DNA of 64,000 nucleotides, from positions 62,001 through 126,000 of the IMG/VR virus record IMGVR_UViG_3300030419_004471; one strand, given 5' to 3'. Below are positions 1 through 64,000 of the stretch, piece by piece. The DNA is from a virus. Position numbers and translations under genes: made by a program. The notes under the pieces were generated by a model. It did not search any database and had not been told where the DNA came from. It was given only the letters and a program-made list of their open reading frames with translations. The stretch's first letter is position 1; every line of letters begins with the position of its first letter.

Positions 1-15
1 TCAATAAATGTTTCA

Positions 16-942
16 TTATGCAAAGTGTTGAATAGCAATTACAATTGCTACCGAGATTGTAATACCTAATATTAATTTAAGAAAATCTTTACCAATCAAT
101 GGAAACACCTTTTTGAAGTTTCCAGATGATGAGAATGTACTCAATGCTAATTCCCTACCAGCCAACATTCCAATAAATACAAATGTAGTTGACATTGGTA
201 TATTGTTATATTGTTTAAAGTAAAGTAATAGGAATGCATAAACTAAATCTATGATTGTTGCTGAACGAACAAACTTGGTGTTGGTTTTTGATATTACTAA
301 TTGTTGAATCTTACCTCCACCGATTTTAAATACATAACCAAGAACTCCTATATAAAATAATATCATTAAAGAAGTTTCAAGCCAAGTATGTTCTCTTGGT
401 AAGAATACTGCTATATTTGCATGGTCGTGTTGTAACCATTGAGTCCATAAGAAACCAGTAGAAAACCATTGTCCTATTCTCCACCATTTATCATATTTAG
501 AATCTGGCTTTGTTTTTTCATCTATAATTTTAGAAATTACAAACCATAAGATATATGCAGTTACAGCTGCTACTCCATATCCTAAAAAACTCTTTACTAA
601 CATCTTTTCCATTATAAACGATGATGCAAAAGCTGATAGGACTAAGAATGATGTTGATACAGGTATTCCTTTTCTTGTAAGTAGTAGAAGTGCTAGTGGG
701 GCAAGTACATGCCAAATGGTTGGTTCTATATAAGGTATCTTATCTAATCTACCATATGCAACATCACCCTGAAATTGACCATAGATAAATACTCCTGCTA
801 ATATAACAGAAGCAAATGCCCATAACCAATACCATTTGATATCTTTATTTGAGTTTAACCAAGTTCCTAAAGTTTGTAGTGAATCGTTTGCAATTACTGC
901 GTATCCTGCGAGTAAAAAACCTAATAGTGCGAGTGTTTCCAT
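16..942 (-). CDS. PiT-like phosphate permease (multi-pass membrane protein)
   Basis: A hydrophobic protein of about 308 residues with some eight to ten membrane segments. The N-terminus carries ANDSLQTLGT, which resembles the GANDxxNxxGT signature of PiT (PHO4) phosphate transporters, and the two STT/STS stretches (PVSTSF near residue 95 and MSTTFVF near 258) resemble the repeated PVSTTH-type signatures of that family. From this I infer an inner-membrane phosphate importer for the infected cell. The start at 942 (METLALLG) puts a hydrophobic segment first; an in-frame ATG at 972 would add ten residues. The protein is shorter than typical cellular PiT proteins. It could instead be an unrelated membrane protein. 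Confidence 0.55.
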   Translation of the reverse strand: METLALLGFLLAGYAVIANDSLQTLGTWLNSNKDIKWYWLWAFASVILAGVFIYGQFQGDVAYGRLDKIPYIEPTIWHVLAPLALLLLTRKGIPVSTSFLVLSAFASSFIMEKMLVKSFLGYGVAAVTAYILWFVISKIIDEKTKPDSKYDKWWRIGQWFSTGFLWTQWLQHDHANIAVFLPREHTWLETSLMILFYIGVLGYVFKIGGGKIQQLVISKTNTKFVRSATIIDLVYAFLLLYFKQYNNIPMSTTFVFIGMLAGRELALSTFSSSGNFKKVFPLIGKDFLKLILGITISVAIVIAIQHFA

Positions 943-1006
943 ATGATAGTGTTTTATATAACACACATACATACTGAAACTCGTTCAATTTGATGTTAAG
1001 TTAATA

Positions 1007-2722
1007 TTATCTTTTCTTAAACTTTAATCGTTTTTTCTTAGAAATGAAGAAGTTACCTATCACTAAGTAATCCATATCACACTTTAGGAAGGTTTCGATG
1101 GCTTCTTTTGAGTTTCTTACCATCGTTTGGTCTTTAAGATTAAATGAAGTATTTAATATAATCGGATACTCATTTTCAATCTCAACTTGTTTTAATAATT
1201 TATATATTTTTTCGTTAAAGTTTTTCTTTACAGTTTGTACTCTAGCCGTTCCGTCTATATGTGTGATTGCTGGTAACTTATCTTGATACTCATCTCTAAC
1301 TTGAACAATCTGATTCATATAAGGAATCTCATCGGTTAGATGAAAATATTTATTTCTATCTTTATAAGTAACCATAGGTGCAAACGGTCTGAATCCTTCT
1401 CTTTTCTTAACAACCATATTTACCCTCTTCTTCATTTGTGGGTCTTTTGGGTTTGCTAATATAGAACGATTACCTAATGCTCTTGCACCAAATTCTAATT
1501 TACCATCAACCCACCCAATAATGTTTCCTTTAGAGATTAGTTTAGCTACCTTTTTTATTAATGCGGTTTCGGTCATAACATCATAATCAATGTAGTTACG
1601 ATTTTCGTATATAGAATATAATGCTTCTGTATTGGTTTCTTCTGGTCCTAAAAATGGAGTTTTGTTTTCTTTCCTATCGTTAGTTATATGATTCCAATAA
1701 TTAAGTGCGGCTCCTATCGCAGAACCAGCATCAGATGGAGCTGGTGGAATCCATATATTTTTAAATGGTGTATTTTCTTTTATCTTTCCGTTGGCTGTTC
1801 CGTTATATGCACATCCTCCACTTAAACATAAGTTATCTGATTTGGTTTTGGTGTGTAGTTTGTTTAATAATCTAAAGAAGTGTTTTTCATAAACATATTG
1901 TAATGCAGCTGCAATGTTTTTATGTTTATCATTTAGTGGTTCGTTTGGTAATCGATTTGGAATACCAAATAATTTAGATAGTTTAGTATTAAACATTGTA
2001 CTTTCTGAATGGTGGAATGAAAAATATTTAAGGTTTAGTTCAAACCCATCTTTAGTTTCTTTTATTAGTTCTTTAAATTTCTTTTCATAAAAAACAGGAT
2101 GTCCATATGGTGCTAATCCCATTACTTTATATTCACCTTCGTTTGGTTTAAATCCTAAGAAAGCCGTTATAGTAGAATATAATAATCCTAATGAGTGTGG
2201 ATATATAACTTCATTCATTCTTACTATTTGATTATCTTTAGCGTACGCAGATACAGTTGTATCCCACTCACCAACACCATCTACAGAAAATACGGCAGAT
2301 TCTTTAAAGTCAGATGTAAAATAAGAATAAGCTAAATGAGATAAGTGATGATTTCCCATAACGATAATTGAATTGGGAAAGTTTTCTTGAAGAAGTTCAT
2401 CTGATGTATCGGTGTATGGGAAGTTAAGTGGATTTTTCCAAAAATACTTCCAATAAGATTTCCAACTTCTATCAGTTTTTAGTTTTGGGTGTTCATAATA
2501 ACAAACGGCGTGTATATCATCTCTTGATAGTCCATGCTTTTTAAGAGTCCAATTTATTGAATTGATTGGAAATCTATCTTCATGCTTTATTCCAGTAAAT
2601 CTCTCTTCTTCTACTGCTGATAAAACAACTCCGTTTTGTAATAAAGCAACTGCTGAATCGTGATACCCGTAAGATATTCCTAATATGTAATTATTGGTGA
2701 TACTCGTCATCCCAAAACTCAT
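1007..2722 (-). CDS. NodU/CmcH/TobZ-family carbamoyltransferase
   Basis: A 571-residue, full-length member of the O-carbamoyltransferase family, which moves the carbamoyl group of carbamoyl phosphate through carbamoyl-AMP onto a hydroxyl of a sugar or other small molecule. Visible family marks are ILGISYGYHDSA at the N-terminus, VEEERFTGIKH, the metal/ATP-site HHLSHLAYSYF, the FSVDGVGEW strand, GLAPYG, LSGGCAYNGTANGK, PSDAGSAIGAA, and in the C-terminal domain EFGARALGNRSILANP and GFRPFAP. Its start overlaps the end of the late sigma gene; a second ATG four codons in would shorten the overlap. Likely acts with the phage's sugar-modifying genes. The acceptor cannot be told from sequence. Confidence 0.93.
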   Translation of the reverse strand: MSFGMTSITNNYILGISYGYHDSAVALLQNGVVLSAVEEERFTGIKHEDRFPINSINWTLKKHGLSRDDIHAVCYYEHPKLKTDRSWKSYWKYFWKNPLNFPYTDTSDELLQENFPNSIIVMGNHHLSHLAYSYFTSDFKESAVFSVDGVGEWDTTVSAYAKDNQIVRMNEVIYPHSLGLLYSTITAFLGFKPNEGEYKVMGLAPYGHPVFYEKKFKELIKETKDGFELNLKYFSFHHSESTMFNTKLSKLFGIPNRLPNEPLNDKHKNIAAALQYVYEKHFFRLLNKLHTKTKSDNLCLSGGCAYNGTANGKIKENTPFKNIWIPPAPSDAGSAIGAALNYWNHITNDRKENKTPFLGPEETNTEALYSIYENRNYIDYDVMTETALIKKVAKLISKGNIIGWVDGKLEFGARALGNRSILANPKDPQMKKRVNMVVKKREGFRPFAPMVTYKDRNKYFHLTDEIPYMNQIVQVRDEYQDKLPAITHIDGTARVQTVKKNFNEKIYKLLKQVEIENEYPIILNTSFNLKDQTMVRNSKEAIETFLKCDMDYLVIGNFFISKKKRLKFKKR

Positions 2723-3422
2723 TAATATTCTCCTCTACTACATCTCCTTCTAAAAATGCATTTAACATTTTTTTCTGATGTTGTTTCATAACATTCACAA
2801 CCTTAGTAATGTAGTGAGTTTTACAATCAGTCATTTCTCTGATTAGTAAGTATAAATGTTTTTTATTAAAGTTCTCTATATAATCTGCTCTTCTAAATAA
2901 TTCTAATACTGCATCAGCGATTTGTATATCTCTTTTCTTTGTAAATACAACTGTAAGATTCTTATCCCAATAGCTTAACATTATTTTTCTGAATTCAGAG
3001 AACTCCTCATTCTGTTCTGTTTTATAAAAATCATTTTCAGGATTCCAAGTTACTGGCATTTCTGAAATTAATTGATTCTTCTGCCATCTTTTGTAGTTAC
3101 CATTATTATTTAGAATCAAATAATTTTTTGCAATAATTGTAAAGTAAGAGAATGCCTTTCCTTTACCTTCTTTAAACATATGAATCTTTTCTACCATAGC
3201 AGATACAACTTCTTTTTGTATATCCTTTTTCGGTACATCAAAGTATGTAAACTTAAATGTGTTTAAAACATTTTCTGCTAATTTTTCAAAAGGATATTTA
3301 ATCCCTTCATTGTATATTTGATTTTTCTTTTTTTGATTCTTACATTTATTATATGCAATAATAGCCTCTTGGGCAGGTGTACCAAAATACATTTTGGATT
3401 TTTTTCTTCTCGGTCTCGGCAT
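2691..3422 (-). CDS. 55: T4 gp55-like late-transcription sigma factor
   Basis: A 243-residue basic protein with a sigma-70 region 2 type core: FSYFTIIAKNYLI (about residues 97-109) matches the AFSYFTTIAKN helix that contacts core RNA polymerase in T4-like gp55 and ECF-like sigmas. The N-terminus is PRPRRKKSK. T4 gp55 lacks region 4 and recognises only a simple -10 box, together with the sliding clamp and a coactivator; the same is expected here. A candidate target is the TATTTATA element found just upstream of several genes in this window. The gene sits next to a small membrane-anchored protein and a lysozyme-like gene. Confidence 0.8.
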   Translation of the reverse strand: MPRPRRKKSKMYFGTPAQEAIIAYNKCKNQKKKNQIYNEGIKYPFEKLAENVLNTFKFTYFDVPKKDIQKEVVSAMVEKIHMFKEGKGKAFSYFTIIAKNYLILNNNGNYKRWQKNQLISEMPVTWNPENDFYKTEQNEEFSEFRKIMLSYWDKNLTVVFTKKRDIQIADAVLELFRRADYIENFNKKHLYLLIREMTDCKTHYITKVVNVMKQHQKKMLNAFLEGDVVEENINEFWDDEYHQ

Positions 3423-3425
3423 TTC

Positions 3426-3689
3426 TTATTTAAATTTTTCGTTTAGCTCTGTTACTATTCCTTTTAGTTCTGTAAATACAGTACCAACCTCATCATCAGA
3501 TTCAAAAGAACCCCTAATGTCTGCTTCCTCCATTCTGGCGTTTGCTTCTCTTACTCTTTCTGTAACATCAGAAACTGTTCCAACCAAATCATCTTCCAGT
3601 TGTTCGTTTTGTTTAAGTAAATTCCTTACCCCATATAGAAGTAATCCATTGGCTACAACAGATACTCCTAATAATATTTCTATAACCAT
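3426..3689 (-). CDS. Small membrane-anchored coiled-coil protein
   Basis: 87 residues: an N-terminal hydrophobic segment (MVIEILLGVSVVANGLLLYG) followed by an acidic, probably helical domain rich in Glu and Asp. It is separated from the late sigma gene by three bases and from the upstream lysozyme-like gene by one, so the three are likely co-transcribed. I do not recognise a family function. The single N-terminal anchor with a cytoplasmic coiled coil would also fit a spanin- or holin-accessory-like role, but nothing in the sequence proves it. Confidence 0.75.
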   Translation of the reverse strand: MVIEILLGVSVVANGLLLYGVRNLLKQNEQLEDDLVGTVSDVTERVREANARMEEADIRGSFESDDEVGTVFTELKGIVTELNEKFK

Positions 3690-3690
3690 T

Positions 3691-4269
3691 TTAATTTAAT
3701 TTAATATCGTATCCACTAAATAGCTTCATATACGATGTTATCTTTGTACCATAAGCATCTTTAAAAACTTTACCATTTTTAAAGTATCTTTTTACTGAAC
3801 CCTGTCCTCCAAGATGTGCAGCTGCTAATATACCACTTTCTGAAATGTACATACCATTGACTGTTTCACCATCGAATAAATCAATATAAGTTTGTAATTT
3901 TTCTTTGTTGTGTAGTAGTAAAGCCATCATAGCTTCTTCTTGTAGTTGTGGGTTGTTGAGGAATTCTTTACGAGTAACTTCAAATCCTAACCCTTTAAGA
4001 GTTGATTTACCAAATTGGTATTTACCCATATATCCCCAAGTGTTTGTAATATCATATCTATTACCACTTTCTCTAAATCCAATATCAGTTAAGAATCTGT
4101 TAAGTTCATCTTCGTGATATTTTTTGATTCTAAGTTCTTCAGCTTCTTTTCTGAGTTTTTCCTCTGTTATCAACTTATCATAGTTGTATAATTCGGATGT
4201 TGTTGCGGAATCTATCATTCCAAACGATAGTATTGATAACACCATCGTTGCGATTATTGTTTTTCTCAT
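3691..4269 (-). CDS. Exported lysozyme/lytic transglycosylase-like protein
   Basis: 192 residues starting with a signal-like segment (MRKTIIATMVLSILSFG), then a short charged helix, then an SLT-like core: FRESGNRYDITNTWGYMGKYQFG (read in two overlapping pieces, residues 65-87) places Glu67 in the position of the catalytic acid of goose-lysozyme/SLT folds, followed by GYMGKYQFG and, later, ILAAAHLGGQGSVKRYF, the equivalent of the AAHxGG segment. Predicted to cleave peptidoglycan in the periplasm during lysis or entry. A near-perfect Bacteroidota promoter lies directly upstream, and a GGGAG sequence precedes the ATG. Confidence 0.7.
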   Translation of the reverse strand: MRKTIIATMVLSILSFGMIDSATTSELYNYDKLITEEKLRKEAEELRIKKYHEDELNRFLTDIGFRESGNRYDITNTWGYMGKYQFGKSTLKGLGFEVTRKEFLNNPQLQEEAMMALLLHNKEKLQTYIDLFDGETVNGMYISESGILAAAHLGGQGSVKRYFKNGKVFKDAYGTKITSYMKLFSGYDIKLN

Positions 4270-4298
4270 ACGGTCTCCCTTTTGATTAAACTTCTTTA

Positions 4299-4330
4299 CA
4301 AATATACGAAAAATATTTCATATATCCAAA
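4299..4330 (-). promoter_or_regulatory. Bacteroidota-type promoter P1
   Basis: Read on the minus strand: TTTG, exactly 20 bases, then TATATTTG, a full match to the Bacteroidota primary-sigma consensus TTTG-N18-20-TAnnTTTG. It ends about 30 bases before the start of the lysozyme-like gene at 4269. Confidence 0.8.
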
Positions 4331-4346
4331 TAAAACTTGATTTTTT

Positions 4347-4601
4347 TTATGCTTTACCCATAGGACCGAAGTAAATGCCCCGCATAACATCTTCATCAAT
4401 ATCCACTTTTTTTCTTAATTCTTTGGCTTGTTGAATTAGTTTTGCGTATTCTCTTGCTGTTTCGTAGAACAGTTCAAGATTTGTTCGTAGTCTCTCTTCT
4501 ACCTCTTCTTTAGTTATTAATTCCTTTTCAATTAACAATTCTAATATAGATTGATTAAGTAACGTTTGTTCCACTAAGTTATCCTTAATTTGTTTTATCA
4601 T
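4347..4601 (-). CDS. Small helical protein, unknown
   Basis: 84 residues, charged and predicted helical (ELLIEKELITKEEVEERLRTN), ending in YFGPMGKA. It overlaps the gene upstream by 17 bases, so they are probably translated together. No family recognised. Confidence 0.7.
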   Translation of the reverse strand: MIKQIKDNLVEQTLLNQSILELLIEKELITKEEVEERLRTNLELFYETAREYAKLIQQAKELRKKVDIDEDVMRGIYFGPMGKA

Positions 4602-4830
4602 TTTCTTTTATATCCTTCAATAATGTTTTTATATTATCTCTAGTATCTTTTAAGTCCCCAAAAGAACCTTGAATGCTTTTTGGTGAATAACCTAATGAGT
4701 GTGCTAATCTTATTGTGATTGCTTTAAACTCGTTTATGTTCATATCGTCTGGAACTTCAAACTTAATTTCGTTTGCTTCTCTTACGTTTTGCTTCCATCC
4801 GTTACTGTATTTAAATATTAGTTTTGCCAT
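4585..4830 (-). CDS. Small protein, unknown
   Basis: 81 residues beginning MAKLIFKYSNGWKQNVREAN, a mixed beta-alpha pattern with a conserved-looking GYSPKSIQGSFG stretch near residues 51-62. It lies 14 bases downstream of peptide deformylase and overlaps the next gene. No function recognised. Confidence 0.7.
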   Translation of the reverse strand: MAKLIFKYSNGWKQNVREANEIKFEVPDDMNINEFKAITIRLAHSLGYSPKSIQGSFGDLKDTRDNIKTLLKDIKENDKTN

Positions 4831-4844
4831 CGTTCCATTGTTTT

Positions 4845-5468
4845 TTATACAATTTGATATCCTTTCTCCAATAATGGTAGTGCTTTTTTGTATTTCATAA
4901 ACTCTGTTTCACCATCTGGAGATTTTATCATAATCCTTTCGTTTCTTCCATATTTTTTTTCAGATTTTCTTGTAGTACTATATGCTCTAATCTCATCAGT
5001 AATTAAAATACCATCTAAATGGTCAATCTCATGCTGAGCCACTACACATTCTAGCAATCCTTCATCACCAAAATAATTATGACCTTCTGTTCCAATCTTA
5101 TCTGGTTCATCTGGTCCAAACTCTATCGTACCTAAGTTATCAGTCTCAACTGTAATGTTAATACTCCTTACAGTGTTCTTTGGTTTTCTCATTGTTTTGG
5201 GTAAAGATAAACAACTCTCAATATATTGAACTGCTTCTTCACTTCTTTTAGTTATTCTTGGATTCACTAACACCAATGGGTCTTTTATGCTTATTGCACA
5301 CATTCGTTTATCTACTCCAATCTGATTAGCAGATAATCCAAACCCTTTGTGATTTTTTATTCCCGTCAATAAAGCTGCTCCAATTACATCTTGTTCTGAT
5401 TTGTTTTTTGGAACATCTACTAATGGGGTTCTTAATTTACTTAAATCGGTTACTATTTTACTCATCAA
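4845..5468 (-). CDS. def: Peptide deformylase
   Basis: 207 residues with the three deformylase motifs: motif 1 GFGLSANQ (residues 42-49, usually GxGLAAxQ), motif 2 ESCLSLP (84-90, usually EGCLS), and motif 3 QHEIDHLDG (145-153), the HExxH zinc/iron site. The enzyme removes the formyl group from new N-terminal methionines. Phage-encoded deformylases are known from marine cyanophages, where they may speed maturation of phage or photosystem proteins; here they probably support rapid synthesis of phage proteins. The Gly-to-Ser change in motif 2 and an insertion between motifs 2 and 3 are mild departures. The start overlaps the end of the upstream gene by 11 bases. Confidence 0.95.
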   Translation of the reverse strand: MMSKIVTDLSKLRTPLVDVPKNKSEQDVIGAALLTGIKNHKGFGLSANQIGVDKRMCAISIKDPLVLVNPRITKRSEEAVQYIESCLSLPKTMRKPKNTVRSINITVETDNLGTIEFGPDEPDKIGTEGHNYFGDEGLLECVVAQHEIDHLDGILITDEIRAYSTTRKSEKKYGRNERIMIKSPDGETEFMKYKKALPLLEKGYQIV

Positions 5469-5751
5469 ATAATTTTAATTGTTTATCGTTTTCTTTCTTT
5501 GAATCTTCCCAAGTATGATTTGTTGTCCACGTTGGAAGTTCATCTACTAAAACTTGTTCTCTTGTGGATATATCTGCTCCTAATCTTCTACGAGTTACAG
5601 TTTTACCACCATCGGGTGATTCATATATCCAACTTCTATCATCTTCTTTAAAGAAGTTTTCTTGTTGTAACCAGTACAACTGTCTTACCTTTTCACCTAA
5701 CTCAAAATCGTTAGGATATGTTTCTACTAATCTTTTAATGTGATTATCCAT
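5458..5751 (-). CDS. Conserved small phage protein, unknown
   Basis: 97 residues. The central WIYESPDGGKTVTRRRLGAD segment looks like a short beta-hairpin of the kind seen in small conserved proteins of T4-like marine phages. It is the last gene before peptide deformylase and overlaps it. Function not recognised. Confidence 0.7.
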   Translation of the reverse strand: MDNHIKRLVETYPNDFELGEKVRQLYWLQQENFFKEDDRSWIYESPDGGKTVTRRRLGADISTREQVLVDELPTWTTNHTWEDSKKENDKQLKLFDE

Positions 5752-6292
5752 TTTTTATTCTCCTTACTAATGTTTTTGTATTTAATCTATTTTGGTGTGG
5801 ATTCTTCCACAACTCTGTATTATCATATTCGTTTAATCTTTTAATCTCTGCGTTTGGGTGTATATCTATAAAATCATCTACTACAGCGTTGTTAATTAAG
5901 ATATACCCACCTTTTACTAAGTTACCCCAAGCCCAGTTAAATAATAAATATCTAGCATCTCTATCTGTATCTAAAGAGCCGATATCTATATCACAATATG
6001 CTATTGGTCTATGATGGGTGTTTTCTTCATATACATCTAATGAAAATACTCTCGGGTGATTTAATGGATTGAATAAATCATATCCATAAACCCTATCGTA
6101 TCCAAATTGATTACATAGTTTTTCAACAGTAATACCTAACCCACAACCAAATTGTATAATATCACCCTTTGGTAATTTAAGCTTAGATATTATTTCTGAT
6201 ACTACTTTGTAGGAATGATAGTCGTAACCATATTCACTCCATATGGTGTTTCCACCATCAAACCAGTCGTTCCATTGTTTTTTATAACCCAT
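5744..6292 (-). CDS. SAM-dependent methyltransferase-like protein
   Basis: 182 residues. A glycine-rich loop after a beta strand, IIQFGCGLGITVEKL (about 46-60), and an acidic strand end (VYGYDLFNP) match motifs I and II of class I methyltransferases; YLLFNWAWGNLVKGGYILINN (in part) matches the motif after the catalytic site. It overlaps the next methyltransferase-like gene by 11 bases, so the pair is probably one functional unit. Target unknown. Confidence 0.65.
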   Translation of the reverse strand: MGYKKQWNDWFDGGNTIWSEYGYDYHSYKVVSEIISKLKLPKGDIIQFGCGLGITVEKLCNQFGYDRVYGYDLFNPLNHPRVFSLDVYEENTHHRPIAYCDIDIGSLDTDRDARYLLFNWAWGNLVKGGYILINNAVVDDFIDIHPNAEIKRLNEYDNTELWKNPHQNRLNTKTLVRRIKNG

Positions 6293-6974
6293 CTTTTATA
6301 AAATAACTTATTCCTTGAGTTTCACTTTCTACAATATCTTTTATTGGTATTTGCTTTCCATTAGTAAACTTACCATTCTTTAAATCCCTTATAAATTTGG
6401 GAACATCTTCATTGTATCCACTGCTATAAACAGTATCGTGAAATGCTACAATTCCTCCTTTTTTTACAAGAGGATAATATAATAAAAAATCTGCTAATAC
6501 TGATGCGTATGTATGATTCCCATCAATAAATAACATACTTATGTTTTCGTGCTTATCATATACACGCTCAACTATTTTTTCATCATTTGATAATCCGTGA
6601 TAAAATTTTGATTTACCATCATCTAAAATAAATTTGTTATAGAATTTTTTTATATTTCTACCAAACTCTCTAACCCGTTCCCATTCTTTTTCTATTGTTA
6701 TTGCTTCATCAAATAACTGTCTCCATAAAAAATGAGTACTACCAAAATGACCCAAACCAATTTCTAAACAAGACCCGTTGTCGTTTTTTGTTTCTAATAT
6801 TTTTTCAACTAATATGTAAAGTTCTTTTCTAACTTGCTGAATTCCTTTTTCTTCATTTAAAGAATTTTCAGCTACACAAATATATGGATTATATTCATAC
6901 TCAAGATAATTTCCATCACCTTTGGTAGAAACCCATTTATCTAAGTTTGTAAATATATTAGAAATCGTTTTCAC
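6282..6974 (-). CDS. Class I SAM methyltransferase (Methyltransf_24-like)
   Basis: 230 residues. CLEIGLGHFGSTHFLW (motif I, near 68-83), LFIDGNHTYASVLAD (motif IV with the IDGxHxY signature) and PLVKKGGIVAFHDTVY are typical of the small-molecule methyltransferases often found in sugar and polyketide clusters. It follows the cytidylyltransferase-like gene with a one-base overlap. Likely methylates a sugar or related small molecule; the substrate is not determined by sequence. Confidence 0.82.
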   Translation of the reverse strand: MKTISNIFTNLDKWVSTKGDGNYLEYEYNPYICVAENSLNEEKGIQQVRKELYILVEKILETKNDNGSCLEIGLGHFGSTHFLWRQLFDEAITIEKEWERVREFGRNIKKFYNKFILDDGKSKFYHGLSNDEKIVERVYDKHENISMLFIDGNHTYASVLADFLLYYPLVKKGGIVAFHDTVYSSGYNEDVPKFIRDLKNGKFTNGKQIPIKDIVESETQGISYFIKDGL

Positions 6975-7456
6975 TAAACTGCTAAATTATTATATTTTTC
7001 TAACAACCAAGATGAAGATTGAACCTTATCTCCCAATCCCCATACCATATCGATACCATATCCTTTACAAACATCTTCTTCGGTTTCAGGAACTTCACCA
7101 GCAACTCTATCACCTCCATTACCGAAAGCCATAACTCCGTTTTCCCATTCGTTTCCATTATCCCTCATATATTTGTGTCTTGCTGCATCTATGAAATCAC
7201 ATGCAGTAGTATCGTTGTGTATTCTTGGATTCATAATGTAAACCCAATCAACTCCTTTTATATTATCCATTACGAAAGCTCTTTCTCTTTCTTTCATAAA
7301 TGATTTTCCTTTTTTATTTCTTAACCAACTATCGTTATTAAGTCCTATCCAAACTTCATCCGCAAGTTCTCTTGCGTTTTGGATACATTGTATATGACCT
7401 TTGTGGACGGGGTCAAAACCGCCGCTTATTAAAATTACTTTATACTTTTTGCTCAT
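6974..7456 (-). CDS. HldE/RfaE C-domain-like sugar-phosphate nucleotidyltransferase
   Basis: 160 residues with the nucleotidyltransferase signature ISGGFDPVHKGH (residues 10-21, an HxGH-type site) and a second KERERAFVM segment like the KxxxERxxxL of RfaE and glycerol-3-phosphate cytidylyltransferases. It probably activates a sugar 1-phosphate with a nucleotide. Notably, the kinase half of an HldE-like pair is present elsewhere in the window (46974-47717), so the two activities of the bifunctional cellular enzyme may be split between distant genes. Neighbours are an RmlC-like cupin and methyltransferases. Confidence 0.82.
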   Translation of the reverse strand: MSKKYKVILISGGFDPVHKGHIQCIQNARELADEVWIGLNNDSWLRNKKGKSFMKERERAFVMDNIKGVDWVYIMNPRIHNDTTACDFIDAARHKYMRDNGNEWENGVMAFGNGGDRVAGEVPETEEDVCKGYGIDMVWGLGDKVQSSSWLLEKYNNLAV

Positions 7457-7836
7457 TTGTTTTCTGTTTTCCAGTTTTCTCCAAACGCTCCAACTTCTTT
7501 TCTATGTTCATCTGTTGGGTCGTATTTTCGTGTAACATAGTATCCCAAGATTGTACCAGGTTCTAATGCTTTATATCCGTGATATACGCCTGGTGGAATC
7601 TTTAATACTCTTGGGTATCTATCTGAAAGGTATTTAAATGAACATCCTTCTTCTTCGGTTGCCCATCCAACTTTTAAACTTCCTTTCAAACAAATCCAAT
7701 AATCAGTTTGTTTTTCATGCTTATGCCAAGCAACAATATGTTCTGTAGAATTAATGTAAGATATGTTTACTTGTCCTTTTTCAATTGGAAACACATCTAA
7801 CAATCTTTGTGCTCTATCATCTTCGTGGTATTTCAT
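7453..7836 (-). CDS. RmlC-like dTDP-sugar epimerase (cupin)
   Basis: 127 residues of the dTDP-4-dehydrorhamnose 3,5-epimerase type: AWHKHEKQTDYWICLKGSLK (residues 34-53) supplies the histidine and strand pattern, and RVLKIPPGVYHGYKAL the second histidine motif. It is shorter than typical RmlC (about 180 residues), so it may be a minimal epimerase or an isomerase-like cupin. It overlaps the nucleotidyltransferase gene by four bases (ATGA), which supports a joint role in making an activated deoxysugar. Confidence 0.78.
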   Translation of the reverse strand: MKYHEDDRAQRLLDVFPIEKGQVNISYINSTEHIVAWHKHEKQTDYWICLKGSLKVGWATEEEGCSFKYLSDRYPRVLKIPPGVYHGYKALEPGTILGYYVTRKYDPTDEHRKEVGAFGENWKTENK

Positions 7837-7838
7837 AA

Positions 7839-8651
7839 CTAATTATTTAATGGTGCTTTGATTGTGGGATGTGATTCATAACTATAAATCTCATAATCAA
7901 ACTCACCCTCTAATATATGAATATTAGATAATTTAATTTTTGGCAAATTATACGAATCTCTTTTTATTTGTTCGTGGGCTTGTTCTAAATGATTTTTATA
8001 TAAATGTACATCACCTAAGTTACCAATCAGTTCACCTGGTTGTAATCCTGTTTCTTCACATAATAATAAAAGAAGTAATCCATAAGATGCTATATTAAAT
8101 GGTAATCCTAAGAATACATCTACACTTCTTTGATTCCACATAAGTGAAAGTTTACCATCATTTACATAACATTGGAATCCATAATGACAAGGTGGTAATA
8201 CCATCTTATCTAAATCTCCAACATTCCATGCATTAACCATCAACCTTCTTGAATCAGGATTAGTTTTTATTTCATTTATAAGATTTGTTATTTGGTCGAT
8301 AGAAGTCTCTCCATAATCAGTAGTCCAACCTCTCCATTGTTTACCATAGATTGGACCAAGCTCACCATCGGTTCTTCCGCTCTTGGTGTAATCACCATCC
8401 CAAATCTTACAACCATTATCTCTTAGATATTTTATATCTGTTCTTCCTTTTAAGAACCATCTAAGTTCTGTAACCATTTGTTTGATTGCCATCTTCTTTG
8501 TAGTAAGAAGTGGAAACCCATCTTTCATATTGTGTCTAAATGTATCTCCAAAGTAAGATAAAGTACCTGTACCTGTCCTATCTTTTTTCTCTGTACCATA
8601 CATTATAAGTTTCCTAAGAAACCCTTGATATTGTTTGTCTACTGTATTCAT
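7839..8651 (-). CDS. thyA: Thymidylate synthase (ThyA)
   Basis: 270 residues, the usual length. Family marks are DRTGTGTLSYFG near the N-terminus, FPLLTTKK, ELRWFLKG, IYGKQWRGW, the catalytic cysteine in LPPCHYGFQCYV (Cys155), QRSVDVFLGLPFNIASYG and the C-terminal segment that folds over the substrate. Converts dUMP to dTMP using methylene-tetrahydrofolate. With the dCMP deaminase at 24504-24962 it gives the phage a complete dCMP to dTMP route, fitting an AT-rich genome. No intron or insertion interrupts it, unlike in T4. Confidence 0.98.
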   Translation of the reverse strand: MNTVDKQYQGFLRKLIMYGTEKKDRTGTGTLSYFGDTFRHNMKDGFPLLTTKKMAIKQMVTELRWFLKGRTDIKYLRDNGCKIWDGDYTKSGRTDGELGPIYGKQWRGWTTDYGETSIDQITNLINEIKTNPDSRRLMVNAWNVGDLDKMVLPPCHYGFQCYVNDGKLSLMWNQRSVDVFLGLPFNIASYGLLLLLLCEETGLQPGELIGNLGDVHLYKNHLEQAHEQIKRDSYNLPKIKLSNIHILEGEFDYEIYSYESHPTIKAPLNN

Positions 8652-8652
8652 A

Positions 8653-9006
8653 TTATACCATCTTATCTCCAGTCATTCCATCATAGGATTCAAACCTATA
8701 ATAAACTGTTATTTCTTCTCCTACTTTTATTGGACGTATAGAATATAAAGTTCTATCTTCGTTTTCAGTATTTATGTAGCAATTGGGAGTTTCACTATGA
8801 TTTATAAATCCACCAAGTGGAGTTCTAACCCACTCCCTTCTATTTTTACTAACTACAAATACGTGAGTTTCTCCAAAGTCATGCCCTGCTTCAATATCCT
8901 CCGTTGCAAATAAACCCAATCCATGCACTTTACTTTTCTTAATAGTAAGTCCATATTGTAAAGGTTTATATGTTTCTTCAGTAAATTCTTTAATTATTTC
9001 TGTCAT
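8653..9006 (-). CDS. SET-domain protein
   Basis: 117 residues, essentially a bare SET domain. KVHGLGLFATEDIEAG (26-41) is the N-terminal SET strand pair, GGFINHSETPNC (65-76) is the NHS/cofactor-binding motif, and IKVGEEITVYYRF is the closing segment with the catalytic tyrosine region. SET proteins methylate lysines; phage and bacterial copies are uncommon and their targets are unknown. A host chromatin-like protein, RNA polymerase or a virion protein are possible targets. It follows thyA by one base. Confidence 0.85.
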   Translation of the reverse strand: MTEIIKEFTEETYKPLQYGLTIKKSKVHGLGLFATEDIEAGHDFGETHVFVVSKNRREWVRTPLGGFINHSETPNCYINTENEDRTLYSIRPIKVGEEITVYYRFESYDGMTGDKMV

Positions 9007-9230
9007 ATTATTTCTATGGTTAGTCCATATTCTTTTCCATATATTTCGTAACCGTGATTTCTGTTGTCTATTTTAAATTCTGTAAATTGATAAACTACTA
9101 TCTCTACATCACCTATCCAACCAAATACTGCGTTATCAGCATAATCAATTGATAAATGTGTTAAGGATTTATCGGCTATAGCTTTTTTAGCTTCTTTAGT
9201 TAAATCCTTAAATGGTATGTTTATAATCAT
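9003..9230 (-). CDS. Small protein, unknown
   Basis: 75 residues with alternating beta strands (MIINIPFKDLTKEAKKAI, GDVEIVVYQFTEFKI). It overlaps the SET gene by four bases and is itself overlapped by the small membrane gene upstream. No family recognised. Confidence 0.65.
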   Translation of the reverse strand: MIINIPFKDLTKEAKKAIADKSLTHLSIDYADNAVFGWIGDVEIVVYQFTEFKIDNRNHGYEIYGKEYGLTIEII

Positions 9231-9364
9231 GTCAACAATCCATAGATAATCATTCCAACCAGAATTATTCCTAATCCCATTGTTGAAATGAATGCAAGTT
9301 TTTCATTATTTTCTGTTTGACGTTTACTTCTACCCTGTCTATACTTCTTATCCTCTTCGGTCAT
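9227..9364 (-). CDS. 45-residue single-pass membrane protein
   Basis: A short ORF: a basic N-terminal half (MTEEDKKYRQGRSKRQ) then one membrane span (ISTMGLGIILVGMIIYGLL). Its stop overlaps the next start as ATGA. Promoter P2 lies directly upstream, which supports it as a true first gene of a transcript. Function unknown. Confidence 0.65.
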   Translation of the reverse strand: MTEEDKKYRQGRSKRQTENNEKLAFISTMGLGIILVGMIIYGLLT

Positions 9365-9376
9365 TATAATTTAAAT

Positions 9377-10621
9377 TTATACTAATATACGAAATTTTTT
9401 TGATATATCCAAGGAATTTCCATATTTTTTTAAAATTTCTTTTTTACTAATAAATACATTTTTATGAAATTTCATTTTTTCATACCTCTCAAGTATAACT
9501 TCTTTATTTCCATAGACATTACCAAATACAAATTTAGCCATCTGCTCGTGCCTATTATTATCTATATGAACCAATTCAAACAATCTTTTTTGATTGTTTA
9601 AAAATCTATCCTTACATTCTAAATATACTTTGTGAATATCTAGCTTAGATAATTTTTCTATTTCGTTTACTATTAATTTTGATTTCTTTATGAGATTATT
9701 TTCGTTATCATAAGAATGGTCTATAATATCATCAAACATATCAAATCCCCAATCTCTTAAATATTGTATATAATTTGGTTGTGCAAAGAAAATTGGAAAT
9801 TGTAATCCTAAAAATGGTTTAGCCGCTTTCTCTGTAACAAATGTTGATTTATCCTTTGGTAGTGATTCGCATTGAATTTCTATATATGAATTTTTAGCAA
9901 GCTCTGGTTGTATTTTAAATCTATTTAGATTTTTACCGTTTGTATCTAATTCTGTAAATTTAGAATCAAATGTTTTACCACCATTCCAAGTAGTATATCC
10001 AATGTTTCCTATTTCTGATTTTTTTAATTCGTTAGTGAATATTTTTCTATCTGGTCTATTCTCACCAACTAAACAAGAAAATAATTTTTCCTTTTTGTCA
10101 TCAGTCCATTCTAAACCCAATATCGTCTCTCTTTGATATATAGTACTAATTGCTGCGTGGTTTGTGTGGTGTTGAAAAAATCGTAATCCTGCAAATGGAG
10201 ATAAAAACATTTCCCATCCAAATGTTTCGTATTTGTATTCTTCTATCGGTGATAATACTATTTTTCTTTTACAAGTTATGTTTAGTGATTTTAATTTTTT
10301 GTTTTTTTCTTCTAACTGGTCGGGTTCTATAAATTCTCCTGAATGAGAAAGTATTATTGTATCTACGAATATGTTTTTTATATCTAACTTGTCTAACGTA
10401 TTATATCCATCAAATATAAGATAATCATATTTTTTATTTTTATCAAATGTAGCTATTGTATCAACTTCAATCTTATTTCCATATATTGGAGTTCCATTAT
10501 AATCGTTAATGGAATCTATAAAAGAAAATGATGGAATACCGTGCTTCACTTCTTCATTTTGATATGCGTCTGCTACATTAAGTATCTTACAATCTTTTAC
10601 TTTATAAAAAGTTACTATCAT
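9377..10621 (-). CDS. Glycosyltransferase-like protein, paralogue of 61240-62391
   Basis: 414 residues. The C-terminal third has FVTEKAAKPFLGLQFPIFFA, then GFDMFDDIIDHSYD, a pattern also found at the C-terminus of the protein at 61240-62391 (GFDMFDDIIDHSYD identical) and more weakly in the one at 43787-44854 (FTEKTFRALMCGN). The TEK-xx-P-x-G-x-P-I arrangement is like nucleotide-sugar-binding C-terminal lobes of GT-B glycosyltransferases found in giant viruses and bacteria. It overlaps the radical SAM gene by four bases. Donor and acceptor unknown. Confidence 0.65.
   Translation of the reverse strand: MIVTFYKVKDCKILNVADAYQNEEVKHGIPSFSFIDSINDYNGTPIYGNKIEVDTIATFDKNKKYDYLIFDGYNTLDKLDIKNIFVDTIILSHSGEFIEPDQLEEKNKKLKSLNITCKRKIVLSPIEEYKYETFGWEMFLSPFAGLRFFQHHTNHAAISTIYQRETILGLEWTDDKKEKLFSCLVGENRPDRKIFTNELKKSEIGNIGYTTWNGGKTFDSKFTELDTNGKNLNRFKIQPELAKNSYIEIQCESLPKDKSTFVTEKAAKPFLGLQFPIFFAQPNYIQYLRDWGFDMFDDIIDHSYDNENNLIKKSKLIVNEIEKLSKLDIHKVYLECKDRFLNNQKRLFELVHIDNNRHEQMAKFVFGNVYGNKEVILERYEKMKFHKNVFISKKEILKKYGNSLDISKKFRILV
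9382..9412 (-). promoter_or_regulatory. Bacteroidota-type promoter P2
   Basis: Minus strand: TTG, 20 bases, TATATTAG. It lies inside the 3' end of the glycosyltransferase-like gene (9377-10621) and faces the 45-residue membrane protein, so it can start a shorter transcript covering the SET and thyA genes. Confidence 0.75.
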
Positions 10622-11436
10622 AAACCTATCTTACAAGTTTTACAAGGACCATTCTTTGGTCCGTCGTTCATATGTTGTTCTCTCCAAATTTTATATGAAT
10701 CACCTTTCCATATTTCTTTTATTGGTGTTTCAAATGCATTTCCCATACACCCTATATCGTGTTGTTGAATATCTGACCTGAGATTACAACAAATCATAAC
10801 GCTACCATTATAATCAATATACATTGAGGTAAATGGTTTCTCACACTTTTCTGTTCTTACATAATCAACTGCCAATGGTACTGTCTCTCCTCTACTACTC
10901 CCATCATATGTAAAATTTCTACCTCTAATATGAACCGTCATATCTTTATAAGATAAATCGTACTCTATCTTTCTATCTGGATAATCGTAAAGTAATTTGT
11001 AGGGTAATCCAATTTTAGTTAATTTTTTTTGTATTCTTGTCTTAACTCTATCGTGATTATACATCTCATTGTTTTTTAGATATTGTTGAATAAACAATTC
11101 ATCCAACCCCGCTTTCTCTAAATCAACAATGTAATCTTTTGTAACATAATCACCATTTGAGTTGGTTCTTAATTTTGCTTTTGGTAAATATTCTCTTGCT
11201 TGTTTTAATCTTTTTATAAAAATGTCTTTATGTGATAGAGGTTCGTTATATCTACTATATGCAATTTCTCCCTCAAAGTTCATATCTTTCAATTGCTGAA
11301 GAATGTTTAAATACTTTTCCTCAGGCATTATAAGATTTTCGGTTCTTCTATCTATAAATGAGTTTGGACAGAACCAACATTTTCTGTTACAATATGAGAA
11401 TACTTCAATCTCAATAAAAACAAAATCATTAAGCAT
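10618..11436 (-). CDS. Radical SAM/SPASM-domain protein
   Basis: 272 residues. Cys16, Cys20 and Cys23 in SYCNRKCWFCPN form the CxxxCxxC cluster that cleaves S-adenosylmethionine. The C-terminal part has CEKPFTSMYIDYNGSVMICC and ends with CKTCKIGL, the auxiliary iron-sulfur (SPASM) cysteines. Such enzymes modify peptides, sugars or cofactors by radical chemistry. It sits between a membrane protein and a glycosyltransferase-like gene with overlapping ends, which favours a role in sugar or surface chemistry, but the substrate is unknown. Confidence 0.9.
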   Translation of the reverse strand: MLNDFVFIEIEVFSYCNRKCWFCPNSFIDRRTENLIMPEEKYLNILQQLKDMNFEGEIAYSRYNEPLSHKDIFIKRLKQAREYLPKAKLRTNSNGDYVTKDYIVDLEKAGLDELFIQQYLKNNEMYNHDRVKTRIQKKLTKIGLPYKLLYDYPDRKIEYDLSYKDMTVHIRGRNFTYDGSSRGETVPLAVDYVRTEKCEKPFTSMYIDYNGSVMICCNLRSDIQQHDIGCMGNAFETPIKEIWKGDSYKIWREQHMNDGPKNGPCKTCKIGL

Positions 11437-12541
11437 TTGATTTTATATTAGCTATCCAATATTTCACTGCATCAGAATCATTTTGCCAAAGTTCTTTCAA
11501 ACCCCATTCAAAGTTTGAATGCATGTAATATGGTTTTCCTTGAAACTCTTCATTATTCTTTGCTGCTCTTATCAAGGGCTCTCCCATATGAAGTAGCATT
11601 TGTTTCTTTGTACGTCTTTTTTTAGATTTTTTCTTCTTAGGTGGGACTACCACTTCTGGTAGTACTACTTCCATTTCATCAGCAATCTCTTCTTCTGGCT
11701 CTTCGTTATATAACTCTCTCCTACGAATTACTTTTTGTTTATCTACAATACCCCTATCAACCATCAAAGCATTGTTAAAAGCAACTACAAGCGTTACTGC
11801 GAGTGGGTCAAATACAAATATAATAGTTAGTATTAACCAATTAATTATTTGATTCATTGGTCTATCTAACAACTCACTTAAATATTGTAGTGGACCTAAC
11901 TCTGATGATACGCCTTCCATTGATTGTAATTCTAATATTTTTAGTTGTATTGATTGTAAGGAGTCAGCTGCTACTTCTCTTTTAGCTTGTACAGCTTTTC
12001 TATTCTCTTCTTCTACTGTTATTCTTTGTTGTGATAATCTAAGTTCAGTAGTTGATATTGTATTTCTAAATCCTGTTGCTGATGCTGTATCTCTTACTTG
12101 TATTGAACTTGCCCTTGCGTTAGATAGTGTAGATATATTAGAAGATATTCTTTCGAGCTCCGTATCGTATCTTGCTACATCATCACCCCAAAACGATTCT
12201 TTTTGTTCTAAGAACGCTATTTCCTTTTCCTTTATATTAAATTGATTGTAGGTATCTTGAAATGCTGATGTTAGGAATCCATATATACCCATTGATGTAA
12301 TTAGAATTAAAATTAATACACCTCCAACTAAATAAGTTCTAAGTAATTTATTTATGTGAGTCCAATAATTATAAAGATATCCAGCCGTTATTAATTTTGC
12401 TATTTCTAAAGAACTAGCCATTATGATTACAGACAAAGATGCTCCAGCAAATAGTTTAGATAAACCACTTACCGAAAAGAACGCAGCATTGAACGCCACG
12501 AATAGTGCTGATAATCCTAATAGTAAAGTTCTAAATTTCAT
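11429..12541 (-). CDS. Large membrane protein with coiled coil
   Basis: 370 residues. Two or three membrane spans at the N-terminus (to about residue 90), a roughly 110-residue charged coiled coil (FLEQKESFWGDDVARYDTEL onward), another span near 240 (IINWLILTIIFVFDPLAVTLVV) and a basic linker VPPKKKKSKKRRTKK before a C-terminal domain. The layout resembles membrane proteins of unknown function in T4-like marine phages. Its start overlaps the preceding stop by one base (TAATG). Confidence 0.75.
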   Translation of the reverse strand: MKFRTLLLGLSALFVAFNAAFFSVSGLSKLFAGASLSVIIMASSLEIAKLITAGYLYNYWTHINKLLRTYLVGGVLILILITSMGIYGFLTSAFQDTYNQFNIKEKEIAFLEQKESFWGDDVARYDTELERISSNISTLSNARASSIQVRDTASATGFRNTISTTELRLSQQRITVEEENRKAVQAKREVAADSLQSIQLKILELQSMEGVSSELGPLQYLSELLDRPMNQIINWLILTIIFVFDPLAVTLVVAFNNALMVDRGIVDKQKVIRRRELYNEEPEEEIADEMEVVLPEVVVPPKKKKSKKRRTKKQMLLHMGEPLIRAAKNNEEFQGKPYYMHSNFEWGLKELWQNDSDAVKYWIANIKSNA

Positions 12542-12720
12542 TACGAAATATCGACTAACTCTCTAACGTCTGAATTTAGTTGTTTTATTTCTTGTACTAA
12601 CCTAAGTGCGGTGTTCGGGTCTACTTTTTGAGCGCCGGTTACGCCTTTCTCTAATAACGTAACTCTACTTTCAATTCCATTAATTAAATTGTATGCTCTT
12701 TGTTTATAAACGTCTTTCAT
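12541..12720 (-). CDS. 59-residue helical protein
   Basis: MKDVYKQRAYNLINGIES onward: a small helical protein with a LLEKGV heptad stretch. The stop and next start share a base (TAATG), so translation is probably coupled to the membrane protein downstream. A TATTTATA element lies 23 bases before its start. Confidence 0.6.
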   Translation of the reverse strand: MKDVYKQRAYNLINGIESRVTLLEKGVTGAQKVDPNTALRLVQEIKQLNSDVRELVDIS

Positions 12721-12742
12721 ATTGATATGTTTTTTATACTAT

Positions 12743-12752
12743 TATAAATATT
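12743..12752 (-). promoter_or_regulatory. TATTTATA element (possible late promoter)
   Basis: Minus strand AATATTTATA, 23 bases before the 59-residue gene. It is one of a set of similar elements near gene starts and may be the box read by the gp55-like sigma. Confidence 0.35.
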
Positions 12753-12760
12753 AAATATAT

Positions 12761-12785
12761 AAAAAAAGGGGAAATAACTTCCCCC
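12761..12785 (-). terminator. Intrinsic terminator after hsp20
   Basis: Minus strand GGGGAA, a 5-base loop, TTCCCC, then seven T residues. It lies 26 bases after the Hsp20 stop codon. Confidence 0.85.
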
Positions 12786-12810
12786 TTCTTTGATTAATTC
12801 GAAATTTTAA

Positions 12811-13185
12811 TTAATAAGATATTTTCAGAGTTTTAGATTTCTTGTCTATCTTCTTATCAATCAGGAGAGTGAGTAGTCCGTTTTCGAATTTTGCTGTTGA
12901 TTTCGTACCATCATAGTCTTTTCCAACTGTTAATGTTAAATCAATATCTGTAACAAATCTAGAAGTATCTTCTTCTGCTTTAGATTTAATTGTGATTTCT
13001 TCTTCAGTAACATTAACTGTTATGTTTTTGGGATTATGTCCCGTTGTGTTTACTGTAACTTTTTGTTTTCCATCATCTAATACACTTACATCAAATGGTG
13101 TAAATGATTTTGTTTTAGTGATAGGTGTTTGAAAAAATGAGTCATTAAATACGTCATCAATAAAGTGGTTAAATAATAGTGCCAT
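12811..13185 (-). CDS. Hsp20-family small heat-shock protein
   Basis: 124 residues with the alpha-crystallin domain: a first strand FDVSVLDDGKQKVTVN, the VTEEEITIKSKAEE loop, and AKFENGLLTLLI, the AxxxnGvL signature, near the end. The C-terminus KTLKISY resembles the IxI/V tail. These chaperones hold unfolded proteins; they are common in marine T4-like phages, where they may assist virion assembly. It is followed by a strong terminator and preceded by a TGACA palindrome, so it looks like a separately controlled gene. Confidence 0.9.
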   Translation of the reverse strand: MALLFNHFIDDVFNDSFFQTPITKTKSFTPFDVSVLDDGKQKVTVNTTGHNPKNITVNVTEEEITIKSKAEEDTSRFVTDIDLTLTVGKDYDGTKSTAKFENGLLTLLIDKKIDKKSKTLKISY

Positions 13186-13251
13186 AATTTTTATATTTTT
13201 TAATTAAACTTCACTATTATATAAACCATTTCCGTACCAAAGTACTTTTAC

Positions 13252-13296
13252 TGACATTTTGTCAGGTTTTATTAAAAACCTCCTGACATTTTGTCA
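13252..13296. repeat. Pair of TGACA-N3-TGTCA palindromes
   Basis: Two identical 13-base palindromes (TGACATTTTGTCA at 13252-13264 and 13284-13296) flank a 7-bp hairpin (AGGTTTT/AAAACCT). They lie between the end of the HD gene and hsp20, 70-110 bases before the hsp20 start. The same palindrome type recurs at 39208 and 39311, so this may be an operator. Confidence 0.6.
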
Positions 13297-13964
13297 TACA
13301 TTCCATTTTTAACTCTATATTCTGAGTTTTCTTGTCTGGTACTCATATTATCTGCCCAGTGAAGAATGTAAGGTAAATCGGTTTTAAGTTGGAAATCTTC
13401 ATTATAAGATATCCAATATTTTTTAGTTGCTTCATTGTATAATCCATCAGCCATCATAATACCCAATTGTTCTTTCTGAGTATATGTTATTCCATATTTG
13501 TTAAGTAACCAAAATGCTCTATCAGTTACATCAAAGTATTGTAACTTTGGATTGTGTACAAAATATTCTTTTTTGTTTTTTTGATGCCACTCTGAATCTT
13601 GTGGTATATAGTATGGTTCTGTACCATCTCCAAGTTTACCTAAATCGTGATGGAATGCAGCAAAGAATAGTTCTTCATCCGTAAAGTTTACATATCCTCC
13701 ACCTTCTTCAAATATTTTTTTTATTTTATGTGCATTTCTTGCTACATTCATTACGTGGTCTATATAACCTCCTTCATAACAATTATGAAAATTAAGTTTA
13801 CCACTTGCTGGTGCCAATGTTAACTCTGTTCCTAATTCTTTCTCAGAGTACATATGTTTTAGTTTTTTTAGTCTATCACCACTAAAAACTTTCTCTAATG
13901 CTGAGATAAATTTATTGTAGTTTTCTTGTAATTGTTCTGCTGTGTAGTTTTTTATTTTATGCAT
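13272..13964 (-). CDS. HD-domain hydrolase
   Basis: 230 residues. GGYIDHVMNV (His70) and FHHDLGK (105-111) give the H...HD metal site of HD phosphohydrolases, and HWADNMST near residue 203 supplies a further histidine and aspartate. Members hydrolyse nucleotides or phosphodiesters; a role in nucleotide metabolism or in degrading a signalling nucleotide is plausible. A TGACA palindrome overlaps its last codons. It overlaps the upstream gene by eight bases. Confidence 0.85.
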   Translation of the reverse strand: MHKIKNYTAEQLQENYNKFISALEKVFSGDRLKKLKHMYSEKELGTELTLAPASGKLNFHNCYEGGYIDHVMNVARNAHKIKKIFEEGGGYVNFTDEELFFAAFHHDLGKLGDGTEPYYIPQDSEWHQKNKKEYFVHNPKLQYFDVTDRAFWLLNKYGITYTQKEQLGIMMADGLYNEATKKYWISYNEDFQLKTDLPYILHWADNMSTRQENSEYRVKNGMYDKMSGGF

Positions 13965-14268
13965 ATATTGATTTTTTAGTTAAGATTTTATATAGTATTT
14001 CTATTTCTTCTTCTGTTGTACATTGTCCTAGTCCTCCACAGTCTAATAGTTGTACAACATAACAACCCTTTTCTATACCTCGTATTTTATCTTTATTGCT
14101 TGTAGATATAAGAGATAGTCCGTATGGGTCTTTACTTTCTTTTGGAAGTGGTAAAACATATTGATATATTTCTTCCATTTCATTATCATCATGCTCCTTT
14201 CTCCATCCTTGTTTTTTGAATGTTTCTTCTGTAATAGGAGTTTGGGGAATATTAATTGGTTCTCTCAT
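13957..14268 (-). CDS. Small protein, unknown
   Basis: 103 residues, opening with MREPINIPQTPITEETFKKQ, followed by a mixed region with GLSLISTSNKDKIRGIEKG. Overlaps genes on both sides by a few bases. No family recognised. Confidence 0.65.
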   Translation of the reverse strand: MREPINIPQTPITEETFKKQGWRKEHDDNEMEEIYQYVLPLPKESKDPYGLSLISTSNKDKIRGIEKGCYVVQLLDCGGLGQCTTEEEIEILYKILTKKSIYA

Positions 14269-14690
14269 TCTAATATTATTTTAATTGTATCTGTTACTAA
14301 ATGTTCTCTTATAGTTCCAGTTAGAATAAGAGTATCACCCACCATTGTTTTTATAGGTGCTATTACATTCATTACCTTACCATTGACAACATATGATGAT
14401 TGATTAGATGTACTAACCTCAAACTCATCTTGTAGATACCAAGTTAGATTACTTTCCCAATCTACTTTCATTGGTTCATCCCAATAAAGTGTATTACCAA
14501 CTGTACCACTTATGGTGTGTATTGTTTGATGCGAACTATCGCTGAGTTCTAATAGATAGTATCCATTACTATCCATAGGTAACCTACCATCCAATTCTAA
14601 TGTTGGTTCTTGTATTAACATTATATCCTCATCCGCTGAACAAGAAAATAATGCTAATGTTATAATAAGTAGTCTAATACCTTTTCCCAT
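14265..14690 (-). CDS. Lipoprotein
   Basis: 141 residues with a short signal peptide and lipobox: MGKGIRLLIITLALFSC, with Cys17 as the lipidated residue, followed by SADEDIM. The rest is beta-rich. Predicted to be anchored in the host envelope. Phage lipoproteins often block superinfection, but no such family is recognised here. It overlaps the deoxyribonucleotidase gene by 31 bases. Confidence 0.75.
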   Translation of the reverse strand: MGKGIRLLIITLALFSCSADEDIMLIQEPTLELDGRLPMDSNGYYLLELSDSSHQTIHTISGTVGNTLYWDEPMKVDWESNLTWYLQDEFEVSTSNQSSYVVNGKVMNVIAPIKTMVGDTLILTGTIREHLVTDTIKIILE

Positions 14691-15136
14691 TTATAAAATT
14701 TGTTCCATTTGTTTTCCATATAGTTCCATCCAAAATCTAAAACTTCTCCTTTGAATTTGTCAGCTCCATTCATAGTAGGTCTATCATCTATTAAATAATC
14801 ACCCATTAATAAATCCTTTCTATGTGTTATAAACATTTTTTTATAAAACATTTCACCGAAATACTTTTCTATCCAATATCTTTTATCTACAGCCGATTGT
14901 GGATTACTCCAAGGTGCTGATGTAGCTATAAACATATCATATTTGTCTGAATCATATAATTTGTGTACTGCTGAAATTGAATCTTCTAATGGTGGTGCAT
15001 CTCTAAATACTCCGTGTATGTGGTCTGGAGTATCTACATATTTTTTGTTCTGTGGTAATCCTAATAACAATTTCATTTGTGCATCTAAGTCTACCAACAC
15101 ACCATCCATATCGATATATAATATTTTTTTATTCAT
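14660..15136 (-). CDS. 5'(3')-deoxyribonucleotidase (HAD family)
   Basis: 158 residues. DMDGVLVD (9-16) is the HAD nucleophile motif; IATSAP (near 70-75) is motif II; the KDLLMGDYLIDDRP segment provides the lysine and the final acidic motif. This is the pattern of NT5C-type 5'-deoxyribonucleotidases, which dephosphorylate dNMPs. With ThyA and dCMP deaminase it fits nucleotide pool control. tRNA-Glu lies nine bases upstream. Confidence 0.85.
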   Translation of the reverse strand: MNKKILYIDMDGVLVDLDAQMKLLLGLPQNKKYVDTPDHIHGVFRDAPPLEDSISAVHKLYDSDKYDMFIATSAPWSNPQSAVDKRYWIEKYFGEMFYKKMFITHRKDLLMGDYLIDDRPTMNGADKFKGEVLDFGWNYMENKWNKFYKWEKVLDYLL

Positions 15137-15144
15137 AGTTTAGT

Positions 15145-15214
15145 AGCCCGACGGAGAATCGAACTCCGGTTACAAGGATGAAAACCTTGCGTCCTAACCA
15201 CTAGACGACCGGGC
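15145..15214 (-). tRNA. trnE: tRNA-Glu (anticodon UUC)
   Basis: Cloverleaf read on the minus strand: a 7-bp acceptor stem GCCCGGT/GTCGGGC with two G-T pairs, the D-arm segment CGTCTAGTGGTTAGGAC, a 5-bp anticodon stem CAAGG/CCTTG around the loop TTTTCAT (anticodon TTC), and the T-arm GGAG-TTCGATT-CTCC. CCA is not encoded. Confidence 0.92.
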
Positions 15215-15225
15215 CTGCTTGTTAT

Positions 15226-15336
15226 TTATTTTATTTCTTCGAATTCACAATTTTCTTTGCAATCTCCGCATCTTTCATATTCTACCATTCCCATCCAAGG
15301 TCCGGCTCCACAACAATTTGATACTAATTCATTCAT
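15226..15336 (-). CDS. 36-residue cysteine-rich (zinc ribbon-like) peptide
   Basis: MNELVSNCCGAGPWMGMVEY, then RCGDCKENCEFEEIK. The CC...CGDC...C pattern suggests a tiny zinc-binding knuckle, a type common in T4-like phage genomes. It sits between tRNA-Glu and a basic protein. Confidence 0.6.
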   Translation of the reverse strand: MNELVSNCCGAGPWMGMVEYERCGDCKENCEFEEIK

Positions 15337-15340
15337 ATTT

Positions 15341-15523
15341 TTATTTATTTTTTTCTTCTTTCATATGATGCCTGAATCCAAGTACTGGCACATGTCCTGT
15401 TATTTCTATTTCTCTTTTTCTAATAAACTGCTTAGACACTTTAAGAGTTTCTAAATCAGTTTCATTCATTACCCAATCTTTAAAAAGGTAAGTTAGTAAT
15501 TTAGATTTAATTGCCTTTATCAT
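15341..15523 (-). CDS. Small basic protein, unknown
   Basis: 60 residues, basic, with a helical middle (LETLKVSKQFIRKREIEIT). Overlaps the next gene by four bases (ATGA). No family recognised. Confidence 0.6.
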   Translation of the reverse strand: MIKAIKSKLLTYLFKDWVMNETDLETLKVSKQFIRKREIEITGHVPVLGFRHHMKEEKNK

Positions 15524-15714
15524 ATTTTTAGTATTTGTGATTTATCTATCAATGTGTTTACCCAACCCAATCCGAATGTATCGTGCCAAACTTTAAGTTG
15601 AACACAACCATTTAAGTCTTTATCGAAATCACATTGGTAGTTTGTATCGGTGATAATACCTTCTTCGATATTACCCCATTTATCTTCAAATTTTACTTTA
15701 TCGTTTATTTTCAT
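15520..15714 (-). CDS. Small beta-rich protein, unknown
   Basis: 64 residues: MKINDKVKFEDKWGNIEEG, then strands ending GLGWVNTLIDKSQILKI. The pattern suggests an SH3-like barrel. It is one base from the LPD29-like gene upstream, so both probably come from promoter P3. Confidence 0.65.
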   Translation of the reverse strand: MKINDKVKFEDKWGNIEEGIITDTNYQCDFDKDLNGCVQLKVWHDTFGLGWVNTLIDKSQILKI

Positions 15715-15715
15715 A

Positions 15716-16273
15716 TTATAGTGATTTAAGGTTTAATTCAACTTTACTATATTCTTTATCAGTCATATAAGTTTTATTCTTTGATAAAAAATCATCTATT
15801 GATAATTTTTCTCCTGAATACCAAAATTGGTTTAACCAATATTCATAAGAACCCCATTTTGGTTTATTATTAACAAAAACATAAGAAGGGAAATACTTCA
15901 TTGGAGTACCATTATCAGTAGTAGGAGAATCTTCTCTCATTTCGTACATATCAATCATACCATTAAAAGTACCATTTTTAAGTTTATTAGAGAAAGCATC
16001 AATGTCTGATTCAATCCATTTATCTACTTTAGGACTGTTGGGTTTAGAAATATTTATATCAACAGAAGAACCACCACTATAAACACTAGAAGTAGCCCAT
16101 ACTTTAAGGGTTGGATAGTGTTTCTTAATATATTGTTTGATTACTGAAGCCGTTGATTTAGCGTTCATATGGATATATTTCTCTTTAGTATCACTATAAG
16201 TGTCTACTTGAACTTGAGAAATAGGAAGTTGGAACTCTGTTCCATCTATTGAAAATTTAAATTTTTTACTCAT
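15716..16273 (-). CDS. LPD29-like domain protein
   Basis: 185 residues. HMNAKSTASVIKQYIKKHYP, then LKVWATSSVYSGGSSVDINI (residues 35-75), resembles the large polyvalent protein-associated domain LPD29, found in mobile-element proteins of unknown role. The C-terminal half is not recognised. It has its own promoter (P3) and a leader ending ACCTTAAAACTATG, which is shared with the MoxR and VWA genes at 52576 and 54740. Confidence 0.55.
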   Translation of the reverse strand: MSKKFKFSIDGTEFQLPISQVQVDTYSDTKEKYIHMNAKSTASVIKQYIKKHYPTLKVWATSSVYSGGSSVDINISKPNSPKVDKWIESDIDAFSNKLKNGTFNGMIDMYEMREDSPTTDNGTPMKYFPSYVFVNNKPKWGSYEYWLNQFWYSGEKLSIDDFLSKNKTYMTDKEYSKVELNLKSL

Positions 16274-16298
16274 AGTTTTAAGGTTTAATTATTAATCA

Positions 16299-16338
16299 TT
16301 TACATAGTAAATATACGAAATTTTCCTGAGAAATCCAA
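16299..16338 (-). promoter_or_regulatory. Bacteroidota-type promoter P3 with TTTAC palindrome
   Basis: Minus strand: TTG, 20 bases, TATATTTA. The palindrome TTTAC-N3-GTAAA (16299-16311) overlaps the end of the -7 box and the expected start site. Five promoters in the window share this layout, which suggests an operator. Confidence 0.8.
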
Positions 16339-16361
16339 GGAAAAAGTGAATTATTTTTAAA

Positions 16362-16547
16362 TTATTTTTGTAGTAAAAAGTCTCTGAAATCTATTAAAAG
16401 CCCTTTCTTCATATCATTAGATAATCCATTAGTTTTAATATCATCTAATTGTGTTTGGAGGTTTTTAATTTTTCTATCTCTACTCATTAGATACTTCACT
16501 AAAGTATCTTTATGAATTGCTTGGTATGTTGATTTTGAATATCCCAT
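16362..16547 (-). CDS. Small helical protein, unknown
   Basis: 61 residues, charged and helical (LKYLMSRDRKIKNLQTQLDD region). One base from the gene upstream, so co-transcribed from P4. No function recognised. Confidence 0.65.
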   Translation of the reverse strand: MGYSKSTYQAIHKDTLVKYLMSRDRKIKNLQTQLDDIKTNGLSNDMKKGLLIDFRDFLLQK

Positions 16548-16548
16548 A

Positions 16549-16743
16549 TTATGTTAACATCATTAATTGTTTATCTATCTTGTTTAAATCACCTATAGCA
16601 TCTTGAAGAGAAAACCTAACATCATCAGACATTGGGAAATCCTTCCTCATCTTTCTAAGGGTATTTATCTTATCTACAGCAACAGGTCTTTGTTTTTGTA
16701 GTTTTCTTATTTTATCGTTTTTTATTTTAAGAAAGGTCATCAT
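16549..16743 (-). CDS. Small helical protein, unknown
   Basis: 64 residues, Lys-rich and helical (MMTFLKIKNDKIRKLQKQRP). First gene after promoter P4; translation may begin at either of two adjacent ATGs. No function recognised. Confidence 0.65.
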   Translation of the reverse strand: MMTFLKIKNDKIRKLQKQRPVAVDKINTLRKMRKDFPMSDDVRFSLQDAIGDLNKIDKQLMMLT

Positions 16744-16753
16744 ATCTTACTTA

Positions 16754-16793
16754 TTTACAAGGTAAATATACGAAAAATATTTGACATATACAA
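16754..16793 (-). promoter_or_regulatory. Bacteroidota-type promoter P4 with TTTAC palindrome
   Basis: Minus strand: TTG, 20 bases, TATATTTA. A TTTAC-AAG-GTAAA palindrome (16754-16766) overlaps the -7 box. Faces the two small helical genes 16362-16743. Confidence 0.8.
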
Positions 16794-16805
16794 GGAAAAA
16801 GTGAA

Positions 16806-17507
16806 TTATTTTTTCAAATTATTAACAATATAATCACATAATTTTTGATTTGCTTCTGTACTTTTGTGATTATCATTGATTTGTGGAAGTACCTCTTCTA
16901 TGGTTGGGTTATGCCAAACACCAGTCCACGGAAATAATTTTGGTGAGTTTGGTATTTTAAAGTCAGGTTTAGGTAAAAACATTCCAAATATATTTGGTTT
17001 ACCCAATTTAGTTAATGTATCTGCTATTGTACAGAAGTATTGAATAATAAAATAATTTGTGTTTTCTCCAAACTTATTTGTATAATCTAACAAAAGCATT
17101 TCATCTTCTGTACTTCCAATCGCACCCTTTCCGGCTGTTACAACTCCGCATTTGGTTTCAGATTGAGCCGATGGAAGAGCGCCCCTAACTGATATTGATT
17201 TCCAGTTTACCCAGTTACCATCTTCCATATGTAAAATTAGGTTTGTAAAAAATCCAAACTGATATATAACCAAAGGGTTTTTTAACGAAAGTATGTATGG
17301 GATTTTATCTATTAGAGTTTGTAAAGTAAAAACCATTGGCATTCCAGGTTCTCCAAAAGTTTCCCACTTACAATTATAGTGTTCACCCAATAGTTGAGGG
17401 TATGATTTAAACTCATAGTTAGCTTTTTCAAATTCAGACTGGTAAGGTCGAAGTTGTTCGATTTCATTGGTATATGAATCACCTATACAAATAACATTTG
17501 AATACAT
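16806..17507 (-). CDS. SGNH/GDSL-hydrolase-like protein
   Basis: 233 residues. VICIGDSYTNEIEQ near the N-terminus is block I of SGNH hydrolases with the catalytic serine; the LVIYQFGFFTNLILH segment is in the place of the GxND block. The family includes esterases and acetyltransferase partners acting on polysaccharides. It is one of five such proteins in the window. Two bases separate it from a sulfotransferase-like gene, which supports a shared glycan substrate. Confidence 0.65.
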   Translation of the reverse strand: MYSNVICIGDSYTNEIEQLRPYQSEFEKANYEFKSYPQLLGEHYNCKWETFGEPGMPMVFTLQTLIDKIPYILSLKNPLVIYQFGFFTNLILHMEDGNWVNWKSISVRGALPSAQSETKCGVVTAGKGAIGSTEDEMLLLDYTNKFGENTNYFIIQYFCTIADTLTKLGKPNIFGMFLPKPDFKIPNSPKLFPWTGVWHNPTIEEVLPQINDNHKSTEANQKLCDYIVNNLKK

Positions 17508-17508
17508 A

Positions 17509-18225
17509 TTAGATTATTGGTTTTTTACCTGGTTGCTTTAACTTATATTTTGGATGTAGATAGTCATTTAATTCAAATGGGTCTAAATCCAAATCCCATT
17601 TATTTATTATTTCAAAGGACTCGATTCTATCCTCACCATATAAATCCTCATAATATGTTATTGGAATATTTAGCTCTTCTGATAATAAATTTATTTGTTT
17701 CTTTTCTTTTTCAAATACATCTTTGGCATTTTGTCCTGTTTTCTTTTTAAAGTTTTGTAGTGTTTTATTAATTACCTCTTTTGTTAAATCTCCCTCATAC
17801 CATTTTTTTTGTGAAGTATCTATTAACTCTTCGTTATCATTAATTCTAACTTTTAATCGATTATCACTAGTAATATGCTTTATGAGATTCAGATAGCTTG
17901 TAAAATGTTCAGTATCATTTTTTCTGTCTAACAATATTACTCTATCGAATTGTTTAATAAATGTTTTTTGAAATTCTATAAAAAAATCAATTCCATTTGG
18001 GTCTCCATCAAATTGCCACTCATCTTGGTGAGGAACCTGAGATGTGAGAGATTTTACACAAACGTTTTGTTCTGTTTCTAACTCTGGTATTGGATATGGT
18101 ATTTTATCTTTTATACGAAGAGCATAGTTAAAAGGTTCACCAATTTTAATATATCCTTGCTTAGATATTCCTCTTAATAAAGAAGATGTTCCGCTTCTTG
18201 CTACTCCTATAATCTGAATCTTCAT
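17509..18225 (-). CDS. Sulfotransferase-like P-loop protein
   Basis: 238 residues. IQIIGVARSGTSSLLRGISK at residues 3-22 matches the 5'-phosphosulfate-binding loop of PAPS-dependent sulfotransferases (GxxRSGTS), and FDRVILLDRKNDTEHFTSYL resembles the 3'-phosphate-binding strand. An APS kinase, which makes the PAPS donor, is encoded at 62392-62862, so the phage may sulfate a sugar or surface molecule. A nucleotide kinase with a similar loop is the alternative. Confidence 0.68.
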   Translation of the reverse strand: MKIQIIGVARSGTSSLLRGISKQGYIKIGEPFNYALRIKDKIPYPIPELETEQNVCVKSLTSQVPHQDEWQFDGDPNGIDFFIEFQKTFIKQFDRVILLDRKNDTEHFTSYLNLIKHITSDNRLKVRINDNEELIDTSQKKWYEGDLTKEVINKTLQNFKKKTGQNAKDVFEKEKKQINLLSEELNIPITYYEDLYGEDRIESFEIINKWDLDLDPFELNDYLHPKYKLKQPGKKPII

Positions 18226-18803
18226 TAGTATTCTCTATTATATACTTTTATAAATTCATATTGTTCGTCTGGATTCTCTTGTAGTTTTTGTACTATCTTT
18301 ATTGGTGCTACATTCCACCCATCCATATAACCAAATCCCCATTCCCATCTTGTGAATAGATAACTTAGTAGTTGTAAATAAAGTTGGAATCCGCTTGTTG
18401 GTGGGAGCTCTTGGCTTTTTGTTATATATGTACCACCCATATAGTATGCATCATCATTAGGTAAATCATGCACTTTGTTTATCCAATCATAGGTGAATAC
18501 ATCAGAAAACCAACCCCATCCAATTGGAGTTTCCCAGTTTTTGTGAAAGAATAGAAACACTCCAGATATTGTACTTAATCTTTTTCTTACTACCTCTAAT
18601 GTTGGTTTATCTTCCCAATCTGGTAGTTCTCTTTCTATGGAATCGCATATAAATTTTATATCATCTATATCATCCCAATTTTCAATATCATCGGTGTTTT
18701 TTCTATCAACTACTTTATAATAGAAGTCATTATCTATTTTGTAGTTTTTCGGATTGTATGTATCTCGATGTTGTCTTACTTGATAGTAATTATCAGTATT
18801 CAT
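18225..18803 (-). CDS. Possible GNAT-like acyltransferase
   Basis: 192 residues. The C-terminal part DAYYMGGTYITKSQ, a long helix, then MDGWNVAPIKIVQKLQ looks like the strand-helix-strand-helix end of GNAT acetyltransferases, but the acetyl-CoA loop is not clear. It overlaps the sulfotransferase-like gene by one base. Confidence 0.45.
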   Translation of the reverse strand: MNTDNYYQVRQHRDTYNPKNYKIDNDFYYKVVDRKNTDDIENWDDIDDIKFICDSIERELPDWEDKPTLEVVRKRLSTISGVFLFFHKNWETPIGWGWFSDVFTYDWINKVHDLPNDDAYYMGGTYITKSQELPPTSGFQLYLQLLSYLFTRWEWGFGYMDGWNVAPIKIVQKLQENPDEQYEFIKVYNREY

Positions 18804-18815
18804 TTGGTATGAATA

Positions 18816-18953
18816 TTATAAGTGCTTTGCTTTAAAGTATGTGAAGAACTTTCCAATGATATCTGTTGTTTGTGTTTGTTCTGCCGAACTTATACTATTG
18901 GTTGTTCTAACAACACTTCGTTTTACTTTTTTATATATTACTGGCTTTTCCAT
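18816..18953 (-). CDS. 45-residue basic protein
   Basis: MEKPVIYKKVKRSVVRTTNS onward, ending GKFFTYFKAKHL. It begins at the stop of the Hint-domain gene (TAATG overlap), so it is translated after it. Its close link suggests a shared function, for example a processed or partner peptide, but nothing else identifies it. Confidence 0.55.
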   Translation of the reverse strand: MEKPVIYKKVKRSVVRTTNSISSAEQTQTTDIIGKFFTYFKAKHL

Positions 18954-21322
18954 TATTTATTGTGTACTATTATTCCGTTTGCGATATACGAATGTAATCT
19001 ATCAACTGTTATGTTATAAACTGTTTCTTTTGGATTAGAGCGTGCTACTTTAATTTCTTTTATTGTTTTCCACTCACCACTAACATTTACTTGGTCTCCA
19101 TCCTTTAATATATGATTTGTTAAATCAACACCATACATTGATTTATATGGTTCTTGATTTGAATCTGGTACTAAAGATTTCCAACCATCTTTTGTTAAGA
19201 ATGGGTGTTCCGGTGTAAACTCAATACCTGTATCATCTATTGTATATAAAGATGGTTCATTTCCTAATCGTTCACAAGCAGCTGCGTGTGATTCTACAGT
19301 GTGTGTATTATCGGTTGCTATTACTTCTGCTGAATCTAACTTTTCACCATCCCATCCTAATACCACATCTCCAACTACAATATCTTCAATGTTTTTAACA
19401 TCTCCATTTGATAAAGATATTTGTGTTCCAGCTGCAAAACAAGTAGGTGGTAATCTGTTGTGTGCTAAGAATGACCAAGCAAAGAAGTTGTGATTCTTAT
19501 CAACACTATCTAAGTTATATACAGTTTGTGGTTCTTCGTGTTCGATTATATCTACTATCCTTACACCATATCCATCAGCGTGTAATACCTCATCTCCTAT
19601 AGCTATTTGTTCTACATCTAATCCACAATCCTCTTTAGTTCTTTTTGGGTCGTATGATGCATATCCTTTACCACATACAAACAATGGGTGGTCTGGTGTA
19701 CCTGTTAGTTCTTTTACTATTCTGTTTGATTTGAATTCTTCTTTAGCAAATATATAACTAACAACCTTTTCGTTCTCCTTAACCATTGTAGATTTTACTT
19801 CACAATATTCATTATGGTCTCCATCGTGATTGTATGTTAATACTTTATCTCCAACAACTACATCTTCAATATTTGTTTGTCCTTTTTCTTCAACTTCTAT
19901 CATAGTTCCAGCAACAAAACAAGGTGCGTTGTGTACAACAAATGGTGTTGATGCACTTACAAAATATGTATCAGTATCTTCAACATCTACTCTATATAAT
20001 GAGTGAGATGATGGTTCATCTATAATCGCAACGTGTGATTCGGATATTGCGAGTATATCTCCGTTTTCATCTACCAATGAATGGCTTGCTGGATTTAATT
20101 CTCCAGCTGGTTTGAATAGGAATTGATTTGAACCTGTATCATAAACTAATACATTTTTTAATATTGAAAAATAAATGTTTTCTCCACCAGTTAAATTTAG
20201 TTCTATACAACACCCATATGATAATGAACTTGATTCTATTTTTTCTACTATAGAAGATGTAACTTTAGAACCACCTCCTAATTGGTTACCTTCGTGTGAC
20301 CAAGAATAAAATATTTCTGAATCATCTGTATCTGGTGAACCTGAAACATAATAAGATTTAAGAGATTCACTAACTATTAAGTTGTATGGGTATTTAAAAC
20401 TATCATCTGGCTTTTGTAGTTGTTCCGAACCCAACATACCATCAGTTGAAGCTTCTCTCATCCAATTTGTAGTCCATTCAAAATAATGTTTTATTGGTAG
20501 TCTAACTGCAGAACCTGTTGTTGTATATGTAGATATATTTGATGGTAGTCCGTATTCTCCATCTATTTTATAATTACCCAATCTCACATAAGATATATCA
20601 GTTCCATATACAATACCAAATTCTCTAATTGATTGTACTTTTCCTGCTGATAGTTGTGTTGGGTTTGTGTGATATCTTTCAAGATATCTATATGATTTAG
20701 CTAGATAGGTATCTCTATAATAGGTAAGGTTGTCCGCCGAAGATGTATTAGATGTATCTGTAAATTTAAAGAATGCCAATGGTGCGTGTCTTTCGTCTGC
20801 ATCCTTTTCTATTATATCTGGTACTATATTAGAATCGTTAATAGCTGAAGTCATTGTGTTAGCTTCGTAGTTACTACCACTATAATAAAACTCTGGGATT
20901 AAACTATCTTGTGAATTATCGTGAAATAATTTTAATACTTCTACTCTACTTCTTGCATAGCCAGAATCAAATAGTGCGTTTTCATCATAACACAATCTTA
21001 AAATAAATCTATCAGATGCATCATCAACAGCAGTTGGATATATACAATTAACTTCTTCCTTTATCTTAGTTACTTGTGTTATAAACGTTGCATCATTTGC
21101 GATTACCTCTTCTAATTTTTCAACCATATTTGATTGAAATCCTTTATAAATCAACCAAAGTTTTGTAATGTTATTAGTTGATAGTATGTTAATAAACGCA
21201 GTAAAGTCGAATTTGGAATCAAGCGTTGAACTCAAGAATCCAGTATCTGTATTGAATTCCAATAATCTTAGATTATCGTTCTCATCAATAATAAAATCCG
21301 AAGAAAATAAAGTACCTTTCAT
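18953..21322 (-). CDS. 789-residue protein with two tandem C-terminal Hint (intein-like) domains
   Basis: The first ~465 residues are not recognised, though LRLLEFNTDTGF near residue 20 resembles an ATP-grasp metal motif. Hint 1 (about 468-622) starts CFVAGTMIEV, has NIEDVVVGDKVLTY, TGTPDHPLF and ends FFAWSFLAHN. Hint 2 (628-789) starts CFAAGTQISL, has NIEDIVVGDVVL, FTPEHPFL and ends YIANGIIVHNK at the very C-terminus. Both keep the N-terminal Cys, the TPxHP histidine and the terminal HN. After Hint 1 comes Arg rather than Cys/Ser/Thr, so cleavage rather than splicing is more likely. A further TPFVVHN just before Hint 1 looks like the end of a third, degraded Hint domain. Bacterial intein-like domains release or crosslink mature proteins. 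Confidence 0.85.
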   Translation of the reverse strand: MKGTLFSSDFIIDENDNLRLLEFNTDTGFLSSTLDSKFDFTAFINILSTNNITKLWLIYKGFQSNMVEKLEEVIANDATFITQVTKIKEEVNCIYPTAVDDASDRFILRLCYDENALFDSGYARSRVEVLKLFHDNSQDSLIPEFYYSGSNYEANTMTSAINDSNIVPDIIEKDADERHAPLAFFKFTDTSNTSSADNLTYYRDTYLAKSYRYLERYHTNPTQLSAGKVQSIREFGIVYGTDISYVRLGNYKIDGEYGLPSNISTYTTTGSAVRLPIKHYFEWTTNWMREASTDGMLGSEQLQKPDDSFKYPYNLIVSESLKSYYVSGSPDTDDSEIFYSWSHEGNQLGGGSKVTSSIVEKIESSSLSYGCCIELNLTGGENIYFSILKNVLVYDTGSNQFLFKPAGELNPASHSLVDENGDILAISESHVAIIDEPSSHSLYRVDVEDTDTYFVSASTPFVVHNAPCFVAGTMIEVEEKGQTNIEDVVVGDKVLTYNHDGDHNEYCEVKSTMVKENEKVVSYIFAKEEFKSNRIVKELTGTPDHPLFVCGKGYASYDPKRTKEDCGLDVEQIAIGDEVLHADGYGVRIVDIIEHEEPQTVYNLDSVDKNHNFFAWSFLAHNRLPPTCFAAGTQISLSNGDVKNIEDIVVGDVVLGWDGEKLDSAEVIATDNTHTVESHAAACERLGNEPSLYTIDDTGIEFTPEHPFLTKDGWKSLVPDSNQEPYKSMYGVDLTNHILKDGDQVNVSGEWKTIKEIKVARSNPKETVYNITVDRLHSYIANGIIVHNK

Positions 21323-21373
21323 TAATATTTATCCTATTTGTTGTTCTTTATATAAGTATTTGATTATATGTTT

Positions 21374-21730
21374 TTAAGAAATTAATCCACCATTTCTCAT
21401 ATTATTTCTTATCTCTGTTGCCGATATTGCTCTAACTTGTGCTGGTGGCTCGTGTTCTATTACTTCATATCCCACCTCTCTACCATAATTAACTGATTCT
21501 ATATCAGGAATAATAATTACTTTAACTATTCCACTTTCAACTAAATCAGATAATTCGTATTCTATATTGTTCTTTATCTCTTTTGAACTCCAAGGTTGTT
21601 CTTCATTTTTAGGAACATCTCTTATAGCAATACAAACATTTTTGTTTTCTTTTAATCGTTGTTCTATTAACCAACGATGACCTTTATGCCAAGGTTGCCA
21701 CCTTCCAATAAACAAGCTATATTTTCTCAT
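21374..21730 (-). CDS. NMN adenylyltransferase-like nucleotidyltransferase
   Basis: 118 residues. GRWQPWHKGHRWLI (9-22) is the HxGH-type nucleotide site and ISATEIRNNM (102-111) the ISxTxxR motif of NadM/NadR-like nicotinamide mononucleotide adenylyltransferases and related sugar or ethanolamine cytidylyltransferases. It may rebuild NAD, or activate an alcohol or sulfate. It is shorter than NadM, so a minimal catalytic core. Overlaps the gene upstream by four bases. Confidence 0.75.
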   Translation of the reverse strand: MRKYSLFIGRWQPWHKGHRWLIEQRLKENKNVCIAIRDVPKNEEQPWSSKEIKNNIEYELSDLVESGIVKVIIIPDIESVNYGREVGYEVIEHEPPAQVRAISATEIRNNMRNGGLIS

Positions 21731-22074
21731 ATTAAAGCTTTTTTTCTCTCTAGCTTTGGTCTTTTTATAATAACTTTATCTATATCTCTTATTCTTGCAC
21801 ACTCTAAATATTCTTCTTTGTGTAGAAAAAATTTCATACACTCATCTAATATATCATCATATTCTGATTTGTGTACATAACACATTTTATCTCTTCCTAA
21901 TCTTAATAAAGGTATTCCTATCCGATTTCTTTGTTTCGCTTCTTTGATTCTATCTACAACTTCTTTATATATTTCAACACCATGCACATCCATATATTCT
22001 GATATCAAAGAATGGTATCCAAACTTTAGATATTTCTGCCAATATAGATTGTGTACTATTAATGGTTGTATCAT
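21727..22074 (-). CDS. Small protein with UVR-like C-terminal motif
   Basis: 115 residues. The C-terminal EEYLECARIRDIDKVI resembles the UVR motif (EEYExAAxLRDxI) by which UvrB and UvrC pair. Two other proteins in the window (39713-40054 and 47714-48067) carry a similar motif. Otherwise unrecognised. Confidence 0.6.
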   Translation of the reverse strand: MIQPLIVHNLYWQKYLKFGYHSLISEYMDVHGVEIYKEVVDRIKEAKQRNRIGIPLLRLGRDKMCYVHKSEYDDILDECMKFFLHKEEYLECARIRDIDKVIIKRPKLERKKALI

Positions 22075-22090
22075 ACATATAAGTATCTAC

Positions 22091-22456
22091 TTAATTTGTT
22101 TCCTTCCAAAGAACTTGTACTAAAACTATGAGAAAACAAAGTATGAGTTGCACAAAGATTTTAGATGTTACAGGTTGCTTAAAGAAGTGAGCAGTAAGTA
22201 GTGCGTAAGATATAATTCCTAATATAAATCCAATGAATCTGTTTGGCCATAACTGATTGTCGAATACCGTTACTCCATAGTATGTTCCTTTTAGAAACAT
22301 CCAAGTAATCGGTATAGCTACAATATACCATCCCCACCATTCTGGTTTATATTTAGGATTAATAAATTGCCAATTGTGTTGAAACCATACTATCACTTGT
22401 GCGGCTGAAATAAGTGTTACTGCGTAGAATAAATGTAACCAATTAAATTTTTCCAT
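22091..22456 (-). CDS. Small four-span membrane protein
   Basis: 121 residues with about four hydrophobic spans (HLFYAVTLISAAQVIVWF, WYIVAIPITWMFLKGTYYG, FIGFILGIISYALLTAHFF, IFVQLILCFLIVLVQVLW). It resembles small multi-span inner-membrane proteins; no function assigned. It overlaps the SGNH-like gene by 14 bases. Confidence 0.7.
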   Translation of the reverse strand: MEKFNWLHLFYAVTLISAAQVIVWFQHNWQFINPKYKPEWWGWYIVAIPITWMFLKGTYYGVTVFDNQLWPNRFIGFILGIISYALLTAHFFKQPVTSKIFVQLILCFLIVLVQVLWKETN

Positions 22457-23282
22457 AAAAGTTTTTAATGTATTTGTGTATTTCGTTTGCTACCTCTATA
22501 TGTGCTGTGTAGCTGGGGTGTAAGTCATCGGTGTATCCTTTTAACTCATCCCTTAATGCTGTCTTTCTATCGTTTATATACCAACCTGACATACAATCAT
22601 TATGTTCTTCAAACTTAATAATTCTATCATCTAATTTGTATTTTAGAAAAAAGTTTTTGTAATGATGTGCGGTATGGTGTCTTATCGCTTGATTAACTAT
22701 AAAGAATTCAGCTCCTATTGTTTTCATAAAAGAATAGAACTTTACAAATTGCTCTGCTTCTTTTTTAGAGTGATGTTCTTCATCTATCATATTTTTAATA
22801 TAACTTTCTAATTCTTTTTGTATTATTTTTCTATCTTCTTCACTATCTGTTAAATCTTTTGGATTCTCAATATTACCAATTGTTAGATTATAATATCTAT
22901 TAAGTTTATTAAACCATATTTCATCTCTATATCCAGCTGTCGTTTCTATAACGAATAAGGTGTTTTTTACTTTATCTAAGTTTTGCTCACACCATTCCAT
23001 AGTCATTCTCATAGCTCTGATAGATGAACCACCTCCTCTACTCTCATCTATTAATTCTGCATTTAAAATCTTCGCTAATCTATTTGGCCAATTAATAGAA
23101 ATCTTACTATCTACTTCTAACTCTGGACTTGTTACATCCCATTCCCATCCAAAGTTTTCTTTGTAGTAATCTCGATAATCTTTTTGATTGAGTGGCCAGC
23201 CGTGAGTAATACTGCTACCATTTGTGTATAACCTTTTGAATTTCTTCATTAATTTTATATACGATTCTTTCTTTGTCTCCAC
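22443..23282 (-). CDS. SGNH-hydrolase-like protein
   Basis: 279 residues. LYTNGSSITHGWPLN (about 17-31) carries the block I serine, SRGGGSSIRAMRMTMEW the glycine block, and YTDDLHPSYTAH near the end gives the DxxH pair of block V. Proposed to be a serine esterase acting on an acyl-substituted glycan. It overlaps both neighbours. Confidence 0.7.
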   Translation of the reverse strand: METKKESYIKLMKKFKRLYTNGSSITHGWPLNQKDYRDYYKENFGWEWDVTSPELEVDSKISINWPNRLAKILNAELIDESRGGGSSIRAMRMTMEWCEQNLDKVKNTLFVIETTAGYRDEIWFNKLNRYYNLTIGNIENPKDLTDSEEDRKIIQKELESYIKNMIDEEHHSKKEAEQFVKFYSFMKTIGAEFFIVNQAIRHHTAHHYKNFFLKYKLDDRIIKFEEHNDCMSGWYINDRKTALRDELKGYTDDLHPSYTAHIEVANEIHKYIKNFYGKI

Positions 23283-24166
23283 CTTATCTTTGGTGGTTTA
23301 TTTGAGCCAGCAATAATTTCATCTAAAGTTACTGTACCAGCTATTTCATCTTTTGTTTTAAAAGCTCCCAAGTCTCCATTACCATCTCTTAGTGGTTGTT
23401 CTATTTCAGTTTTTTGGCAAATCCAATCTACGTGCTTTACTATTTCCTCAATAGAATCTAATTGTGTTGTTGGTACGTTGGTAGCGTATTCTTCTTGTGG
23501 TCTAAATAGTTCTTTATCAACATAAGGTCTTATATCTGATGTATTTATTTCTACTATAGGTACACTCATATTAAAATATGCATTTCCTTCTGAACTTGCT
23601 CTGTTCATTTTTTCTTTAAATTGTGGCGATGTATATGGAGAACCATCTATCAATAAAATAAAATTAATAGAAGTTCCAGCAACAACAGTAGCTCCACCTA
23701 AATCATTTGGAGCGTTAACTGTTTGGGAGTTTCCATAATGCCCTCTTACAGTTTGGCCTGAATAATATTGTTTGATATTAGTTTCTCCTGCCTCTTTTAC
23801 TGATGAGTCTGTAGCTGGGTATTGGTTTATATATGTATCTAACCCTTTATATGCTGATACAATTACTTTACCAATTGCTCCTGTGCCTCCTACCTCTTTT
23901 GCCTTTTCAGGTGGTTTTGGAAGCTTTGGTTTTTTCTTTACTACTGGAGGTTTTGTTGGTACTGGAGATTTTGGTATCTTTACTACATCTCGACCAATTA
24001 TTGGTTTACCAACATCATCTATTCCATCATCGACTCTTTGTTTCCTTCTTCTATTTCGTTTAAATGTACCAGCGCCAGACCTTCTCCTTTGAGATGGTTT
24101 GTTTCTTCTTCCACCAAATGATTCTTCGTTATCAGAATCTCTATTTCGTCTGTTTCTTCTTGCCAT
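23255..24166 (-). CDS. Protein with Arg-rich N-terminus and Pro/Lys linker, unknown
   Basis: 303 residues. Residues 1-45 are very rich in Arg, residues 55-95 are Pro/Lys-rich (SPVPTKPPVVKKKPKLPKPP), then a beta-rich part with IPVNAPNDLGG-like loops and a C-terminal acidic region. The basic tail and linker suggest binding to nucleic acid or a structural role. A TATTTATAGG element stands three bases before the ATG. Confidence 0.6.
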   Translation of the reverse strand: MARRNRRNRDSDNEESFGGRRNKPSQRRRSGAGTFKRNRRRKQRVDDGIDDVGKPIIGRDVVKIPKSPVPTKPPVVKKKPKLPKPPEKAKEVGGTGAIGKVIVSAYKGLDTYINQYPATDSSVKEAGETNIKQYYSGQTVRGHYGNSQTVNAPNDLGGATVVAGTSINFILLIDGSPYTSPQFKEKMNRASSEGNAYFNMSVPIVEINTSDIRPYVDKELFRPQEEYATNVPTTQLDSIEEIVKHVDWICQKTEIEQPLRDGNGDLGAFKTKDEIAGTVTLDEIIAGSNKPPKIRWRQRKNRI

Positions 24167-24169
24167 ACC

Positions 24170-24177
24170 TATAAATA
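24170..24177 (-). promoter_or_regulatory. TATTTATA element (possible late promoter)
   Basis: Minus strand ATATTTATAGGTATG, where ATG is the start of the Arg-rich protein gene. The same 15-base string precedes the gene at 40054. If it is a promoter, the transcript would be leaderless or nearly so. Confidence 0.35.
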
Positions 24178-24186
24178 TGATGAAAT

Positions 24187-24351
24187 CTATAATTTAGATT
24201 CTACCAATTCTCTGTATGCTTCGTCGTAAGAATCTACCAATTCCATATATGGTCTTTTCTCTCTTATTTCAGCTGCTCTTTCCATAACCTCATCTCTCAT
24301 TCCTGCTGCGTATGCTTCCATTAGAATTTCCTCTAATCTATCGCTACCCAT
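24187..24351 (-). CDS. 54-residue acidic helical protein
   Basis: MGSDRLEEILMEAYAAGMRD onward, amphipathic and acidic; spans a normal gap in the row of small genes upstream of the Arg-rich protein. No function recognised. Confidence 0.6.
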   Translation of the reverse strand: MGSDRLEEILMEAYAAGMRDEVMERAAEIREKRPYMELVDSYDEAYRELVESKL

Positions 24352-24354
24352 AAC

Positions 24355-24501
24355 TTAGTCCTTTCTGTTTAATTTTTGTTGTAGTTTTTGTAATTTTAAT
24401 TTATCTTCTTCAGATAATGGATGCTGCATTTTTAGTTCTATTATTTGATTAATTATCTCTTGCATTTCCTTATCTTCCAAATATTCGTCAATTGTTTGCA
24501 T
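24355..24501 (-). CDS. 48-residue helical protein
   Basis: MQTIDEYLEDKEMQEIINQI onward, Lys/Glu-rich. Separated by three bases from its downstream neighbour and by two from dCMP deaminase. No function recognised. Confidence 0.55.
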   Translation of the reverse strand: MQTIDEYLEDKEMQEIINQIIELKMQHPLSEEDKLKLQKLQQKLNRKD

Positions 24502-24503
24502 GT

Positions 24504-24962
24504 TTATATAATTGTTGTTTCATCATACCATTGTACATTGACTCCAGCCTCTTCAAACATCTCCATACTTCTTTCAGCTGATTCAACCCATTTCTCTGAA
24601 GTTGCCCCGCTTGCTCCTCTTACTATGAAGATTCTGGCTATCCCTGCGTTTATAATACCTCTTGCACAATCTGCGCAAGGTATTCCACAAGTTAGATACA
24701 TAGTGCATCCCTTTGTGGATACGCCAATACGAGCAGCATTATAAATAGCATTTCGTTCAGCGTGTTCAAACCAAAAATACTTTTCTGGTCTTTCTTGTCT
24801 ATCTGCTTTCCAATCATCTATTCCTCTTGGAAAAGAGTTATATCCAGTAGATACAATTTCTTTATCTTTACCAACTATGACCGCACCTATCTTAGTTCTC
24901 TCATCTTTGGATTTTTCCTTAACTGTTTCGGCTATACTTCTAAAATAATCTACCCAATTCAT
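24504..24962 (-). CDS. dCMP deaminase
   Basis: 152 residues. HAERNAI (67-73) is the zinc/catalytic glutamate motif and PCADC (95-99) the second zinc motif of the deoxycytidylate/cytidine deaminase family. It converts dCMP to dUMP, the substrate for the ThyA encoded at 7839-8651. The WFEHAE and YLTCGIPC context matches T4-type dCMP deaminases. Overlaps the hydroxylase-like gene by four bases. Confidence 0.95.
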   Translation of the reverse strand: MNWVDYFRSIAETVKEKSKDERTKIGAVIVGKDKEIVSTGYNSFPRGIDDWKADRQERPEKYFWFEHAERNAIYNAARIGVSTKGCTMYLTCGIPCADCARGIINAGIARIFIVRGASGATSEKWVESAERSMEMFEEAGVNVQWYDETTII

Positions 24963-25474
24963 AATATTGTTTTATAACCATCTAATTTTAAATGTTCTTT
25001 ATGTAACCAACATACTAATACATATCGTAAGCCTCTAATAAGTTTAGTAACTTTATGTTTTCTTGCGGAATCAAATAATATTACATTCCCTATTTCTTTA
25101 GAACATCCCTTACCACCTACTACTAATCTAGCTCCACTATAATCATTCTCTTCGGATAGTTGTATTATTAGAGTTTGTTTTCTATATGCATATTCTTTAT
25201 CGTTTGCGTCTGAGTGTTCTCTAAAGAAACTTCCTTCTTTGTATTTTAGTATTTTACAATCATCTGGCAATCCCTTTACACCTAGCTTATTTAGTTTCGG
25301 TAATAGAATTTCTTTAAGTTTATCTAAATCGGTTACATATGATTCTTCTGATATTCTACTAGATAGTTTAACTTTGGATGTTTTACTGTAAACCATTGAT
25401 TCGGTAAACTCACCTTGTAGTTGTAATATTGAATTACATTCTTCTTTACTTAATAAAATTTGTTCACTAAACAT
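24959..25474 (-). CDS. 2OG-Fe(II) oxygenase (prolyl-4-hydroxylase-like)
   Basis: 171 residues. His87 and Asp89 in FREHSDANDK, His140 in SARKHKVTKL and Arg150 (after KLIRGLRYVL) form the H-D-H-R site of iron/2-oxoglutarate oxygenases, with the family's ARLVVGG and GNVILFDS strands. These hydroxylate proteins, nucleic acids or small molecules. Phage copies are common in marine T4-like phages; the target is unknown. Confidence 0.88.
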   Translation of the reverse strand: MFSEQILLSKEECNSILQLQGEFTESMVYSKTSKVKLSSRISEESYVTDLDKLKEILLPKLNKLGVKGLPDDCKILKYKEGSFFREHSDANDKEYAYRKQTLIIQLSEENDYSGARLVVGGKGCSKEIGNVILFDSARKHKVTKLIRGLRYVLVCWLHKEHLKLDGYKTIL

Positions 25475-25478
25475 ATTC

Positions 25479-25583
25479 TTAATTAAATGATTCCATATCG
25501 TACATTTGTTGTAACCAATGTTTTATTTCTTTAGGTATTCTAATAAAGAAAACTCTTAACCATATTCTAATCTTTTTTAACAT
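25479..25583 (-). CDS. 34-residue basic peptide
   Basis: MLKKIRIWLRVFFIRIPKEI onward; strongly basic and hydrophobic, possibly membrane-active. It overlaps the next gene by 17 bases. Weakly supported because it is so short. Confidence 0.4.
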   Translation of the reverse strand: MLKKIRIWLRVFFIRIPKEIKHWLQQMYDMESFN

Positions 25584-25785
25584 ATTCCCACTCTGGTTCT
25601 TCTATTGAATCACAAAACATATATACTCCGTGCTTAGCTACTTTAAATGCAGTATCACATCCCAAGTATTTCTTCACATCGTTAACGCTTACCTTTTCAA
25701 CTTGTTCAATTTTTATCTCAGCGAATACCTGATATGGGTTTCCGTTGATGTATTGTATCGGTCTTTGAAATGCTGGGTAAATCAT
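25567..25785 (-). CDS. Small protein, unknown
   Basis: 72 residues starting MIYPAFQRPIQYINGNPYQV, with a VSVNDVKKYLGCDTAFKVAK middle. It lies 10 bases downstream of tRNA-Ala. No family recognised. Confidence 0.65.
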   Translation of the reverse strand: MIYPAFQRPIQYINGNPYQVFAEIKIEQVEKVSVNDVKKYLGCDTAFKVAKHGVYMFCDSIEEPEWEYVKKD

Positions 25786-25795
25786 TATTTTTTAG

Positions 25796-26019
<224 letters not shown>

Positions 26020-26027
<8 letters not shown>

Positions 26028-26130
26028 CTTTATTTTTGTGTTTCTTCTTTCTAGTATAATCTTTCTTACTCTTAACAACCTTCTCAGTCATCTTCTTACC
26101 TATGTGATGCGATAGCTCACCTAATGTCAT
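26020..26130 (-). CDS. 36-residue basic protein
   Basis: MTLGELSHHIGKKMTEKVVK onward, Lys-rich tail RKKKHKNKDD. Start and stop both overlap neighbours by four to eight bases, which is the norm here. No function recognised. Confidence 0.6.
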
Positions 26131-26981
26131 ATGAGTCCAGTCTGGTTTTTGTTTGTAAGTTTCTTTTCGTTTTCCCATTGTTGTTCTAAATAATCAATAA
26201 CAGTGTGCATATCTTCATCTCTATGATATGATTCTAAATGTAAAAATTTATTACTAAATAAATGATTAAAGTCATTCTCCTTTTTATCATAATGTGGGCG
26301 TGGTGGTTTCTTATCATAAACAAAACCAACATCCGTATTATAATACTTTAAATAATTATAAAATAAAAATTGTTCATAGAATTGTGCTGAATATACAGGT
26401 GGTATTTTAAATACATCTTCTCCAAGCATATCCAATATTGTTTGGTATGTTTTGGAAACAATATAAGGATTGTTAACAAATACTAAACTGTTATTAGGAA
26501 ATACACACCAATCGAATTTAACTGGAGTATCCTTTACGTTTAATCTGAATTTATTATAATAGTTTTCATAATATTCTTCTACATAAGGTATTTGCCATTT
26601 TTTTGCTTCAAGACTATCTTCTATTGAAGTATCAACTTCTTTAAATCCAAATGTAACAGAGTTGGTTGGTTGTATCTTTTCAAATAATATGATATCTAAA
26701 TCCATAACAACATATGGTGTTGTTTGTTTAATCATTGATAAAATCTTAGGCATACAATAACTATGTATTCTTACTTTATCAAATTCACGAGACATATCAA
26801 CAAATTCATCAAACTCAATTCCATTCTCATTAAATAAGGATTCTGTTTTTCTATCAGCGTATAGTACTGTTGTGTAATATTTTTTTGTATGGTTTACAGA
26901 TAGTTTTGCTAGCTTCCAAAAGTATTCATCTTTCGGTTTCCAAAAGGTATCCATAAATTTATAACAATAGATTGCTTTCAT
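26127..26981 (-). CDS. Glycosyltransferase-like protein (DUF6734-like)
   Basis: 284 residues. An N-terminal strand-helix pattern, an LYADRKTESL segment, then VVMDLDIILFEKI (about 86-98), where DLD looks like a DxD metal/nucleotide-sugar motif of GT-A enzymes, and NNSLVFVNNPYI later. The overall run resembles the DUF6734 proteins of Bacteroidota, which are thought to be sugar transferases. Substrate unknown. Confidence 0.65.
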   Translation of the reverse strand: MKAIYCYKFMDTFWKPKDEYFWKLAKLSVNHTKKYYTTVLYADRKTESLFNENGIEFDEFVDMSREFDKVRIHSYCMPKILSMIKQTTPYVVMDLDIILFEKIQPTNSVTFGFKEVDTSIEDSLEAKKWQIPYVEEYYENYYNKFRLNVKDTPVKFDWCVFPNNSLVFVNNPYIVSKTYQTILDMLGEDVFKIPPVYSAQFYEQFLFYNYLKYYNTDVGFVYDKKPPRPHYDKKENDFNHLFSNKFLHLESYHRDEDMHTVIDYLEQQWENEKKLTNKNQTGLI

Positions 26982-26984
26982 TAA

Positions 26985-27176
26985 TTAAAGTTCTCTTGAT
27001 GTCGGTTCTGTTTCTTCTGTTTCTTCATCTTCAACCAGTTCCATTGTTGTGTTAGTTCGATTTCTCAAATATTGTTCCTCAGTCCATTGAGGGGTTCTAT
27101 CTGTAATAAACTCTATAAACTTATTAGTTTGAGAGTTTTCTGTTTCTTCTACTATTCTATATACTAACTTTCTCAT
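26985..27176 (-). CDS. Small acidic protein, unknown
   Basis: 63 residues ending in an acidic tail (LVEDEETEETEPTSREL). One base separates it from the Smr-like gene, from whose promoter it is probably read. No family recognised. Confidence 0.6.
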   Translation of the reverse strand: MRKLVYRIVEETENSQTNKFIEFITDRTPQWTEEQYLRNRTNTTMELVEDEETEETEPTSREL

Positions 27177-27177
27177 A

Positions 27178-27399
27178 TTATCCGTATATTATTATTTCAC
27201 CTAAATTATGTGTGGGAATATGATATTTAAGTTCCCACTTATTAATTATATCTTTTATAATTGTTTGTTGTAGTTTTTTAGAGTTGCCTGTAATTGCTCT
27301 AACTTGCCATCCAAAATTAACTGATTCTCGTAAGCATATATCTTCTAATTTTAGTACGGCTTCGTTATGGTGCATCCCGTGCAAATCTACTTCTTTCAT
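27178..27399 (-). CDS. Smr-domain-like protein
   Basis: 73 residues: VDLHGMHHNEAVLKLED is the DLHG opening of the Smr domain; AITGNSKKLQ takes the place of the usual HGxG segment. Smr domains nick or bind nucleic acids, and cleave stalled-ribosome mRNA in some systems. The HGxG histidine is not visible, so nuclease activity is uncertain. Promoter P5 ends only three bases before its ATG, predicting a leaderless mRNA. Confidence 0.7.
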   Translation of the reverse strand: MKEVDLHGMHHNEAVLKLEDICLRESVNFGWQVRAITGNSKKLQQTIIKDIINKWELKYHIPTHNLGEIIIYG

Positions 27400-27401
27400 T
27401 T

Positions 27402-27433
27402 ACAATATACAAAAAATATTTGAATTATCCAAA
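27402..27433 (-). promoter_or_regulatory. Bacteroidota-type promoter P5
   Basis: Minus strand: TTTG, 20 bases, TATATTGT, then AAATG. The -7 box is so close to the ATG of the Smr-like gene that the mRNA would have almost no 5' leader. Confidence 0.75.
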
Positions 27434-27449
27434 TTTTTTATCATCTTTT

Positions 27450-29522
27450 TTAAAATAAAGTTTTTTTAGATTCATCCCAAGTACCTTTTCCTTCCCATTT
27501 AAAATCAAAGCTGAAATCTTTTGTTTTGTTAAGAAATCGTTCTTCTGCATATAACTCTTTCACTTCGTTTTCGGTTCTACTACCATCTTCCCATTTTGGT
27601 TTTGCGAAGGTTCTTGCTCTTTCTATTAGTGAGGATTTTTGTTGTGAGAAATCCATAACCTTAAATGGTCTATCTTTGGGTTGAGTATATTTTGCTTTTA
27701 TTTTACAAAACCAATCTCCTTCTTTATTTATCTTAAAATAATATTCTGCATCATATGGAGATTCCAATGCGGCTCCGAATTCTAACTCATCTATCTTTTT
27801 ATCGAATTTTAATTCCATCTCATATCCTCCTCTTGCTCTCCATAATATTTCAAATAATGTAAATGGTTCTTTTATTAAAGAATCAGCAAACACATTTAGG
27901 TTTGTGTTTAATATTTTTAGTTCGGTATCGTTATAATCAATTTTATTAAATACACTCGGGTCATCATATTTTATATTATATAGTTTTCGTAAATTTGGTC
28001 TATCCCATATTTTAATTGTTGAATCGGGTTGTACCTCAATCAATAGAATATCAAAGGCCTTTTGTCTAGTTAACATATGTGGCTTACCAAATGAAAAATC
28101 ATTTCTTATAAAATTCATATCATATGTAAAATTCGCTAATCCAAATTTTTCTGGGTTTTGTCCCACAATCGTTTCTGCACTTAGTATAAACCCTGGATTA
28201 GAACCAATACCTGTCATCTTATTTCTATTTTTGTAAATAAAGGTTAGGGTTGATTTGTGGTCTATTCTTCTTTCCGTTGGGAATCCATTTATAAATGTCG
28301 TAAATGTATCAATACCTGCTTCTTTAAAATCAAGAAAGTTTTTATCCATTATCTCCCTAGTCATTCTTTTACTCATATCCTCAAGCACTTTGTTACTTGC
28401 GCTTTCACCTCCAATCTTTAATAAAAAGCATCCTGATTTCTTTAATAGTTTAAGATATTCTAAATCCATTCGTTTATCACATCTTGCGAACCCAGCCCAC
28501 TTTATATCTAGTCCTCTTTCTATAATTCCTTCTGCAAACTCTGTTAATGCTTTTAGGTTTCCGTTTACTAAACTATCTAAAAACCAAATAACATTAGTAC
28601 CTTTCGTTTTATTGAGATGTTCTATTTCATCTAATGCGGATGTAGAACTTCTTTGTCTGTATTTCCAAAAGTGAGTCTCTGAACAAAACGTACACTTAGC
28701 TATACATCCTCTACTGAATTCTGTAAGTAATCCATTTGGCATTTCGTATTTTGAAAAATCAAAATCTTTATAGTTTGGTATAGGAAAGTTGTTAAGGTTT
28801 ATTCTTTGATTTATCGGTTGTGTTAGAAGCTTCATACCCTTATGATTCATCTTACCATTATCAATCTCTTCTAATATATCTAATATTATTAATTCGGATT
28901 CCCCTACAATACCATATTGAAAAAGTGGTTTGTTATTGTATGAGTAAATTTTACCTTGCTCAATATCGTGCTTTCTAAAATGTAGATTAGGTCCTCCGCA
29001 TATGAATGTGGTGTTTGGTAATCTTTTTCTTAGTTCAGTTGCAAACCACTGTACTGGCCCTTCATTACAATAATATAAAGTAAACCCAATTACTTTTGGA
29101 TTTGCTCTTACTATTTTGTTTATGTACTTTTTTAATATTTTAGATACTGGTTTTTCTAAATGCTTTGGATATTCATTTATTTCCCATCGTTGTAGGTGGT
29201 GTGGATTAAATGGGTCAAATGGAGTTATCCCGTCTTTTACCCAACTACGAGATTGTTGATATACTTCAATGTTTAAATCTAAACAAGATGATTTATATCC
29301 GGCCTCATTTACAAGGGATGATAATCTTGCTATGTTATATGGAGGTAAGTCATAAGCCCATTCGGGTAATAATAGAAACAATACATCTGAGTTTCTCTTT
29401 AACTTTTGAATGTGTACATCCGTTAAGTTTTTAGTAGAAGGCTGTGCGTGCTTCTTTATTTCTTCAAAAAATAAAACATCCGAATTCATATTAAAAATAT
29501 ATTTTCTTTTTAGCTGCTCCAA
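27450..29522 (-). CDS. B12-binding-type radical SAM protein
   Basis: 690 residues. The first ~220 form a cobalamin-binding-like Rossmann domain (VLFLLLPEWAYDLPPYNIARL and VIGFTLYYCNEGPVQWFATE, then FICGGPNLHF). The radical SAM core follows with FSRGCIAKCTFCSETHFW, the CxxxCxxC cluster, and ILSAETIVGQNP later. Family members methylate unreactive carbons or build thioethers and other links. Its length leaves a C-terminal ~200-residue region of unknown role. Promoter P5 is downstream of it, so it has its own transcript. Confidence 0.88.
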   Translation of the reverse strand: MEQLKRKYIFNMNSDVLFFEEIKKHAQPSTKNLTDVHIQKLKRNSDVLFLLLPEWAYDLPPYNIARLSSLVNEAGYKSSCLDLNIEVYQQSRSWVKDGITPFDPFNPHHLQRWEINEYPKHLEKPVSKILKKYINKIVRANPKVIGFTLYYCNEGPVQWFATELRKRLPNTTFICGGPNLHFRKHDIEQGKIYSYNNKPLFQYGIVGESELIILDILEEIDNGKMNHKGMKLLTQPINQRINLNNFPIPNYKDFDFSKYEMPNGLLTEFSRGCIAKCTFCSETHFWKYRQRSSTSALDEIEHLNKTKGTNVIWFLDSLVNGNLKALTEFAEGIIERGLDIKWAGFARCDKRMDLEYLKLLKKSGCFLLKIGGESASNKVLEDMSKRMTREIMDKNFLDFKEAGIDTFTTFINGFPTERRIDHKSTLTFIYKNRNKMTGIGSNPGFILSAETIVGQNPEKFGLANFTYDMNFIRNDFSFGKPHMLTRQKAFDILLIEVQPDSTIKIWDRPNLRKLYNIKYDDPSVFNKIDYNDTELKILNTNLNVFADSLIKEPFTLFEILWRARGGYEMELKFDKKIDELEFGAALESPYDAEYYFKINKEGDWFCKIKAKYTQPKDRPFKVMDFSQQKSSLIERARTFAKPKWEDGSRTENEVKELYAEERFLNKTKDFSFDFKWEGKGTWDESKKTLF

Positions 29523-29973
29523 TCATATCTCTAAATGTATGAATCGATATGGATTGAAATCCTTTTACTTTAGATGCCCTATACCACATCTTATCATTCC
29601 AATCATCACAATATGCTATAAGTGATTCATAACCTTTTTTGTAAAACATATTGTTTGTTGATTCATAAAACTTATCAGATATTCCATCTTTTCGTTTGGT
29701 GCTAATAAATAGATTAAACGAATATATGTTTGGTCTTACACTATAGAACCATCTCAATCCTATTGGATTGTTGTTATCATATAACATCATACAAATACAC
29801 CCATCCTTAAATCTTTGTATGATATCTTTCTTTGTGTACATATCCTTCCATTTTATCTCTTTCTTTATGGTAAGCATTAACTGAATCAAATCGGGTGTTA
29901 GTTCTGTAACTTCCCTAATATCAATATCCTTATGTTCCTTTGATTCGGCTAAGTTTATTTTATAGTACTTCAT
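29491..29973 (-). CDS. GNAT-like acetyltransferase, divergent
   Basis: 160 residues. The strand order MMLYDNNNPIGLRWFYSV, then SFNLFISTKRKDGISDKFYESTN and YKKGYESLIAYCD fits the GNAT fold, where the GLRW/FNLFIST strands bind acetyl-CoA. The QRGxG-type loop is not clear, so activity is uncertain. It overlaps the ASCH-like gene by 14 bases. Confidence 0.5.
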   Translation of the reverse strand: MKYYKINLAESKEHKDIDIREVTELTPDLIQLMLTIKKEIKWKDMYTKKDIIQRFKDGCICMMLYDNNNPIGLRWFYSVRPNIYSFNLFISTKRKDGISDKFYESTNNMFYKKGYESLIAYCDDWNDKMWYRASKVKGFQSISIHTFRDMIGAAKKKIYF

Positions 29974-30253
29974 TTATATGCCTATTATCCAAGTGTATTA
30001 TGTTCCCTAAGTGTAGTTCCCATCTATCTTTTATTTTAACCTCATTACATTCTACTACCATATGAGTTGGGTTTTTATGGTAAGCGTATTGAAAGAATAT
30101 TAATTTAATATCCTTGCCATGCAATCTTCTATTCCAATAATCAGTTCTATCTCTGTATTCAATCTTCTTCGAACCATTCATTATTCTAACGAAGGGGTCT
30201 TTCATTAGAACCAAATGTAATACTTCTTTACCTTCCCAAATCATATTATCCAA
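29960..30253 (-). CDS. ASCH-domain protein
   Basis: 97 residues. LVLMKDPFVRIMNGSKKIEYR (in part; residues 13-34) is the opening ASCH signature, where a conserved lysine-rich loop binds nucleic acid or a modified nucleoside, followed by DYWNRRLHGKDIKLIFFQYA. ASCH proteins act as RNA- or modified-nucleoside-binding factors. Overlaps both neighbours. Confidence 0.78.
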   Translation of the reverse strand: MDNMIWEGKEVLHLVLMKDPFVRIMNGSKKIEYRDRTDYWNRRLHGKDIKLIFFQYAYHKNPTHMVVECNEVKIKDRWELHLGNIIHLDNRHINEVL

Positions 30254-30968
30254 ATATTTCTACACGAATATCCTTCATCATTTCAAATCCTCTTTCTGCT
30301 AGATGTTGTCTACCTTCATCAATCATCTTAGTCCATCCACAATAATAAACAATTGGTTTCTCTTTCATACTATCTATGATTGGTAAGTATGCACTATGTA
30401 CATATCCATTGTGACCATCCCATTGTTCTTTTGATAAACAAGGTATATATTCAAAGTTAGGAATTATCTTTTCAAAGTTCTTCATCTCTTCGTAATACGG
30501 AATATCCTCTTTGGTACGAGTTCCAAAAAACAATTTGAGATTCTTCGTTGGTATTTTGTTCTTAGCAATATATCCTAACATAGAGCGGAATGGTGATATA
30601 CCAGAGCCAGTACTTACAAAGTATATATCTCTATCTATCTTATCGGGTAGAGTGAATACACCCATAGGTCCTTTATAAACTATCTCATCACCAATCTCAA
30701 TTTCGTTGAATAGGTATTCGCTCATTAACCCACCCTTTAGATAAGTGATAATAAGTTCAAATCTATTCGTACCATCAGCCCAAGAGGCAATCGAATAATT
30801 TCTTTTTATAATATTGTGGTTTCCGAATTTTTTAAGTTGATGTTTGGCAAGTAGTTGTACTAACATACCTGATTCAAACTTTAATTCATCATAAAGGGGT
30901 GATTCGAATATAAACCTCCAATTTGATTTGGTTTCTTTTATTATATCTACTAATACTGCAACATTCAT
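30246..30968 (-). CDS. Ferredoxin-NADP reductase-like flavoprotein
   Basis: 240 residues. The FAD domain has IIKRNYSIASWADG (RxYS motif, about 57-70), GDEIVYKGPMGVFTLP and the NAD(P) domain begins ISTGSGISPFRSMLGYI (about 112-128), with LFFGTRTKEDIPYYEEM and the final YYCGWTKMIDEGRQHLAE. It should pass electrons between NADPH and an iron-sulfur protein; a 7Fe/8Fe-type ferredoxin is encoded at 60353-60661. It could serve the radical SAM enzymes or the 2OG hydroxylases. Full length for the family. Confidence 0.9.
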   Translation of the reverse strand: MNVAVLVDIIKETKSNWRFIFESPLYDELKFESGMLVQLLAKHQLKKFGNHNIIKRNYSIASWADGTNRFELIITYLKGGLMSEYLFNEIEIGDEIVYKGPMGVFTLPDKIDRDIYFVSTGSGISPFRSMLGYIAKNKIPTKNLKLFFGTRTKEDIPYYEEMKNFEKIIPNFEYIPCLSKEQWDGHNGYVHSAYLPIIDSMKEKPIVYYCGWTKMIDEGRQHLAERGFEMMKDIRVEIFG

Positions 30969-30990
30969 TTTTTTATAATTCTATATACTT

Positions 30991-31049
30991 ATACTTGACT
31001 ACTTGACTACTTGACAGACAGCAAAGACACTGACAACTGACTACTGACT
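30991..31049. repeat. Short GTCA-rich repeats in the leader of the flavoprotein gene
   Basis: In plus-strand reading ACTTGACT-ACTTGACT-ACTTGACAG, then further ACTGAC copies (ACTGACAACTGACTACTGACT). Spaced by about 8 bases. Located between the flavoprotein start and the next gene, so they may bind a regulator or just be slippage. Confidence 0.45.
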
Positions 31050-31275
31050 AAGTAAGGGGTGGCCATTTCTTTCGTAAAAGGTTATAAAGTCTCATTCTTA
31101 ATTCCGTTTCTTTTGGGAATTTCTTTTCAAACAATTCAATATACTTAACACAACTCTTATGTTGTAAGAGATTATCCGTACTATCGATTATGTTCAATCC
31201 TCTCATATACGCATAATGTACATCAACCCCTTCATCTGTCGGAGTCGAATTTTTAAAAAAATTTTTAATCTTCAT
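31048..31275 (-). CDS. Small protein, unknown
   Basis: 75 residues, starting MKIKNFFKNSTPTDEGVDVH, with a YIELFEKKFPKETELRMRL helix and a KKWPPLT tail. It ends beside the repeat leader of the flavoprotein gene. No family recognised. Confidence 0.6.
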   Translation of the reverse strand: MKIKNFFKNSTPTDEGVDVHYAYMRGLNIIDSTDNLLQHKSCVKYIELFEKKFPKETELRMRLYNLLRKKWPPLT

Positions 31276-31295
31276 TTATTTGATAGTTTTAGTTG

Positions 31296-31366
31296 AGGTG
31301 GAGATAGGATTCGAACCTATGTAAGAAGATTTGCAGTCTGCCACCTAGCCGCTCGGTCACTCCACC
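31296..31366 (-). tRNA. trnC: tRNA-Cys (anticodon GCA)
   Basis: Minus strand: acceptor GGTGGAG/CTCCACC, D-arm with CCGAGCGGCTAGG, loop CTGCAAA (anticodon GCA) closed by a stem with one C-U mismatch, T-arm ATAGG-TTCGAAT-CCTAT. CCA is not encoded. Confidence 0.9.
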
Positions 31367-31371
31367 ATTCG

Positions 31372-31500
31372 TTATTCACAATCGCAACAACAATCATCGC
31401 CACAAGTGACCTTCTTCTTATCCTTTAATCCAAAGATGAGCATAAGCATAATACCTGCCATTACACCCAATACTAAAGTTCCTTCCATTAATATACTCAT
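31372..31500 (-). CDS. 42-residue membrane peptide with Cys-rich tail
   Basis: MSILMEGTLVLGVMAGIMLM is a single span, followed by KDKKK and CGDDCCCDCE. The cysteine tail after a membrane anchor may bind metal. Ends five bases before tRNA-Cys. Promoter not seen; divergent from the plus-strand gene at 31528. Confidence 0.6.
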   Translation of the reverse strand: MSILMEGTLVLGVMAGIMLMLIFGLKDKKKVTCGDDCCCDCE

Positions 31501-31511
31501 ACTTATATATA

Positions 31512-31519
31512 TATTTATC
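31512..31519 (+). promoter_or_regulatory. TATTTATC element before a plus-strand gene
   Basis: TATATTTATCTTTTAAATATG on the plus strand, eight bases before the ATG. The orientation agrees with the TATTTATA elements that precede minus-strand genes. Confidence 0.35.
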
Positions 31520-31527
31520 TTTTAAAT

Positions 31528-31776
31528 ATGTCCTTACTCACATTAGAACAACGATACGATAGAGTTAACAATGAAAAGAATATCATTGTTGCCTCTGATA
31601 TGTCTGTTCATCTTGTTTCTCATATCACTATGTTGAGAGATTGTGTAGTGGTACATACTGAAGGTAATCTTATTTATATAGATACCGAAGTCTTTACCTA
31701 TGATGAATTATATCAAGCTGAGGTGGAGGTAGATACTCTTCTTACCGAGCTTGATTTGAAATCCCCAATGTGTTAA
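31528..31776 (+). CDS. Plus-strand small protein, unknown
   Basis: 82 residues: MSLLTLEQRYDRVNNEKNII onward, acidic, with an EVDTLLTELDLKSPMC end. It is one of the very few plus-strand genes; it lies in the exact gap between the divergent membrane-peptide gene and the convergent gene at 31777, which supports it as real. No family recognised. Confidence 0.6.
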   Translation: MSLLTLEQRYDRVNNEKNIIVASDMSVHLVSHITMLRDCVVVHTEGNLIYIDTEVFTYDELYQAEVEVDTLLTELDLKSPMC

Positions 31777-31992
31777 CTACAATCCCAAGTTGTTATTATC
31801 GTTATTCATTAATTCATCTATTATCCTATAAATGAATAAACAAAATGTAATAGGCCATAGGAGGAAATTCATACCTCTTTCTCGCCAACCCCAAGGTAGT
31901 GATTCCTCTTCCATATCTTTATTGTTTGTAGTCAACCACTCTAAAGTCATTACCCACATACATCCAAATAAAAAATAAGTCGATAGTTCCAT
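31777..31992 (-). CDS. Small two-span membrane protein
   Basis: 71 residues with two membrane segments (YFLFGCMWVMTLEWL and MNFLLWPITFCLFIYRII) and an Asn-rich end. Shares a base with the next gene (TAATG type overlap). No function recognised. Confidence 0.65.
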   Translation of the reverse strand: MELSTYFLFGCMWVMTLEWLTTNNKDMEEESLPWGWRERGMNFLLWPITFCLFIYRIIDELMNNDNNNLGL

Positions 31993-32276
31993 TACTTTGG
32001 TATATCCTTTATAAACTTTGTTATCTTATGTATCATAGATATAAAAATAGCTAATCCTATTCCTCCTGCGAATATTCTAGCATTATTAGCAAAGGGTTTC
32101 ATAGCGTACATATAAGCTACTAACGCCATAAAATCTATTATAACCATAACCACCGGTACTCCCAATCCTAAGTCTTTTCCAAACTTTATTGTTATATGGA
32201 ATACCAAGTATGTTATTTGTAGTAATAGTAATACTACTCCAAACCCTAGCAAAAAATCTATTAGCTCTACATTCAT
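31992..32276 (-). CDS. Small three-span membrane protein
   Basis: 94 residues, about three spans (FLLGFGVVLLLLQITYLVF, VPVVMVIIDFMALVAYMYAM, IFAGGIGLAIFISMIHKI). Overlaps the zinc-ribbon gene upstream. Role unknown. Confidence 0.7.
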   Translation of the reverse strand: MNVELIDFLLGFGVVLLLLQITYLVFHITIKFGKDLGLGVPVVMVIIDFMALVAYMYAMKPFANNARIFAGGIGLAIFISMIHKITKFIKDIPK

Positions 32277-32449
32277 CTTATATATGTTTTATCTCCTGTT
32301 TCTAAATCTTCTACTTCTACCGAAATTTCGCAGTACTCTCCACATTGTGGACAGTTAACTAAGTCTAACGACAGAATCGCACCGCATCCGTTACAATTGT
32401 TATTATCCATCGGATATGAGTGATGAACTAAATCTTTTAAAAAATCCAT
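32273..32449 (-). CDS. 58-residue zinc-ribbon protein
   Basis: CNGCGAILSL and CPQCGEYC supply two CxxC pairs 18 residues apart, the layout of a rubredoxin-like zinc ribbon. The start overlaps its upstream neighbour and the stop overlaps the next gene's ATG. Confidence 0.7.
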   Translation of the reverse strand: MDFLKDLVHHSYPMDNNNCNGCGAILSLDLVNCPQCGEYCEISVEVEDLETGDKTYIR

Positions 32450-32535
32450 TTAATTACAGTCCACCAAAACCCTATAGTGAATAATGTGATTCCCCACCAT
32501 ACTAATGCTTTAGTGTAATCTCTGTTTTGTTTCAT
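32437..32535 (-). CDS. 32-residue membrane peptide
   Basis: MKQNRDYTKALVWWGITLFT continuing IGFWWTVIKWIF: one aromatic-rich span. Overlaps both neighbours out of frame. Supported by packing rather than by homology. Confidence 0.45.
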   Translation of the reverse strand: MKQNRDYTKALVWWGITLFTIGFWWTVIKWIF

Positions 32536-32635
32536 TTGATTTATTCTTTAATTTCTTTTTATTAATGAAATCAACTCTATCTTTAATTGTTTTCATTCTT
32601 AACATTTCTTTATCTAAGTCTTTTAGTTTAGCCAT
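32510..32635 (-). CDS. 41-residue basic helical peptide
   Basis: MAKLKDLDKEMLRMKTIKDR onward, Lys-rich; its 3' part overlaps the membrane peptide gene by 26 bases. No family recognised. Confidence 0.45.
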   Translation of the reverse strand: MAKLKDLDKEMLRMKTIKDRVDFINKKKLKNKSNETKQRLH

Positions 32636-33069
32636 TTCTTCATTACTATGTTATTCACTTTAAATCCATTCTTTTCATAGAAGGGTTCTAACTCTGGTTT
32701 ACAGAATAGGGATACTCTAAAACAATCTTCCATTTCTGCTATATAGAGTAACTCCTCAATTAACTTTATACCTACTCCACTACCTCTAAGTTTTTTATCT
32801 ACTACCACATCTTCTATATGTCCAGCTACCTCACCTCTTATTTTGTTTTCGATAACTATACTTCCGTATGCCACAACTTCATCACCTATAAGACCAACAA
32901 CTGCGTTAGAGCTGGTATTAGCTTTGAATTTATGCCAAGCCTTTGTTGTATCAAAGTTATGTATTTTACTTTCACTTAATTGGTTTAGTAGAAGAACCAC
33001 TTGGGTCATATGATACTGTCGTATCGGTCTAAACTTTACATCTATTTTTTCTTTTTCTTTGGAATCCAT
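32623..33069 (-). CDS. GNAT acetyltransferase (GNA1-like)
   Basis: 148 residues. HIEDVVVDKKLRGSGVGIKLIEELLYIAE (read in parts, residues 84-112) contains the acetyl-CoA loop RGxGxG and its helix; EPFYEKNGFKVN is the C-terminal GNAT signature. The arrangement is that of glucosamine-6-phosphate N-acetyltransferases, so acetylation of an amino sugar is likely. Overlaps a small basic gene upstream. Confidence 0.88.
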   Translation of the reverse strand: MDSKEKEKIDVKFRPIRQYHMTQVVLLLNQLSESKIHNFDTTKAWHKFKANTSSNAVVGLIGDEVVAYGSIVIENKIRGEVAGHIEDVVVDKKLRGSGVGIKLIEELLYIAEMEDCFRVSLFCKPELEPFYEKNGFKVNNIVMKKWLN

Positions 33070-33224
33070 TCTATTACATCTGTTATTTTATATTCGAATT
33101 GTTTTATTAGTTCTTTGTTACCTCCACCGAACTTAGCCTTTTCTCTTTCGATTAAGCCAGTCAAGTCGTTTATTATTCTTTCTTGTCTCTTTTTTTGTTT
33201 CGGTGTTAATTTTACTTCTGCCAT
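33042..33224 (-). CDS. 60-residue Lys-rich helical protein
   Basis: MAEVKLTPKQKKRQERIIND onward; helical and highly charged, ending KKKKK. Overlaps genes on both sides. Role unknown. Confidence 0.65.
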   Translation of the reverse strand: MAEVKLTPKQKKRQERIINDLTGLIEREKAKFGGGNKELIKQFEYKITDVIEWIPKKKKK

Positions 33225-33424
33225 ATTTTATGTTTTTTCTTATATTTCTCTACAAATGATTTTCCTACTCCCACATCATAAATCTCGGCATCATTAGGAA
33301 TAAGTGGTTTTCTCTTTCTTGCGTTAAGAATATCATCTACATTACATTCGAAGGTTTCCACTTTAACCTTTTTTCCATATTTTAATTTATACGCTACTAC
33401 CACGCATTTCTTAGGATGTTCCAT
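33212..33424 (-). CDS. Small protein, unknown
   Basis: 70 residues: MEHPKKCVVVAYKLKYGKKV onward, beta-alpha pattern, ends VEKYKKKHKIWQK. No family recognised. Confidence 0.65.
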   Translation of the reverse strand: MEHPKKCVVVAYKLKYGKKVKVETFECNVDDILNARKRKPLIPNDAEIYDVGVGKSFVEKYKKKHKIWQK

Positions 33425-33582
33425 ACGATAAACGCATTAGCTGTTACTGCTTGTAATACTATTAATGTTCTAAAGAAAGCTACCCAATCAGCTTCTTTAT
33501 TGTTTCCAACCTTTTCACCTAAAGCTTTCGCCCATAGTCTCCATAGTTTTTTCATCTCTCTATTCTTTTTATTCCTCCCCAT
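33397..33582 (-). CDS. Small protein with C-terminal membrane span
   Basis: 61 residues with a basic start and a hydrophobic end FFRTLIVLQAVTANAFIVWN. A start at the internal ATG (33555, MKKLWRLW) would remove most of the overlap with the thioesterase gene. Confidence 0.6.
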   Translation of the reverse strand: MGRNKKNREMKKLWRLWAKALGEKVGNNKEADWVAFFRTLIVLQAVTANAFIVWNILRNAW

Positions 33583-33908
33583 CTATCTACATTTACAAAT
33601 GTAATCTTATCTACTGTTATTATCATCTTCTTTGTCTGTTTGTTTCTTACTACTAGTTTAACTTTAATACTACTGTTTCCTAGCTCTATCAATTCACATC
33701 CAAATTCTATTATATCTCCTACCATTACAGGTGATACAAACTCTATCTCTGACATTGCTTTGGTTACAAGGTGAGGAGTATCTGCTTGGCAGAATGCGAA
33801 TATAGCCGCTTCCTCATCTATCCATTTTAGTAATTGTCCTCCAAATAAAGTACCCCTTGCGTTTAAGTCGGTTGGTTTAACTAATTTTCTTGTTTTATAT
33901 TGCATCAT
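33552..33908 (-). CDS. Hotdog-fold acyl-CoA thioesterase (YciA-like)
   Basis: 118 residues. LNARGTLFGGQLLKWIDEEA (residues 15-34) is the hotdog helix with the catalytic aspartate, and VTKAMSEIEFVSPVMVGDII the following strand turn. YciA-type enzymes hydrolyse medium and long acyl-CoAs. An acyl-CoA thioesterase in a phage is unusual; it may adjust membrane lipid or an acyl donor for glycan modification. Confidence 0.85.
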   Translation of the reverse strand: MMQYKTRKLVKPTDLNARGTLFGGQLLKWIDEEAAIFAFCQADTPHLVTKAMSEIEFVSPVMVGDIIEFGCELIELGNSSIKVKLVVRNKQTKKMIITVDKITFVNVDRWGGIKRIER

Positions 33909-33914
33909 CTAAAT

Positions 33915-34223
33915 TTAAAGATATTGTGGTCCGAAATAACTAAATTTTGCACTTCCATCGAAAATGTTTCCTCTACTATGTTTCGCTGGTGTTTTCCAAT
34001 CTGCTGCTTTTAATAAATCTCCCTTACAAACTAATGCTCCTTTATGTACTCCTTCGTACATAGATACAAATCCCCAAACTGAACTACCTTTCGTTACTTT
34101 GATGAACTTCCTACCTTTTGAGTAGGTTAGGGGATGGTATGTTCCACCAAATCGTTTTTGGTGTTCAGACTTTAATTCTTGATTGGTTCTATCCAACCAT
34201 ATTGTAAACTGACTTCTCTCCAT
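33915..34223 (-). CDS. Small protein, unknown
   Basis: 102 residues from MERSQFTIWLDRTNQELKSE. This start avoids overlap with the next gene; an upstream ATG at 34247 would add eight residues. Contains FIKVTKGSSVWGFV and ends FSYFGPQYL. It looks beta-rich. No family recognised. Confidence 0.65.
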   Translation of the reverse strand: MERSQFTIWLDRTNQELKSEHQKRFGGTYHPLTYSKGRKFIKVTKGSSVWGFVSMYEGVHKGALVCKGDLLKAADWKTPAKHSRGNIFDGSAKFSYFGPQYL

Positions 34224-34225
34224 TA

Positions 34226-34513
34226 TTATATTTTTTCTTGTCCCCAAATATCATAATCTTGGGCTTCTAAATCTGCTTCGTAGTCAAAGACATCTTTACG
34301 GATGTTATAACAATATAACCTTCCACAATCATCGTCATCATCTACGAGTTCTTCATCTATAACCCAACCATACGGAAGGATTTTCTGTAGTGTATCCATA
34401 TCAATCTCACTCCAGTATCCAAATCGGAAAGATAATCCTTTACCATCTCCCGATATCTCAAAAGAGCCAAGCTCTTTATTTATTTTTTTAAGTGTTTTAA
34501 ATTCTAATCGCAT
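34226..34513 (-). CDS. Acidic small protein, unknown
   Basis: 95 residues, with a very acidic middle VIDEELVDDDDDCGRLYCYN. One base separates it from the gene upstream and two from the one downstream (downstream start at 34223), as in an operon driven by P6. Confidence 0.65.
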   Translation of the reverse strand: MRLEFKTLKKINKELGSFEISGDGKGLSFRFGYWSEIDMDTLQKILPYGWVIDEELVDDDDDCGRLYCYNIRKDVFDYEADLEAQDYDIWGQEKI

Positions 34514-34514
34514 A

Positions 34515-34832
34515 TTAATATCCTATAAAGTTTATGTTTTCATCAATATTTTCTACCCACCCCTTTTTAACGGCATATGGGAACTCATCGTTTAACCAAT
34601 AGTTTTGAACTTCGTTTAGGTGGGACAGGCAATCTTCGTATAGTTCGGAGGTATCAAATCCCTCACCATAACTAATACCACCACAAAGTACTATTAATTC
34701 GTTTAGGATATCAAAGTTATTGTGGTTTTTTTCTATTGCTTCTTCAATTTTCTCCTTCATCAAACTAGCTACGAAATCATTATATTCGTACATCTCTTTT
34801 GACCAGGGTTTTGTAATGTTAGGTTTTACCAT
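34515..34832 (-). CDS. Small helical protein, unknown
   Basis: 105 residues beginning MVKPNITKPWSKEMYEYNDF; acidic and helical. It is the first gene after promoter P6. No family recognised. Confidence 0.65.
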   Translation of the reverse strand: MVKPNITKPWSKEMYEYNDFVASLMKEKIEEAIEKNHNNFDILNELIVLCGGISYGEGFDTSELYEDCLSHLNEVQNYWLNDEFPYAVKKGWVENIDENINFIGY

Positions 34833-34849
34833 TTTAGTATTTTAAATTA

Positions 34850-34889
34850 TTTACATAGTAAATATACGAAAAAAATTTCACATATCCAA
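34850..34889 (-). promoter_or_regulatory. Bacteroidota-type promoter P6 with TTTAC palindrome
   Basis: Minus strand: TTG, 20 bases, TATATTTA, with TTTAC-ATA-GTAAA (34850-34862) over the start site. Faces the small-gene run 33.9-34.8 kb. Confidence 0.8.
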
Positions 34890-34949
34890 GGAAAAAGTTA
34901 ATTATTTTTCAATTTTTTTTAAGTTAGTTTTCTATTTAAGACTAAGAAA

Positions 34950-35144
34950 ATGAATATTAATGAAGAACCACGTAAATTTACCCCAGAAGAAGTCGATGCT
35001 ATAGCTAAGTATATCTTTATATTTCAGATTTCTTATCTAATGTTAATATTATTTATGTGGTACACTGGAGGATTTGATGAGGGAAGTTCATATTTTAAGG
35101 GTTTCGCTAAAATACTTGACTTTTTTAAAGATATTATTCTCTAA
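34950..35144 (+). CDS. Plus-strand single-pass membrane protein
   Basis: 64 residues: MNINEEPRKFTPEEVDAIAK, then a membrane span (YIFIFQISYLMLILFMW) and a short amphipathic tail. TATTTAAG lies about 15 bases before the ATG. It is divergent from the gene run started by P6. No function recognised. Confidence 0.6.
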   Translation: MNINEEPRKFTPEEVDAIAKYIFIFQISYLMLILFMWYTGGFDEGSSYFKGFAKILDFFKDIIL

Positions 35145-35218
35145 TGATTGAACTACTTTTCCTATTTTTTATAATAATTTACTTCAGAAAGTTCTTAATG
35201 AGCATGTGGTTAAAATAA
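35144..35218 (+). CDS. 24-residue hydrophobic peptide
   Basis: MIELLFLFFIIIYFRKFLMS, then MWLK. The stop of the preceding gene and this start share a base (TAATG), the usual coupling here. Possibly a small membrane peptide. Its end overlaps the convergent SGNH-like gene by nine bases. Low certainty because of length. Confidence 0.4.
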   Translation: MIELLFLFFIIIYFRKFLMSMWLK

Positions 35219-36046
35219 AGTTTTCTTTGTGAAATACTCTCCTCCATTTTGAGATGATAATATTACCGCTAATCTTTTTCCAATAGATAAATGTCCCTTT
35301 TCTGAGTAGTGTCTATCATCAATTTCTCCGTTTGTAGCTTCATCGATTCGTTCTGGAGTTCCATATGCATATGCTACTTCGGTAGAAGAAGCTTTTCCTT
35401 CTTCTGTCCACATATCGATAACCTCAAATGGTAGGTTTTTATAATCCCACCAATCCTCGTCTGCGTAAAATTTTCTGTAATGTTGGTAACTAAACGGAGT
35501 CCAAAAGACTGTATCCTTTGGTAAGACTAATTTTAATAGATTCTGCCAATCACTTATTTCTTTTAGTGTGGCATAACACATTCTTCGTGCAGTTTGTTTC
35601 TCTATAAACGGGTGCATTTTCTCATCTGACTCTTCTTCTGTACCAAAGCTTGGACTTGCTGGTAGCCAAGATGGGTCAAATGATGGATGGTTCTTTTGCA
35701 TCCAAGGCCCATTTTCTCTTTTTGAGTTCTCCTCTGCTATAAATCTCCATCGTGCAATACTTGACCAACCAATTAAAACTATATCATCTTTTTTAATTTC
35801 TCTAAAATGATAGCATATAGTTTGTAGTATTGTGTAATTATCGAAGCCACCTATTGCATAGTTTCTAACTTCTTCTATTTTAGGTCCGTTTTCTGAATTT
35901 ATAATTGATGTGAATGTTTCAGCGAAGTGATGAGGTATTTTATTTAGATATTTACAATATTGTACTTGAGGGTAAGATTCTGTTCTCTTTAGAACTCCTT
36001 TCCAAGATTCAGAAAAGGAGTCTCCAAATATCCATAGTGTTCTCAT
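35210..36046 (-). CDS. SGNH-hydrolase-like protein
   Basis: 278 residues. RTLWIFGDSFSESWKG opens with GDSF (block I serine), RNYAIGGFDNYTILQTIC is the glycine block, DIVLIGWSSIARW the block-III-like region, and DDRHYSEKGHLSIG near the end holds the H of the final block. Likely an esterase or deacylase for glycans. It is separated from the next gene upstream by about 40 bases with no promoter seen. Confidence 0.75.
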   Translation of the reverse strand: MRTLWIFGDSFSESWKGVLKRTESYPQVQYCKYLNKIPHHFAETFTSIINSENGPKIEEVRNYAIGGFDNYTILQTICYHFREIKKDDIVLIGWSSIARWRFIAEENSKRENGPWMQKNHPSFDPSWLPASPSFGTEEESDEKMHPFIEKQTARRMCYATLKEISDWQNLLKLVLPKDTVFWTPFSYQHYRKFYADEDWWDYKNLPFEVIDMWTEEGKASSTEVAYAYGTPERIDEATNGEIDDRHYSEKGHLSIGKRLAVILSSQNGGEYFTKKTLF

Positions 36047-36086
36047 AAAAAAACAGTTAGCGTAACTGGTTGTAGTTTTTACTTCC

Positions 36087-36296
36087 TTATGCTTTCCAAA
36101 TTCTCATAGTCTCATTGTCAAGACCCATTTCTTCTTGGATTTCTGATAAATCTGTCCACTCTGCATCATAGAATCTTAATTCGTTTCCATCACATAGACC
36201 AGTTTCTTCATCATAGTTTTCTGCGCGCCATGTGTCGAACTCTTCATCAGTCCACTCATGCACTACTTCACCTTTAATGTTTAATAATTGTCCCAT
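36087..36296 (-). CDS. Small acidic protein, unknown
   Basis: 69 residues, acidic, starting MGQLLNIKGEVVHEWTDEEF. A TATTTATA element stands 44 bases before the start, and a GGAGA sequence precedes the ATG. No family recognised. Confidence 0.65.
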   Translation of the reverse strand: MGQLLNIKGEVVHEWTDEEFDTWRAENYDEETGLCDGNELRFYDAEWTDLSEIQEEMGLDNETMRIWKA

Positions 36297-36340
36297 AATT
36301 TTTCTCCTATTAATAGTTAATATAAATGTACTTGTACCTA

Positions 36341-36348
36341 TATAAATA
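36341..36348 (-). promoter_or_regulatory. TATTTATA element (possible late promoter)
   Basis: Minus strand AATATTTATATAGG, 44 bases before the ATG of the acidic protein gene at 36296. Confidence 0.3.
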
Positions 36349-36353
36349 TTAAA

Positions 36354-36548
36354 TTAATTAATTTCAACACCTCTTTTATCAAGTTCTCGTTTAATAACGT
36401 TCTTTTTTCTTGGTGTTGATTGGTACAATTTAAGTAACTCTTCCGTAGATGTTCCACTAACTGTATAATGTTTCCATATCCACTTATTAGTCATTCTACC
36501 GTTCTTATCTCGTTTGTATTCTTTTGTACTTGGTTTTAGCTTTGGCAT
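36354..36548 (-). CDS. 64-residue basic protein conserved in marine T4-like phages
   Basis: MPKLKPSTKEYKRDKNGRMT onward, then WKHYTVSGTSTEELLKLYQS. I recall this TVSGTSTEELL pattern from small basic proteins of marine T4-like phages; function unknown. Confidence 0.65.
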   Translation of the reverse strand: MPKLKPSTKEYKRDKNGRMTNKWIWKHYTVSGTSTEELLKLYQSTPRKKNVIKRELDKRGVEIN

Positions 36549-36557
36549 CGTATTGTC

Positions 36558-36647
36558 TTAAAAATTATCTTTGTCCAACCACTTAAACAAGAGATGCATA
36601 AATAACCAAAATCCCATAAACATAAAAATAATCTTTAGTGTTAACAT
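36558..36647 (-). CDS. 29-residue membrane peptide
   Basis: MLTLKIIFMFMGFWLFMHLL, then FKWLDKDNF: one hydrophobic span followed by a charged end. Very short, so only weakly supported. Confidence 0.4.
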   Translation of the reverse strand: MLTLKIIFMFMGFWLFMHLLFKWLDKDNF

Positions 36648-36705
36648 CACTCTCCCAATTGTTAGCTTGGTAACTAAAGATGGTTGGCTCTTTGTAGAAT
36701 AAATA

Positions 36706-37047
36706 TTAGGGGATTTGTGATTCCATTAAAGTTGTTAGTCCTCCGATACTCCAACCCTTCTTTTCGTAATAATGTGTGGAATCAGGTAAGCAGTATGCAA
36801 TCACTTTATATCCTTTGTAATTCTCTTTACAATATTCCATTCTTGCATTCCATAATTTTGTATAAACTCCGTTACCTCTGTACTCCTCCATCACAAATGC
36901 GCTGGAGAATTTTAATGTTTTATCTGATAAGAATATTAGTTTAACCCAACCTATGGCTGAACCTTCATATAAGGCAATCCATCCACACTCGTTTTTGGGG
37001 GTAGGTGTGGTACCTGGTAATTGATAAGATATAATGTCTACATTCAT
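36706..37047 (-). CDS. GNAT acetyltransferase
   Basis: 113 residues. FVMEEYRGNGVYTKLWNARM (about 52-71) has the acetyl-CoA loop RGxGxY of GNAT enzymes, and THYYEKKGWSIGG the C-terminal motif. Shorter than average but with both ends intact. The acceptor is unknown. Confidence 0.8.
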   Translation of the reverse strand: MNVDIISYQLPGTTPTPKNECGWIALYEGSAIGWVKLIFLSDKTLKFSSAFVMEEYRGNGVYTKLWNARMEYCKENYKGYKVIAYCLPDSTHYYEKKGWSIGGLTTLMESQIP

Positions 37048-37108
37048 TTGTATATACTTCCATCAAAATAGTTGGGATGTTAAAAGAATAAATATAGAAA
37101 ATATATAC

Positions 37109-37834
37109 CTAGCGTAATTCGGATAAAAATAGTTTAACTATAACGTCGAATCCAACTCTGGATAAGTGATTATCGTTGCTTGGTCTGATGTGGTCAGGTC
37201 TAGGAGAATCATCATTACCTAATTCATCGTATATAGTAAGATTACTTTCATCAATCCAGTTCATCCATCCTTTTCCATTTGGTGCTTTGAATAGATAAGG
37301 TGAGTTCTGATAATCATCTAATCCCCAAAAGAGAATTTTAATACCTTTCATCTCACACCACTCTGAAATAATTGGAAATGCTTGGTACATAGTAGATAAG
37401 GTAAATCTTGGAATGTTATATAAAACTATATAATCGTTAACCAATTTAATAAATCTGGAATCATCAGCCCAAGGTTCTTTTTTCCACCATTGTCCAATTT
37501 GGTCAAGAGGGCCTGCCAAATGTATCATCTCATCTGTTGGACTGTGATGCATTGTAACTCTTTCTCCGAATGTAGATTGTAGTATTATAACATCACCTTC
37601 TTTGAATAGGTGTTTTGATTTGTAGAATTTTCTGAGGATAGATTCGTTGGATGTACCCGCATCACCATTGTTTACCCATTTCATTCCTAACTCTGTAGCA
37701 AGTTTACTTACCCAATGTTGTTCTTCGGTAAACCCTGATTCTGTACCACTTATTAGACCTTTATCGTAAATACAATAATTTTTATAATATGTCCAATCTG
37801 TGAAGGAACATCCAAAAGCATATAACGTATTCAT
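37109..37834 (-). CDS. SGNH-hydrolase-like protein
   Basis: 241 residues. LYAFGCSFTDWTYYKN near the N-terminus is block I with GCSF in place of GDSx; NNGDAGTSNESILRKF is the glycine/asparagine block; RPDHIRPSNDNHLSRVGF the Asp-His end. Possibly an esterase, or a glycan-binding protein with weak catalysis. It is one of five in the window. Confidence 0.7.
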   Translation of the reverse strand: MNTLYAFGCSFTDWTYYKNYCIYDKGLISGTESGFTEEQHWVSKLATELGMKWVNNGDAGTSNESILRKFYKSKHLFKEGDVIILQSTFGERVTMHHSPTDEMIHLAGPLDQIGQWWKKEPWADDSRFIKLVNDYIVLYNIPRFTLSTMYQAFPIISEWCEMKGIKILFWGLDDYQNSPYLFKAPNGKGWMNWIDESNLTIYDELGNDDSPRPDHIRPSNDNHLSRVGFDVIVKLFLSELR

Positions 37835-37910
37835 ATTAAATAAATATCGGTAACACTAATAATACTACTATAAGGTATATACATAATACAGACTAAAGAC
37901 TAATATAAAA

Positions 37911-38063
37911 TTATTTACCCTTAACTTCTTGACATAATCTATCTGAAGCATATGTAATAAGTACATTAGGAAACCAAGCGTGTATAAACAACGCAATAGA
38001 GCATTTCATCGCAAACCACCAATGTTCCCAATATCCTACTTTATTTTCTTTTAGATGATTCAT
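37911..38063 (-). CDS. 50-residue DUF6356-like protein
   Basis: MNHLKENKVGYWEHWWFAMK, then CSIALFIHAWFPNVL. The YxxHxxFAmkcSixLFIHAxxP pattern resembles DUF6356 proteins, linked to surface polysaccharide. Overlaps the 40-residue gene upstream by 23 bases. Confidence 0.6.
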   Translation of the reverse strand: MNHLKENKVGYWEHWWFAMKCSIALFIHAWFPNVLITYASDRLCQEVKGK

Positions 38064-38163
38064 TTCTCTTTTTCATATGTTGGGTTAAATTTGGATATAA
38101 ACCATATAGTTGATTTTCTAACCATACATTTACCCAAATAATAAGATTCCAAATTCGTTTCAT
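38041..38163 (-). CDS. 40-residue basic protein
   Basis: MKRIWNLIIWVNVWLENQLY onward, ending HMKKRNESSKRK. A TATTTATAG element lies five bases before the ATG. It is the gene nearest the noncoding region. Confidence 0.5.
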   Translation of the reverse strand: MKRIWNLIIWVNVWLENQLYGLYPNLTQHMKKRNESSKRK

Positions 38164-38168
38164 AGAAC

Positions 38169-38176
38169 TATAAATA
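38169..38176 (-). promoter_or_regulatory. TATTTATA element (possible late promoter)
   Basis: Minus strand CTATTTATAGTTCTATG, five bases before the ATG at 38163. Confidence 0.3.
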
Positions 38177-38263
38177 GGGTGAGCTTAAAAGAAAAGGGCT
38201 AAAAGAGAAGCTTGACACCTTTAACTACCCACAGGTGGGTACTACCCTATTTTTTCTATACGA

Positions 38264-38300
38264 GAAAAAACCAGGCTCGATATAAAAACGCACCCGAGCC
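38264..38300 (-). terminator. Intrinsic terminator
   Basis: Minus strand GGCTCG, a 15-base loop, CGAGCC, then TGG and six T residues. It closes the second structured block of the noncoding region. Confidence 0.65.
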
Positions 38301-38462
38301 CGGCGTGGCATAAAACGCTTTTCGCTAGTTACAAGAAACCTCCGTTGCCTATATAGTAGTATAGGGTTGCCTTGCTTATTTTATTTTAGCTATTGTCTGT
38401 ATGTGTATATAGGTAGTATTAGTCTTATTGGGTGTACCGAGCTCCGTTCTTGGTGAAAGCAT

Positions 38463-38493
38463 AAAAAAACCATCAGATGGGAAAACTGATGGT
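38463..38493 (-). terminator. Intrinsic terminator of the candidate ncRNA
   Basis: Minus strand ACCATCAG, a 9-base loop, CTGATGGT, then seven T residues. An 8-bp perfect stem plus T-run is a textbook intrinsic terminator. Confidence 0.88.
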
Positions 38494-38780
38494 GAACATT
38501 GGTTGTTACTTGTTGGAGGGTCTCTAGTCCCCCTATAGGAGAGATGTAGTGATAGCCCATTTTAAGTGGCATCGTGCGTAGTATCATTTCATCACCTCTG
38601 ACACGATGTAGAGCGGAAGGATAGAACTGCCCTATCTTCTCCTGACTGGATGCCAGGCGAGTTTCTCTTAACTCTTCTCCCGCATAAGTGCTAGTTTTCT
38701 ATATTTGAAGGAGTAAACTAGCAAAGACTCCTGCTTATTTTAATATCTTTAGTGTATTTTAGAGCTATTCTCAATCAAAC
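38463..38780 (-). ncRNA. Candidate structured noncoding RNA, about 320 nt
   Basis: Bounded by promoter P7 (expected start near 38780) and the terminator at 38463-38493. Helices visible on the minus strand: AGGAGU (38727-38732) with ACUCCU (38709-38714), which interleaves with GCUAGUUU (38715-38722) and AAACUAGC (38690-38697), giving an H-type pseudoknot or two alternative folds; GCGGGAG (38677-38683) with CUUCCGC (38613-38619), enclosing three small hairpins as a multibranch junction; CAUCGUG (38602-38608) with CACGAUG (38570-38576), whose loop GGUGAUG can pair with UAUCACU downstream; and a UCUCU/AGAGA hairpin. The 65-codon ORF in the region runs through the terminator and looks like chance. 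I do not recognise an RNA family (not RNase P, tmRNA or a tRNA). Confidence 0.65.
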
Positions 38781-38786
38781 ACACTA

Positions 38787-38817
38787 CTAATATACGAATA
38801 ATTCCCGAGATATCCAA
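38787..38817 (-). promoter_or_regulatory. Bacteroidota-type promoter P7
   Basis: Minus strand: TTG, 20 bases, TATATTAG. It faces no protein gene, only the candidate ncRNA. Confidence 0.8.
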
Positions 38818-38829
38818 GGAAAATCGTAA

Positions 38830-39063
38830 TTATTTTTGCTTTTTTTCACGTTCTTCTATTAGAATACCACCTAATATTAGCAAAAATAGGAGGAAAAAGA
38901 ACGATAGGCCCTCTAATGGGTTATTCAAAAGCAGTAAAAACCCTTTACTAATGAACTGAATGGCTGGTTGTACGCTAAATAATACCAGAATTACCAGCAA
39001 TAACAGCCCTAATCCGATTAAAGTCTCACCAATTGGTCTTAATTTTCTTAACATATCAAACAT
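38830..39063 (-). CDS. Two-span membrane protein
   Basis: 77 residues with two strong membrane segments (LIGLGLLLLVILVLFSV and LSFFFLLFLLILGGILI) and a charged tail EEREKKQK. Promoter P8 ends about 10 bases before its ATG, so the leader is only a few bases long. A second promoter, P9, lies further upstream. Early expression and tight control suggest a host-takeover or exclusion role, but this is inference. Confidence 0.7.
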   Translation of the reverse strand: MFDMLRKLRPIGETLIGLGLLLLVILVLFSVQPAIQFISKGFLLLLNNPLEGLSFFFLLFLLILGGILIEEREKKQK

Positions 39064-39102
39064 TTACATAGTAAATATACAAAAAATTCCTGATATATCC
39101 AA
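39063..39102 (-). promoter_or_regulatory. Bacteroidota-type promoter P8 with TTTAC palindrome
   Basis: Minus strand: TTG, 20 bases, TATATTTA. The TTTAC-ATA-GTAAA palindrome (39063-39075) reaches the start codon of the membrane protein. Confidence 0.8.
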
Positions 39103-39166
39103 GGAAAACCCGAATTATTTTCAATTTATTTTTGCTTAGCTTTAAGACATGCCACCCACTCCACCC

Positions 39167-39197
39167 TAAAGATACAAAAAAATAAGCAAATATCCAA
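39167..39197 (-). promoter_or_regulatory. Bacteroidota-type promoter P9
   Basis: Minus strand: TTG, 20 bases, TATCTTTA. A TGACA palindrome (39208-39220) stands just upstream of its TTG. Tandem with P8, about 95 bases apart. Confidence 0.75.
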
Positions 39198-39207
39198 GGA
39201 AAAAGCA

Positions 39208-39323
39208 TGACAATTTGTCAGGCCATATGGAATTACATTATTCGTAACGAAACTTAGCTTTTATTGAAAATTCCATATCTCACAGCGCTACCTTTTTAAG
39301 AATAATATACTGACAATATGTCA
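39208..39323. repeat. Two TGACA-N3-TGTCA palindromes
   Basis: TGACAATTTGTCA at 39208-39220 and TGACAATATGTCA at 39311-39323. Same half-sites as at 13252 and 13284. Confidence 0.6.
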
Positions 39324-39325
39324 CC

Positions 39326-39373
39326 TGTGTTACAAATGTGTTACAAATTCCAGTGATAGAGCGCTTGTAACAC
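39326..39373. repeat. Iteron-like TGTGTTACAAA repeats
   Basis: Two adjacent copies of TGTGTTACAAA (39326-39347) and an inverted GTGTTACAA copy (39365-39373). Two tandem copies and one opposite copy could be binding sites for one protein. Confidence 0.5.
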
Positions 39374-39712
39374 CGTTATCGTGTAAAAATCCCCAAGAAA
39401 AAAAATTGGACATGCAGAGAGATACGCTAGAGCCTTCAAATTATAGTGATATATTGTGAAATAGGGTGTCATTACACTAAAATATGTAACAATTTAATAT
39501 GATATAAGTGGTTTTGTGAAAGACCTTAGGGAATAGTACCTACCCAAAGCCGCTTGTATAGTGTTATAGGAGGGTTTTGGAGGGTTAATTCATAGGGGTG
39601 TGATAAATGGGTACGGATACACTTCCTCAGCGCTTAAAACTCATTAAAATGGGGGGTATTTTCAGTAGGGAATTCTTAGCTATTTTTATTATAGCTTGGG
39701 GTAGGAATTTCT

Positions 39713-40054
39713 TTATTTAATCTTATTGATTTTATGTTGGGATTCTGGGGTGTAGTTATATGTGTTGACCATAGTATCTATCTCTTCTCCTATGTATATA
39801 TCTACTACTATTTTCTGAAGTACCGAACATAGTTCATATTGTTCTCGTCTCTCCAATATAAGAATTGCGTTTTCTATTCGTTTTTGGGGTATGAGATTTG
39901 TTATGGTTTTTGTTCGTATTTTGCCTTCTTCCCATCTTTCATACATCCAAGCAAAGGAACGCACCTCCGCATAGAAGAATTGATTCGCTAATGCTTTTGG
40001 TTCATATAGTGGGATATCTTCCCACTCGTCGTCATTGCCGTTATAAAGTTTCAT
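39713..40054 (-). CDS. Small protein with UVR-like motif
   Basis: 113 residues. ERREQYELCSVLQKIV near residues 68-83 resembles the UVR motif also seen in the proteins at 21727-22074 and 47714-48067. The surrounding helices are not recognised. A TATTTATAGG element stands three bases before the ATG. Confidence 0.6.
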   Translation of the reverse strand: MKLYNGNDDEWEDIPLYEPKALANQFFYAEVRSFAWMYERWEEGKIRTKTITNLIPQKRIENAILILERREQYELCSVLQKIVVDIYIGEEIDTMVNTYNYTPESQHKINKIK

Positions 40055-40057
40055 ACC

Positions 40058-40065
40058 TATAAATA
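40058..40065 (-). promoter_or_regulatory. TATTTATA element (possible late promoter)
   Basis: Minus strand ATATTTATAGGTATG; ATG is the start at 40054. Identical 15-base string to that at 24166. Confidence 0.35.
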
Positions 40066-40099
40066 TTATAGTATATGGGGAAAGAGGGTTTGGAAGGGC

Positions 40100-40258
40100 T
40101 TAACGCTTAAGATTATTGAATAACCAATTCCTTGCTTCAACTGCCTCTTTATTGGTTTCTTTACATTCACAAGCATTTGGGTCTACCTTACTTCTACCAT
40201 TACATTTACATCTATTCTTACTTGCTTCTAATCGTTCTTGTCTTATATTATATCTCAT
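40100..40258 (-). CDS. 52-residue Cys-containing protein
   Basis: MRYNIRQERLEASKNRCKCN onward, then DPNACECKE. The CKC...CEC spacing could hold a metal. No family recognised. Confidence 0.55.
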   Translation of the reverse strand: MRYNIRQERLEASKNRCKCNGRSKVDPNACECKETNKEAVEARNWLFNNLKR

Positions 40259-40338
40259 ACTATCAATAATTATTCCCTCAAAAAATTTTTTGTTCCGACT
40301 CCATCCCCACCGATAGGATGTAAAGGGGAGTAGTTTGC

Positions 40339-41292
40339 TTATTCGGAGTTGTTTGTAGTTATGTTTTTGATGCTTCTTTTGAATCCATCTTTTGTGGTAT
40401 CCCCGCTATTATCATCGGATGGGGATTCCGTATTTATTCCCTTTTTTCTTATTATAAAATGATTAAGCATTCTATCCTGTACTTTATCCCAAGTATTGTA
40501 TTCTACCGTTTCTATAGGAGGTACATTATATCCTGCTTTTACTAACTTATTTAAATCATTTACAAATCTTTCTAAATCTTCTCTAACCTCACCCAAATCG
40601 TCTCCTCCTATTACTCCTCCTGGTTTTATCTTCGGCCATAGGTTTATTAAGTTATTATATACCGAACCTGGCTGATGGTCTCCATCAATCCATACGAATT
40701 TTAATTGATTATCATCATATAGTCTATGTGCATACTTTTCATCACAAGTTATAAAATTAACATAATCTACCAACCCTAATTGTAATAATGGGTTTTTTAC
40801 AATATCTATTATACTAGCACCGTAATTACCTGGACCTGTTTTTTTAATCATTTCATAATATGCATAAAATTGGTGTGGATGGGAATTTTTTTTCCAATCT
40901 TCAATCACTGGTGGAATTAACCAAAATAAATCAATTGAATCGAATTTTATTTTCTTTCCCGAATTCTTAATTTCTTGTGCCATATGTGTTGCTGATTGAC
41001 CCAATAATGTTCCTATCTCAACGAAGTGGTCACCATCTTCTGCTTCTCTAACCATATTTAGATACACATTTTCTGCATCATTAATCCAACCTGGAACTTC
41101 TCTAAAACTTTTTGGTTGAAATGGATATCCTTCCTCCATATAGTATTTAGGGAAGTGATACGGGTCAACTACTCCCTTTTCTAAATCTTCTTCTACTCTT
41201 TTTTGTAGGTGTGAATTATCAAACTTACGTTCTGCGTTTTCAACTCTTACCTCTTCTTGTTTAGGTATTATAATTTCTTTATCTTTTGCCAT
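40339..41292 (-). CDS. Class I SAM methyltransferase
   Basis: 317 residues. FVEIGTLLGQSATHMAQEI (near 92-110) is motif I and IKFDSIDLFW motif II; FVWIDGDHQPGSVYNNLIN matches motif IV with IDGDH, then GGVIGGDDLG. The first 60 residues and the Ser/Thr-rich tail are extra. It begins the glycan-module run that extends to about 49 kb. Target not determined. Confidence 0.82.
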   Translation of the reverse strand: MAKDKEIIIPKQEEVRVENAERKFDNSHLQKRVEEDLEKGVVDPYHFPKYYMEEGYPFQPKSFREVPGWINDAENVYLNMVREAEDGDHFVEIGTLLGQSATHMAQEIKNSGKKIKFDSIDLFWLIPPVIEDWKKNSHPHQFYAYYEMIKKTGPGNYGASIIDIVKNPLLQLGLVDYVNFITCDEKYAHRLYDDNQLKFVWIDGDHQPGSVYNNLINLWPKIKPGGVIGGDDLGEVREDLERFVNDLNKLVKAGYNVPPIETVEYNTWDKVQDRMLNHFIIRKKGINTESPSDDNSGDTTKDGFKRSIKNITTNNSE

Positions 41293-41293
41293 A

Positions 41294-42205
41294 TTATGAT
41301 TTTTTAAAAGCTAATGTTACATTTGGTATATCTGAATTCATTTGGTCTTTCAATATTAATTCATATCCCAACTCTTTTGCAACTTTAGTTAAAATAGTGC
41401 TTGAATTTATAGTAAATAGAAATGAAGTTCCATCTTTATAAAAAGTCTTTAGTGCAGTTGCCTGTCTTTTCATTTCAACTTCTTCAAAATTAAAACTATC
41501 CAAATCACCATCTATTATATCTATATATATTATTCCACCTTTATTTAATGATTTATAAAGCTCTTTTAAATAAACATAAAAATCTATAACTCCTAAGTGG
41601 ATAAATACTGCTTGAGAATATACAAAATCTATGTTTTTTATATGTGCTAAATCTATTGAATCTTCTATTAGGTGATATTCTATATTATTTTTATCTTTAT
41701 TAAATTCTTTACAATATTGTATTAGTTGTGGATTAATATCTAAACAATGTAAAAGATTAACCTTATCTGACATCCAATTTGCCATTACTCCAGTCCCAGA
41801 ACCTATTTCAAGTGCTTTACACTCTTTTAAAGATTCTATTTCTTTTAATTTACAAATTTGAGTATGGATATGTGATGCATGCCATCTCTTTTCATTTTCT
41901 ATCTCTAAAATTCTTTTGTTGAACTCATCTATTCTGAAACTTTTCACTTTATTAAGTTCATCCATAACAAAGTAATCATTAAAATCTATACCATATAGAC
42001 CCAATAACGAATCCCAATTAGTTCCATTCATTAATCCCATCAGCGATTGCCCAACATTAATTTCATCTCTGATTTCAATTTCTGGTTTATCGGATATATG
42101 TTGTGCATATTCCTTATGCATTTGAACTATCAATTTTGAAATATCCAATTCCTTTGGTTTTGGATTTATCATATTATCAAATGCTTTCTCTAAATCTTTC
42201 ATCAT
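41294..42205 (-). CDS. Class I SAM methyltransferase
   Basis: 303 residues. KALEIGSGTGVMANWMSDKV (near 137-156) is motif I, LHCLDINPQLIQYC motif II, and DFVYSQAVFIHLG motif IV. The N-terminal 120 residues are not recognised. It overlaps the SGNH-like gene upstream by four bases and lies one base from the methyltransferase downstream, so the three form a tight unit. Confidence 0.85.
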   Translation of the reverse strand: MMKDLEKAFDNMINPKPKELDISKLIVQMHKEYAQHISDKPEIEIRDEINVGQSLMGLMNGTNWDSLLGLYGIDFNDYFVMDELNKVKSFRIDEFNKRILEIENEKRWHASHIHTQICKLKEIESLKECKALEIGSGTGVMANWMSDKVNLLHCLDINPQLIQYCKEFNKDKNNIEYHLIEDSIDLAHIKNIDFVYSQAVFIHLGVIDFYVYLKELYKSLNKGGIIYIDIIDGDLDSFNFEEVEMKRQATALKTFYKDGTSFLFTINSSTILTKVAKELGYELILKDQMNSDIPNVTLAFKKS

Positions 42206-43101
42206 ATTAATTTCAAATTATGAACGTTCCAACCCCATTTATCTATAAAAAATTTATTAATAGATTCACCTATTATTTTATGAGCTTTTGGTGTTGGGTG
42301 ATTATTATTAGTACCTCTGAATTCCTTTGCAATCTCAAATATTTCATTATTATCAGCCATACCCTTATCCAATGTTTGAAGTGAATCATATTGCTTATTA
42401 TTATATATCATTGGTATTAATTTATCTTTGAATTCATAACATTTAGAAAATGATTTATGATTTTCATATCCCCAAGGACCTATAAAATATACATCAAATC
42501 GTTGCATTAAATCAAATATATAAGAATAGTAAAATAATTTAGTATTTCTGTATGCTAATTTATCAAATATTTTTTCTGAATTTTCCAACATATCTTCTAT
42601 AGAATCATATCCCATTATTTCAGTTAAAGATTCCATAACTTCATTATCATTTAATAAATTTTGTACTCCTTGATTCAAAAGATTTTCATAAAGTGGTAGT
42701 TCTATATCATTTGGAAATGCAGCTGCATGTGGTGATTTAGGGTTTTTCCAAAATACATTAGAATGGAAAAAAGAACGGTCTGCAGGTGGTATCTGTATCA
42801 CAATAACATCATCTTTTTGGAACAGATATCTTTTAGCTAATAGATTTGCGTTTCTAATTACAGTATGAAAATTACCTCCATTATTTGGTTGAACATACTT
42901 TTCAAATCCATCTACATAGTTTGTAAATCGATTAGATGCTCTCCATTCCTCAACTTCAGTATCTTTGTAATCAGAAATATCTCTTAGTTCTATATCTGTT
43001 GCTTGTTGATTTCTCATTGATTTGAATGGTTCTTTATCCATATACAATTCTAATCCCTCACCCCAAGTAAAAGAATCTCCTAAAAATAATATCTTTTTCA
43101 T
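42202..43101 (-). CDS. SGNH-hydrolase-like protein
   Basis: 299 residues. ILFLGDSFTWGEGLELYMDK near the N-terminus is a clear block I with GDSFTWG; DDVIVIQIPPADRSFF marks the following strand, and NNNHPTPKAHKIIGESINKF the block V region with its H. Its place among methyltransferases and glycosyltransferases favours an O-acyl esterase of glycans. Confidence 0.8.
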   Translation of the reverse strand: MKKILFLGDSFTWGEGLELYMDKEPFKSMRNQQATDIELRDISDYKDTEVEEWRASNRFTNYVDGFEKYVQPNNGGNFHTVIRNANLLAKRYLFQKDDVIVIQIPPADRSFFHSNVFWKNPKSPHAAAFPNDIELPLYENLLNQGVQNLLNDNEVMESLTEIMGYDSIEDMLENSEKIFDKLAYRNTKLFYYSYIFDLMQRFDVYFIGPWGYENHKSFSKCYEFKDKLIPMIYNNKQYDSLQTLDKGMADNNEIFEIAKEFRGTNNNHPTPKAHKIIGESINKFFIDKWGWNVHNLKLI

Positions 43102-43790
43102 ACTCTTATTTCTTTTTCTTCATAGGTTAATAATTCATTGTAATTTTGTTCAGCACGTGATTTATGAAATCCAAATGCTGAATAATCAGGTTCTCTAGAA
43201 TGCCACTTAGAGAATATATCATTCCATTCCCAACCTTTGTAATCTGTTAACATATCGTTTGTAATTACATCTTCGTTGTAATCTGTACCTCTATCAATTC
43301 TAGTCCTCCAATATTCCGTTGTTACTTTTTCTCTGAGAATTTTATCTGCTTTTTTACTCTTCAAACTCATACCACCAAATAAACCATATCTATTTTTATC
43401 GTATCTATGATGAAGTGCTGGTTCTGCTAACAAATCGTAATCTAAAAAATCATCTGTCCACTTTGTAAAATCTATTGGATAACCATCCCACTCAAATCTA
43501 ATGGTATGTGTATAATCACTCAAATGTAATTGCATATCTCTCATCACAAAGTATGGATATGAATATATTGTAGGTACTACCAATCTATCTCTACCAGGGT
43601 GCTCATCAAATTGAGGAATCAAAATATCAGCGTGATTTTCATTAGCTGAGAATCTTATTACTCTCAAACCCAATTCTTTATATCTATCAACTACTCTATT
43701 TGTTATATGAGCTCTTTGTTCTGAAAACCCATCTGCTCCACCATCTACTGTAACAAATATAACATCATTTTTTAATCTATCTGTTATCAT
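43098..43790 (-). CDS. DUF5672-like glycosyltransferase
   Basis: 230 residues. HTIRFEWDGYPIDFTKWTDD followed by FLDYDLLAEP is close to the DUF5672 core (QxDGxxxxxxxWxxeFLxYDYIGAP), in which the D-G and D-Y are likely donor-site residues. Overlaps neighbours by four bases at both ends. Member of a family of probable galactosyl or rhamnosyl transferases; donor unknown. Confidence 0.75.
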   Translation of the reverse strand: MITDRLKNDVIFVTVDGGADGFSEQRAHITNRVVDRYKELGLRVIRFSANENHADILIPQFDEHPGRDRLVVPTIYSYPYFVMRDMQLHLSDYTHTIRFEWDGYPIDFTKWTDDFLDYDLLAEPALHHRYDKNRYGLFGGMSLKSKKADKILREKVTTEYWRTRIDRGTDYNEDVITNDMLTDYKGWEWNDIFSKWHSREPDYSAFGFHKSRAEQNYNELLTYEEKEIRV

Positions 43791-44854
43791 TTTTTAAACA
43801 TCCATTTAATTACATCTAATTTAAAATCTTGGTCTTTATAGAACCAATCATACAATATTTTTTGATTATTTTTTATCTTATCTATGTTTTTTTCCTTTAC
43901 AGATTTAGTACCATTCTTATTTAGATACTCAAATGTATCAACTAATAAATCTTTTCCATTTTTTGTTTCATCAAAAACTTCATTTGTTGGAGTCCAAAAT
44001 CCAGAATCTATTAAGAATTTATGTTTATCTGTTGATATTCCTAACATAACCATATTCCCACACATTAATGCTCTAAATGTTTTTTCTGTAAAAAATTGAT
44101 TAATACTATCCTCAATATGACCTGTTTCAAAAACAATAAAACAGTCTGATGAATTAAAATCCCAATACCAACCCATATTTTTAAAATCTTCATTTATTCC
44201 ACCAAAGTTACACTTTTTAAAATCTTCGGTTTTTACTATTGGTTTAATAACATCAGGTTTTATTTTATCTAATTCTTTAATTGTATCTGTTCTCCATTCA
44301 CCTTTTTTATTATCAGAATCTAATCTTCCGCTATATACTGAGAATTCTGGTTTAAAAGTTTCTACTTTAGATAGATTAAATTTATATATCTCTGGGTTAT
44401 AATGAAATCCATAGAAATAAAAATTACGAGTGAAATGTAATTTTGGTTCAAAATATCTATCTTTTTGGTAATTACATTCTACTGGATATTTACCCTTATC
44501 AATCGAAGAAAATATAGTTTTCCAATATTTTGATGTTAATTCTTCTTCAATATCAGGACCTGCAGATTCTCCATCATTTTTAAAATATACAGTGCTTGGT
44601 CTTCGTGATAAAGAAGAACAAAACGCATCCATATAGATTATTCTTTCATATCCACCAAGTTTTAGTGAAGTTATATCATTAAAATTTTGTCTACATAAAA
44701 AGAAATGAGTCTTATCTATGGAATCTTTTTTAACAAGAATTCCTAACTCATCATCTCTTATAATATCAAATGGATAAAATAGTGCGAAAAAAGATGAATA
44801 ATCGTTTTTTAATTGAGTTGAATACTCACAATGTGGAAATACCACTAATTTCAT
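43787..44854 (-). CDS. Glycosyltransferase-like protein
   Basis: 355 residues. The C-terminal FFTEKTFRALMCGNMVMLG (about 259-277) is the EK-x-G-x-P-type motif of the family to which the two paralogues at 9377 and 61240 belong. The N-terminal half differs. Overlaps the epimerase by four bases and the DUF5672-like gene by four. Confidence 0.68.
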   Translation of the reverse strand: MKLVVFPHCEYSTQLKNDYSSFFALFYPFDIIRDDELGILVKKDSIDKTHFFLCRQNFNDITSLKLGGYERIIYMDAFCSSLSRRPSTVYFKNDGESAGPDIEEELTSKYWKTIFSSIDKGKYPVECNYQKDRYFEPKLHFTRNFYFYGFHYNPEIYKFNLSKVETFKPEFSVYSGRLDSDNKKGEWRTDTIKELDKIKPDVIKPIVKTEDFKKCNFGGINEDFKNMGWYWDFNSSDCFIVFETGHIEDSINQFFTEKTFRALMCGNMVMLGISTDKHKFLIDSGFWTPTNEVFDETKNGKDLLVDTFEYLNKNGTKSVKEKNIDKIKNNQKILYDWFYKDQDFKLDVIKWMFKK

Positions 44855-45699
44855 AAACTATCAATATATTCTTTTAATCTATCTTCTGGTTTCCAATTCA
44901 ATCTATCTACCGTATCATTGTTTTCTCTAAGAGTTTCTCTATAGTTACCCTTTTGGTCGGGTATATACATGCAATCACTACCGAATTTCTCTTTAAACAT
45001 TTCATAGACCTCATTCACCGAATAATTTATTCCAGTTCCCAATTCCCAAGCATCTTCGTGCTTTTCATTACCAACACCAACTTTGTATAGTGCATCACAA
45101 ATATCCACAACGTGTGTGAAATCTCTTCTTTGTTCTCCATCACCAACGATTGTTATTTTTTGATTATTATTGACTTGATTTCTCCATATACCAATCACAG
45201 CTGCCCAATCACCATCAACGATTTCTTTTGGTCCATATACATTGTAGAATCTACAAATCTCTACATCAACTTCAAATGTTGATTTATATAATTTACAAAC
45301 CTCTTCACCTAAGAATTTATACATAGCATATGGTGAATCTGATGGATTATGGTGTTTTGAAGATGAACCAGCATATACTACTTTTACATTATTATGTCTA
45401 GCCCACTCACAAACAGCTTCAGTTCCTCTAACATTTACTCTGAATGTATCTGTTGGGTTCTCAAATGAAGGTTGAATCCTACTCAATGCTGCAAGATGGA
45501 AACATAAATCGAAATCATCTCCTTTGATATATTCAATTGTTTCTATATCCGCATTTATATATTTTACATTAGTGATATGATTTTCTTCTAATCCACTATC
45601 GTAATTATCTAATGAGACAACTGTGTGTCCTTCTTTTACTAATCTTTCGATTAAATTGGTGCCTATAAAACCTGCACCTCCTGTTACTAATATTTTCAT
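44851..45699 (-). CDS. NAD-dependent nucleotide-sugar epimerase/dehydratase
   Basis: 282 residues of the extended SDR family: TGGAGFIGTN (6-15) for NAD, the CFHLAALSR strand (near 67-75), the SSSKHHNP region, and the YAMYK active-site motif (near 123-127), then RFYNVYGP and GDGEQRRDFTHVVD for the nucleotide sugar. It resembles UDP-glucose 4-epimerase and dTDP-glucose dehydratases. It supplies an activated sugar for the transferases next to it. Confidence 0.93.
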   Translation of the reverse strand: MKILVTGGAGFIGTNLIERLVKEGHTVVSLDNYDSGLEENHITNVKYINADIETIEYIKGDDFDLCFHLAALSRIQPSFENPTDTFRVNVRGTEAVCEWARHNNVKVVYAGSSSKHHNPSDSPYAMYKFLGEEVCKLYKSTFEVDVEICRFYNVYGPKEIVDGDWAAVIGIWRNQVNNNQKITIVGDGEQRRDFTHVVDICDALYKVGVGNEKHEDAWELGTGINYSVNEVYEMFKEKFGSDCMYIPDQKGNYRETLRENNDTVDRLNWKPEDRLKEYIDSL

Positions 45700-45701
45700 A
45701 T

Positions 45702-46007
45702 TTATAAAATTTTAATTTTACCTCTTAATATATCCCAAAACATCAGCCAATCTGATATTTTAGCTTTTACTGGGTCTTTAAATGCTGCTGGTTCATTCTT
45801 TTCAAATAAAAAATGACCTGTCCAAGCAAATGGATAAATTATAAAAGGTATAATAGGTATCAAATACCATAACCAATGATAAAATATCAAAAAAGTACAA
45901 ATCAATGTAACCCATTGACCCAAAAAATGTAATCTAATACAATTCTTATTTCGATGTAGTGTTAGATACATCTTATAATATTCTTTTATTCCCACGATAC
46001 TTCCCAA
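45702..46007 (-). CDS. Mpo1-like (DUF962) membrane protein
   Basis: 101 residues. NKNCIRLHFLGQW near 20-32, then IIYPFAWTGHFLFEKNEPAA (58-77) and the DPVKAKISDWLMFWDIL segment match the DUF962/Mpo1 family, whose yeast member is an iron-dependent 2-hydroxy-fatty-acid dioxygenase. Two short membrane segments. A start at 45971 would avoid overlap with the gene upstream. Its presence in a phage is odd; a role in lipid or envelope change is possible. Confidence 0.75.
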   Translation of the reverse strand: MGSIVGIKEYYKMYLTLHRNKNCIRLHFLGQWVTLICTFLIFYHWLWYLIPIIPFIIYPFAWTGHFLFEKNEPAAFKDPVKAKISDWLMFWDILRGKIKIL

Positions 46008-46426
46008 TCTTTAAATTCATCAGCTATACAATCTATCTTATAGTCCTTTCTTCCTCCATCAAACTCTTGAATCTTATTTTTAGCTGTATTTCTGATTCCA
46101 TTTAGACCGTGTGTAAGTAATAGTTTATTTCCAGCATCTATTCCATTTCTAGCATTATCTTCATTTTGCCAAATATGTAAATTCATCTGAGATAGTACAA
46201 TAACTGCTCTCAAAAACTCTGCATCTATTAGAGGTAATTGTTCTTGCATTTTATCACCTATAAATTTATTCATTTTTTCTTTTAGTATAACATCAATATC
46301 ATTTACGATATCTTTAATTTCTTTAGCATATTCCTCTTTATGATTAGGAATCTTTAATTCTTTTATCTGAATTATTGATAATCTATCAATAAGTTCTCCT
46401 AATGTTGGTAAGTACTTTCGTTCCAT
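45986..46426 (-). CDS. Helical protein, unknown
   Basis: 146 residues beginning MERKYLPTLGELIDRLSIIQ. Helical, with LHIWQNEDNARNGID and THGLNGIRNTAKNKIQ, motifs I recall only from other phage proteins. It overlaps the methyltransferase-like gene and the Mpo1-like gene. Likely works with the glycan cluster. Function not recognised. Confidence 0.65.
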   Translation of the reverse strand: MERKYLPTLGELIDRLSIIQIKELKIPNHKEEYAKEIKDIVNDIDVILKEKMNKFIGDKMQEQLPLIDAEFLRAVIVLSQMNLHIWQNEDNARNGIDAGNKLLLTHGLNGIRNTAKNKIQEFDGGRKDYKIDCIADEFKDWEVSWE

Positions 46427-46977
46427 TTATTATATAATTTATTTACTAATTCGCTATCTTCTACCTCTTTACATTTAAATCCTTTTCCATACTCATATAA
46501 CTCTTCACTACACCACCAATCTTCATATATTTCTCCTTTAGAATTTGTTACATCTTCACAAATCAGTTTGTATCCTTTTTCTTTTAATAATTTTCTTTGA
46601 GGTTGTCTGTTTGTTAAATCTCTATTTTCAGCTCTACCTAACAAACCCCAATATGCATCATGCTCAATTGTGATTACCTTAACACCAAATTTTTCTAATG
46701 GTACATTCTCTAAAACTTTGTATGAGTCTTTATCAGCATCAATAGATAAGTAATCTATTTTTTTATCTATAAAATCCCAATTAGTTTTGGTTGCATCCAA
46801 TTTATGGAATTCCATCCCATCCCAGCCATCAAAATCTTCTATGTCAACGAAATAACCATCACATCCTAATTGTATTAGAGGATAGCATACACTGTTACCG
46901 GGGGTACTACATCCTATATCTAAGAATGTAAAAGGTTCAAATATTAAGTTCAACGGAAAGATTGCTTGGGTTCTCAT
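46399..46977 (-). CDS. FkbM-like methyltransferase
   Basis: 192 residues. FTFLDIGCSTPGNSVCYPL (near 17-35) is the motif I strand, DYLSIDADKDSYKVLENV the SIDxxG-type motif of FkbM proteins, and VITIEHDAYW the third strand. FkbM methyltransferases often methylate O-antigen sugars. It overlaps the PfkB-like gene by four bases. Confidence 0.75.
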   Translation of the reverse strand: MRTQAIFPLNLIFEPFTFLDIGCSTPGNSVCYPLIQLGCDGYFVDIEDFDGWDGMEFHKLDATKTNWDFIDKKIDYLSIDADKDSYKVLENVPLEKFGVKVITIEHDAYWGLLGRAENRDLTNRQPQRKLLKEKGYKLICEDVTNSKGEIYEDWWCSEELYEYGKGFKCKEVEDSELVNKLYNKWNESTYQH

Positions 46978-47717
46978 ATCGTTGTAACTCCTCTTTTTTG
47001 TACTACTATTGTAGCATTATCGTTAGCTAATTTTATTGCCTTATCTATATTCTGAGATTGTAAATATTCATATGCAAATGATGCCATCCAAGTATCTCCA
47101 GCTCCACTTAAATCTCTAACTTCAACTGAATTATCTACAGGATATCTTTTTCCATTATACATACATCCTCTTTCACTCATAGTTACAATTAATCTATCCT
47201 TCCAATCTTTATATACTGCGCCCTTTTCAACACAAATATCCCACTCTTCTTCATTCATTTTAACAAATGTATAATCTTTGAAGTAATTTCCACTTCCTAT
47301 AGTTTTTTTAGTATCAATAAAAGATAGTTTAGAGCTCTCTCCTATTTTCTTTATATTATCATATGTAAGATATCCCTTATCATAATCGGATACAATAACT
47401 GCATCATATGAATCAAAATCTACCTTACGATGGTCAAATGTATTAGAAACCTTATCATTACCATCTACCCTAAGTAGCATTTGGTTTGATTTTGTTTCTA
47501 CATATCTTGTCTTTTGAATTTGTTCGTTGTTTGTGATTAGTTCAGTTTTTCTAACTCCTAATGCTCTGAGATTCTCAACAACATTTCCTGCCATACCTTG
47601 ATTGGTTATGGTTTTTGATGGATTAAATACTGGAATTGGTGCTTCAGGACATAACCTCCCACAATTACCATATACAAAAACATCTGTACAACTATCTCCA
47701 ATAACTAATATTTTCAA
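46974..47717 (-). CDS. PfkB-family heptose-kinase-like protein (HldE N-domain-like)
   Basis: 247 residues. ILVIGDSCTDVFVYGNCGRLC, with LCPEAPIPVFNP, closely follows the N-terminus of D-glycero-D-manno-heptose-7-phosphate kinase (RfaE/HldE). GMAGNVVENLRALGV is the second motif and DLSGAGDTWMASFAYEY the PfkB signature with the catalytic Asp. Shorter than HldE N-domain (about 320 residues). The nucleotidyltransferase partner is encoded at 6974-7456. Together these could form an ADP-heptose-like activated sugar. Confidence 0.85.
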   Translation of the reverse strand: MKILVIGDSCTDVFVYGNCGRLCPEAPIPVFNPSKTITNQGMAGNVVENLRALGVRKTELITNNEQIQKTRYVETKSNQMLLRVDGNDKVSNTFDHRKVDFDSYDAVIVSDYDKGYLTYDNIKKIGESSKLSFIDTKKTIGSGNYFKDYTFVKMNEEEWDICVEKGAVYKDWKDRLIVTMSERGCMYNGKRYPVDNSVEVRDLSGAGDTWMASFAYEYLQSQNIDKAIKLANDNATIVVQKRGVTTI

Positions 47718-48067
47718 AACTTTTTACTTTTACTTATAAAACTTTCAAGACTTTTGATTTCTAAGAAATCTTGTAAGTTTTTTATTCTCTGACAGATTTC
47801 ATATTCTTCTACTCCTTCAGCCCAGTCTAAAGCTTTAGCTAAAGTATCATCAATTTCCTCTCTTCTTACAAAGAATTCAAATTTTCTTATTTTATTATTA
47901 ATCTTATTTCTAACTTCCAGAGCTAATTTCTCATTTTCACCCTTATATAACATCTCTTCTGCAGCTGTTACTAATTCTGGAAATATTATCTGAGGATTAT
48001 CGTGAGTCCATAGATAAATGTCATTATCTCCTATATTAATCTTCGTACCTCTGCGTGGTTCATCCAT
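47714..48067 (-). CDS. Small protein with UVR-like motif
   Basis: 117 residues. The C-terminal half has VEEYEICQRIKNLQDFLEIK, like the UVR motif. Overlaps the PfkB-like gene by four bases. Third such protein in the window. Confidence 0.6.
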   Translation of the reverse strand: MDEPRRGTKINIGDNDIYLWTHDNPQIIFPELVTAAEEMLYKGENEKLALEVRNKINNKIRKFEFFVRREEIDDTLAKALDWAEGVEEYEICQRIKNLQDFLEIKSLESFISKSKKF

Positions 48068-48071
48068 TTTA

Positions 48072-48893
48072 TTAGTTTTCTACGTCCATTAATAATGTTT
48101 TCTGTAGTTCTGTAAGTTCTTCTTGTTTATTTTCTTCTTTTCTATAATACCAATATCTTCCGAAATGATTTACAGATGCCTTACCATCAAAGAAATCATA
48201 AACTGCTTTAATAACCCCAGCGTGTATGCTTGGACAATTATGATATAATCCATCAGCAGCTTCTATTGCTATAAAAGCTTTTCCATCGATATGGTCTTTT
48301 TCCAAATCTTCTTCACTTACCTCATCAATTTTATTAATATGATAATCACCTGAATAATCATCTCCACAAATATATCCACCTGGTTTTACTTTTTTCCAAC
48401 CAATTTCTATATCTTTTTTTACACAACTATATTCATGCCCACCATCAATAAATAATATATCTACTGATTCATCTTCTAATTTAGCTAATTCTTCGTGAGA
48501 ATTTCCTTTAACAAGAGTTGTTACTTCAAATGGGTCATATTGGTAATTACCATCTTCTTTACCTTTATTCTCTAATATCTTAATAACGCTTTGATATCTC
48601 TCATCAACCTTTTCTTTATCATCTGTAAAGTTATGATTATCAACCCACTCTTCTCCATCTACAGTTACGTTTCCCTGAAACCAATCAATTGCGATTAGTT
48701 TACCATTATAATATTTTCTTTTTATTAAATCGGTTAATTCACAAGTATCGTGTCCGATACCAACACCAACTTGAACAATTAGTGGTGAATATGGCTTTTT
48801 GGGATTAACTCCTTCTGGAAGTTCATATGATTGCCAATTTTGTCCTGAGTTTATGAATGTTTCTACAAAAGAACTTATCCAAGTACTATTCAT
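48072..48893 (-). CDS. Class I SAM methyltransferase
   Basis: 273 residues. LIVQVGVGIGHDTCELTDLI (near 39-58) is motif I, KLIAIDWFQGN motif II, DILFIDGGHEYSCVKKDIEI motif IV with IDGGH, and PGGYICGDDYSGDYH the next strand. It is a stand-alone methyltransferase of the same type as those at 40339 and 6282. Substrate unknown. Confidence 0.85.
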   Translation of the reverse strand: MNSTWISSFVETFINSGQNWQSYELPEGVNPKKPYSPLIVQVGVGIGHDTCELTDLIKRKYYNGKLIAIDWFQGNVTVDGEEWVDNHNFTDDKEKVDERYQSVIKILENKGKEDGNYQYDPFEVTTLVKGNSHEELAKLEDESVDILFIDGGHEYSCVKKDIEIGWKKVKPGGYICGDDYSGDYHINKIDEVSEEDLEKDHIDGKAFIAIEAADGLYHNCPSIHAGVIKAVYDFFDGKASVNHFGRYWYYRKEENKQEELTELQKTLLMDVEN

Positions 48894-48903
48894 ATTTTAT
48901 TTA

Positions 48904-49173
48904 TTAAAATTCTACATCTAATACAATAGAAGTGAGTCCTTCATATTTTGGTTTTTCTATTGTAATTTTTTTTATTTTCCAGTTTGTCTTTTGGTATCTG
49001 ATTGTTCCTCCTACATTGTAGCAAGGTCCTCCTTCAAAATCAAACATTGTTATTTCACGATTATTGTTTTCAGCTATACGTGGTTCGATAGATTCGCCCA
49101 TAATTCGTATTCTGTCATCACCTAGTTTTTCGATACTTCTATCTAATCCATATCGAGATTTTATTACATCCAT
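48904..49173 (-). CDS. Small beta-rich protein, unknown
   Basis: 89 residues: MDVIKSRYGLDRSIEKLGDD, then GPCYNVGGTIRYQKTNWKIK. Likely beta-sandwich. A TATTTATAG element lies 20 bases before the ATG. No family recognised. Confidence 0.65.
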   Translation of the reverse strand: MDVIKSRYGLDRSIEKLGDDRIRIMGESIEPRIAENNNREITMFDFEGGPCYNVGGTIRYQKTNWKIKKITIEKPKYEGLTSIVLDVEF

Positions 49174-49193
49174 TATAATATATTTGTATATAC

Positions 49194-49201
49194 TATAAAT
49201 A
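49194..49201 (-). promoter_or_regulatory. TATTTATA element (possible late promoter)
   Basis: Minus strand ATATTTATAG, 20 bases before the ATG at 49173 and just after a terminator, so it is well placed to start a new transcript. Confidence 0.4.
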
Positions 49202-49210
49202 TTAGATATT

Positions 49211-49237
49211 AAAAAAAGAAGGGATATTTCTATCCCT
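49211..49237 (-). terminator. Intrinsic terminator
   Basis: Minus strand AGGGATA, tetraloop GAAA, TATCCCT, then TCTTTTTTT. Lies just after the stop of the gene at 49246. Confidence 0.88.
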
Positions 49238-49245
49238 CCTCTATA

Positions 49246-49497
49246 TTAATCTAAATTTTCGAAAAAATGTTGTGTAAATAATTTCTCATATACATCTTTA
49301 CCTACCTCGTCTGAGGTAACTTGTAAAGATTCGAATGCTTTTGTAATTGCATTAGTTACTTGAGAATATGAATATTTTGGAGTTGCTAATGCTATTTGCT
49401 CATTAACAAAATCAAGATAATCATCAGATTTTTTCCATTGTTCGAACTGATAGTCATCATCAGCGAAATCAACCTTTTCATCAAAGTTTATTGCCAT
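49246..49497 (-). CDS. Small acidic protein, unknown
   Basis: 83 residues beginning MAINFDEKVDFADDDYQFEQ, acidic and helical in its second half (SYSQVTNAITKAFESLQ). Ends at a strong terminator. No family recognised. Confidence 0.65.
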   Translation of the reverse strand: MAINFDEKVDFADDDYQFEQWKKSDDYLDFVNEQIALATPKYSYSQVTNAITKAFESLQVTSDEVGKDVYEKLFTQHFFENLD

Positions 49498-49615
49498 CCT
49501 TTATTCGTTTAATTTGTTGCTCTGTTAATATTCGTTTAGGTTTTATAACCTCTTCGCTTGGTACGGAATATTTTTTTACTAAATCTTCCATCCAATCTTC
49601 TCTTTTTTTACTCAT
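49481..49615 (-). CDS. 44-residue basic protein
   Basis: MSKKREDWMEDLVKKYSVPS onward; helical and basic. The end overlaps the next gene by 17 bases. No family recognised. Confidence 0.55.
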   Translation of the reverse strand: MSKKREDWMEDLVKKYSVPSEEVIKPKRILTEQQIKRIKDGNKL

Positions 49616-49633
49616 TTTATTATATATTTAAAC

Positions 49634-50635
49634 TTAAACTTCACTTAATGATTTTTCAATCACTTTCACTATCTTATAAGGGTCTGCATTTGAAGCAGGT
49701 CTCCTATCTTCTAAATACCCAATCCAATTTTTTGAAGTTGCTTGTGGTATTCTAATTGAAGCTCCTCTATCTGATACTCCCCAACTAAATTTCTTAATTG
49801 ATTGAGTCTCATGCAAACCTGTTAATCTTTGTTCATTAGATGAGCCATAATTTTCTATATGTTCTATATGATTCTTTGCAAATGATTCAAATATTCTAAA
49901 GAATAACTCTTCACCACCTGTTTCTCTCATTTCTGTTGTTGAAAAATTAGTATGTAATCCAGAACCATTCCAATCTCCTGTGATTGGTTTTGGATGAAAT
50001 TCTACTTTCAAATTATATTTTTCTGAGATTCTATGTAAAAGATATCTTGAAATCCATAATTGGTCACAAGCTTCTTTATTACCTTTACCCATTACTTGGT
50101 ATTCCCACTGTCCTAACATTACTTCAGCATTGATTCCAGTGATATCTAAACCTGCATCTAAACATTGATTTAAGTGTTCATCTACAATATCTCTACCACT
50201 TACAAGTCCACCACCTACTGAACAATAATATTTTCCTTGTGGTGCAGGATATCCATCTTTTGGAAATCCAATAGGTTTACCATCTTTCATAAAAGTATAT
50301 TCTTGTTCGAATCCATACCAATTATCAGGATTATCTTCCAATTCTGCTCTGGTATTTGATTCGTGTGGTGTTCCATCTGTATTTAACACTTCACATAAAC
50401 AAAGAAACCCATTTTCTCTTAATGGGTCTTTTACCAACTTTACTGGTTTTAATAAACAATCTGAATAGTTTCCTTCAGCTTGTAATGTTGAACTACCATC
50501 GAATCCCCATTCAGGACAATCTTCAATAGACAAGGCCTTAGATTCAATAATTTTTGTTTTACTTCTCAAATTTGGTTCTGGTTTATAACCATCTAACCAA
50601 ATGTACTCTACTTTAAATTTTTCAAATTTAATCAT
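49634..50635 (-). CDS. glnA: Type II glutamine synthetase
   Basis: 333 residues, the length of GSII. VEYIWLDGYKP opens the beta-grasp domain; GFDGSSTLQAEGNYSDCLLK is the GSII N-terminal motif, GFEQEYTFM the metal-binding site, GDWNGSGLHTNFS the ATP/metal loop and GVSDRGASIRIP the conserved Arg segment. It makes glutamine from glutamate and ammonia. The sequence is close in pattern to the GSII of Bacteroidota, which supports host origin. A clear AAGGAG sequence lies seven bases before the ATG, unusual here. Likely to keep nitrogen flowing to nucleotide and amino sugar synthesis. Confidence 0.97.
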   Translation of the reverse strand: MIKFEKFKVEYIWLDGYKPEPNLRSKTKIIESKALSIEDCPEWGFDGSSTLQAEGNYSDCLLKPVKLVKDPLRENGFLCLCEVLNTDGTPHESNTRAELEDNPDNWYGFEQEYTFMKDGKPIGFPKDGYPAPQGKYYCSVGGGLVSGRDIVDEHLNQCLDAGLDITGINAEVMLGQWEYQVMGKGNKEACDQLWISRYLLHRISEKYNLKVEFHPKPITGDWNGSGLHTNFSTTEMRETGGEELFFRIFESFAKNHIEHIENYGSSNEQRLTGLHETQSIKKFSWGVSDRGASIRIPQATSKNWIGYLEDRRPASNADPYKIVKVIEKSLSEV

Positions 50636-50666
50636 AATATTCTCCTTTTATTTTAGTTTAAAAAAA

Positions 50667-50939
50667 TCATCGAACTATCTTCCACGATTCTACTTTGTTA
50701 CATTTTACACAAATTTTTGTATCTATTCTACCTCTGGTTGTCCAATCTTGTTCCCATAATTCTACCGTTATTGGTTCTTCACAAAAACATTCATTTTCAT
50801 TATGAGCTGGAATTGAATTCCATACACTCAATTGATTATTATTCATCCACTCATCTCTAGTGTAAACTGTCTTTTTTGGGTCATACCAATTTGGTAAAAC
50901 CTCATTTAGTGCTTTTTGTAATTTTTTATCTATTGCCAT
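50667..50939 (-). CDS. Zinc-ribbon protein
   Basis: 90 residues. NECFCEEPITVELWEQ (one Cys pair) and IDTKICVKCNKVESWKIVR (second CxxC) suggest a zinc ribbon. It lies one base from a membrane-protein gene and 31 bases upstream of glutamine synthetase. Role unknown. Confidence 0.65.
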   Translation of the reverse strand: MAIDKKLQKALNEVLPNWYDPKKTVYTRDEWMNNNQLSVWNSIPAHNENECFCEEPITVELWEQDWTTRGRIDTKICVKCNKVESWKIVR

Positions 50940-50940
50940 T

Positions 50941-51207
50941 TTAAAATCCTGTTATTAAATTCTTTGTCCAAGCTACGATTCCATTAATATTTAAAACTGC
51001 TAAGTTCCATTGTTTCCTTGATATTACTTGTATTCCCGTACAAATGAATCCTATAATAAATAACCAAGGCTCAACAGTCCAATGTGCAGCTAATATAAAA
51101 CCAGTACCCATATATCCAATTTTAGATGCTGTTTTTTCAAATTGTGTTTGCTTCCTATTATATTTTAAATATCGTATAAGAGCTCTCCACCTAATGTTTT
51201 TCAACAT
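50941..51207 (-). CDS. Small membrane protein
   Basis: 88 residues with a basic N-terminus and about two short spans (YMGTGFILAAHWTVEPWLFI and GFICTGIQVI). No family recognised. Confidence 0.6.
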   Translation of the reverse strand: MLKNIRWRALIRYLKYNRKQTQFEKTASKIGYMGTGFILAAHWTVEPWLFIIGFICTGIQVISRKQWNLAVLNINGIVAWTKNLITGF

Positions 51208-51233
51208 AATATTAATTTCATTTTCATAACTAC

Positions 51234-51283
51234 AAAAAAAGAGACATTAAATTATTAAAATCTCAATTTTTACTCTCTTTTTT
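51234..51283 (-). terminator. Intrinsic terminator
   Basis: Minus strand AAAAAAGAGA, a loop of 29 bases, TCTCTTTTTT, with a seven-T run. It closes the MoxR transcript. The stem is symmetric with A/T runs, so it could act in both directions. Confidence 0.65.
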
Positions 51284-51308
51284 AATTATATTTTAAGGTT
51301 AGGAATTC

Positions 51309-51332
51309 GGGGTAGAGAACCTACCCCTTTTT
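51309..51332. terminator. GC-rich hairpin between MoxR and the next gene
   Basis: GGGGTAG, loop AGAAC, CTACCCC in plus-strand reading, followed there by five T residues. On the minus strand it is preceded by A residues and lacks a T-run, so it may slow the polymerase or protect the mRNA end. Confidence 0.5.
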
Positions 51333-51344
51333 CCATTTGTAAAT

Positions 51345-51363
51345 AATTGATAACCTTAAAACT
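51345..51363 (-). repeat. 3' element complementary to the MoxR/VWA 5' leaders
   Basis: On the minus strand AGTTTTAAGGTTATCAATT directly follows the last codons of the MoxR gene. It is the reverse complement, apart from two missing bases, of the leader ATTGATAAAACCTTAAAACT before both the MoxR and VWA genes. Confidence 0.7.
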
Positions 51364-52576
51364 GAGGAACATCGTCCTCATTATCTTCAGTGTCCTCATC
51401 TTTCACATCATTGAATAGAGGTTCACCATTTTCATCTTTTTGATACTTCTGTACCAATTGTTTCACATAAGTTCTTTCTGAATCAACTCCACCATCCTGA
51501 GAGAAGAATGGAAAGATAGAAATCTCAGCTGCTTCACCTAATTCGAAACCGTCATAAAGTAATCCAGCCATTTCAACACTTGCTCTGGTAGAAACCATAG
51601 CGGTAAGTTTACCATTTTCACTCATCGATTGAGTTCTAGTGTGGTGTGCAATTTCAGCTACTGCTTTCAAATCATCTTCGTTTACTTCAGGAAACATATA
51701 ATTTAGTAATCCAAATTCTTCAGTATCATTAAGAACATCCATTTCGATAGTAACAAATCTATCTAAGATTGCTCTATCCATTACTCTAGTCGATGTATAT
51801 TCATTACCGATGTTAGCCGTAGCGATGAAGGTAACTCCTTCAGCCACATTCACAATCGGTGAACCTTCGGCTTCATCTAATCTCAAATATCTCTGACCAC
51901 TATCAAGAACAGTCATTAAGATGTTCCAAGCATCAGGGTGAGCCCTACTCAACTCATCTAATAGAATAACTGCGTTTGGAGTTTTGATTGCGGTAACAAA
52001 GGCAGATTCTGAAAAGAAAGTACCCTTACCTTTATCAAAGTGTGTGTTACCGATTAATGTTGCTCTTGGGTCCTGCGTAGCTCCCAAGTTAAAATAGAAA
52101 TCAGGTCTATCTAATGCCTTAACCAATGCTTTTGCAGCCATAGTTTTACCACAACCAGCAGGTCCTGTCATCATAATATTTTTTGCTCTTACAGCAGACC
52201 TAATAAGATATTTCCACTTTAGTTCTTTCATCACCAATTCTTGTGGTTTCAAAGATGTAGAACCCTTATGGATAAAATCTTTAATTGCTGTATGGTCTCC
52301 CTTATCTTCAAATTGAACACCACCATTATCGGTATTCATTGGGATAACTAATGCGTTATAAACTTCCATATCAACTTTTCTATAAACTTTTTTTCCGTTT
52401 TTGTTGATATATGCTTGAACCGCCTTACCTTCGTTGTAAGCCGATTTTCTCACACCAGTGGTGGCACCTAAAGTACCTACTTTTACACCAGTGGTATCAA
52501 TTAATTTAAATGTGTTTCCAAAGGTTTCAACTTTGTAAACTTCGTTTGGTACATAACCAGTTTTAATTTCACTCAT
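51356..52576 (-). CDS. MoxR/CbbQ-like AAA+ ATPase
   Basis: 406 residues. TGPAGCGKTMAAKALVKAL (Walker A at 138-145), AVILLDELSRAHPDAWNILM (Walker B at 205-209) and the MDRAILDRFVTIEMDV sensor region identify a MoxR-type AAA+ ATPase. The first 100 residues are extra. MoxR ATPases work with VWA-domain partners to insert metals or remodel proteins, and the VWA gene is directly upstream. It has its own promoter (P10) and a leader identical to that of the partner gene. Confidence 0.93.
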   Translation of the reverse strand: MSEIKTGYVPNEVYKVETFGNTFKLIDTTGVKVGTLGATTGVRKSAYNEGKAVQAYINKNGKKVYRKVDMEVYNALVIPMNTDNGGVQFEDKGDHTAIKDFIHKGSTSLKPQELVMKELKWKYLIRSAVRAKNIMMTGPAGCGKTMAAKALVKALDRPDFYFNLGATQDPRATLIGNTHFDKGKGTFFSESAFVTAIKTPNAVILLDELSRAHPDAWNILMTVLDSGQRYLRLDEAEGSPIVNVAEGVTFIATANIGNEYTSTRVMDRAILDRFVTIEMDVLNDTEEFGLLNYMFPEVNEDDLKAVAEIAHHTRTQSMSENGKLTAMVSTRASVEMAGLLYDGFELGEAAEISIFPFFSQDGGVDSERTYVKQLVQKYQKDENGEPLFNDVKDEDTEDNEDDVPQF

Positions 52577-52635
52577 AGTTTTAAGGTTTTATCAATTTAT
52601 ATTACTAATATACGAATTTTTCCTGAGAATTCCAA
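52577..52635 (-). promoter_or_regulatory. Bacteroidota-type promoter P10 and shared leader
   Basis: Minus strand: TTG (52633-52635), 20 bases, TATATTAG (52605-52612), then a leader TAATATAAATTGATAAAACC and TTAAAACT to the ATG. An ATATTA-N-TAATAT palindrome overlaps the -7 box. The leader is identical to that of the VWA gene. Confidence 0.82.
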
Positions 52636-52658
52636 GGAAAAATCCAATTATTTTTTGT

Positions 52659-54740
52659 TTATTTTTGTAAGAATAATTCATTTAATGTTTTTGTAATTTG
52701 ACCTACATTTTGTACATCAATCATTTTAGCTCCTTTACCATACATTGTTTTGAAATCTCTTTCATCACTACTGTAAGAACTACCATCTCCAATAAAATAA
52801 GCTAAAGTTTTAATTCCCATATTTTCAATCATCTTCACCATTTTGTTAGTATGTTGAGCTGCTCTTTCTCCACCATAGTAGAAACCAGGACCTGAATAGT
52901 AAGGTTGCCCATCTGAAAGGTTTAGGAAATAAGAATCTATATCATTATTCGAAGATAGAAATTCTTTTTCAATAGCTTCGAAACATAATCCTTCTGGTGT
53001 AGTACCATTTGGTCCAAGACCAGAAAAGTATTTTTTTACTTTGGAGAATTTATCTACTCTACTATCATAAGCCATTACAATATAAGGTTTGTTATTAGTA
53101 GTAGCTCTGAAACTTACTTGGACTTGTATGTTTTGAATCATATCAACTGCTTTACAAATCGCAACTACATTAGTCATAGTTTTACTCCACTTATCTCCAC
53201 CCATTGATGAACTAGCATCGATAGAAATATGTAGATTAGCTTTTTTATAAGAATCTAATTCACTAAATTGGAATACATTTTCGTTACCAAATCCAAGAGA
53301 TGAAATCATTCTCTTATCAATCTTACCAACTTTCTGTCTATTGAAAATAGTTGTTCTATCTTCTCCTCTTACTTGAAGTTTTTTACCCAATATAGTACCT
53401 AATTTAATTCCATCTGCAACTTCATCTTCATAATAATGAGCCATATTTCCTTCCCAATTTTTGTATGATAATGGAAACAGATGTGATTCGAAAAGTGATT
53501 TAGTAAGTTTCTTAACTACGATACATTGAGTAGTTGGATTACCATAATAATCACCACTAGCTCCCTTACCAACTTCTTTAAGTTCCGAACCTGATTCTTC
53601 AATAGCGTTAATGTTTTTTGAATCCGATTTACTAATTGATGTTTTTTGAATATCACCATCCAAAAACTTCTTTTGTTTTTCTATTTTCTTTTTAAGTAAT
53701 TGTTTTTGTCTATCAGTTAATTGAACTTCATTATCTGATTTAGAGTTTGATTTATTATTTGTTGGTTTACCACTAAGGTTATCAGGTAAGTTTTGAACAT
53801 CAATTCCACCACCACCAGTTGGAGTATCATCTGAACCACCATTTAAATCAGTACCATTTAAGATTGAGTTAGAAAACTCTTCAAACTCTTCATCACTCAT
53901 AGTTCCATCGGATGAACCTCCATCCCCTGCTTCTGAACCATCTGTACTGTCTGTTGTTTTTTGTGGTTTTAGGTTTGGAGGGTTATTATCATCTATGTTA
54001 ACATTATTTAAGTTAGATAATATTATTGTGAATATTTTTATTGCAATATCAAATGAATCTTGTGAATTCTGTAATCTACTAATATTTTTTAAATCAAGAA
54101 GTTTGTATATTTCTCTCAATCCATTTAGAGAGGAAAGTTTAGAATTCTTATTGTGAAGATTTATAATTCTAAACATATATGATGTCATACTTTCATCTGT
54201 AAATTCATTGGTTAAAAGAGCTTTATCGATTACTTTATCATTAAAGTATTTATTATACATCTTTCTATAATAATCTCTATAACCAGGTGCAGATTTAAAT
54301 ACATAATTATCAATTCTTCTATCCTCTACATAGTTCCAAAGATTTTTAATAGTTTCTTGTGAATTGTAAATACCCTTCTTAATAGCTCCCTCAGTAATGT
54401 GAATAGGGATTAACTTGTGTAATCGGTTTAATAAATCAAAATCTGAAAGTTTGATGTGAGAACCTTCGTGTAAAGCCAATCCAACAGCCACATCGAAATC
54501 TTTTGGTTCTGAAACCCTAGTACCTATAACAACTGATTTTCCATCAGTATAAGATTCTCCTCTTTCTTTGAATCTAACAGGAATAGAATCATTCGTAACA
54601 ATACTTACGAAGTTTGATATAGCTCTTTTTGATGCAGCTAATTTATAAAGGTCTAATGATTTTTTTTCTTGAGTTGAGAGGGAATCTGTGATGATATCGT
54701 TATCATCGAAAGAGTACCAATAAGAAGAATTATAATTCAT
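52659..54740 (-). CDS. VWA-domain protein with HExxH motif, partner of MoxR
   Basis: 693 residues. HEGSH (91-95) in the N-terminal part is an HExxH-type metal site, as in CoxE/VWA metallopeptidase-like proteins. A low-complexity Asp/Gly/Ser-rich linker (about 258-330) follows, then a Lys-rich helix. The C-terminal VWA domain (about 503-693) has the MIDAS DASSSMGG (508-515), GTTPEGL, and LNLSDGQP. The layout matches CobT-like metal-chelatase subunits that pair with CobS/MoxR ATPases. It may insert metal or remodel a phage or host complex. Confidence 0.9.
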   Translation of the reverse strand: MNYNSSYWYSFDDNDIITDSLSTQEKKSLDLYKLAASKRAISNFVSIVTNDSIPVRFKERGESYTDGKSVVIGTRVSEPKDFDVAVGLALHEGSHIKLSDFDLLNRLHKLIPIHITEGAIKKGIYNSQETIKNLWNYVEDRRIDNYVFKSAPGYRDYYRKMYNKYFNDKVIDKALLTNEFTDESMTSYMFRIINLHNKNSKLSSLNGLREIYKLLDLKNISRLQNSQDSFDIAIKIFTIILSNLNNVNIDDNNPPNLKPQKTTDSTDGSEAGDGGSSDGTMSDEEFEEFSNSILNGTDLNGGSDDTPTGGGGIDVQNLPDNLSGKPTNNKSNSKSDNEVQLTDRQKQLLKKKIEKQKKFLDGDIQKTSISKSDSKNINAIEESGSELKEVGKGASGDYYGNPTTQCIVVKKLTKSLFESHLFPLSYKNWEGNMAHYYEDEVADGIKLGTILGKKLQVRGEDRTTIFNRQKVGKIDKRMISSLGFGNENVFQFSELDSYKKANLHISIDASSSMGGDKWSKTMTNVVAICKAVDMIQNIQVQVSFRATTNNKPYIVMAYDSRVDKFSKVKKYFSGLGPNGTTPEGLCFEAIEKEFLSSNNDIDSYFLNLSDGQPYYSGPGFYYGGERAAQHTNKMVKMIENMGIKTLAYFIGDGSSYSSDERDFKTMYGKGAKMIDVQNVGQITKTLNELFLQK

Positions 54741-54799
54741 AGTTTTAAGGTTTTATCAATTTATATTACTAATATACAAAATATTCCTGAGAAATCCAA
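54741..54799 (-). promoter_or_regulatory. Bacteroidota-type promoter P11 and shared leader
   Basis: Minus strand: TTG (54797-54799), 20 bases, TATATTAG (54769-54776), then the same leader and ATG context as P10. Confidence 0.82.
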
Positions 54800-54816
54800 G
54801 GAATTTTGTAATTATT

Positions 54817-55044
54817 TTATCTGTATAATGTTACTACTGAACCGAAACTCTTATCGAATGTTTGGATTAGGTTTTCATAATCACCACTCATCATTTCATT
54901 CAACAAATCTTTTTCGTAAGTTTTAGTCATTCCGAATTCTTTACACAATCTTTTAGCCAAACCTAAGATAACAAAAGCATTACCATCAGGTCCTGTCAAA
55001 TCGATTTCGATTCCGTTGTTTTTGTATTTTTTACTTTTAATCAT
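54817..55044 (-). CDS. Conserved small phage protein, unknown
   Basis: 75 residues with GIEIDLTGPDGNAFVILGLA (residues 11-30), a pattern I recall from hypothetical proteins of T4-like marine phages. Promoter P12 drives it. No function recognised. Confidence 0.7.
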   Translation of the reverse strand: MIKSKKYKNNGIEIDLTGPDGNAFVILGLAKRLCKEFGMTKTYEKDLLNEMMSGDYENLIQTFDKSFGSVVTLYR

Positions 55045-55052
55045 ATCACTTA

Positions 55053-55092
55053 TTTACATAGTAAATATACGAAAAAAAGTCGAGAAATCCAA
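55053..55092 (-). promoter_or_regulatory. Bacteroidota-type promoter P12 with TTTAC palindrome
   Basis: Minus strand: TTG, 20 bases, TATATTTA, with TTTAC-ATA-GTAAA (55053-55065) over the -7 box. Confidence 0.8.
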
Positions 55093-55104
55093 GGAAAAAG
55101 TGAA

Positions 55105-55869
55105 TTATTTTTTAGAAATTTTTACCCATCCAACAGGATGTTTAAAGGGTTCGTTTATGTTAGGATATGTTATATTATATCCATCTTCACCATATATTTT
55201 TTCAATATCATCTTTGATAAAATCCCAATCGAGTTTCCAGCCATCATTAATATCAAAGTCAAATCTATACCAATATTTTTTATCTAGAACTTCAGGGTAC
55301 TCAAAATACCATACATCAGTAACACCATCTTCTAATTCAATACCAAAATCGTGTATGTATATTGTAGGTTTAACATTTTGGTTTGCTATCTCTCTTAATT
55401 CGTGAGTTAATGGATTATCAGTAAAATTATCATATCCCCCACCATGCGCATCTAAAAAGAACACATCAGTATCTTTTAATTTTAGTGATTCTAATAATTC
55501 TTTACTTGGTTGAAGAAAACTATTAATTTTATTTCTATAATGGTGGTTTTGTAAAAATCTGTATTTTGCTATTGTATAATATTCTTCATCAACTTCACAA
55601 GTAAATACATCTTCAATATCTCCACTTTCTAATAAATCTGAAAATTCTAATATAAAAGAACCGAATTCAGTTCCAGTTTCAATAAATCGCTTTCCATCTC
55701 CTTTTAAAGAATCTCTAATACTATCTACTAAATCAGTATCCATAGCTGTAACTGCTTCAGGATTTAAGAATCTATCCTTGTTGTTATCAAATTTCTCTTT
55801 TACTCTTTCAGTAAAATCCGTATCGGTATAGTTATTATCTAACCATACAAAAAAATCATTTCTATTCAT
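55105..55869 (-). CDS. SAM methyltransferase-like protein
   Basis: 254 residues. GKRFIETGTEFGSFILEFSD (near 58-77) resembles motif I with FIETG in place of LEIG; TCEVDEEYYTIAKYRF is motif II, and DVFFLDAHGGGYDN motif IV. It overlaps the cupin gene by eight bases. Target unknown. Confidence 0.72.
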   Translation of the reverse strand: MNRNDFFVWLDNNYTDTDFTERVKEKFDNNKDRFLNPEAVTAMDTDLVDSIRDSLKGDGKRFIETGTEFGSFILEFSDLLESGDIEDVFTCEVDEEYYTIAKYRFLQNHHYRNKINSFLQPSKELLESLKLKDTDVFFLDAHGGGYDNFTDNPLTHELREIANQNVKPTIYIHDFGIELEDGVTDVWYFEYPEVLDKKYWYRFDFDINDGWKLDWDFIKDDIEKIYGEDGYNITYPNINEPFKHPVGWVKISKK

Positions 55870-56254
55870 TTAAATATTTATCCATTAATGTTGATGGGTT
55901 ATCTCTATATATTCTGTAAGAGTCCTCATCGAAATGTTCTGTACTCACTTCAAATACTATTGAATTTGGTTTAAGTGATGTTAATTGATGTGGTTGTCCT
56001 CTTTCTATAGTAACAGAATCACCAACCTGTAATACATCCGTATTTAATTGTGCATTTTCTGTATCAATCCAATCAAATTTAAAACTTCCTTCTTGCACAT
56101 ACCAACTCTCTTTCTTTTTTAAATGATAGTGCATTGAAAAATTAGCATATGCTTCTTCAAACACCAATAATTTACCACAATATTCTTCATCATTATGAAC
56201 CCATAGTTCATATCCCCAAACTTTATCTACCTTTTTTGGTTTAGTTATCTTCAT
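55862..56254 (-). CDS. Cupin (mannose-6-phosphate isomerase-like)
   Basis: 130 residues. KVWGYELWVHNDEEYCGKLL opens like a type II phosphomannose isomerase; SMHYHLKKKESWYVQEGSFK is the first cupin motif with two histidines and a glutamate, and PHQLTSL carries the last. It may isomerise or epimerise a sugar phosphate, or be a metal-binding cupin. Confidence 0.78.
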   Translation of the reverse strand: MKITKPKKVDKVWGYELWVHNDEEYCGKLLVFEEAYANFSMHYHLKKKESWYVQEGSFKFDWIDTENAQLNTDVLQVGDSVTIERGQPHQLTSLKPNSIVFEVSTEHFDEDSYRIYRDNPSTLMDKYLNE

Positions 56255-56741
56255 AAAATCCTGATATTATCATTGTTAACTTATTCTCTAACGAACCATT
56301 TGCTGACATATGAATTGCTTCACTATCCCAAATGTATGCATCACCCTTTTTCCAATTGGTGATTATTTTATCTTCTACCATTATTACTTGTCCGAAAATC
56401 CAATCATTCATACAAACTAATATTCGGTATGCCTTTTCAGTAAATCCTTTATTTTTAATCATATCAAAGGAATCCCTATGTGGAGGTATAATACAACCAG
56501 GTTTCTGCATTTGAAAATTGGCATTAACTTTAACCATAGGGAACTTATCTACATATAAATTTAACCAAGTTGGAAAATCTTCTCCCCAACACTTCATCAT
56601 CTCTGTATTATCACCATAACCCATTGATTTAGCTTTTACAGAATCTTTATCTGAATGCTTATTAATCTTATGACTATGAAATTTGAAATCATTTAGATTA
56701 ATTTCATTATCAAATGGGAAATTTCCTAAAAATTTATACAT
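56241..56741 (-). CDS. Aspartyl/asparaginyl hydroxylase-like 2OG oxygenase
   Basis: 166 residues. CIIPPHRDSFDMI carries His and Asp of the iron site, AYRILVCMN a following strand, and WDSEAIHMSANGSLENKLTM the distal His and Arg/Lys region. It matches the aspartyl/asparaginyl beta-hydroxylase type. Overlaps cupin and PLP-enzyme genes by 14 and one bases. Confidence 0.78.
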   Translation of the reverse strand: MYKFLGNFPFDNEINLNDFKFHSHKINKHSDKDSVKAKSMGYGDNTEMMKCWGEDFPTWLNLYVDKFPMVKVNANFQMQKPGCIIPPHRDSFDMIKNKGFTEKAYRILVCMNDWIFGQVIMVEDKIITNWKKGDAYIWDSEAIHMSANGSLENKLTMIISGFYEDN

Positions 56742-57661
56742 TATTTAAATTTACTATCATAATAGTTTAACGTTGGGTCATCCAACATCATATCTCCTAT
56801 TTCATTGGATAAACAAATCCTTCTGAAATCAGTACCTCTATTATACATATCGAATTTTGAAGAATTGGAATTTCCTAAACCAAATATAACAGATTTGGAT
56901 GGTTCTAAATCATACTCATTACATATTAGTTCTTGCCTAACCCTATATTTGTTATAAATGTAATCGCATGGATAGTTATCTATAATATTATTACCAACAT
57001 AACAACCTACAGCTGATACCATACTCATAGAATTAGCTACATCTATTCCATCATCTTCATATTTTCTTTTCATACGAACACCTATTCTAAGTCTTTCACA
57101 GCCATAAAACCCTTTTGTTAGACTAAAAGAAATACCTTCAATACAATTATATCGTAAATCCAATAGTATATTACCAGCCATTATCATATAAGCTGCATCA
57201 ATCCATACTGGAATACCTTTCTTTTCGCATTCGGTAAGTATTAGATGTAATTCTTCTGGTTCATTACCACTATCTGAAAATGGTACTGATATAATCATAC
57301 AATCTCCATTTTGTAAAACACCCTCTTCATAAAAATGATGAGTCATATTGTTTTTTACACACAATTGATGATATAAGAAATCTCCTCTAAGAGTAACTAA
57401 TCGTTTACCACTATGTTTAAAATAAAAATTATCAAATGATTGGGATGTTCCGTGTACATAGGTTAGTTCTTTAAAATCATCTAATCCTATGATATTATTA
57501 AGTTTGGAGGCTTGAATCCAAATCTTAAATTTTTCTAAAAAAAGAGGATGTACTTCTCTTTCATAAAGGTAATCATATGATTCCTTTACCGATTTTTTTA
57601 TAAATGTAAATATATTTTTATCAGGTATTGGTCTACCTGCTTTATGAAGTTCTGTAAACAT
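56741..57661 (-). CDS. PLP-dependent aminotransferase-like protein
   Basis: 306 residues. GIPVWIDAAYMIMAG (149-163) provides the PLP-ring aspartate, and ISFSLTKGFYGCERLRIG (177-194) holds Lys183, the expected PLP lysine, in fold-type-I aminotransferase order. It is shorter than full enzymes (about 380-400 residues) at both ends, so it may be a shortened aminotransferase or a decarboxylase. With the sugar epimerases here it could make amino sugars. Confidence 0.7.
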   Translation of the reverse strand: MFTELHKAGRPIPDKNIFTFIKKSVKESYDYLYEREVHPLFLEKFKIWIQASKLNNIIGLDDFKELTYVHGTSQSFDNFYFKHSGKRLVTLRGDFLYHQLCVKNNMTHHFYEEGVLQNGDCMIISVPFSDSGNEPEELHLILTECEKKGIPVWIDAAYMIMAGNILLDLRYNCIEGISFSLTKGFYGCERLRIGVRMKRKYEDDGIDVANSMSMVSAVGCYVGNNIIDNYPCDYIYNKYRVRQELICNEYDLEPSKSVIFGLGNSNSSKFDMYNRGTDFRRICLSNEIGDMMLDDPTLNYYDSKFK

Positions 57662-57822
57662 TAATCGTAATCTTCTGTATATAACTCATCTCCACGCTCT
57701 AATCTATCATATAATTCATCGAGCATATCATATGCCTTTTGAGTAGCTTTCCAATCCTGCTCTTCAATTGCATCTTCTAAAATGGTTGTAATTCTTCCGA
57801 TTTCTTGTGTTAAATCTCCCAT
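57661..57822 (-). CDS. 53-residue acidic helical protein
   Basis: MGDLTQEIGRITTILEDAIE onward, helical and acidic, ending LYTEDYD. The stop overlaps the PLP gene's start. A GATAAATA-type element lies 17 bases upstream. No family recognised. Confidence 0.6.
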   Translation of the reverse strand: MGDLTQEIGRITTILEDAIEEQDWKATQKAYDMLDELYDRLERGDELYTEDYD

Positions 57823-57863
57823 AGTTTATTTTATTTGGAGATAAATATTAAAAAATGAAAAAA

Positions 57864-58334
57864 TTAGTATTTGTTTTCATCAGCATCTGATATTCCATCA
57901 TTATCAGAATCAGTATCTATATAATTCGGAATACCATCACCATCTACATCACCTGGTGTTGGTGCAATTCCACCAGCTCCAGTTCCTCCACAATAATTAC
58001 AATCTCCAGCAGCTGGTCCAGCTGGTGCTGGGTCATCTACTGCTTGTATTAGTGCTGTATCTGTATCTTGCTTTTGAAACCAAAAATCTATTATCTTACC
58101 ATAGGAAGCAATAAATGCACCCAAAACTAATAATAATATCTCTTTCCATTCTGCACCCATAGCTGCTTCACTAAATAGTGCAACACCTATACCAACCATT
58201 ATCAACATAAATGTTGTTAATACTAGCGATGTTATAACTAACCTATTTCTATTGGTGCTTTTCAATATTTGCAATAATTGCTTATCTGCTTCGTTCACGT
58301 TACTACCTTCCTTGGCCTCTATACTTTTTGACAT
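57864..58334 (-). CDS. Holin-like membrane protein with calcium-binding C-terminus
   Basis: 156 residues from MSKSIEAKEGSNVNEADKQL. This start is preferred because an upstream ATG (58403) would overlap the next gene throughout its length. Two membrane spans (LVITSLVLTTFMLIMVGIGV and WKEILLLVLGAFIASYGKII), then a Pro/Gly-rich linker and DVDGDGIPNYIDTDSDNDGI (about 130-150), a thrombospondin type 3-like calcium repeat. The first part resembles phage holins. A holin fused to a calcium-binding tail is unusual. Confidence 0.6.
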   Translation of the reverse strand: MSKSIEAKEGSNVNEADKQLLQILKSTNRNRLVITSLVLTTFMLIMVGIGVALFSEAAMGAEWKEILLLVLGAFIASYGKIIDFWFQKQDTDTALIQAVDDPAPAGPAAGDCNYCGGTGAGGIAPTPGDVDGDGIPNYIDTDSDNDGISDADENKY

Positions 58335-58449
58335 AATTTTTAGAACCTTTCGAATTTGAGTGATTATTCTTAGAATGAACTCCTGGTCTCTTCTTTTTTG
58401 CACCTTTTAAAAAGGCACCTCCACCAAATGTTCCTCCTCTTCCTGCCAC
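58303..58449 (-). CDS. 48-residue basic Gly-rich protein with GTG start
   Basis: Begins GTG, translated (M)AGRGGTFGGGAFLKGAKKK, then a His/Ser/Lys-rich tail ending RGQGR. The GTG overlaps the stop of the zeta-toxin-like gene by one base (TAGTG), and the 3' end overlaps the holin-like gene by 32 bases. I recall similar small basic proteins in T4-like marine phages. Confidence 0.6.
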   Translation of the reverse strand: MAGRGGTFGGGAFLKGAKKKRPGVHSKNNHSNSKGSKNYVKKYRGQGR

Positions 58450-59267
58450 TATTTTCTAATGTATCCCGATTTTTTTAATGCTCTAGCGTTTTCTACCCAC
58501 TTAACACCAATTCTATTATAAATCGGTTTTCTAACAAATGCGTTAGCAGCTTTTTGAATACTCTTCGTTACTGGTTTATAAACTGTATTATCTACAACTC
58601 TGAAATTTCCCCCGAACAAACTTTGAAATTTACCTAAGTTATCTTGGCATTCTTTCCAAGACTCTTTAACTATATCATCTGGTATTACTCGTTCTCTCGC
58701 GGCATTTCTTTCTAAAGCTACTTCTAATGAAGTATTTACGAAAACCATATAACAATCGTAACCAAGCTTTTCAGCTTTTATTTTTTGTTTTTTAATCTTA
58801 TTATAATTATCTCCAGTACCATCTATAATCATACCTAATCTACCTGCTTCGTAAAATTTCCTTTGCATAGCAGTTAGTTTTTTTGCTCTATCTCTAATTC
58901 CTCCTGGTACTTTTGTAATTTTATCCCAAAGTTCAGCATCTTCTTTTTCGATTCTTGCTAAATCTTTTGGGTCTATTCCATTTTTCTTTAATCCAGCTTC
59001 AAATGCTGAATCTGAATTAACTGATTTAAGACCTGTTGCTGATACTGAAGAAAGTCCTTTCCCTATACCAAATATTTCATTAGCAGTAAATGATTTACCA
59101 CTACCAGGCCCTCCAGCCATAAAAACACATTTCAATATACCAGGGTCATCAACACCTTCAGTCATAAGACTAAAGACAATAGATTTCTTAATTGACATCA
59201 TGTCTCCCTCGACATCAAATAAGGAATCTTTAATTACCTCTTCTTTGATATATGTTTTTAAACTCAA
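58449..59267 (-). CDS. Zeta-toxin-like P-loop kinase
   Basis: 272 residues. AGGPGSGKSFTANEIFG (Walker A at 52-59) is followed by SVNSDSAFE, then a long helical insert, GMIIDGTGDNYNKIKKQKIK, MVFVNTSLEVALERNAARER, matching zeta-toxin and related small-molecule kinases. Zeta toxins phosphorylate UDP-N-acetylglucosamine; this one may modify a nucleotide sugar or act on a phage protein. No antitoxin gene is evident next to it. Confidence 0.78.
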   Translation of the reverse strand: MSLKTYIKEEVIKDSLFDVEGDMMSIKKSIVFSLMTEGVDDPGILKCVFMAGGPGSGKSFTANEIFGIGKGLSSVSATGLKSVNSDSAFEAGLKKNGIDPKDLARIEKEDAELWDKITKVPGGIRDRAKKLTAMQRKFYEAGRLGMIIDGTGDNYNKIKKQKIKAEKLGYDCYMVFVNTSLEVALERNAARERVIPDDIVKESWKECQDNLGKFQSLFGGNFRVVDNTVYKPVTKSIQKAANAFVRKPIYNRIGVKWVENARALKKSGYIRK

Positions 59268-59275
59268 TGTTACTC

Positions 59276-59641
59276 CTACTTTTTACCTTTTCGGTATCCA
59301 CTATGCGTATGACCTGGCTTACCAACTTTAGTAGATTTCTTTTTTGGTTTTCTACCTTTTCTTGGTTTACCCTTTGCAGCTGAACCAACATCTCCGATTT
59401 GGTTTCCTACTTCTTTTACTGCATCCGCAACATCTTTTAGCTCTTCTTTAACTCTTCGAGCTCTTGTTTTAACAGCTTTAACTGTTTTTTTAACTTTCTT
59501 TTTACCTTTATCAACTGTATCCTCAACTTCATCGGGAATATAATCACCGTCTCTGTCATTGATTTTACCAGTTTTGTAAAAATATAGGTAAACTGCAGCT
59601 CCAACCGCAACAATACCTAAAATAATTAAAATTGTATTCAT
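59276..59641 (-). CDS. Membrane-anchored Lys-rich protein
   Basis: 121 residues: an N-terminal span (MNTILIILGIVAVGAAVYLY), then DRDGDYIPDEVED, which resembles a calcium repeat like that in the holin-like protein, then a long helical Lys/Arg-rich part and a GKPRKGRKPKKKSTK tail that may bind nucleic acid. No family recognised. Confidence 0.65.
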   Translation of the reverse strand: MNTILIILGIVAVGAAVYLYFYKTGKINDRDGDYIPDEVEDTVDKGKKKVKKTVKAVKTRARRVKEELKDVADAVKEVGNQIGDVGSAAKGKPRKGRKPKKKSTKVGKPGHTHSGYRKGKK

Positions 59642-59676
59642 AATTTCCTTTTTTTATTAATTAAATTGATTACTAC

Positions 59677-59684
59677 TATAAATA
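59677..59684 (-). promoter_or_regulatory. TATTTATA element (possible late promoter)
   Basis: Minus strand TATATTTATAGTAG, 35 bases before the ATG at 59641. Confidence 0.3.
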
Positions 59685-59702
59685 TAAAGATAAAAAATAA
59701 AA

Positions 59703-59831
59703 TTAAATAAACATGTGTTCATCTTTATTTTCTTCATCTTCATATGTTCTCTGAATATCGTTAACTTGTACTCCTAGCATAGTTAACAATCCGAATAATA
59801 TTAGTACTAGCTTTTTTCTAATTCTCTCCAT
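59703..59831 (-). CDS. 42-residue protein with one membrane span
   Basis: MERIRKKLVLILFGLLTMLG, then an acidic tail YEDEENKDEHMFI. Overlaps the 88-residue gene by 14 bases. Role unknown. Confidence 0.55.
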   Translation of the reverse strand: MERIRKKLVLILFGLLTMLGVQVNDIQRTYEDEENKDEHMFI

Positions 59832-60084
59832 ATAATGACCACGTTTTAGTTGGTTCAGGTTCTATAACCTTCTCCTCAGTTTTAACAATATAAGTGTAAC
59901 CATCTCTCGCGTCCATATAGAACTGGGTTACTCCTCTTTTTTGATAAATGTACTCTAAAACGTCTGTAAGAGATTCTAATACTAATGTTGGGTTATCTAA
60001 AGGAGACCATCTATCGCCAGGTGGTACTCTTTTTGCAACCGCTTCTTTAACTTCTTCTTTTACTATTTCAGCTTTTTTAGCCAT
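59818..60084 (-). CDS. Small protein, unknown
   Basis: 88 residues starting MAKKAEIVKEEVKEAVAKRV. Acidic, with a WSPLDNPTLVLESLTDVLEY middle. Overlaps the DUF4494-like gene by one base. No family recognised. Confidence 0.65.
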   Translation of the reverse strand: MAKKAEIVKEEVKEAVAKRVPPGDRWSPLDNPTLVLESLTDVLEYIYQKRGVTQFYMDARDGYTYIVKTEEKVIEPEPTKTWSLYGEN

Positions 60085-60290
60085 TACTCAATAACTCTAA
60101 GGATTCTACTTTCCTTGGCTCCAACAACTTTGTAATCGATTGAAACATCTTTAAAATCCTTAACAACTCTAGCTTCTGCTTCTGTTACTGACATTGCATC
60201 AACTAGATAGATTTCTTTTACTTTTTTGTCTTTGCCATTTTTAAGTGTAGCAACCACTACTTCTACTGTAACTTCGAAAAATTTTGCCAT
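60084..60290 (-). CDS. DUF4494-like protein
   Basis: 68 residues: FFEVTVEVVVATLKNGKDKK, then VKEIYLVDAMSVTEAEARVV. The EIYLVDAxSxTEAEAR pattern is that of DUF4494, a family of small proteins mostly from Bacteroidota. This supports the host assignment. First gene after promoter P13. Confidence 0.75.
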   Translation of the reverse strand: MAKFFEVTVEVVVATLKNGKDKKVKEIYLVDAMSVTEAEARVVKDFKDVSIDYKVVGAKESRILRVIE

Positions 60291-60329
60291 AATTTATTTG
60301 TTTATATTAATATATATGTATGTTTAACA

Positions 60330-60361
60330 CAAAGATACAAAAAAAATTTGAATTATCCAAA
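60330..60361 (-). promoter_or_regulatory. Bacteroidota-type promoter P13
   Basis: Minus strand: TTTG, 20 bases, TATCTTTG, a full match to the consensus. It lies partly within the end of the ferredoxin gene and drives the DUF4494-like gene. Confidence 0.82.
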
Positions 60362-60661
60362 CTTTTGTCCAAAAAATTCATAATTTTCTTTTACTTTATC
60401 CAACTCACCTGCTTCTATTGCTTCTTCTTCATCTGCATAGATTGCTTTAACTGGACATTCTGGAATACAAGCACCACAATCTATACACTCTGATGGGTCT
60501 ATATAAAGTTGTAATCCTTTAAGTTCCTCTTCAGACATTGATTCAACCTCTTTACCTGCGCCATCTGTTTTAATCGGTCCATGTATACAATTAACTGGAC
60601 AAACCGTAACACAAGCGGTATCACATACACCTTCACATGCTTTACCAATAATGAAACTCAT
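60353..60661 (-). CDS. Two-cluster (7Fe/8Fe-type) ferredoxin
   Basis: 102 residues. CEGVCDTACVTVCPVNCI provides Cys9, 13, 17, 21 and 25, and CIDCGACIPECPVKAI gives CxxCxxCxxxCP at residues 59-70, enough for two iron-sulfur clusters. It should carry electrons, probably from the reductase at 30246-30968 to one of the radical SAM or oxygenase enzymes. Its end holds promoter P13. Confidence 0.93.
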   Translation of the reverse strand: MSFIIGKACEGVCDTACVTVCPVNCIHGPIKTDGAGKEVESMSEEELKGLQLYIDPSECIDCGACIPECPVKAIYADEEEAIEAGELDKVKENYEFFGQKFG

Positions 60662-61225
60662 CTAATATTCGTATTCTTTTTTAGGACCTGTAAGATTTCC
60701 GTTTATTAAAAAGGAACAATTGAAACATAACATTCTTAGATTTTCATATTTATGATTCTTTCTATCACCATCTATAAAATCTAATACCAATGGTACTTTA
60801 CCATCAACAATTCTTTTTTCTTCGAACCCACAAGAATTACATTTCTCTAACATATACCCATTAAGTAGTAATCTACTTTTTAGTTTCCATATAGGATAAT
60901 CAGGATATTTACCAGCTATTAAATCATCTAATGAATATTTTCCTCTCTTTATATTGTATCCTTTACGAATTCCAGTTCCATCAGGATTTTTTAAATCTTC
61001 AAAGATACCATATTTTCTAGCGTATTTTTTGTAGGTATTATAAGATACACCTAATACTCTTGCCGCTTCCATAGCAGAACGAGCTTTCTTTTGTGCATCT
61101 CTAATCTCAGATTCTAATAGAGGTTTAGCCCCTAATCCTCTTTTCATTCTTCTTTGCTTACCTGCTTGAGAAAGGTCTTTGGTTGGGTCAAAGTTTGGAA
61201 AAACTTTGTTTTCTTTATTTTCCAT
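60662..61225 (-). CDS. HNH-like DNA-binding protein, active site apparently altered
   Basis: 187 residues. An N-terminal helix-turn-helix (AMEAARVLGVSYNTYKKYAR, about 52-71) and a zinc-bound HNH-like C-terminus: LEKCNSCGFEEKR, LVLDFIDGDRKNHKYENLRM, LCFNCSFL. In an HNH nuclease one expects LELHHIDGD and CPNCH; here Asp-Phe replaces His-His and Ser replaces the last His, so the fold may be kept for DNA binding only. Regulatory use is plausible. Confidence 0.7.
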   Translation of the reverse strand: MENKENKVFPNFDPTKDLSQAGKQRRMKRGLGAKPLLESEIRDAQKKARSAMEAARVLGVSYNTYKKYARKYGIFEDLKNPDGTGIRKGYNIKRGKYSLDDLIAGKYPDYPIWKLKSRLLLNGYMLEKCNSCGFEEKRIVDGKVPLVLDFIDGDRKNHKYENLRMLCFNCSFLINGNLTGPKKEYEY

Positions 61226-61239
61226 AGTAATGTTCTTTA

Positions 61240-62391
61240 CTATAAGTATACTGTATTATAATTTTCGGAAGAAATATCAAAAGAATCTGTAAAAATAAAT
61301 TTTGCTATATCTACATTCCTCTTTGATTCTAAATTATATTTGTTGATTAATTTCTGATTATTTAATAATCTTTCTTTACATTTTTTATTTATATCATGCC
61401 AATCTAACTTACTTAATCTAAGTAATTCATCTGCTATAACTTTAGCTTTATTCATAACATCCCCATTTATATCATCATAAGAGTGGTCTATGATATCATC
61501 GAACATATCAAATCCTAATTTTCTATAATATTCAACAATACCTTTATAACCAAATATTATTGGAAATTGTAATGAAAGAAAAGAATTTAGTGGTTTTTCT
61601 GTATTAAATTGTTTTTCTCCCTCCGTTTCGGTTACTAAATCAATATAAGCGTTATTAGAAAATTGTGGTTTTAATGCCCACCTAAAATCAGTATCCAAAA
61701 TACTATCTATTTTTATTTCTGGAACTTTGATATCTTCATACTCTCCTTCTTTTGAAGATAGAATCGCCATAGAATCTAATTTATTTTGTAGTATATGATG
61801 TACCATAGATACTCTATGTGGTCTCATACTCCAGTTTAAACATTGGAATAGATAAGGTTTATGTTCTACATATTTAGTACCTAAATAAACAGTATCCCAA
61901 GGGTGATAAGTATTATTATGAGGACTTATAAAAAATAGATTTGGAAACTCTGATTTGAATATTTCCCAATCCTTATATTTTATATTATCATCAGAAGTAT
62001 AGACACCAATTAATTTAATAGTATTATACTTTATATTTCTTCTTGTAAGTTCGTTATCCCATCTTTTAAAATCTTCTTCTCTTCTATGCTCACCCATAAA
62101 ATCTATAACAAATGTATCACATTCTATATCATAAAAAGTTGGATTTTCAGAACTAATCTTATTACCAGTACCAGTACCATCATCTGTCCAGTTTATATTG
62201 GGACTACACATTTCTTCTAATTCATATCCATGCACAAAAAACATATCAAACTTTCTATCTAATGTATCTCTTAATACAGATATTGGATAATTTAATCCAA
62301 TTCCATTATTACTTTTTAGTAGAAGTGAAATTCGGTGTTTATTTAATGTACCTAATTTTAACTCTTTATTTAATTGAGTAGTGTAGGGCAT
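61240..62391 (-). CDS. Glycosyltransferase-like protein, paralogue of 9377-10621
   Basis: 383 residues. The C-terminal part FNTEKPLNSFLSLQFPIIFG then GFDMFDDIIDHSYD and NKKCKERLLNNQKLI closely parallels the protein at 9377-10621. The N-terminal part differs, as would be expected if acceptor domains diverged. It is one base upstream of APS kinase, so sulfated sugar may be its product or substrate. Confidence 0.68.
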   Translation of the reverse strand: MPYTTQLNKELKLGTLNKHRISLLLKSNNGIGLNYPISVLRDTLDRKFDMFFVHGYELEEMCSPNINWTDDGTGTGNKISSENPTFYDIECDTFVIDFMGEHRREEDFKRWDNELTRRNIKYNTIKLIGVYTSDDNIKYKDWEIFKSEFPNLFFISPHNNTYHPWDTVYLGTKYVEHKPYLFQCLNWSMRPHRVSMVHHILQNKLDSMAILSSKEGEYEDIKVPEIKIDSILDTDFRWALKPQFSNNAYIDLVTETEGEKQFNTEKPLNSFLSLQFPIIFGYKGIVEYYRKLGFDMFDDIIDHSYDDINGDVMNKAKVIADELLRLSKLDWHDINKKCKERLLNNQKLINKYNLESKRNVDIAKFIFTDSFDISSENYNTVYL

Positions 62392-62862
62392 TTATAATTT
62401 TTCTAATTTGTGTAAGTGATTTATAATTTTAGAAAAAGACATATCGGGAGAATCTTCTGTTGTATCTATATCTATGAAATTTATTTCTGGTGCTTCGTAA
62501 TCTTTAGCTCTAAACTTATATCTTTCTCTCTTCTCTGTAGTATGAAGATATATCTCTACGATATCTGAACTTAATTTATCTTTAAATTCTTCTCTTAGTT
62601 TTCTAAATGGTGCAACTACTGAAACAACAACATCACATCCATTGTTATGAGCAAATTCTGCTATCATCTGAGCATTGCGGATATTGGTTTCTCTACCTTT
62701 ATCTGAATAATCTTTGTTTACCGTTAATTTTCTTAAATCATCTCCGTCAATATGGAAAACATCTCGTCTCCAATTTCTTTTTTCGGTTTTTAAAAATTTG
62801 TATAGTTTATTGCCTAACGTAGTCTTACCACTTGAAGGTTGTCCTGTAAACCAGTATATCAT
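62392..62862 (-). CDS. cysC: Adenylylsulfate (APS) kinase
   Basis: 156 residues. WFTGQPSSGKTTLGNKLY (Walker A at 7-14), VFHIDGDDLRKLT (the substrate loop), GRETNIRNAQMIAEFAH and VVVSVVAPFRKLREEF are characteristic of APS kinase; KDYEAPEINFIDIDT closes the site. It makes PAPS, the sulfate donor. A sulfotransferase-like protein is encoded at 17509-18225. No ATP sulfurylase is seen in the window, so APS would come from the host. Confidence 0.92.
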   Translation of the reverse strand: MIYWFTGQPSSGKTTLGNKLYKFLKTEKRNWRRDVFHIDGDDLRKLTVNKDYSDKGRETNIRNAQMIAEFAHNNGCDVVVSVVAPFRKLREEFKDKLSSDIVEIYLHTTEKRERYKFRAKDYEAPEINFIDIDTTEDSPDMSFSKIINHLHKLEKL

Positions 62863-62873
62863 AGAATTTATTT

Positions 62874-63479
62874 TTAAGTTATATCTTTTGATTCAATTAA
62901 TGTATAAGAAAAAGAATTACCCCAAATACCAGCACCCTTTTTAACTATTTCCATAAAAGAATTAAAATCAGATTCCTTAGAAAATACTTGACAACCAGCT
63001 GACCATTTATCTACTTGTGTAGAACCATTAACTCTTGAACCTGCTTTATGTATATTAATACCAAATATACCTTCGTGTATATTGGATTCTAACAAATCAT
63101 AATTGTCATCTCTATTATTATCTCTATAAACCTTTATTGGTTTAGCTTGTCTTAGTGCTTCATATTTATTTTGATGCAGTCCAATCTTATGTGAACCTCT
63201 ATATTGACCTGGTTTTACAATTGCAACTCCAGCATTACTCATTATATTTTCTGTCCAATAAGAACCAGGGTCTGTTGTACAATCCCAACAATGAAAATTC
63301 CATTTACCATTTAAATCTTTATATGATAAAGTCATTTTATCATCAAACCTATTAGTAACTTTTCCATGCGTTGCTGAATTTCTAACTCCTACGATATTTA
63401 CATCGTATCCTTTGTTACCAGTGAACCACTTATAACCTTTTGATTGAACTGCTTTTTGTATTTGTTGTATTGTGTACAT
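62874..63479 (-). CDS. L,D-transpeptidase-like (YkuD-related) protein
   Basis: 201 residues. INIHKAGSRVNGSTQVDKWS, then AGCQVF (about 150-174), resembles the HG-x-SxGC active site of YkuD-type L,D-transpeptidases, here IH...SAGC with the catalytic Cys and no Arg after it. An N-terminal IQQIQKAVQSKGYKWFTGNK segment may be a wall-binding domain. It may cut or link peptidoglycan during infection, and is a candidate lysis or tail protein. Confidence 0.6.
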   Translation of the reverse strand: MYTIQQIQKAVQSKGYKWFTGNKGYDVNIVGVRNSATHGKVTNRFDDKMTLSYKDLNGKWNFHCWDCTTDPGSYWTENIMSNAGVAIVKPGQYRGSHKIGLHQNKYEALRQAKPIKVYRDNNRDDNYDLLESNIHEGIFGINIHKAGSRVNGSTQVDKWSAGCQVFSKESDFNSFMEIVKKGAGIWGNSFSYTLIESKDIT

Positions 63480-63500
63480 ATTCCTTGTATTTAGTTGTTA

Positions 63501-64000
63501 TTAATTTAGTAAATATCCATAAGGAGTTGCTGATATATCTTGTCCTATTGGATAGTATTCCAATTTCATTGATACAGTCATAGTTCTTTGAATGTATGGA
63601 TTAAAGAATTCTCCAGCAGCTTCTAAAGAAATTAAACCACTATGAGATTGACCTGCATCATAAACAATGACTTCATTCCAAACAATATATTCTTGGTCAC
63701 CTGGTATTTCTACTCCAGCATATTTGTTATCTGGATTTTCCCAAGTGTATGTACCAAGATCTAATAGTTCTCCATCATCGTTTGCATCTGAATCTAAACA
63801 ATACAATGCAAAGTGTTGTCTATCTAATCTTGGGTCACCTTCATCTATTTGAAGATACAGAATAAATATCTTTTTAAGTTTTTGGTCTACCCATTTTTCT
63901 CCAGCAAATGTAGTGATAACTGAATATCTTTCACTTGGGTCAAATGTTTCACCATCTAAAGTCATTTCGAATTTAGGTAGAAGTATCTCTTCTTCTTCCT
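63501..64000 (-). CDS. Partial protein at the window edge, unknown
   Basis: The frame is open to the right edge, so the 5' end lies outside the window. At least 164 residues, beta-rich, with LYCLDSDANDDGELLDLGTY and a QRTMTVSMKLEYYPIGQD region near the end. It may be a structural (virion) protein; no family recognised. Confidence 0.55.
   Translation of the reverse strand, partial: EEEEILLPKFEMTLDGETFDPSERYSVITTFAGEKWVDQKLKKIFILYLQIDEGDPRLDRQHFALYCLDSDANDDGELLDLGTYTWENPDNKYAGVEIPGDQEYIVWNEVIVYDAGQSHSGLISLEAAGEFFNPYIQRTMTVSMKLEYYPIGQDISATPYGYLLN

What the first reader, a model, noticed from the sequence alone, without database searches (positions are those of the whole stretch)
38463..38817. 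Candidate new phage noncoding RNA with pseudoknots and its own promoter and terminator
A 600-base gene-free stretch stands out in a genome packed to near zero spacing. Promoter P7 and a strong terminator bracket about 320 bases with an interleaved pair of helices (AGGAGU/ACUCCU and GCUAGUUU/AAACUAGC), a GCGGGAG/CUUCCGC-closed multibranch junction, a CAUCGUG/CACGAUG hairpin whose loop can pair downstream, and no credible ORF. I do not recognise it as a known RNA class.
Basis: partly seen in the sequence, partly recalled or inferred. Interest (0 to 1): 0.85.

Follow-up and report, generated by a model that had tools for sequence, protein, structure and literature searches.

The report
Phage glycine-tRNA mimic with altered elbow
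The "new RNA" contains a 75-letter molecule shaped like the transfer RNA that carries glycine, found in dozens of related viruses of bacteria and rebuilt at its corner so that standard tools miss it, which suggests that these viruses run a private version of a core part of the host's protein-making machinery.

Summary
The stretch is a real non-coding transcription unit with a promoter and terminator. The "multibranch junction" is a tRNA cloverleaf (38609-38683, minus strand). It keeps every bacterial glycine-identity element (G1-C72, C2-G71, G3-C70, U73, C35, C36) but has a non-canonical D loop and T loop. ARAGORN and Rfam's tRNA model miss it. I found homologues in 25 further viral contigs by pattern and covariance model, usually as two tandem copies beside ordinary tRNA genes. 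In 23 distinct sequences, 11 of 21 pairs show compensatory changes and 99.8% of cells pair. Across 57 distinct sequences the elbow is re-specified: A18 always goes with G55, whereas normal-elbow relatives have U55 with G18. The altered form is one clade that grades through intermediates into ordinary tRNA-Gly(UCC). Most likely it is a glycine-chargeable phage tRNA set apart from the host pool, probably as counter-defence (supplement or decoy); the function is inferred. The pseudoknot has no alignable homologue and, taken alone, is not above chance genome-wide. Novelty: a new variant of phage tRNA.

The parts
38788..38817 (-). promoter-like element TTGGATAT...GTATATTAG (Bacteroidota-type -33/-7 spacing, inferred)
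   Evidence: sequence; blastn finds the element at 7 other places of the same genome; loose motif 9 times on the minus strand, 0 on the plus strand; same element before the homologous units in G004, G002 and G006
38690..38732 (-). H-type pseudoknot AGGAGU/ACUCCU interleaved with GCUAGUUU/AAACUAGC
   Evidence: sequence (coordinates); about 2 such expected per 64 kb by chance; no alignable homologue; unsupported by covariation
38609..38683 (-). tRNA-Gly-like RNA: acceptor GCGGGAG/CUUCCGC, U73, encoded CUA tail
   Evidence: covariance model R1, 97 bits, E 9e-24 (the window copy is one of the sequences the model was built from); 11 of 21 pairs with compensatory change over 23 sequences; glycine identity set complete (identity set from PMC9976931)
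38659..38674 (-). D arm GAGU-UAAGAGAA-ACUC: A18 in place of G18, G19 kept
38641..38657 (-). anticodon arm with loop CAUCCAG: C35 C36 A37 kept, U33 replaced by A, 32-38 can pair C-G
38620..38636 (-). T arm with loop GGCAGUU: G54, G55, C56, A57, G58 instead of UUCRANY
38570..38608 (-). second conserved motif (module B): hairpin CAUCGUG/CACGAUG around UCAGAGGUGAUGAAAUGAUACUACG
   Evidence: models R2 and R3; also in G002, G006, G066, G069, G051/G060/G064, G073/G074, and weaker in G003, G024, G048, G008; no Rfam match
38463..38493 (-). intrinsic terminator ACCATCAG-N9-CTGATGGT-TTTTTTT
   Evidence: sequence, folds

Best explanation
The core of the finding is a phage-encoded RNA derived from tRNA-Gly(UCC). 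Shown: it has exact tRNA cloverleaf geometry, keeps the whole bacterial glycine-identity set and the NCC anticodon, and has a D-loop/T-loop elbow whose contact positions changed in concert (18/55 from G/U to A/G, 54/58 from U/A to G/G, with 19/56 kept as G/C). Inferred: it is transcribed from its own promoter (in the window together with a pseudoknot and a second motif), cut out by tRNA-processing enzymes and charged with glycine by the host GlyRS. Also inferred, and the most likely purpose: the changed elbow and anticodon loop set it apart from the host tRNA pool (no U54/U55 to modify, different elbow surface), so that during infection it serves as a resistant supplement or a decoy against host effectors that attack tRNA-Gly. 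My own split: tRNA-Gly-derived cloverleaf 0.95; glycine-chargeable 0.7; counter-defence role 0.4.
For: Geometry and covariation in 23 distinct sequences (99.8% of cells paired, covariation score 0.52 versus 0.21 shuffled and 0.07-0.14 slid). G1-C72, C2-G71, G3-C70, U73, C35 and C36 are invariant in 25 of 25 sequences, exactly the published bacterial glycine set. ARAGORN with lowered thresholds calls five of six tested members tRNA-Gly, though not the window copy. Concerted elbow change over 57 distinct sequences: 38 of 38 with G55 have A18; all 19 with U55 have a canonical T loop, with G18 wherever the D loop can be numbered. The altered form is one clade (95/86) grading through intermediates into canonical tRNA-Gly(UCC). 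Copies lie beside ordinary tRNA clusters. G037 has both a canonical and an odd-D-arm UCC copy, so decoding alone does not require the odd one. tRNA-Gly is a known target of toxSAS and GNAT toxins that read its acceptor stem, toxSAS being implicated in anti-phage immunity (PMC11559606), and phages are known to counter tRNA-targeting defences with their own tRNAs (PMC11555353, PMC10264068).
Against: No transcript, charging or phenotype data. The strong conservation of the new loops fits a dedicated partner or simple structural need as well as it fits escape. Many type II copies keep U33 and UCC, and 47% of the window's glycine codons are GGA, so a plain decoding role is not excluded. No host tRNA-Gly-targeting system was looked for or linked to these phages.
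Confidence: 0.45

Rival explanations
1. It is still an ordinary decoding tRNA-Gly(UCC) for phage translation, only unusually diverged; the altered elbow is a neutral, structurally equivalent solution.
For: C35, C36 and A37 invariant, position 34 mostly U; sits among ordinary tRNAs; 47% of glycine codons in the window are GGA; G19-C56 kept, so the outer elbow face may persist; ancestral forms are canonical.
Against: U33 is lost (A or G) in the window copy and in 11 of 25 sequences of the first set, mostly in one of the two paralogue types; two paralogues kept side by side; T54 and U55, targets of universal tRNA modification, are gone; RF00005 does not score these copies even at E 10 while the neighbouring tRNA-Gly(GCC) gets 68 bits.
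Confidence: 0.25
2. It is a non-ribosomal glycine donor, like the staphylococcal tRNA-Gly isoacceptors that feed FemXAB: charged by GlyRS but kept away from EF-Tu and the ribosome, handing glycine to an enzyme.
For: Same logic of change: G18 of the D loop replaced and the T arm altered while glycine identity is kept; the staphylococcal forms replace GG18-19 with UU or CU (PMC4052509); U33 lost in type I copies.
Against: No FemX-like protein (PF13480) in 21 records searched, with positive controls; a GNAT gene near the window unit is not shared by the other carriers; no acceptor molecule known.
Confidence: 0.15
3. The tRNA-like part is a processing or stability device for a longer regulatory RNA (pseudoknot plus module B) and not a free tRNA, as with tRNAs embedded in GOLLD RNAs.
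For: In the window it is inside one promoter-to-terminator unit; GOLLD RNAs sometimes carry tRNAs in their linker (PMC12286853); module B lies just upstream of GOLLD in G024 and G048.
Against: In most phages the tRNA-like stands alone or in tandem beside tRNA genes, without module B; G002 and G006 have the long unit without the tRNA-like inside it.
Confidence: 0.1

Closest known systems
Phage-encoded tRNAs (e.g. T5 tRNA-Tyr against retron-Eco7; mycobacteriophage tRNAs with anticodon-loop changes)
   Same: tRNA cloverleaf, lies in phage tRNA clusters, keeps synthetase identity, changes in the anticodon loop
   Different: here the D/T-loop elbow itself is re-specified and conserved as such; standard tRNA models miss it
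Non-proteinogenic tRNA-Gly of Staphylococcus (FemXAB donors)
   Same: tRNA-Gly identity kept while D-loop and T-arm features are altered
   Different: phage-borne, T loop changed to GGCRGNN with A18/G55, two paralogues, no FemX-like partner found; homology to the staphylococcal forms was not tested
GOLLD RNA (RF02032)
   Same: large phage RNA near tRNAs, sometimes with a tRNA inside; module B lies just upstream of GOLLD in two relatives
   Different: no GOLLD match in the window; the window unit is about 320 nt versus more than 800 nt
Canonical bacterial tRNA-Gly(UCC) (glyT type)
   Same: apparent ancestor: acceptor, U73, NCC anticodon; relatives L169, L178 and L180 are nearly canonical
   Different: D loop, T loop, position 33 and variable loop

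Membership tests
tRNA (RF00005) | cloverleaf with 7 bp acceptor, D, anticodon (5+7) and T (5+7) arms | tested here: met
tRNA (RF00005) | score above the Rfam gathering cut-off or ARAGORN call | tested here: not met
   ARAGORN calls some members only at lowered threshold and never the window copy
tRNA (RF00005) | T loop UUCRANY and D-loop G18 G19 | tested here: not met
   GGC[AG]GNN and A18-G19
tRNA (RF00005) | U33 in the anticodon loop | tested here: not met
   A33 in the window copy; U33 in 14 of 25 sequences of the first set
tRNA-Gly | U73, G1-C72, C2-G71, G3-C70, C35, C36 | tested here: met
   25 of 25 against the set in PMC9976931
tRNA-Gly | charged with glycine by GlyRS | not testable with these tools
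   needs an aminoacylation assay
Staphylococcal-type non-proteinogenic tRNA-Gly | G18-G19 replaced | tested here: inconclusive
   18 replaced by A, 19 kept as G; in staphylococci GG is replaced by UU or CU (PMC4052509)
Staphylococcal-type non-proteinogenic tRNA-Gly | FemX-type transferase present | tested here: not met
   PF13480 absent from 21 phage records; host not tested
GOLLD RNA (RF02032) | match to the conserved 3' domain | tested here: not met
   no match in the window

The most novel reading that the evidence does not exclude
A dedicated class of viral glycyl-RNAs with an orthogonal, re-specified tRNA elbow (A18/G55, G54/G58), kept as two specialised paralogues, that is charged by the host but works outside translation in phage-host conflict.
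Probability: 0.35. Interest if true: 0.87.

Novelty: new variant of a known kind. Interest (0 to 1): 0.72.

Why it matters
Positions 18 and 55 of tRNA are close to universal. A family in which they changed together, conserved across dozens of phages with strong covariation elsewhere, is a natural experiment on what the tRNA elbow is for. It also means tRNA finders overlook some phage tRNA genes, so studies of why phages carry tRNAs (codon supply versus counter-defence) miss some of the most modified cases. Both readings can be tested with simple charging and infection assays.

Tried and rejected
GNAT gene at 36706-37047 as partner: found only in the window phage and G073/G074 among 50 records, so not a general partner. 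FemX-like PF13480: none in 21 records. Known RNA families for the whole unit: nothing at gathering thresholds and only weak chance matches to E=10. Encoded protein: no credible ORF. manA-II match at 38463-38541: 25 bits against a cut-off of 100, its shared part being mainly the terminator; rejected. blastn of the unit in INPHARED: only short chance matches; blastn of one family member likewise. SGNH-like neighbour as an anchor for homologues: none found. First pattern for the tRNA-like had a one-base error and gave one chance hit; corrected. Encoded C74 tail as a special feature: ordinary tRNAs of these phages also encode C74, so only the conserved A76 is left, weakly. The ~320-nt fold as such is not unusual. 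Two genome contigs matches are chance. Nearest cultured phages (Flavobacterium phage immuto, Rhodothermus phage RM378, Microcystis phage Mel-JY01) have no match to the model.

Full report
WHAT IS THERE. The unit lies on the minus strand of a 213,601-base virus record whose gp23-type capsid protein is closest to Bacteroidota T4-like phages (Flavobacterium phage immuto, 51% identity, and Rhodothermus phage RM378, 36%), to Microcystis phage Mel-JY01 (52.5%) and to an uncultured phage (54.8%). A promoter-like element, an H-type pseudoknot, a four-armed junction, a hairpin and a terminator follow one another in about 320 nt. Rfam gives no match at gathering thresholds and nothing credible below them.

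HOMOLOGUES. Relatives of the phage were fetched through the CobS-like protein and their whole records searched with the RNA. One record (G004, 252,603 bases) matched the junction at 80% identity, another (G002, 275,970 bases) matched only the hairpin loop. Aligning them by eye showed that the junction differs by paired changes. Degenerate patterns over the conserved loops then found 23 real contigs in the viral collection (four further hits are chance) and none in 84,980 bacterial and archaeal species (its two hits are chance). With the window record and the two contigs G073/G074 (found through module B), 26 records carry it.

THE JUNCTION IS A tRNA-GLY-LIKE CLOVERLEAF. All 25 gap-free distinct sequences have 7-2-(4/8/4)-1-(5/7/5)-4-(5/7/5)-7 geometry followed by U-C-W-A. 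On 23 of them, 99.8% of cells pair, 11 of 21 pairs have changes on both sides, and the covariation score is 0.52 against 0.21 shuffled and at most 0.14 when partners are slid. The bacterial glycine-identity set (U73, G1-C72, C2-G71, G3-C70, C35, C36; PMC9976931) is invariant. ARAGORN at default finds none of the six tested; at 90% of its threshold it calls four of them tRNA-Gly(UCC), at 80% five, and never the window copy. RF00005 scores neither copy of an L149 pair even at E=10, while the canonical tRNA-Gly(GCC) directly downstream scores 68 bits, and does not score the window copy either.

THE ELBOW. The T loop is GGC[AG]GNN instead of UUCRANY and the D loop is U-A-A-G/A-A-G-A-A with A18 and G19. 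A covariance model found further, more distant members in 15 of 48 CobS relatives. Over 57 distinct sequences, 38 have G55 and all 38 have A18; 19 have U55 with a canonical T loop, 16 of them with clear G18 and three with a shortened D loop where 18 cannot be numbered. C56 is invariant; G19 is present in all but the three shortened D loops. Two sequences show steps between the states (L136 4961-5035: A18, G55 with U54/A58; L179: A18, G55 with A54/A58). So the elbow contact appears re-specified rather than lost; that the pairs form in three dimensions is inference. The fully altered sequences form one clade (95/86) next to intermediates with an odd D arm but canonical T loop, and nearly canonical tRNA-Gly(UCC) (few columns, many forks unresolved).

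TWO PARALOGUES. Most carriers have two copies, 77 nt or 140-220 nt apart, beside tRNA clusters. One type (T stem GUUGG) mostly has A33, the other (GGUGG) mostly U33. In five loci a canonical tRNA-Gly(GCC) lies close by. The window phage has one copy, with A33, and only three ordinary tRNAs in its whole record.

MODULE B. The hairpin at 38570-38608 carries a second motif, core YAYAGGYGAUGAAA(U)GAUACU(A)CG, found in about a dozen related phages. In G002 and G006 it sits in a similar promoter-to-terminator unit without the tRNA-like. In G024 and G048 it lies just behind a promoter, about 500 nt upstream of GOLLD RNA. It has no Rfam match and its pairing is not settled. I do not know what it does.

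MECHANISM. Shown: structure, glycine identity, concerted elbow change, single origin of the altered form, company of tRNAs. Inferred: maturation and glycylation. Proposed: a glycine tRNA set apart from the host pool. tRNA-Gly is attacked by acceptor-stem-reading toxins: FaRel2 needs G1-C72, C2-G71, G4-C69 and Pu5-Py68 (PMC11559606). In this family G1-C72, C2-G71 and Pu5-Py68 are invariant and G4-C69 is kept in 16 of 25, so most copies could act as decoys while a third could escape. Phages are known to counter tRNA-targeting defences with their own tRNAs (PMC11555353; PMC10264068). Plain decoding stays possible: glycine codons in the window are 47% GGA.

VERDICT. It is not a wholly unknown RNA class but a strongly remodelled tRNA-Gly family inside a composite unit. 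Searches of the open literature held here turned up no description of it; most subscription journals are not in that library.

Noticed in passing
L220 2022-2432 (+), L219 536-946 (-): GOLLD RNA (303-307 bits) in two CobS relatives, each with a module B hairpin about 500 nt upstream behind its own promoter; in L219 a second promoter lies between the two.
   Followed up: partly
L220 about 1600-1675, L219 (reverse complement) about 1660-1732: A GCCGCA...UGCGGC-closed structure with inner hairpins that change in pairs between the two phages (CUUC/GAAG to CUAC/GUAG), between module B and the Rfam GOLLD match; perhaps GOLLD's 5' domain.
   Followed up: no
L150 5445-5519, L179 228-302: tRNA-Gly-like copies with an 8-nt anticodon loop CAUUCCAG; L150's also has a canonical T loop and encoded CCA.
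   Followed up: no
L173 441-513, L174 574-646: tRNA-Gly-like copy whose anticodon arm can close to an AUCC loop, in tandem with a G33 copy.
   Followed up: no
L128 6201-6228, L129 6943-6957, L144 and L154 (first copies): The upstream gene appears to read into the first tRNA-like copy and stop at the UAA inside its D arm, so coding and RNA overlap by about 15 bases.
   Followed up: no
window 18953-21322: A 789-aa protein with two intein/Hint-like repeats (CFVAGTMIEVEEKGQTNIEDV..., CFAAGTQISLSNGDVKNIEDI...) ending in HN-type motifs; recognised by eye only.
   Followed up: no
window 38817, 39105, 39200, 9412 and others: A repeated phage promoter-like element (TTGGATA...GTATNT), all copies on the minus strand of the window.
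   Followed up: partly
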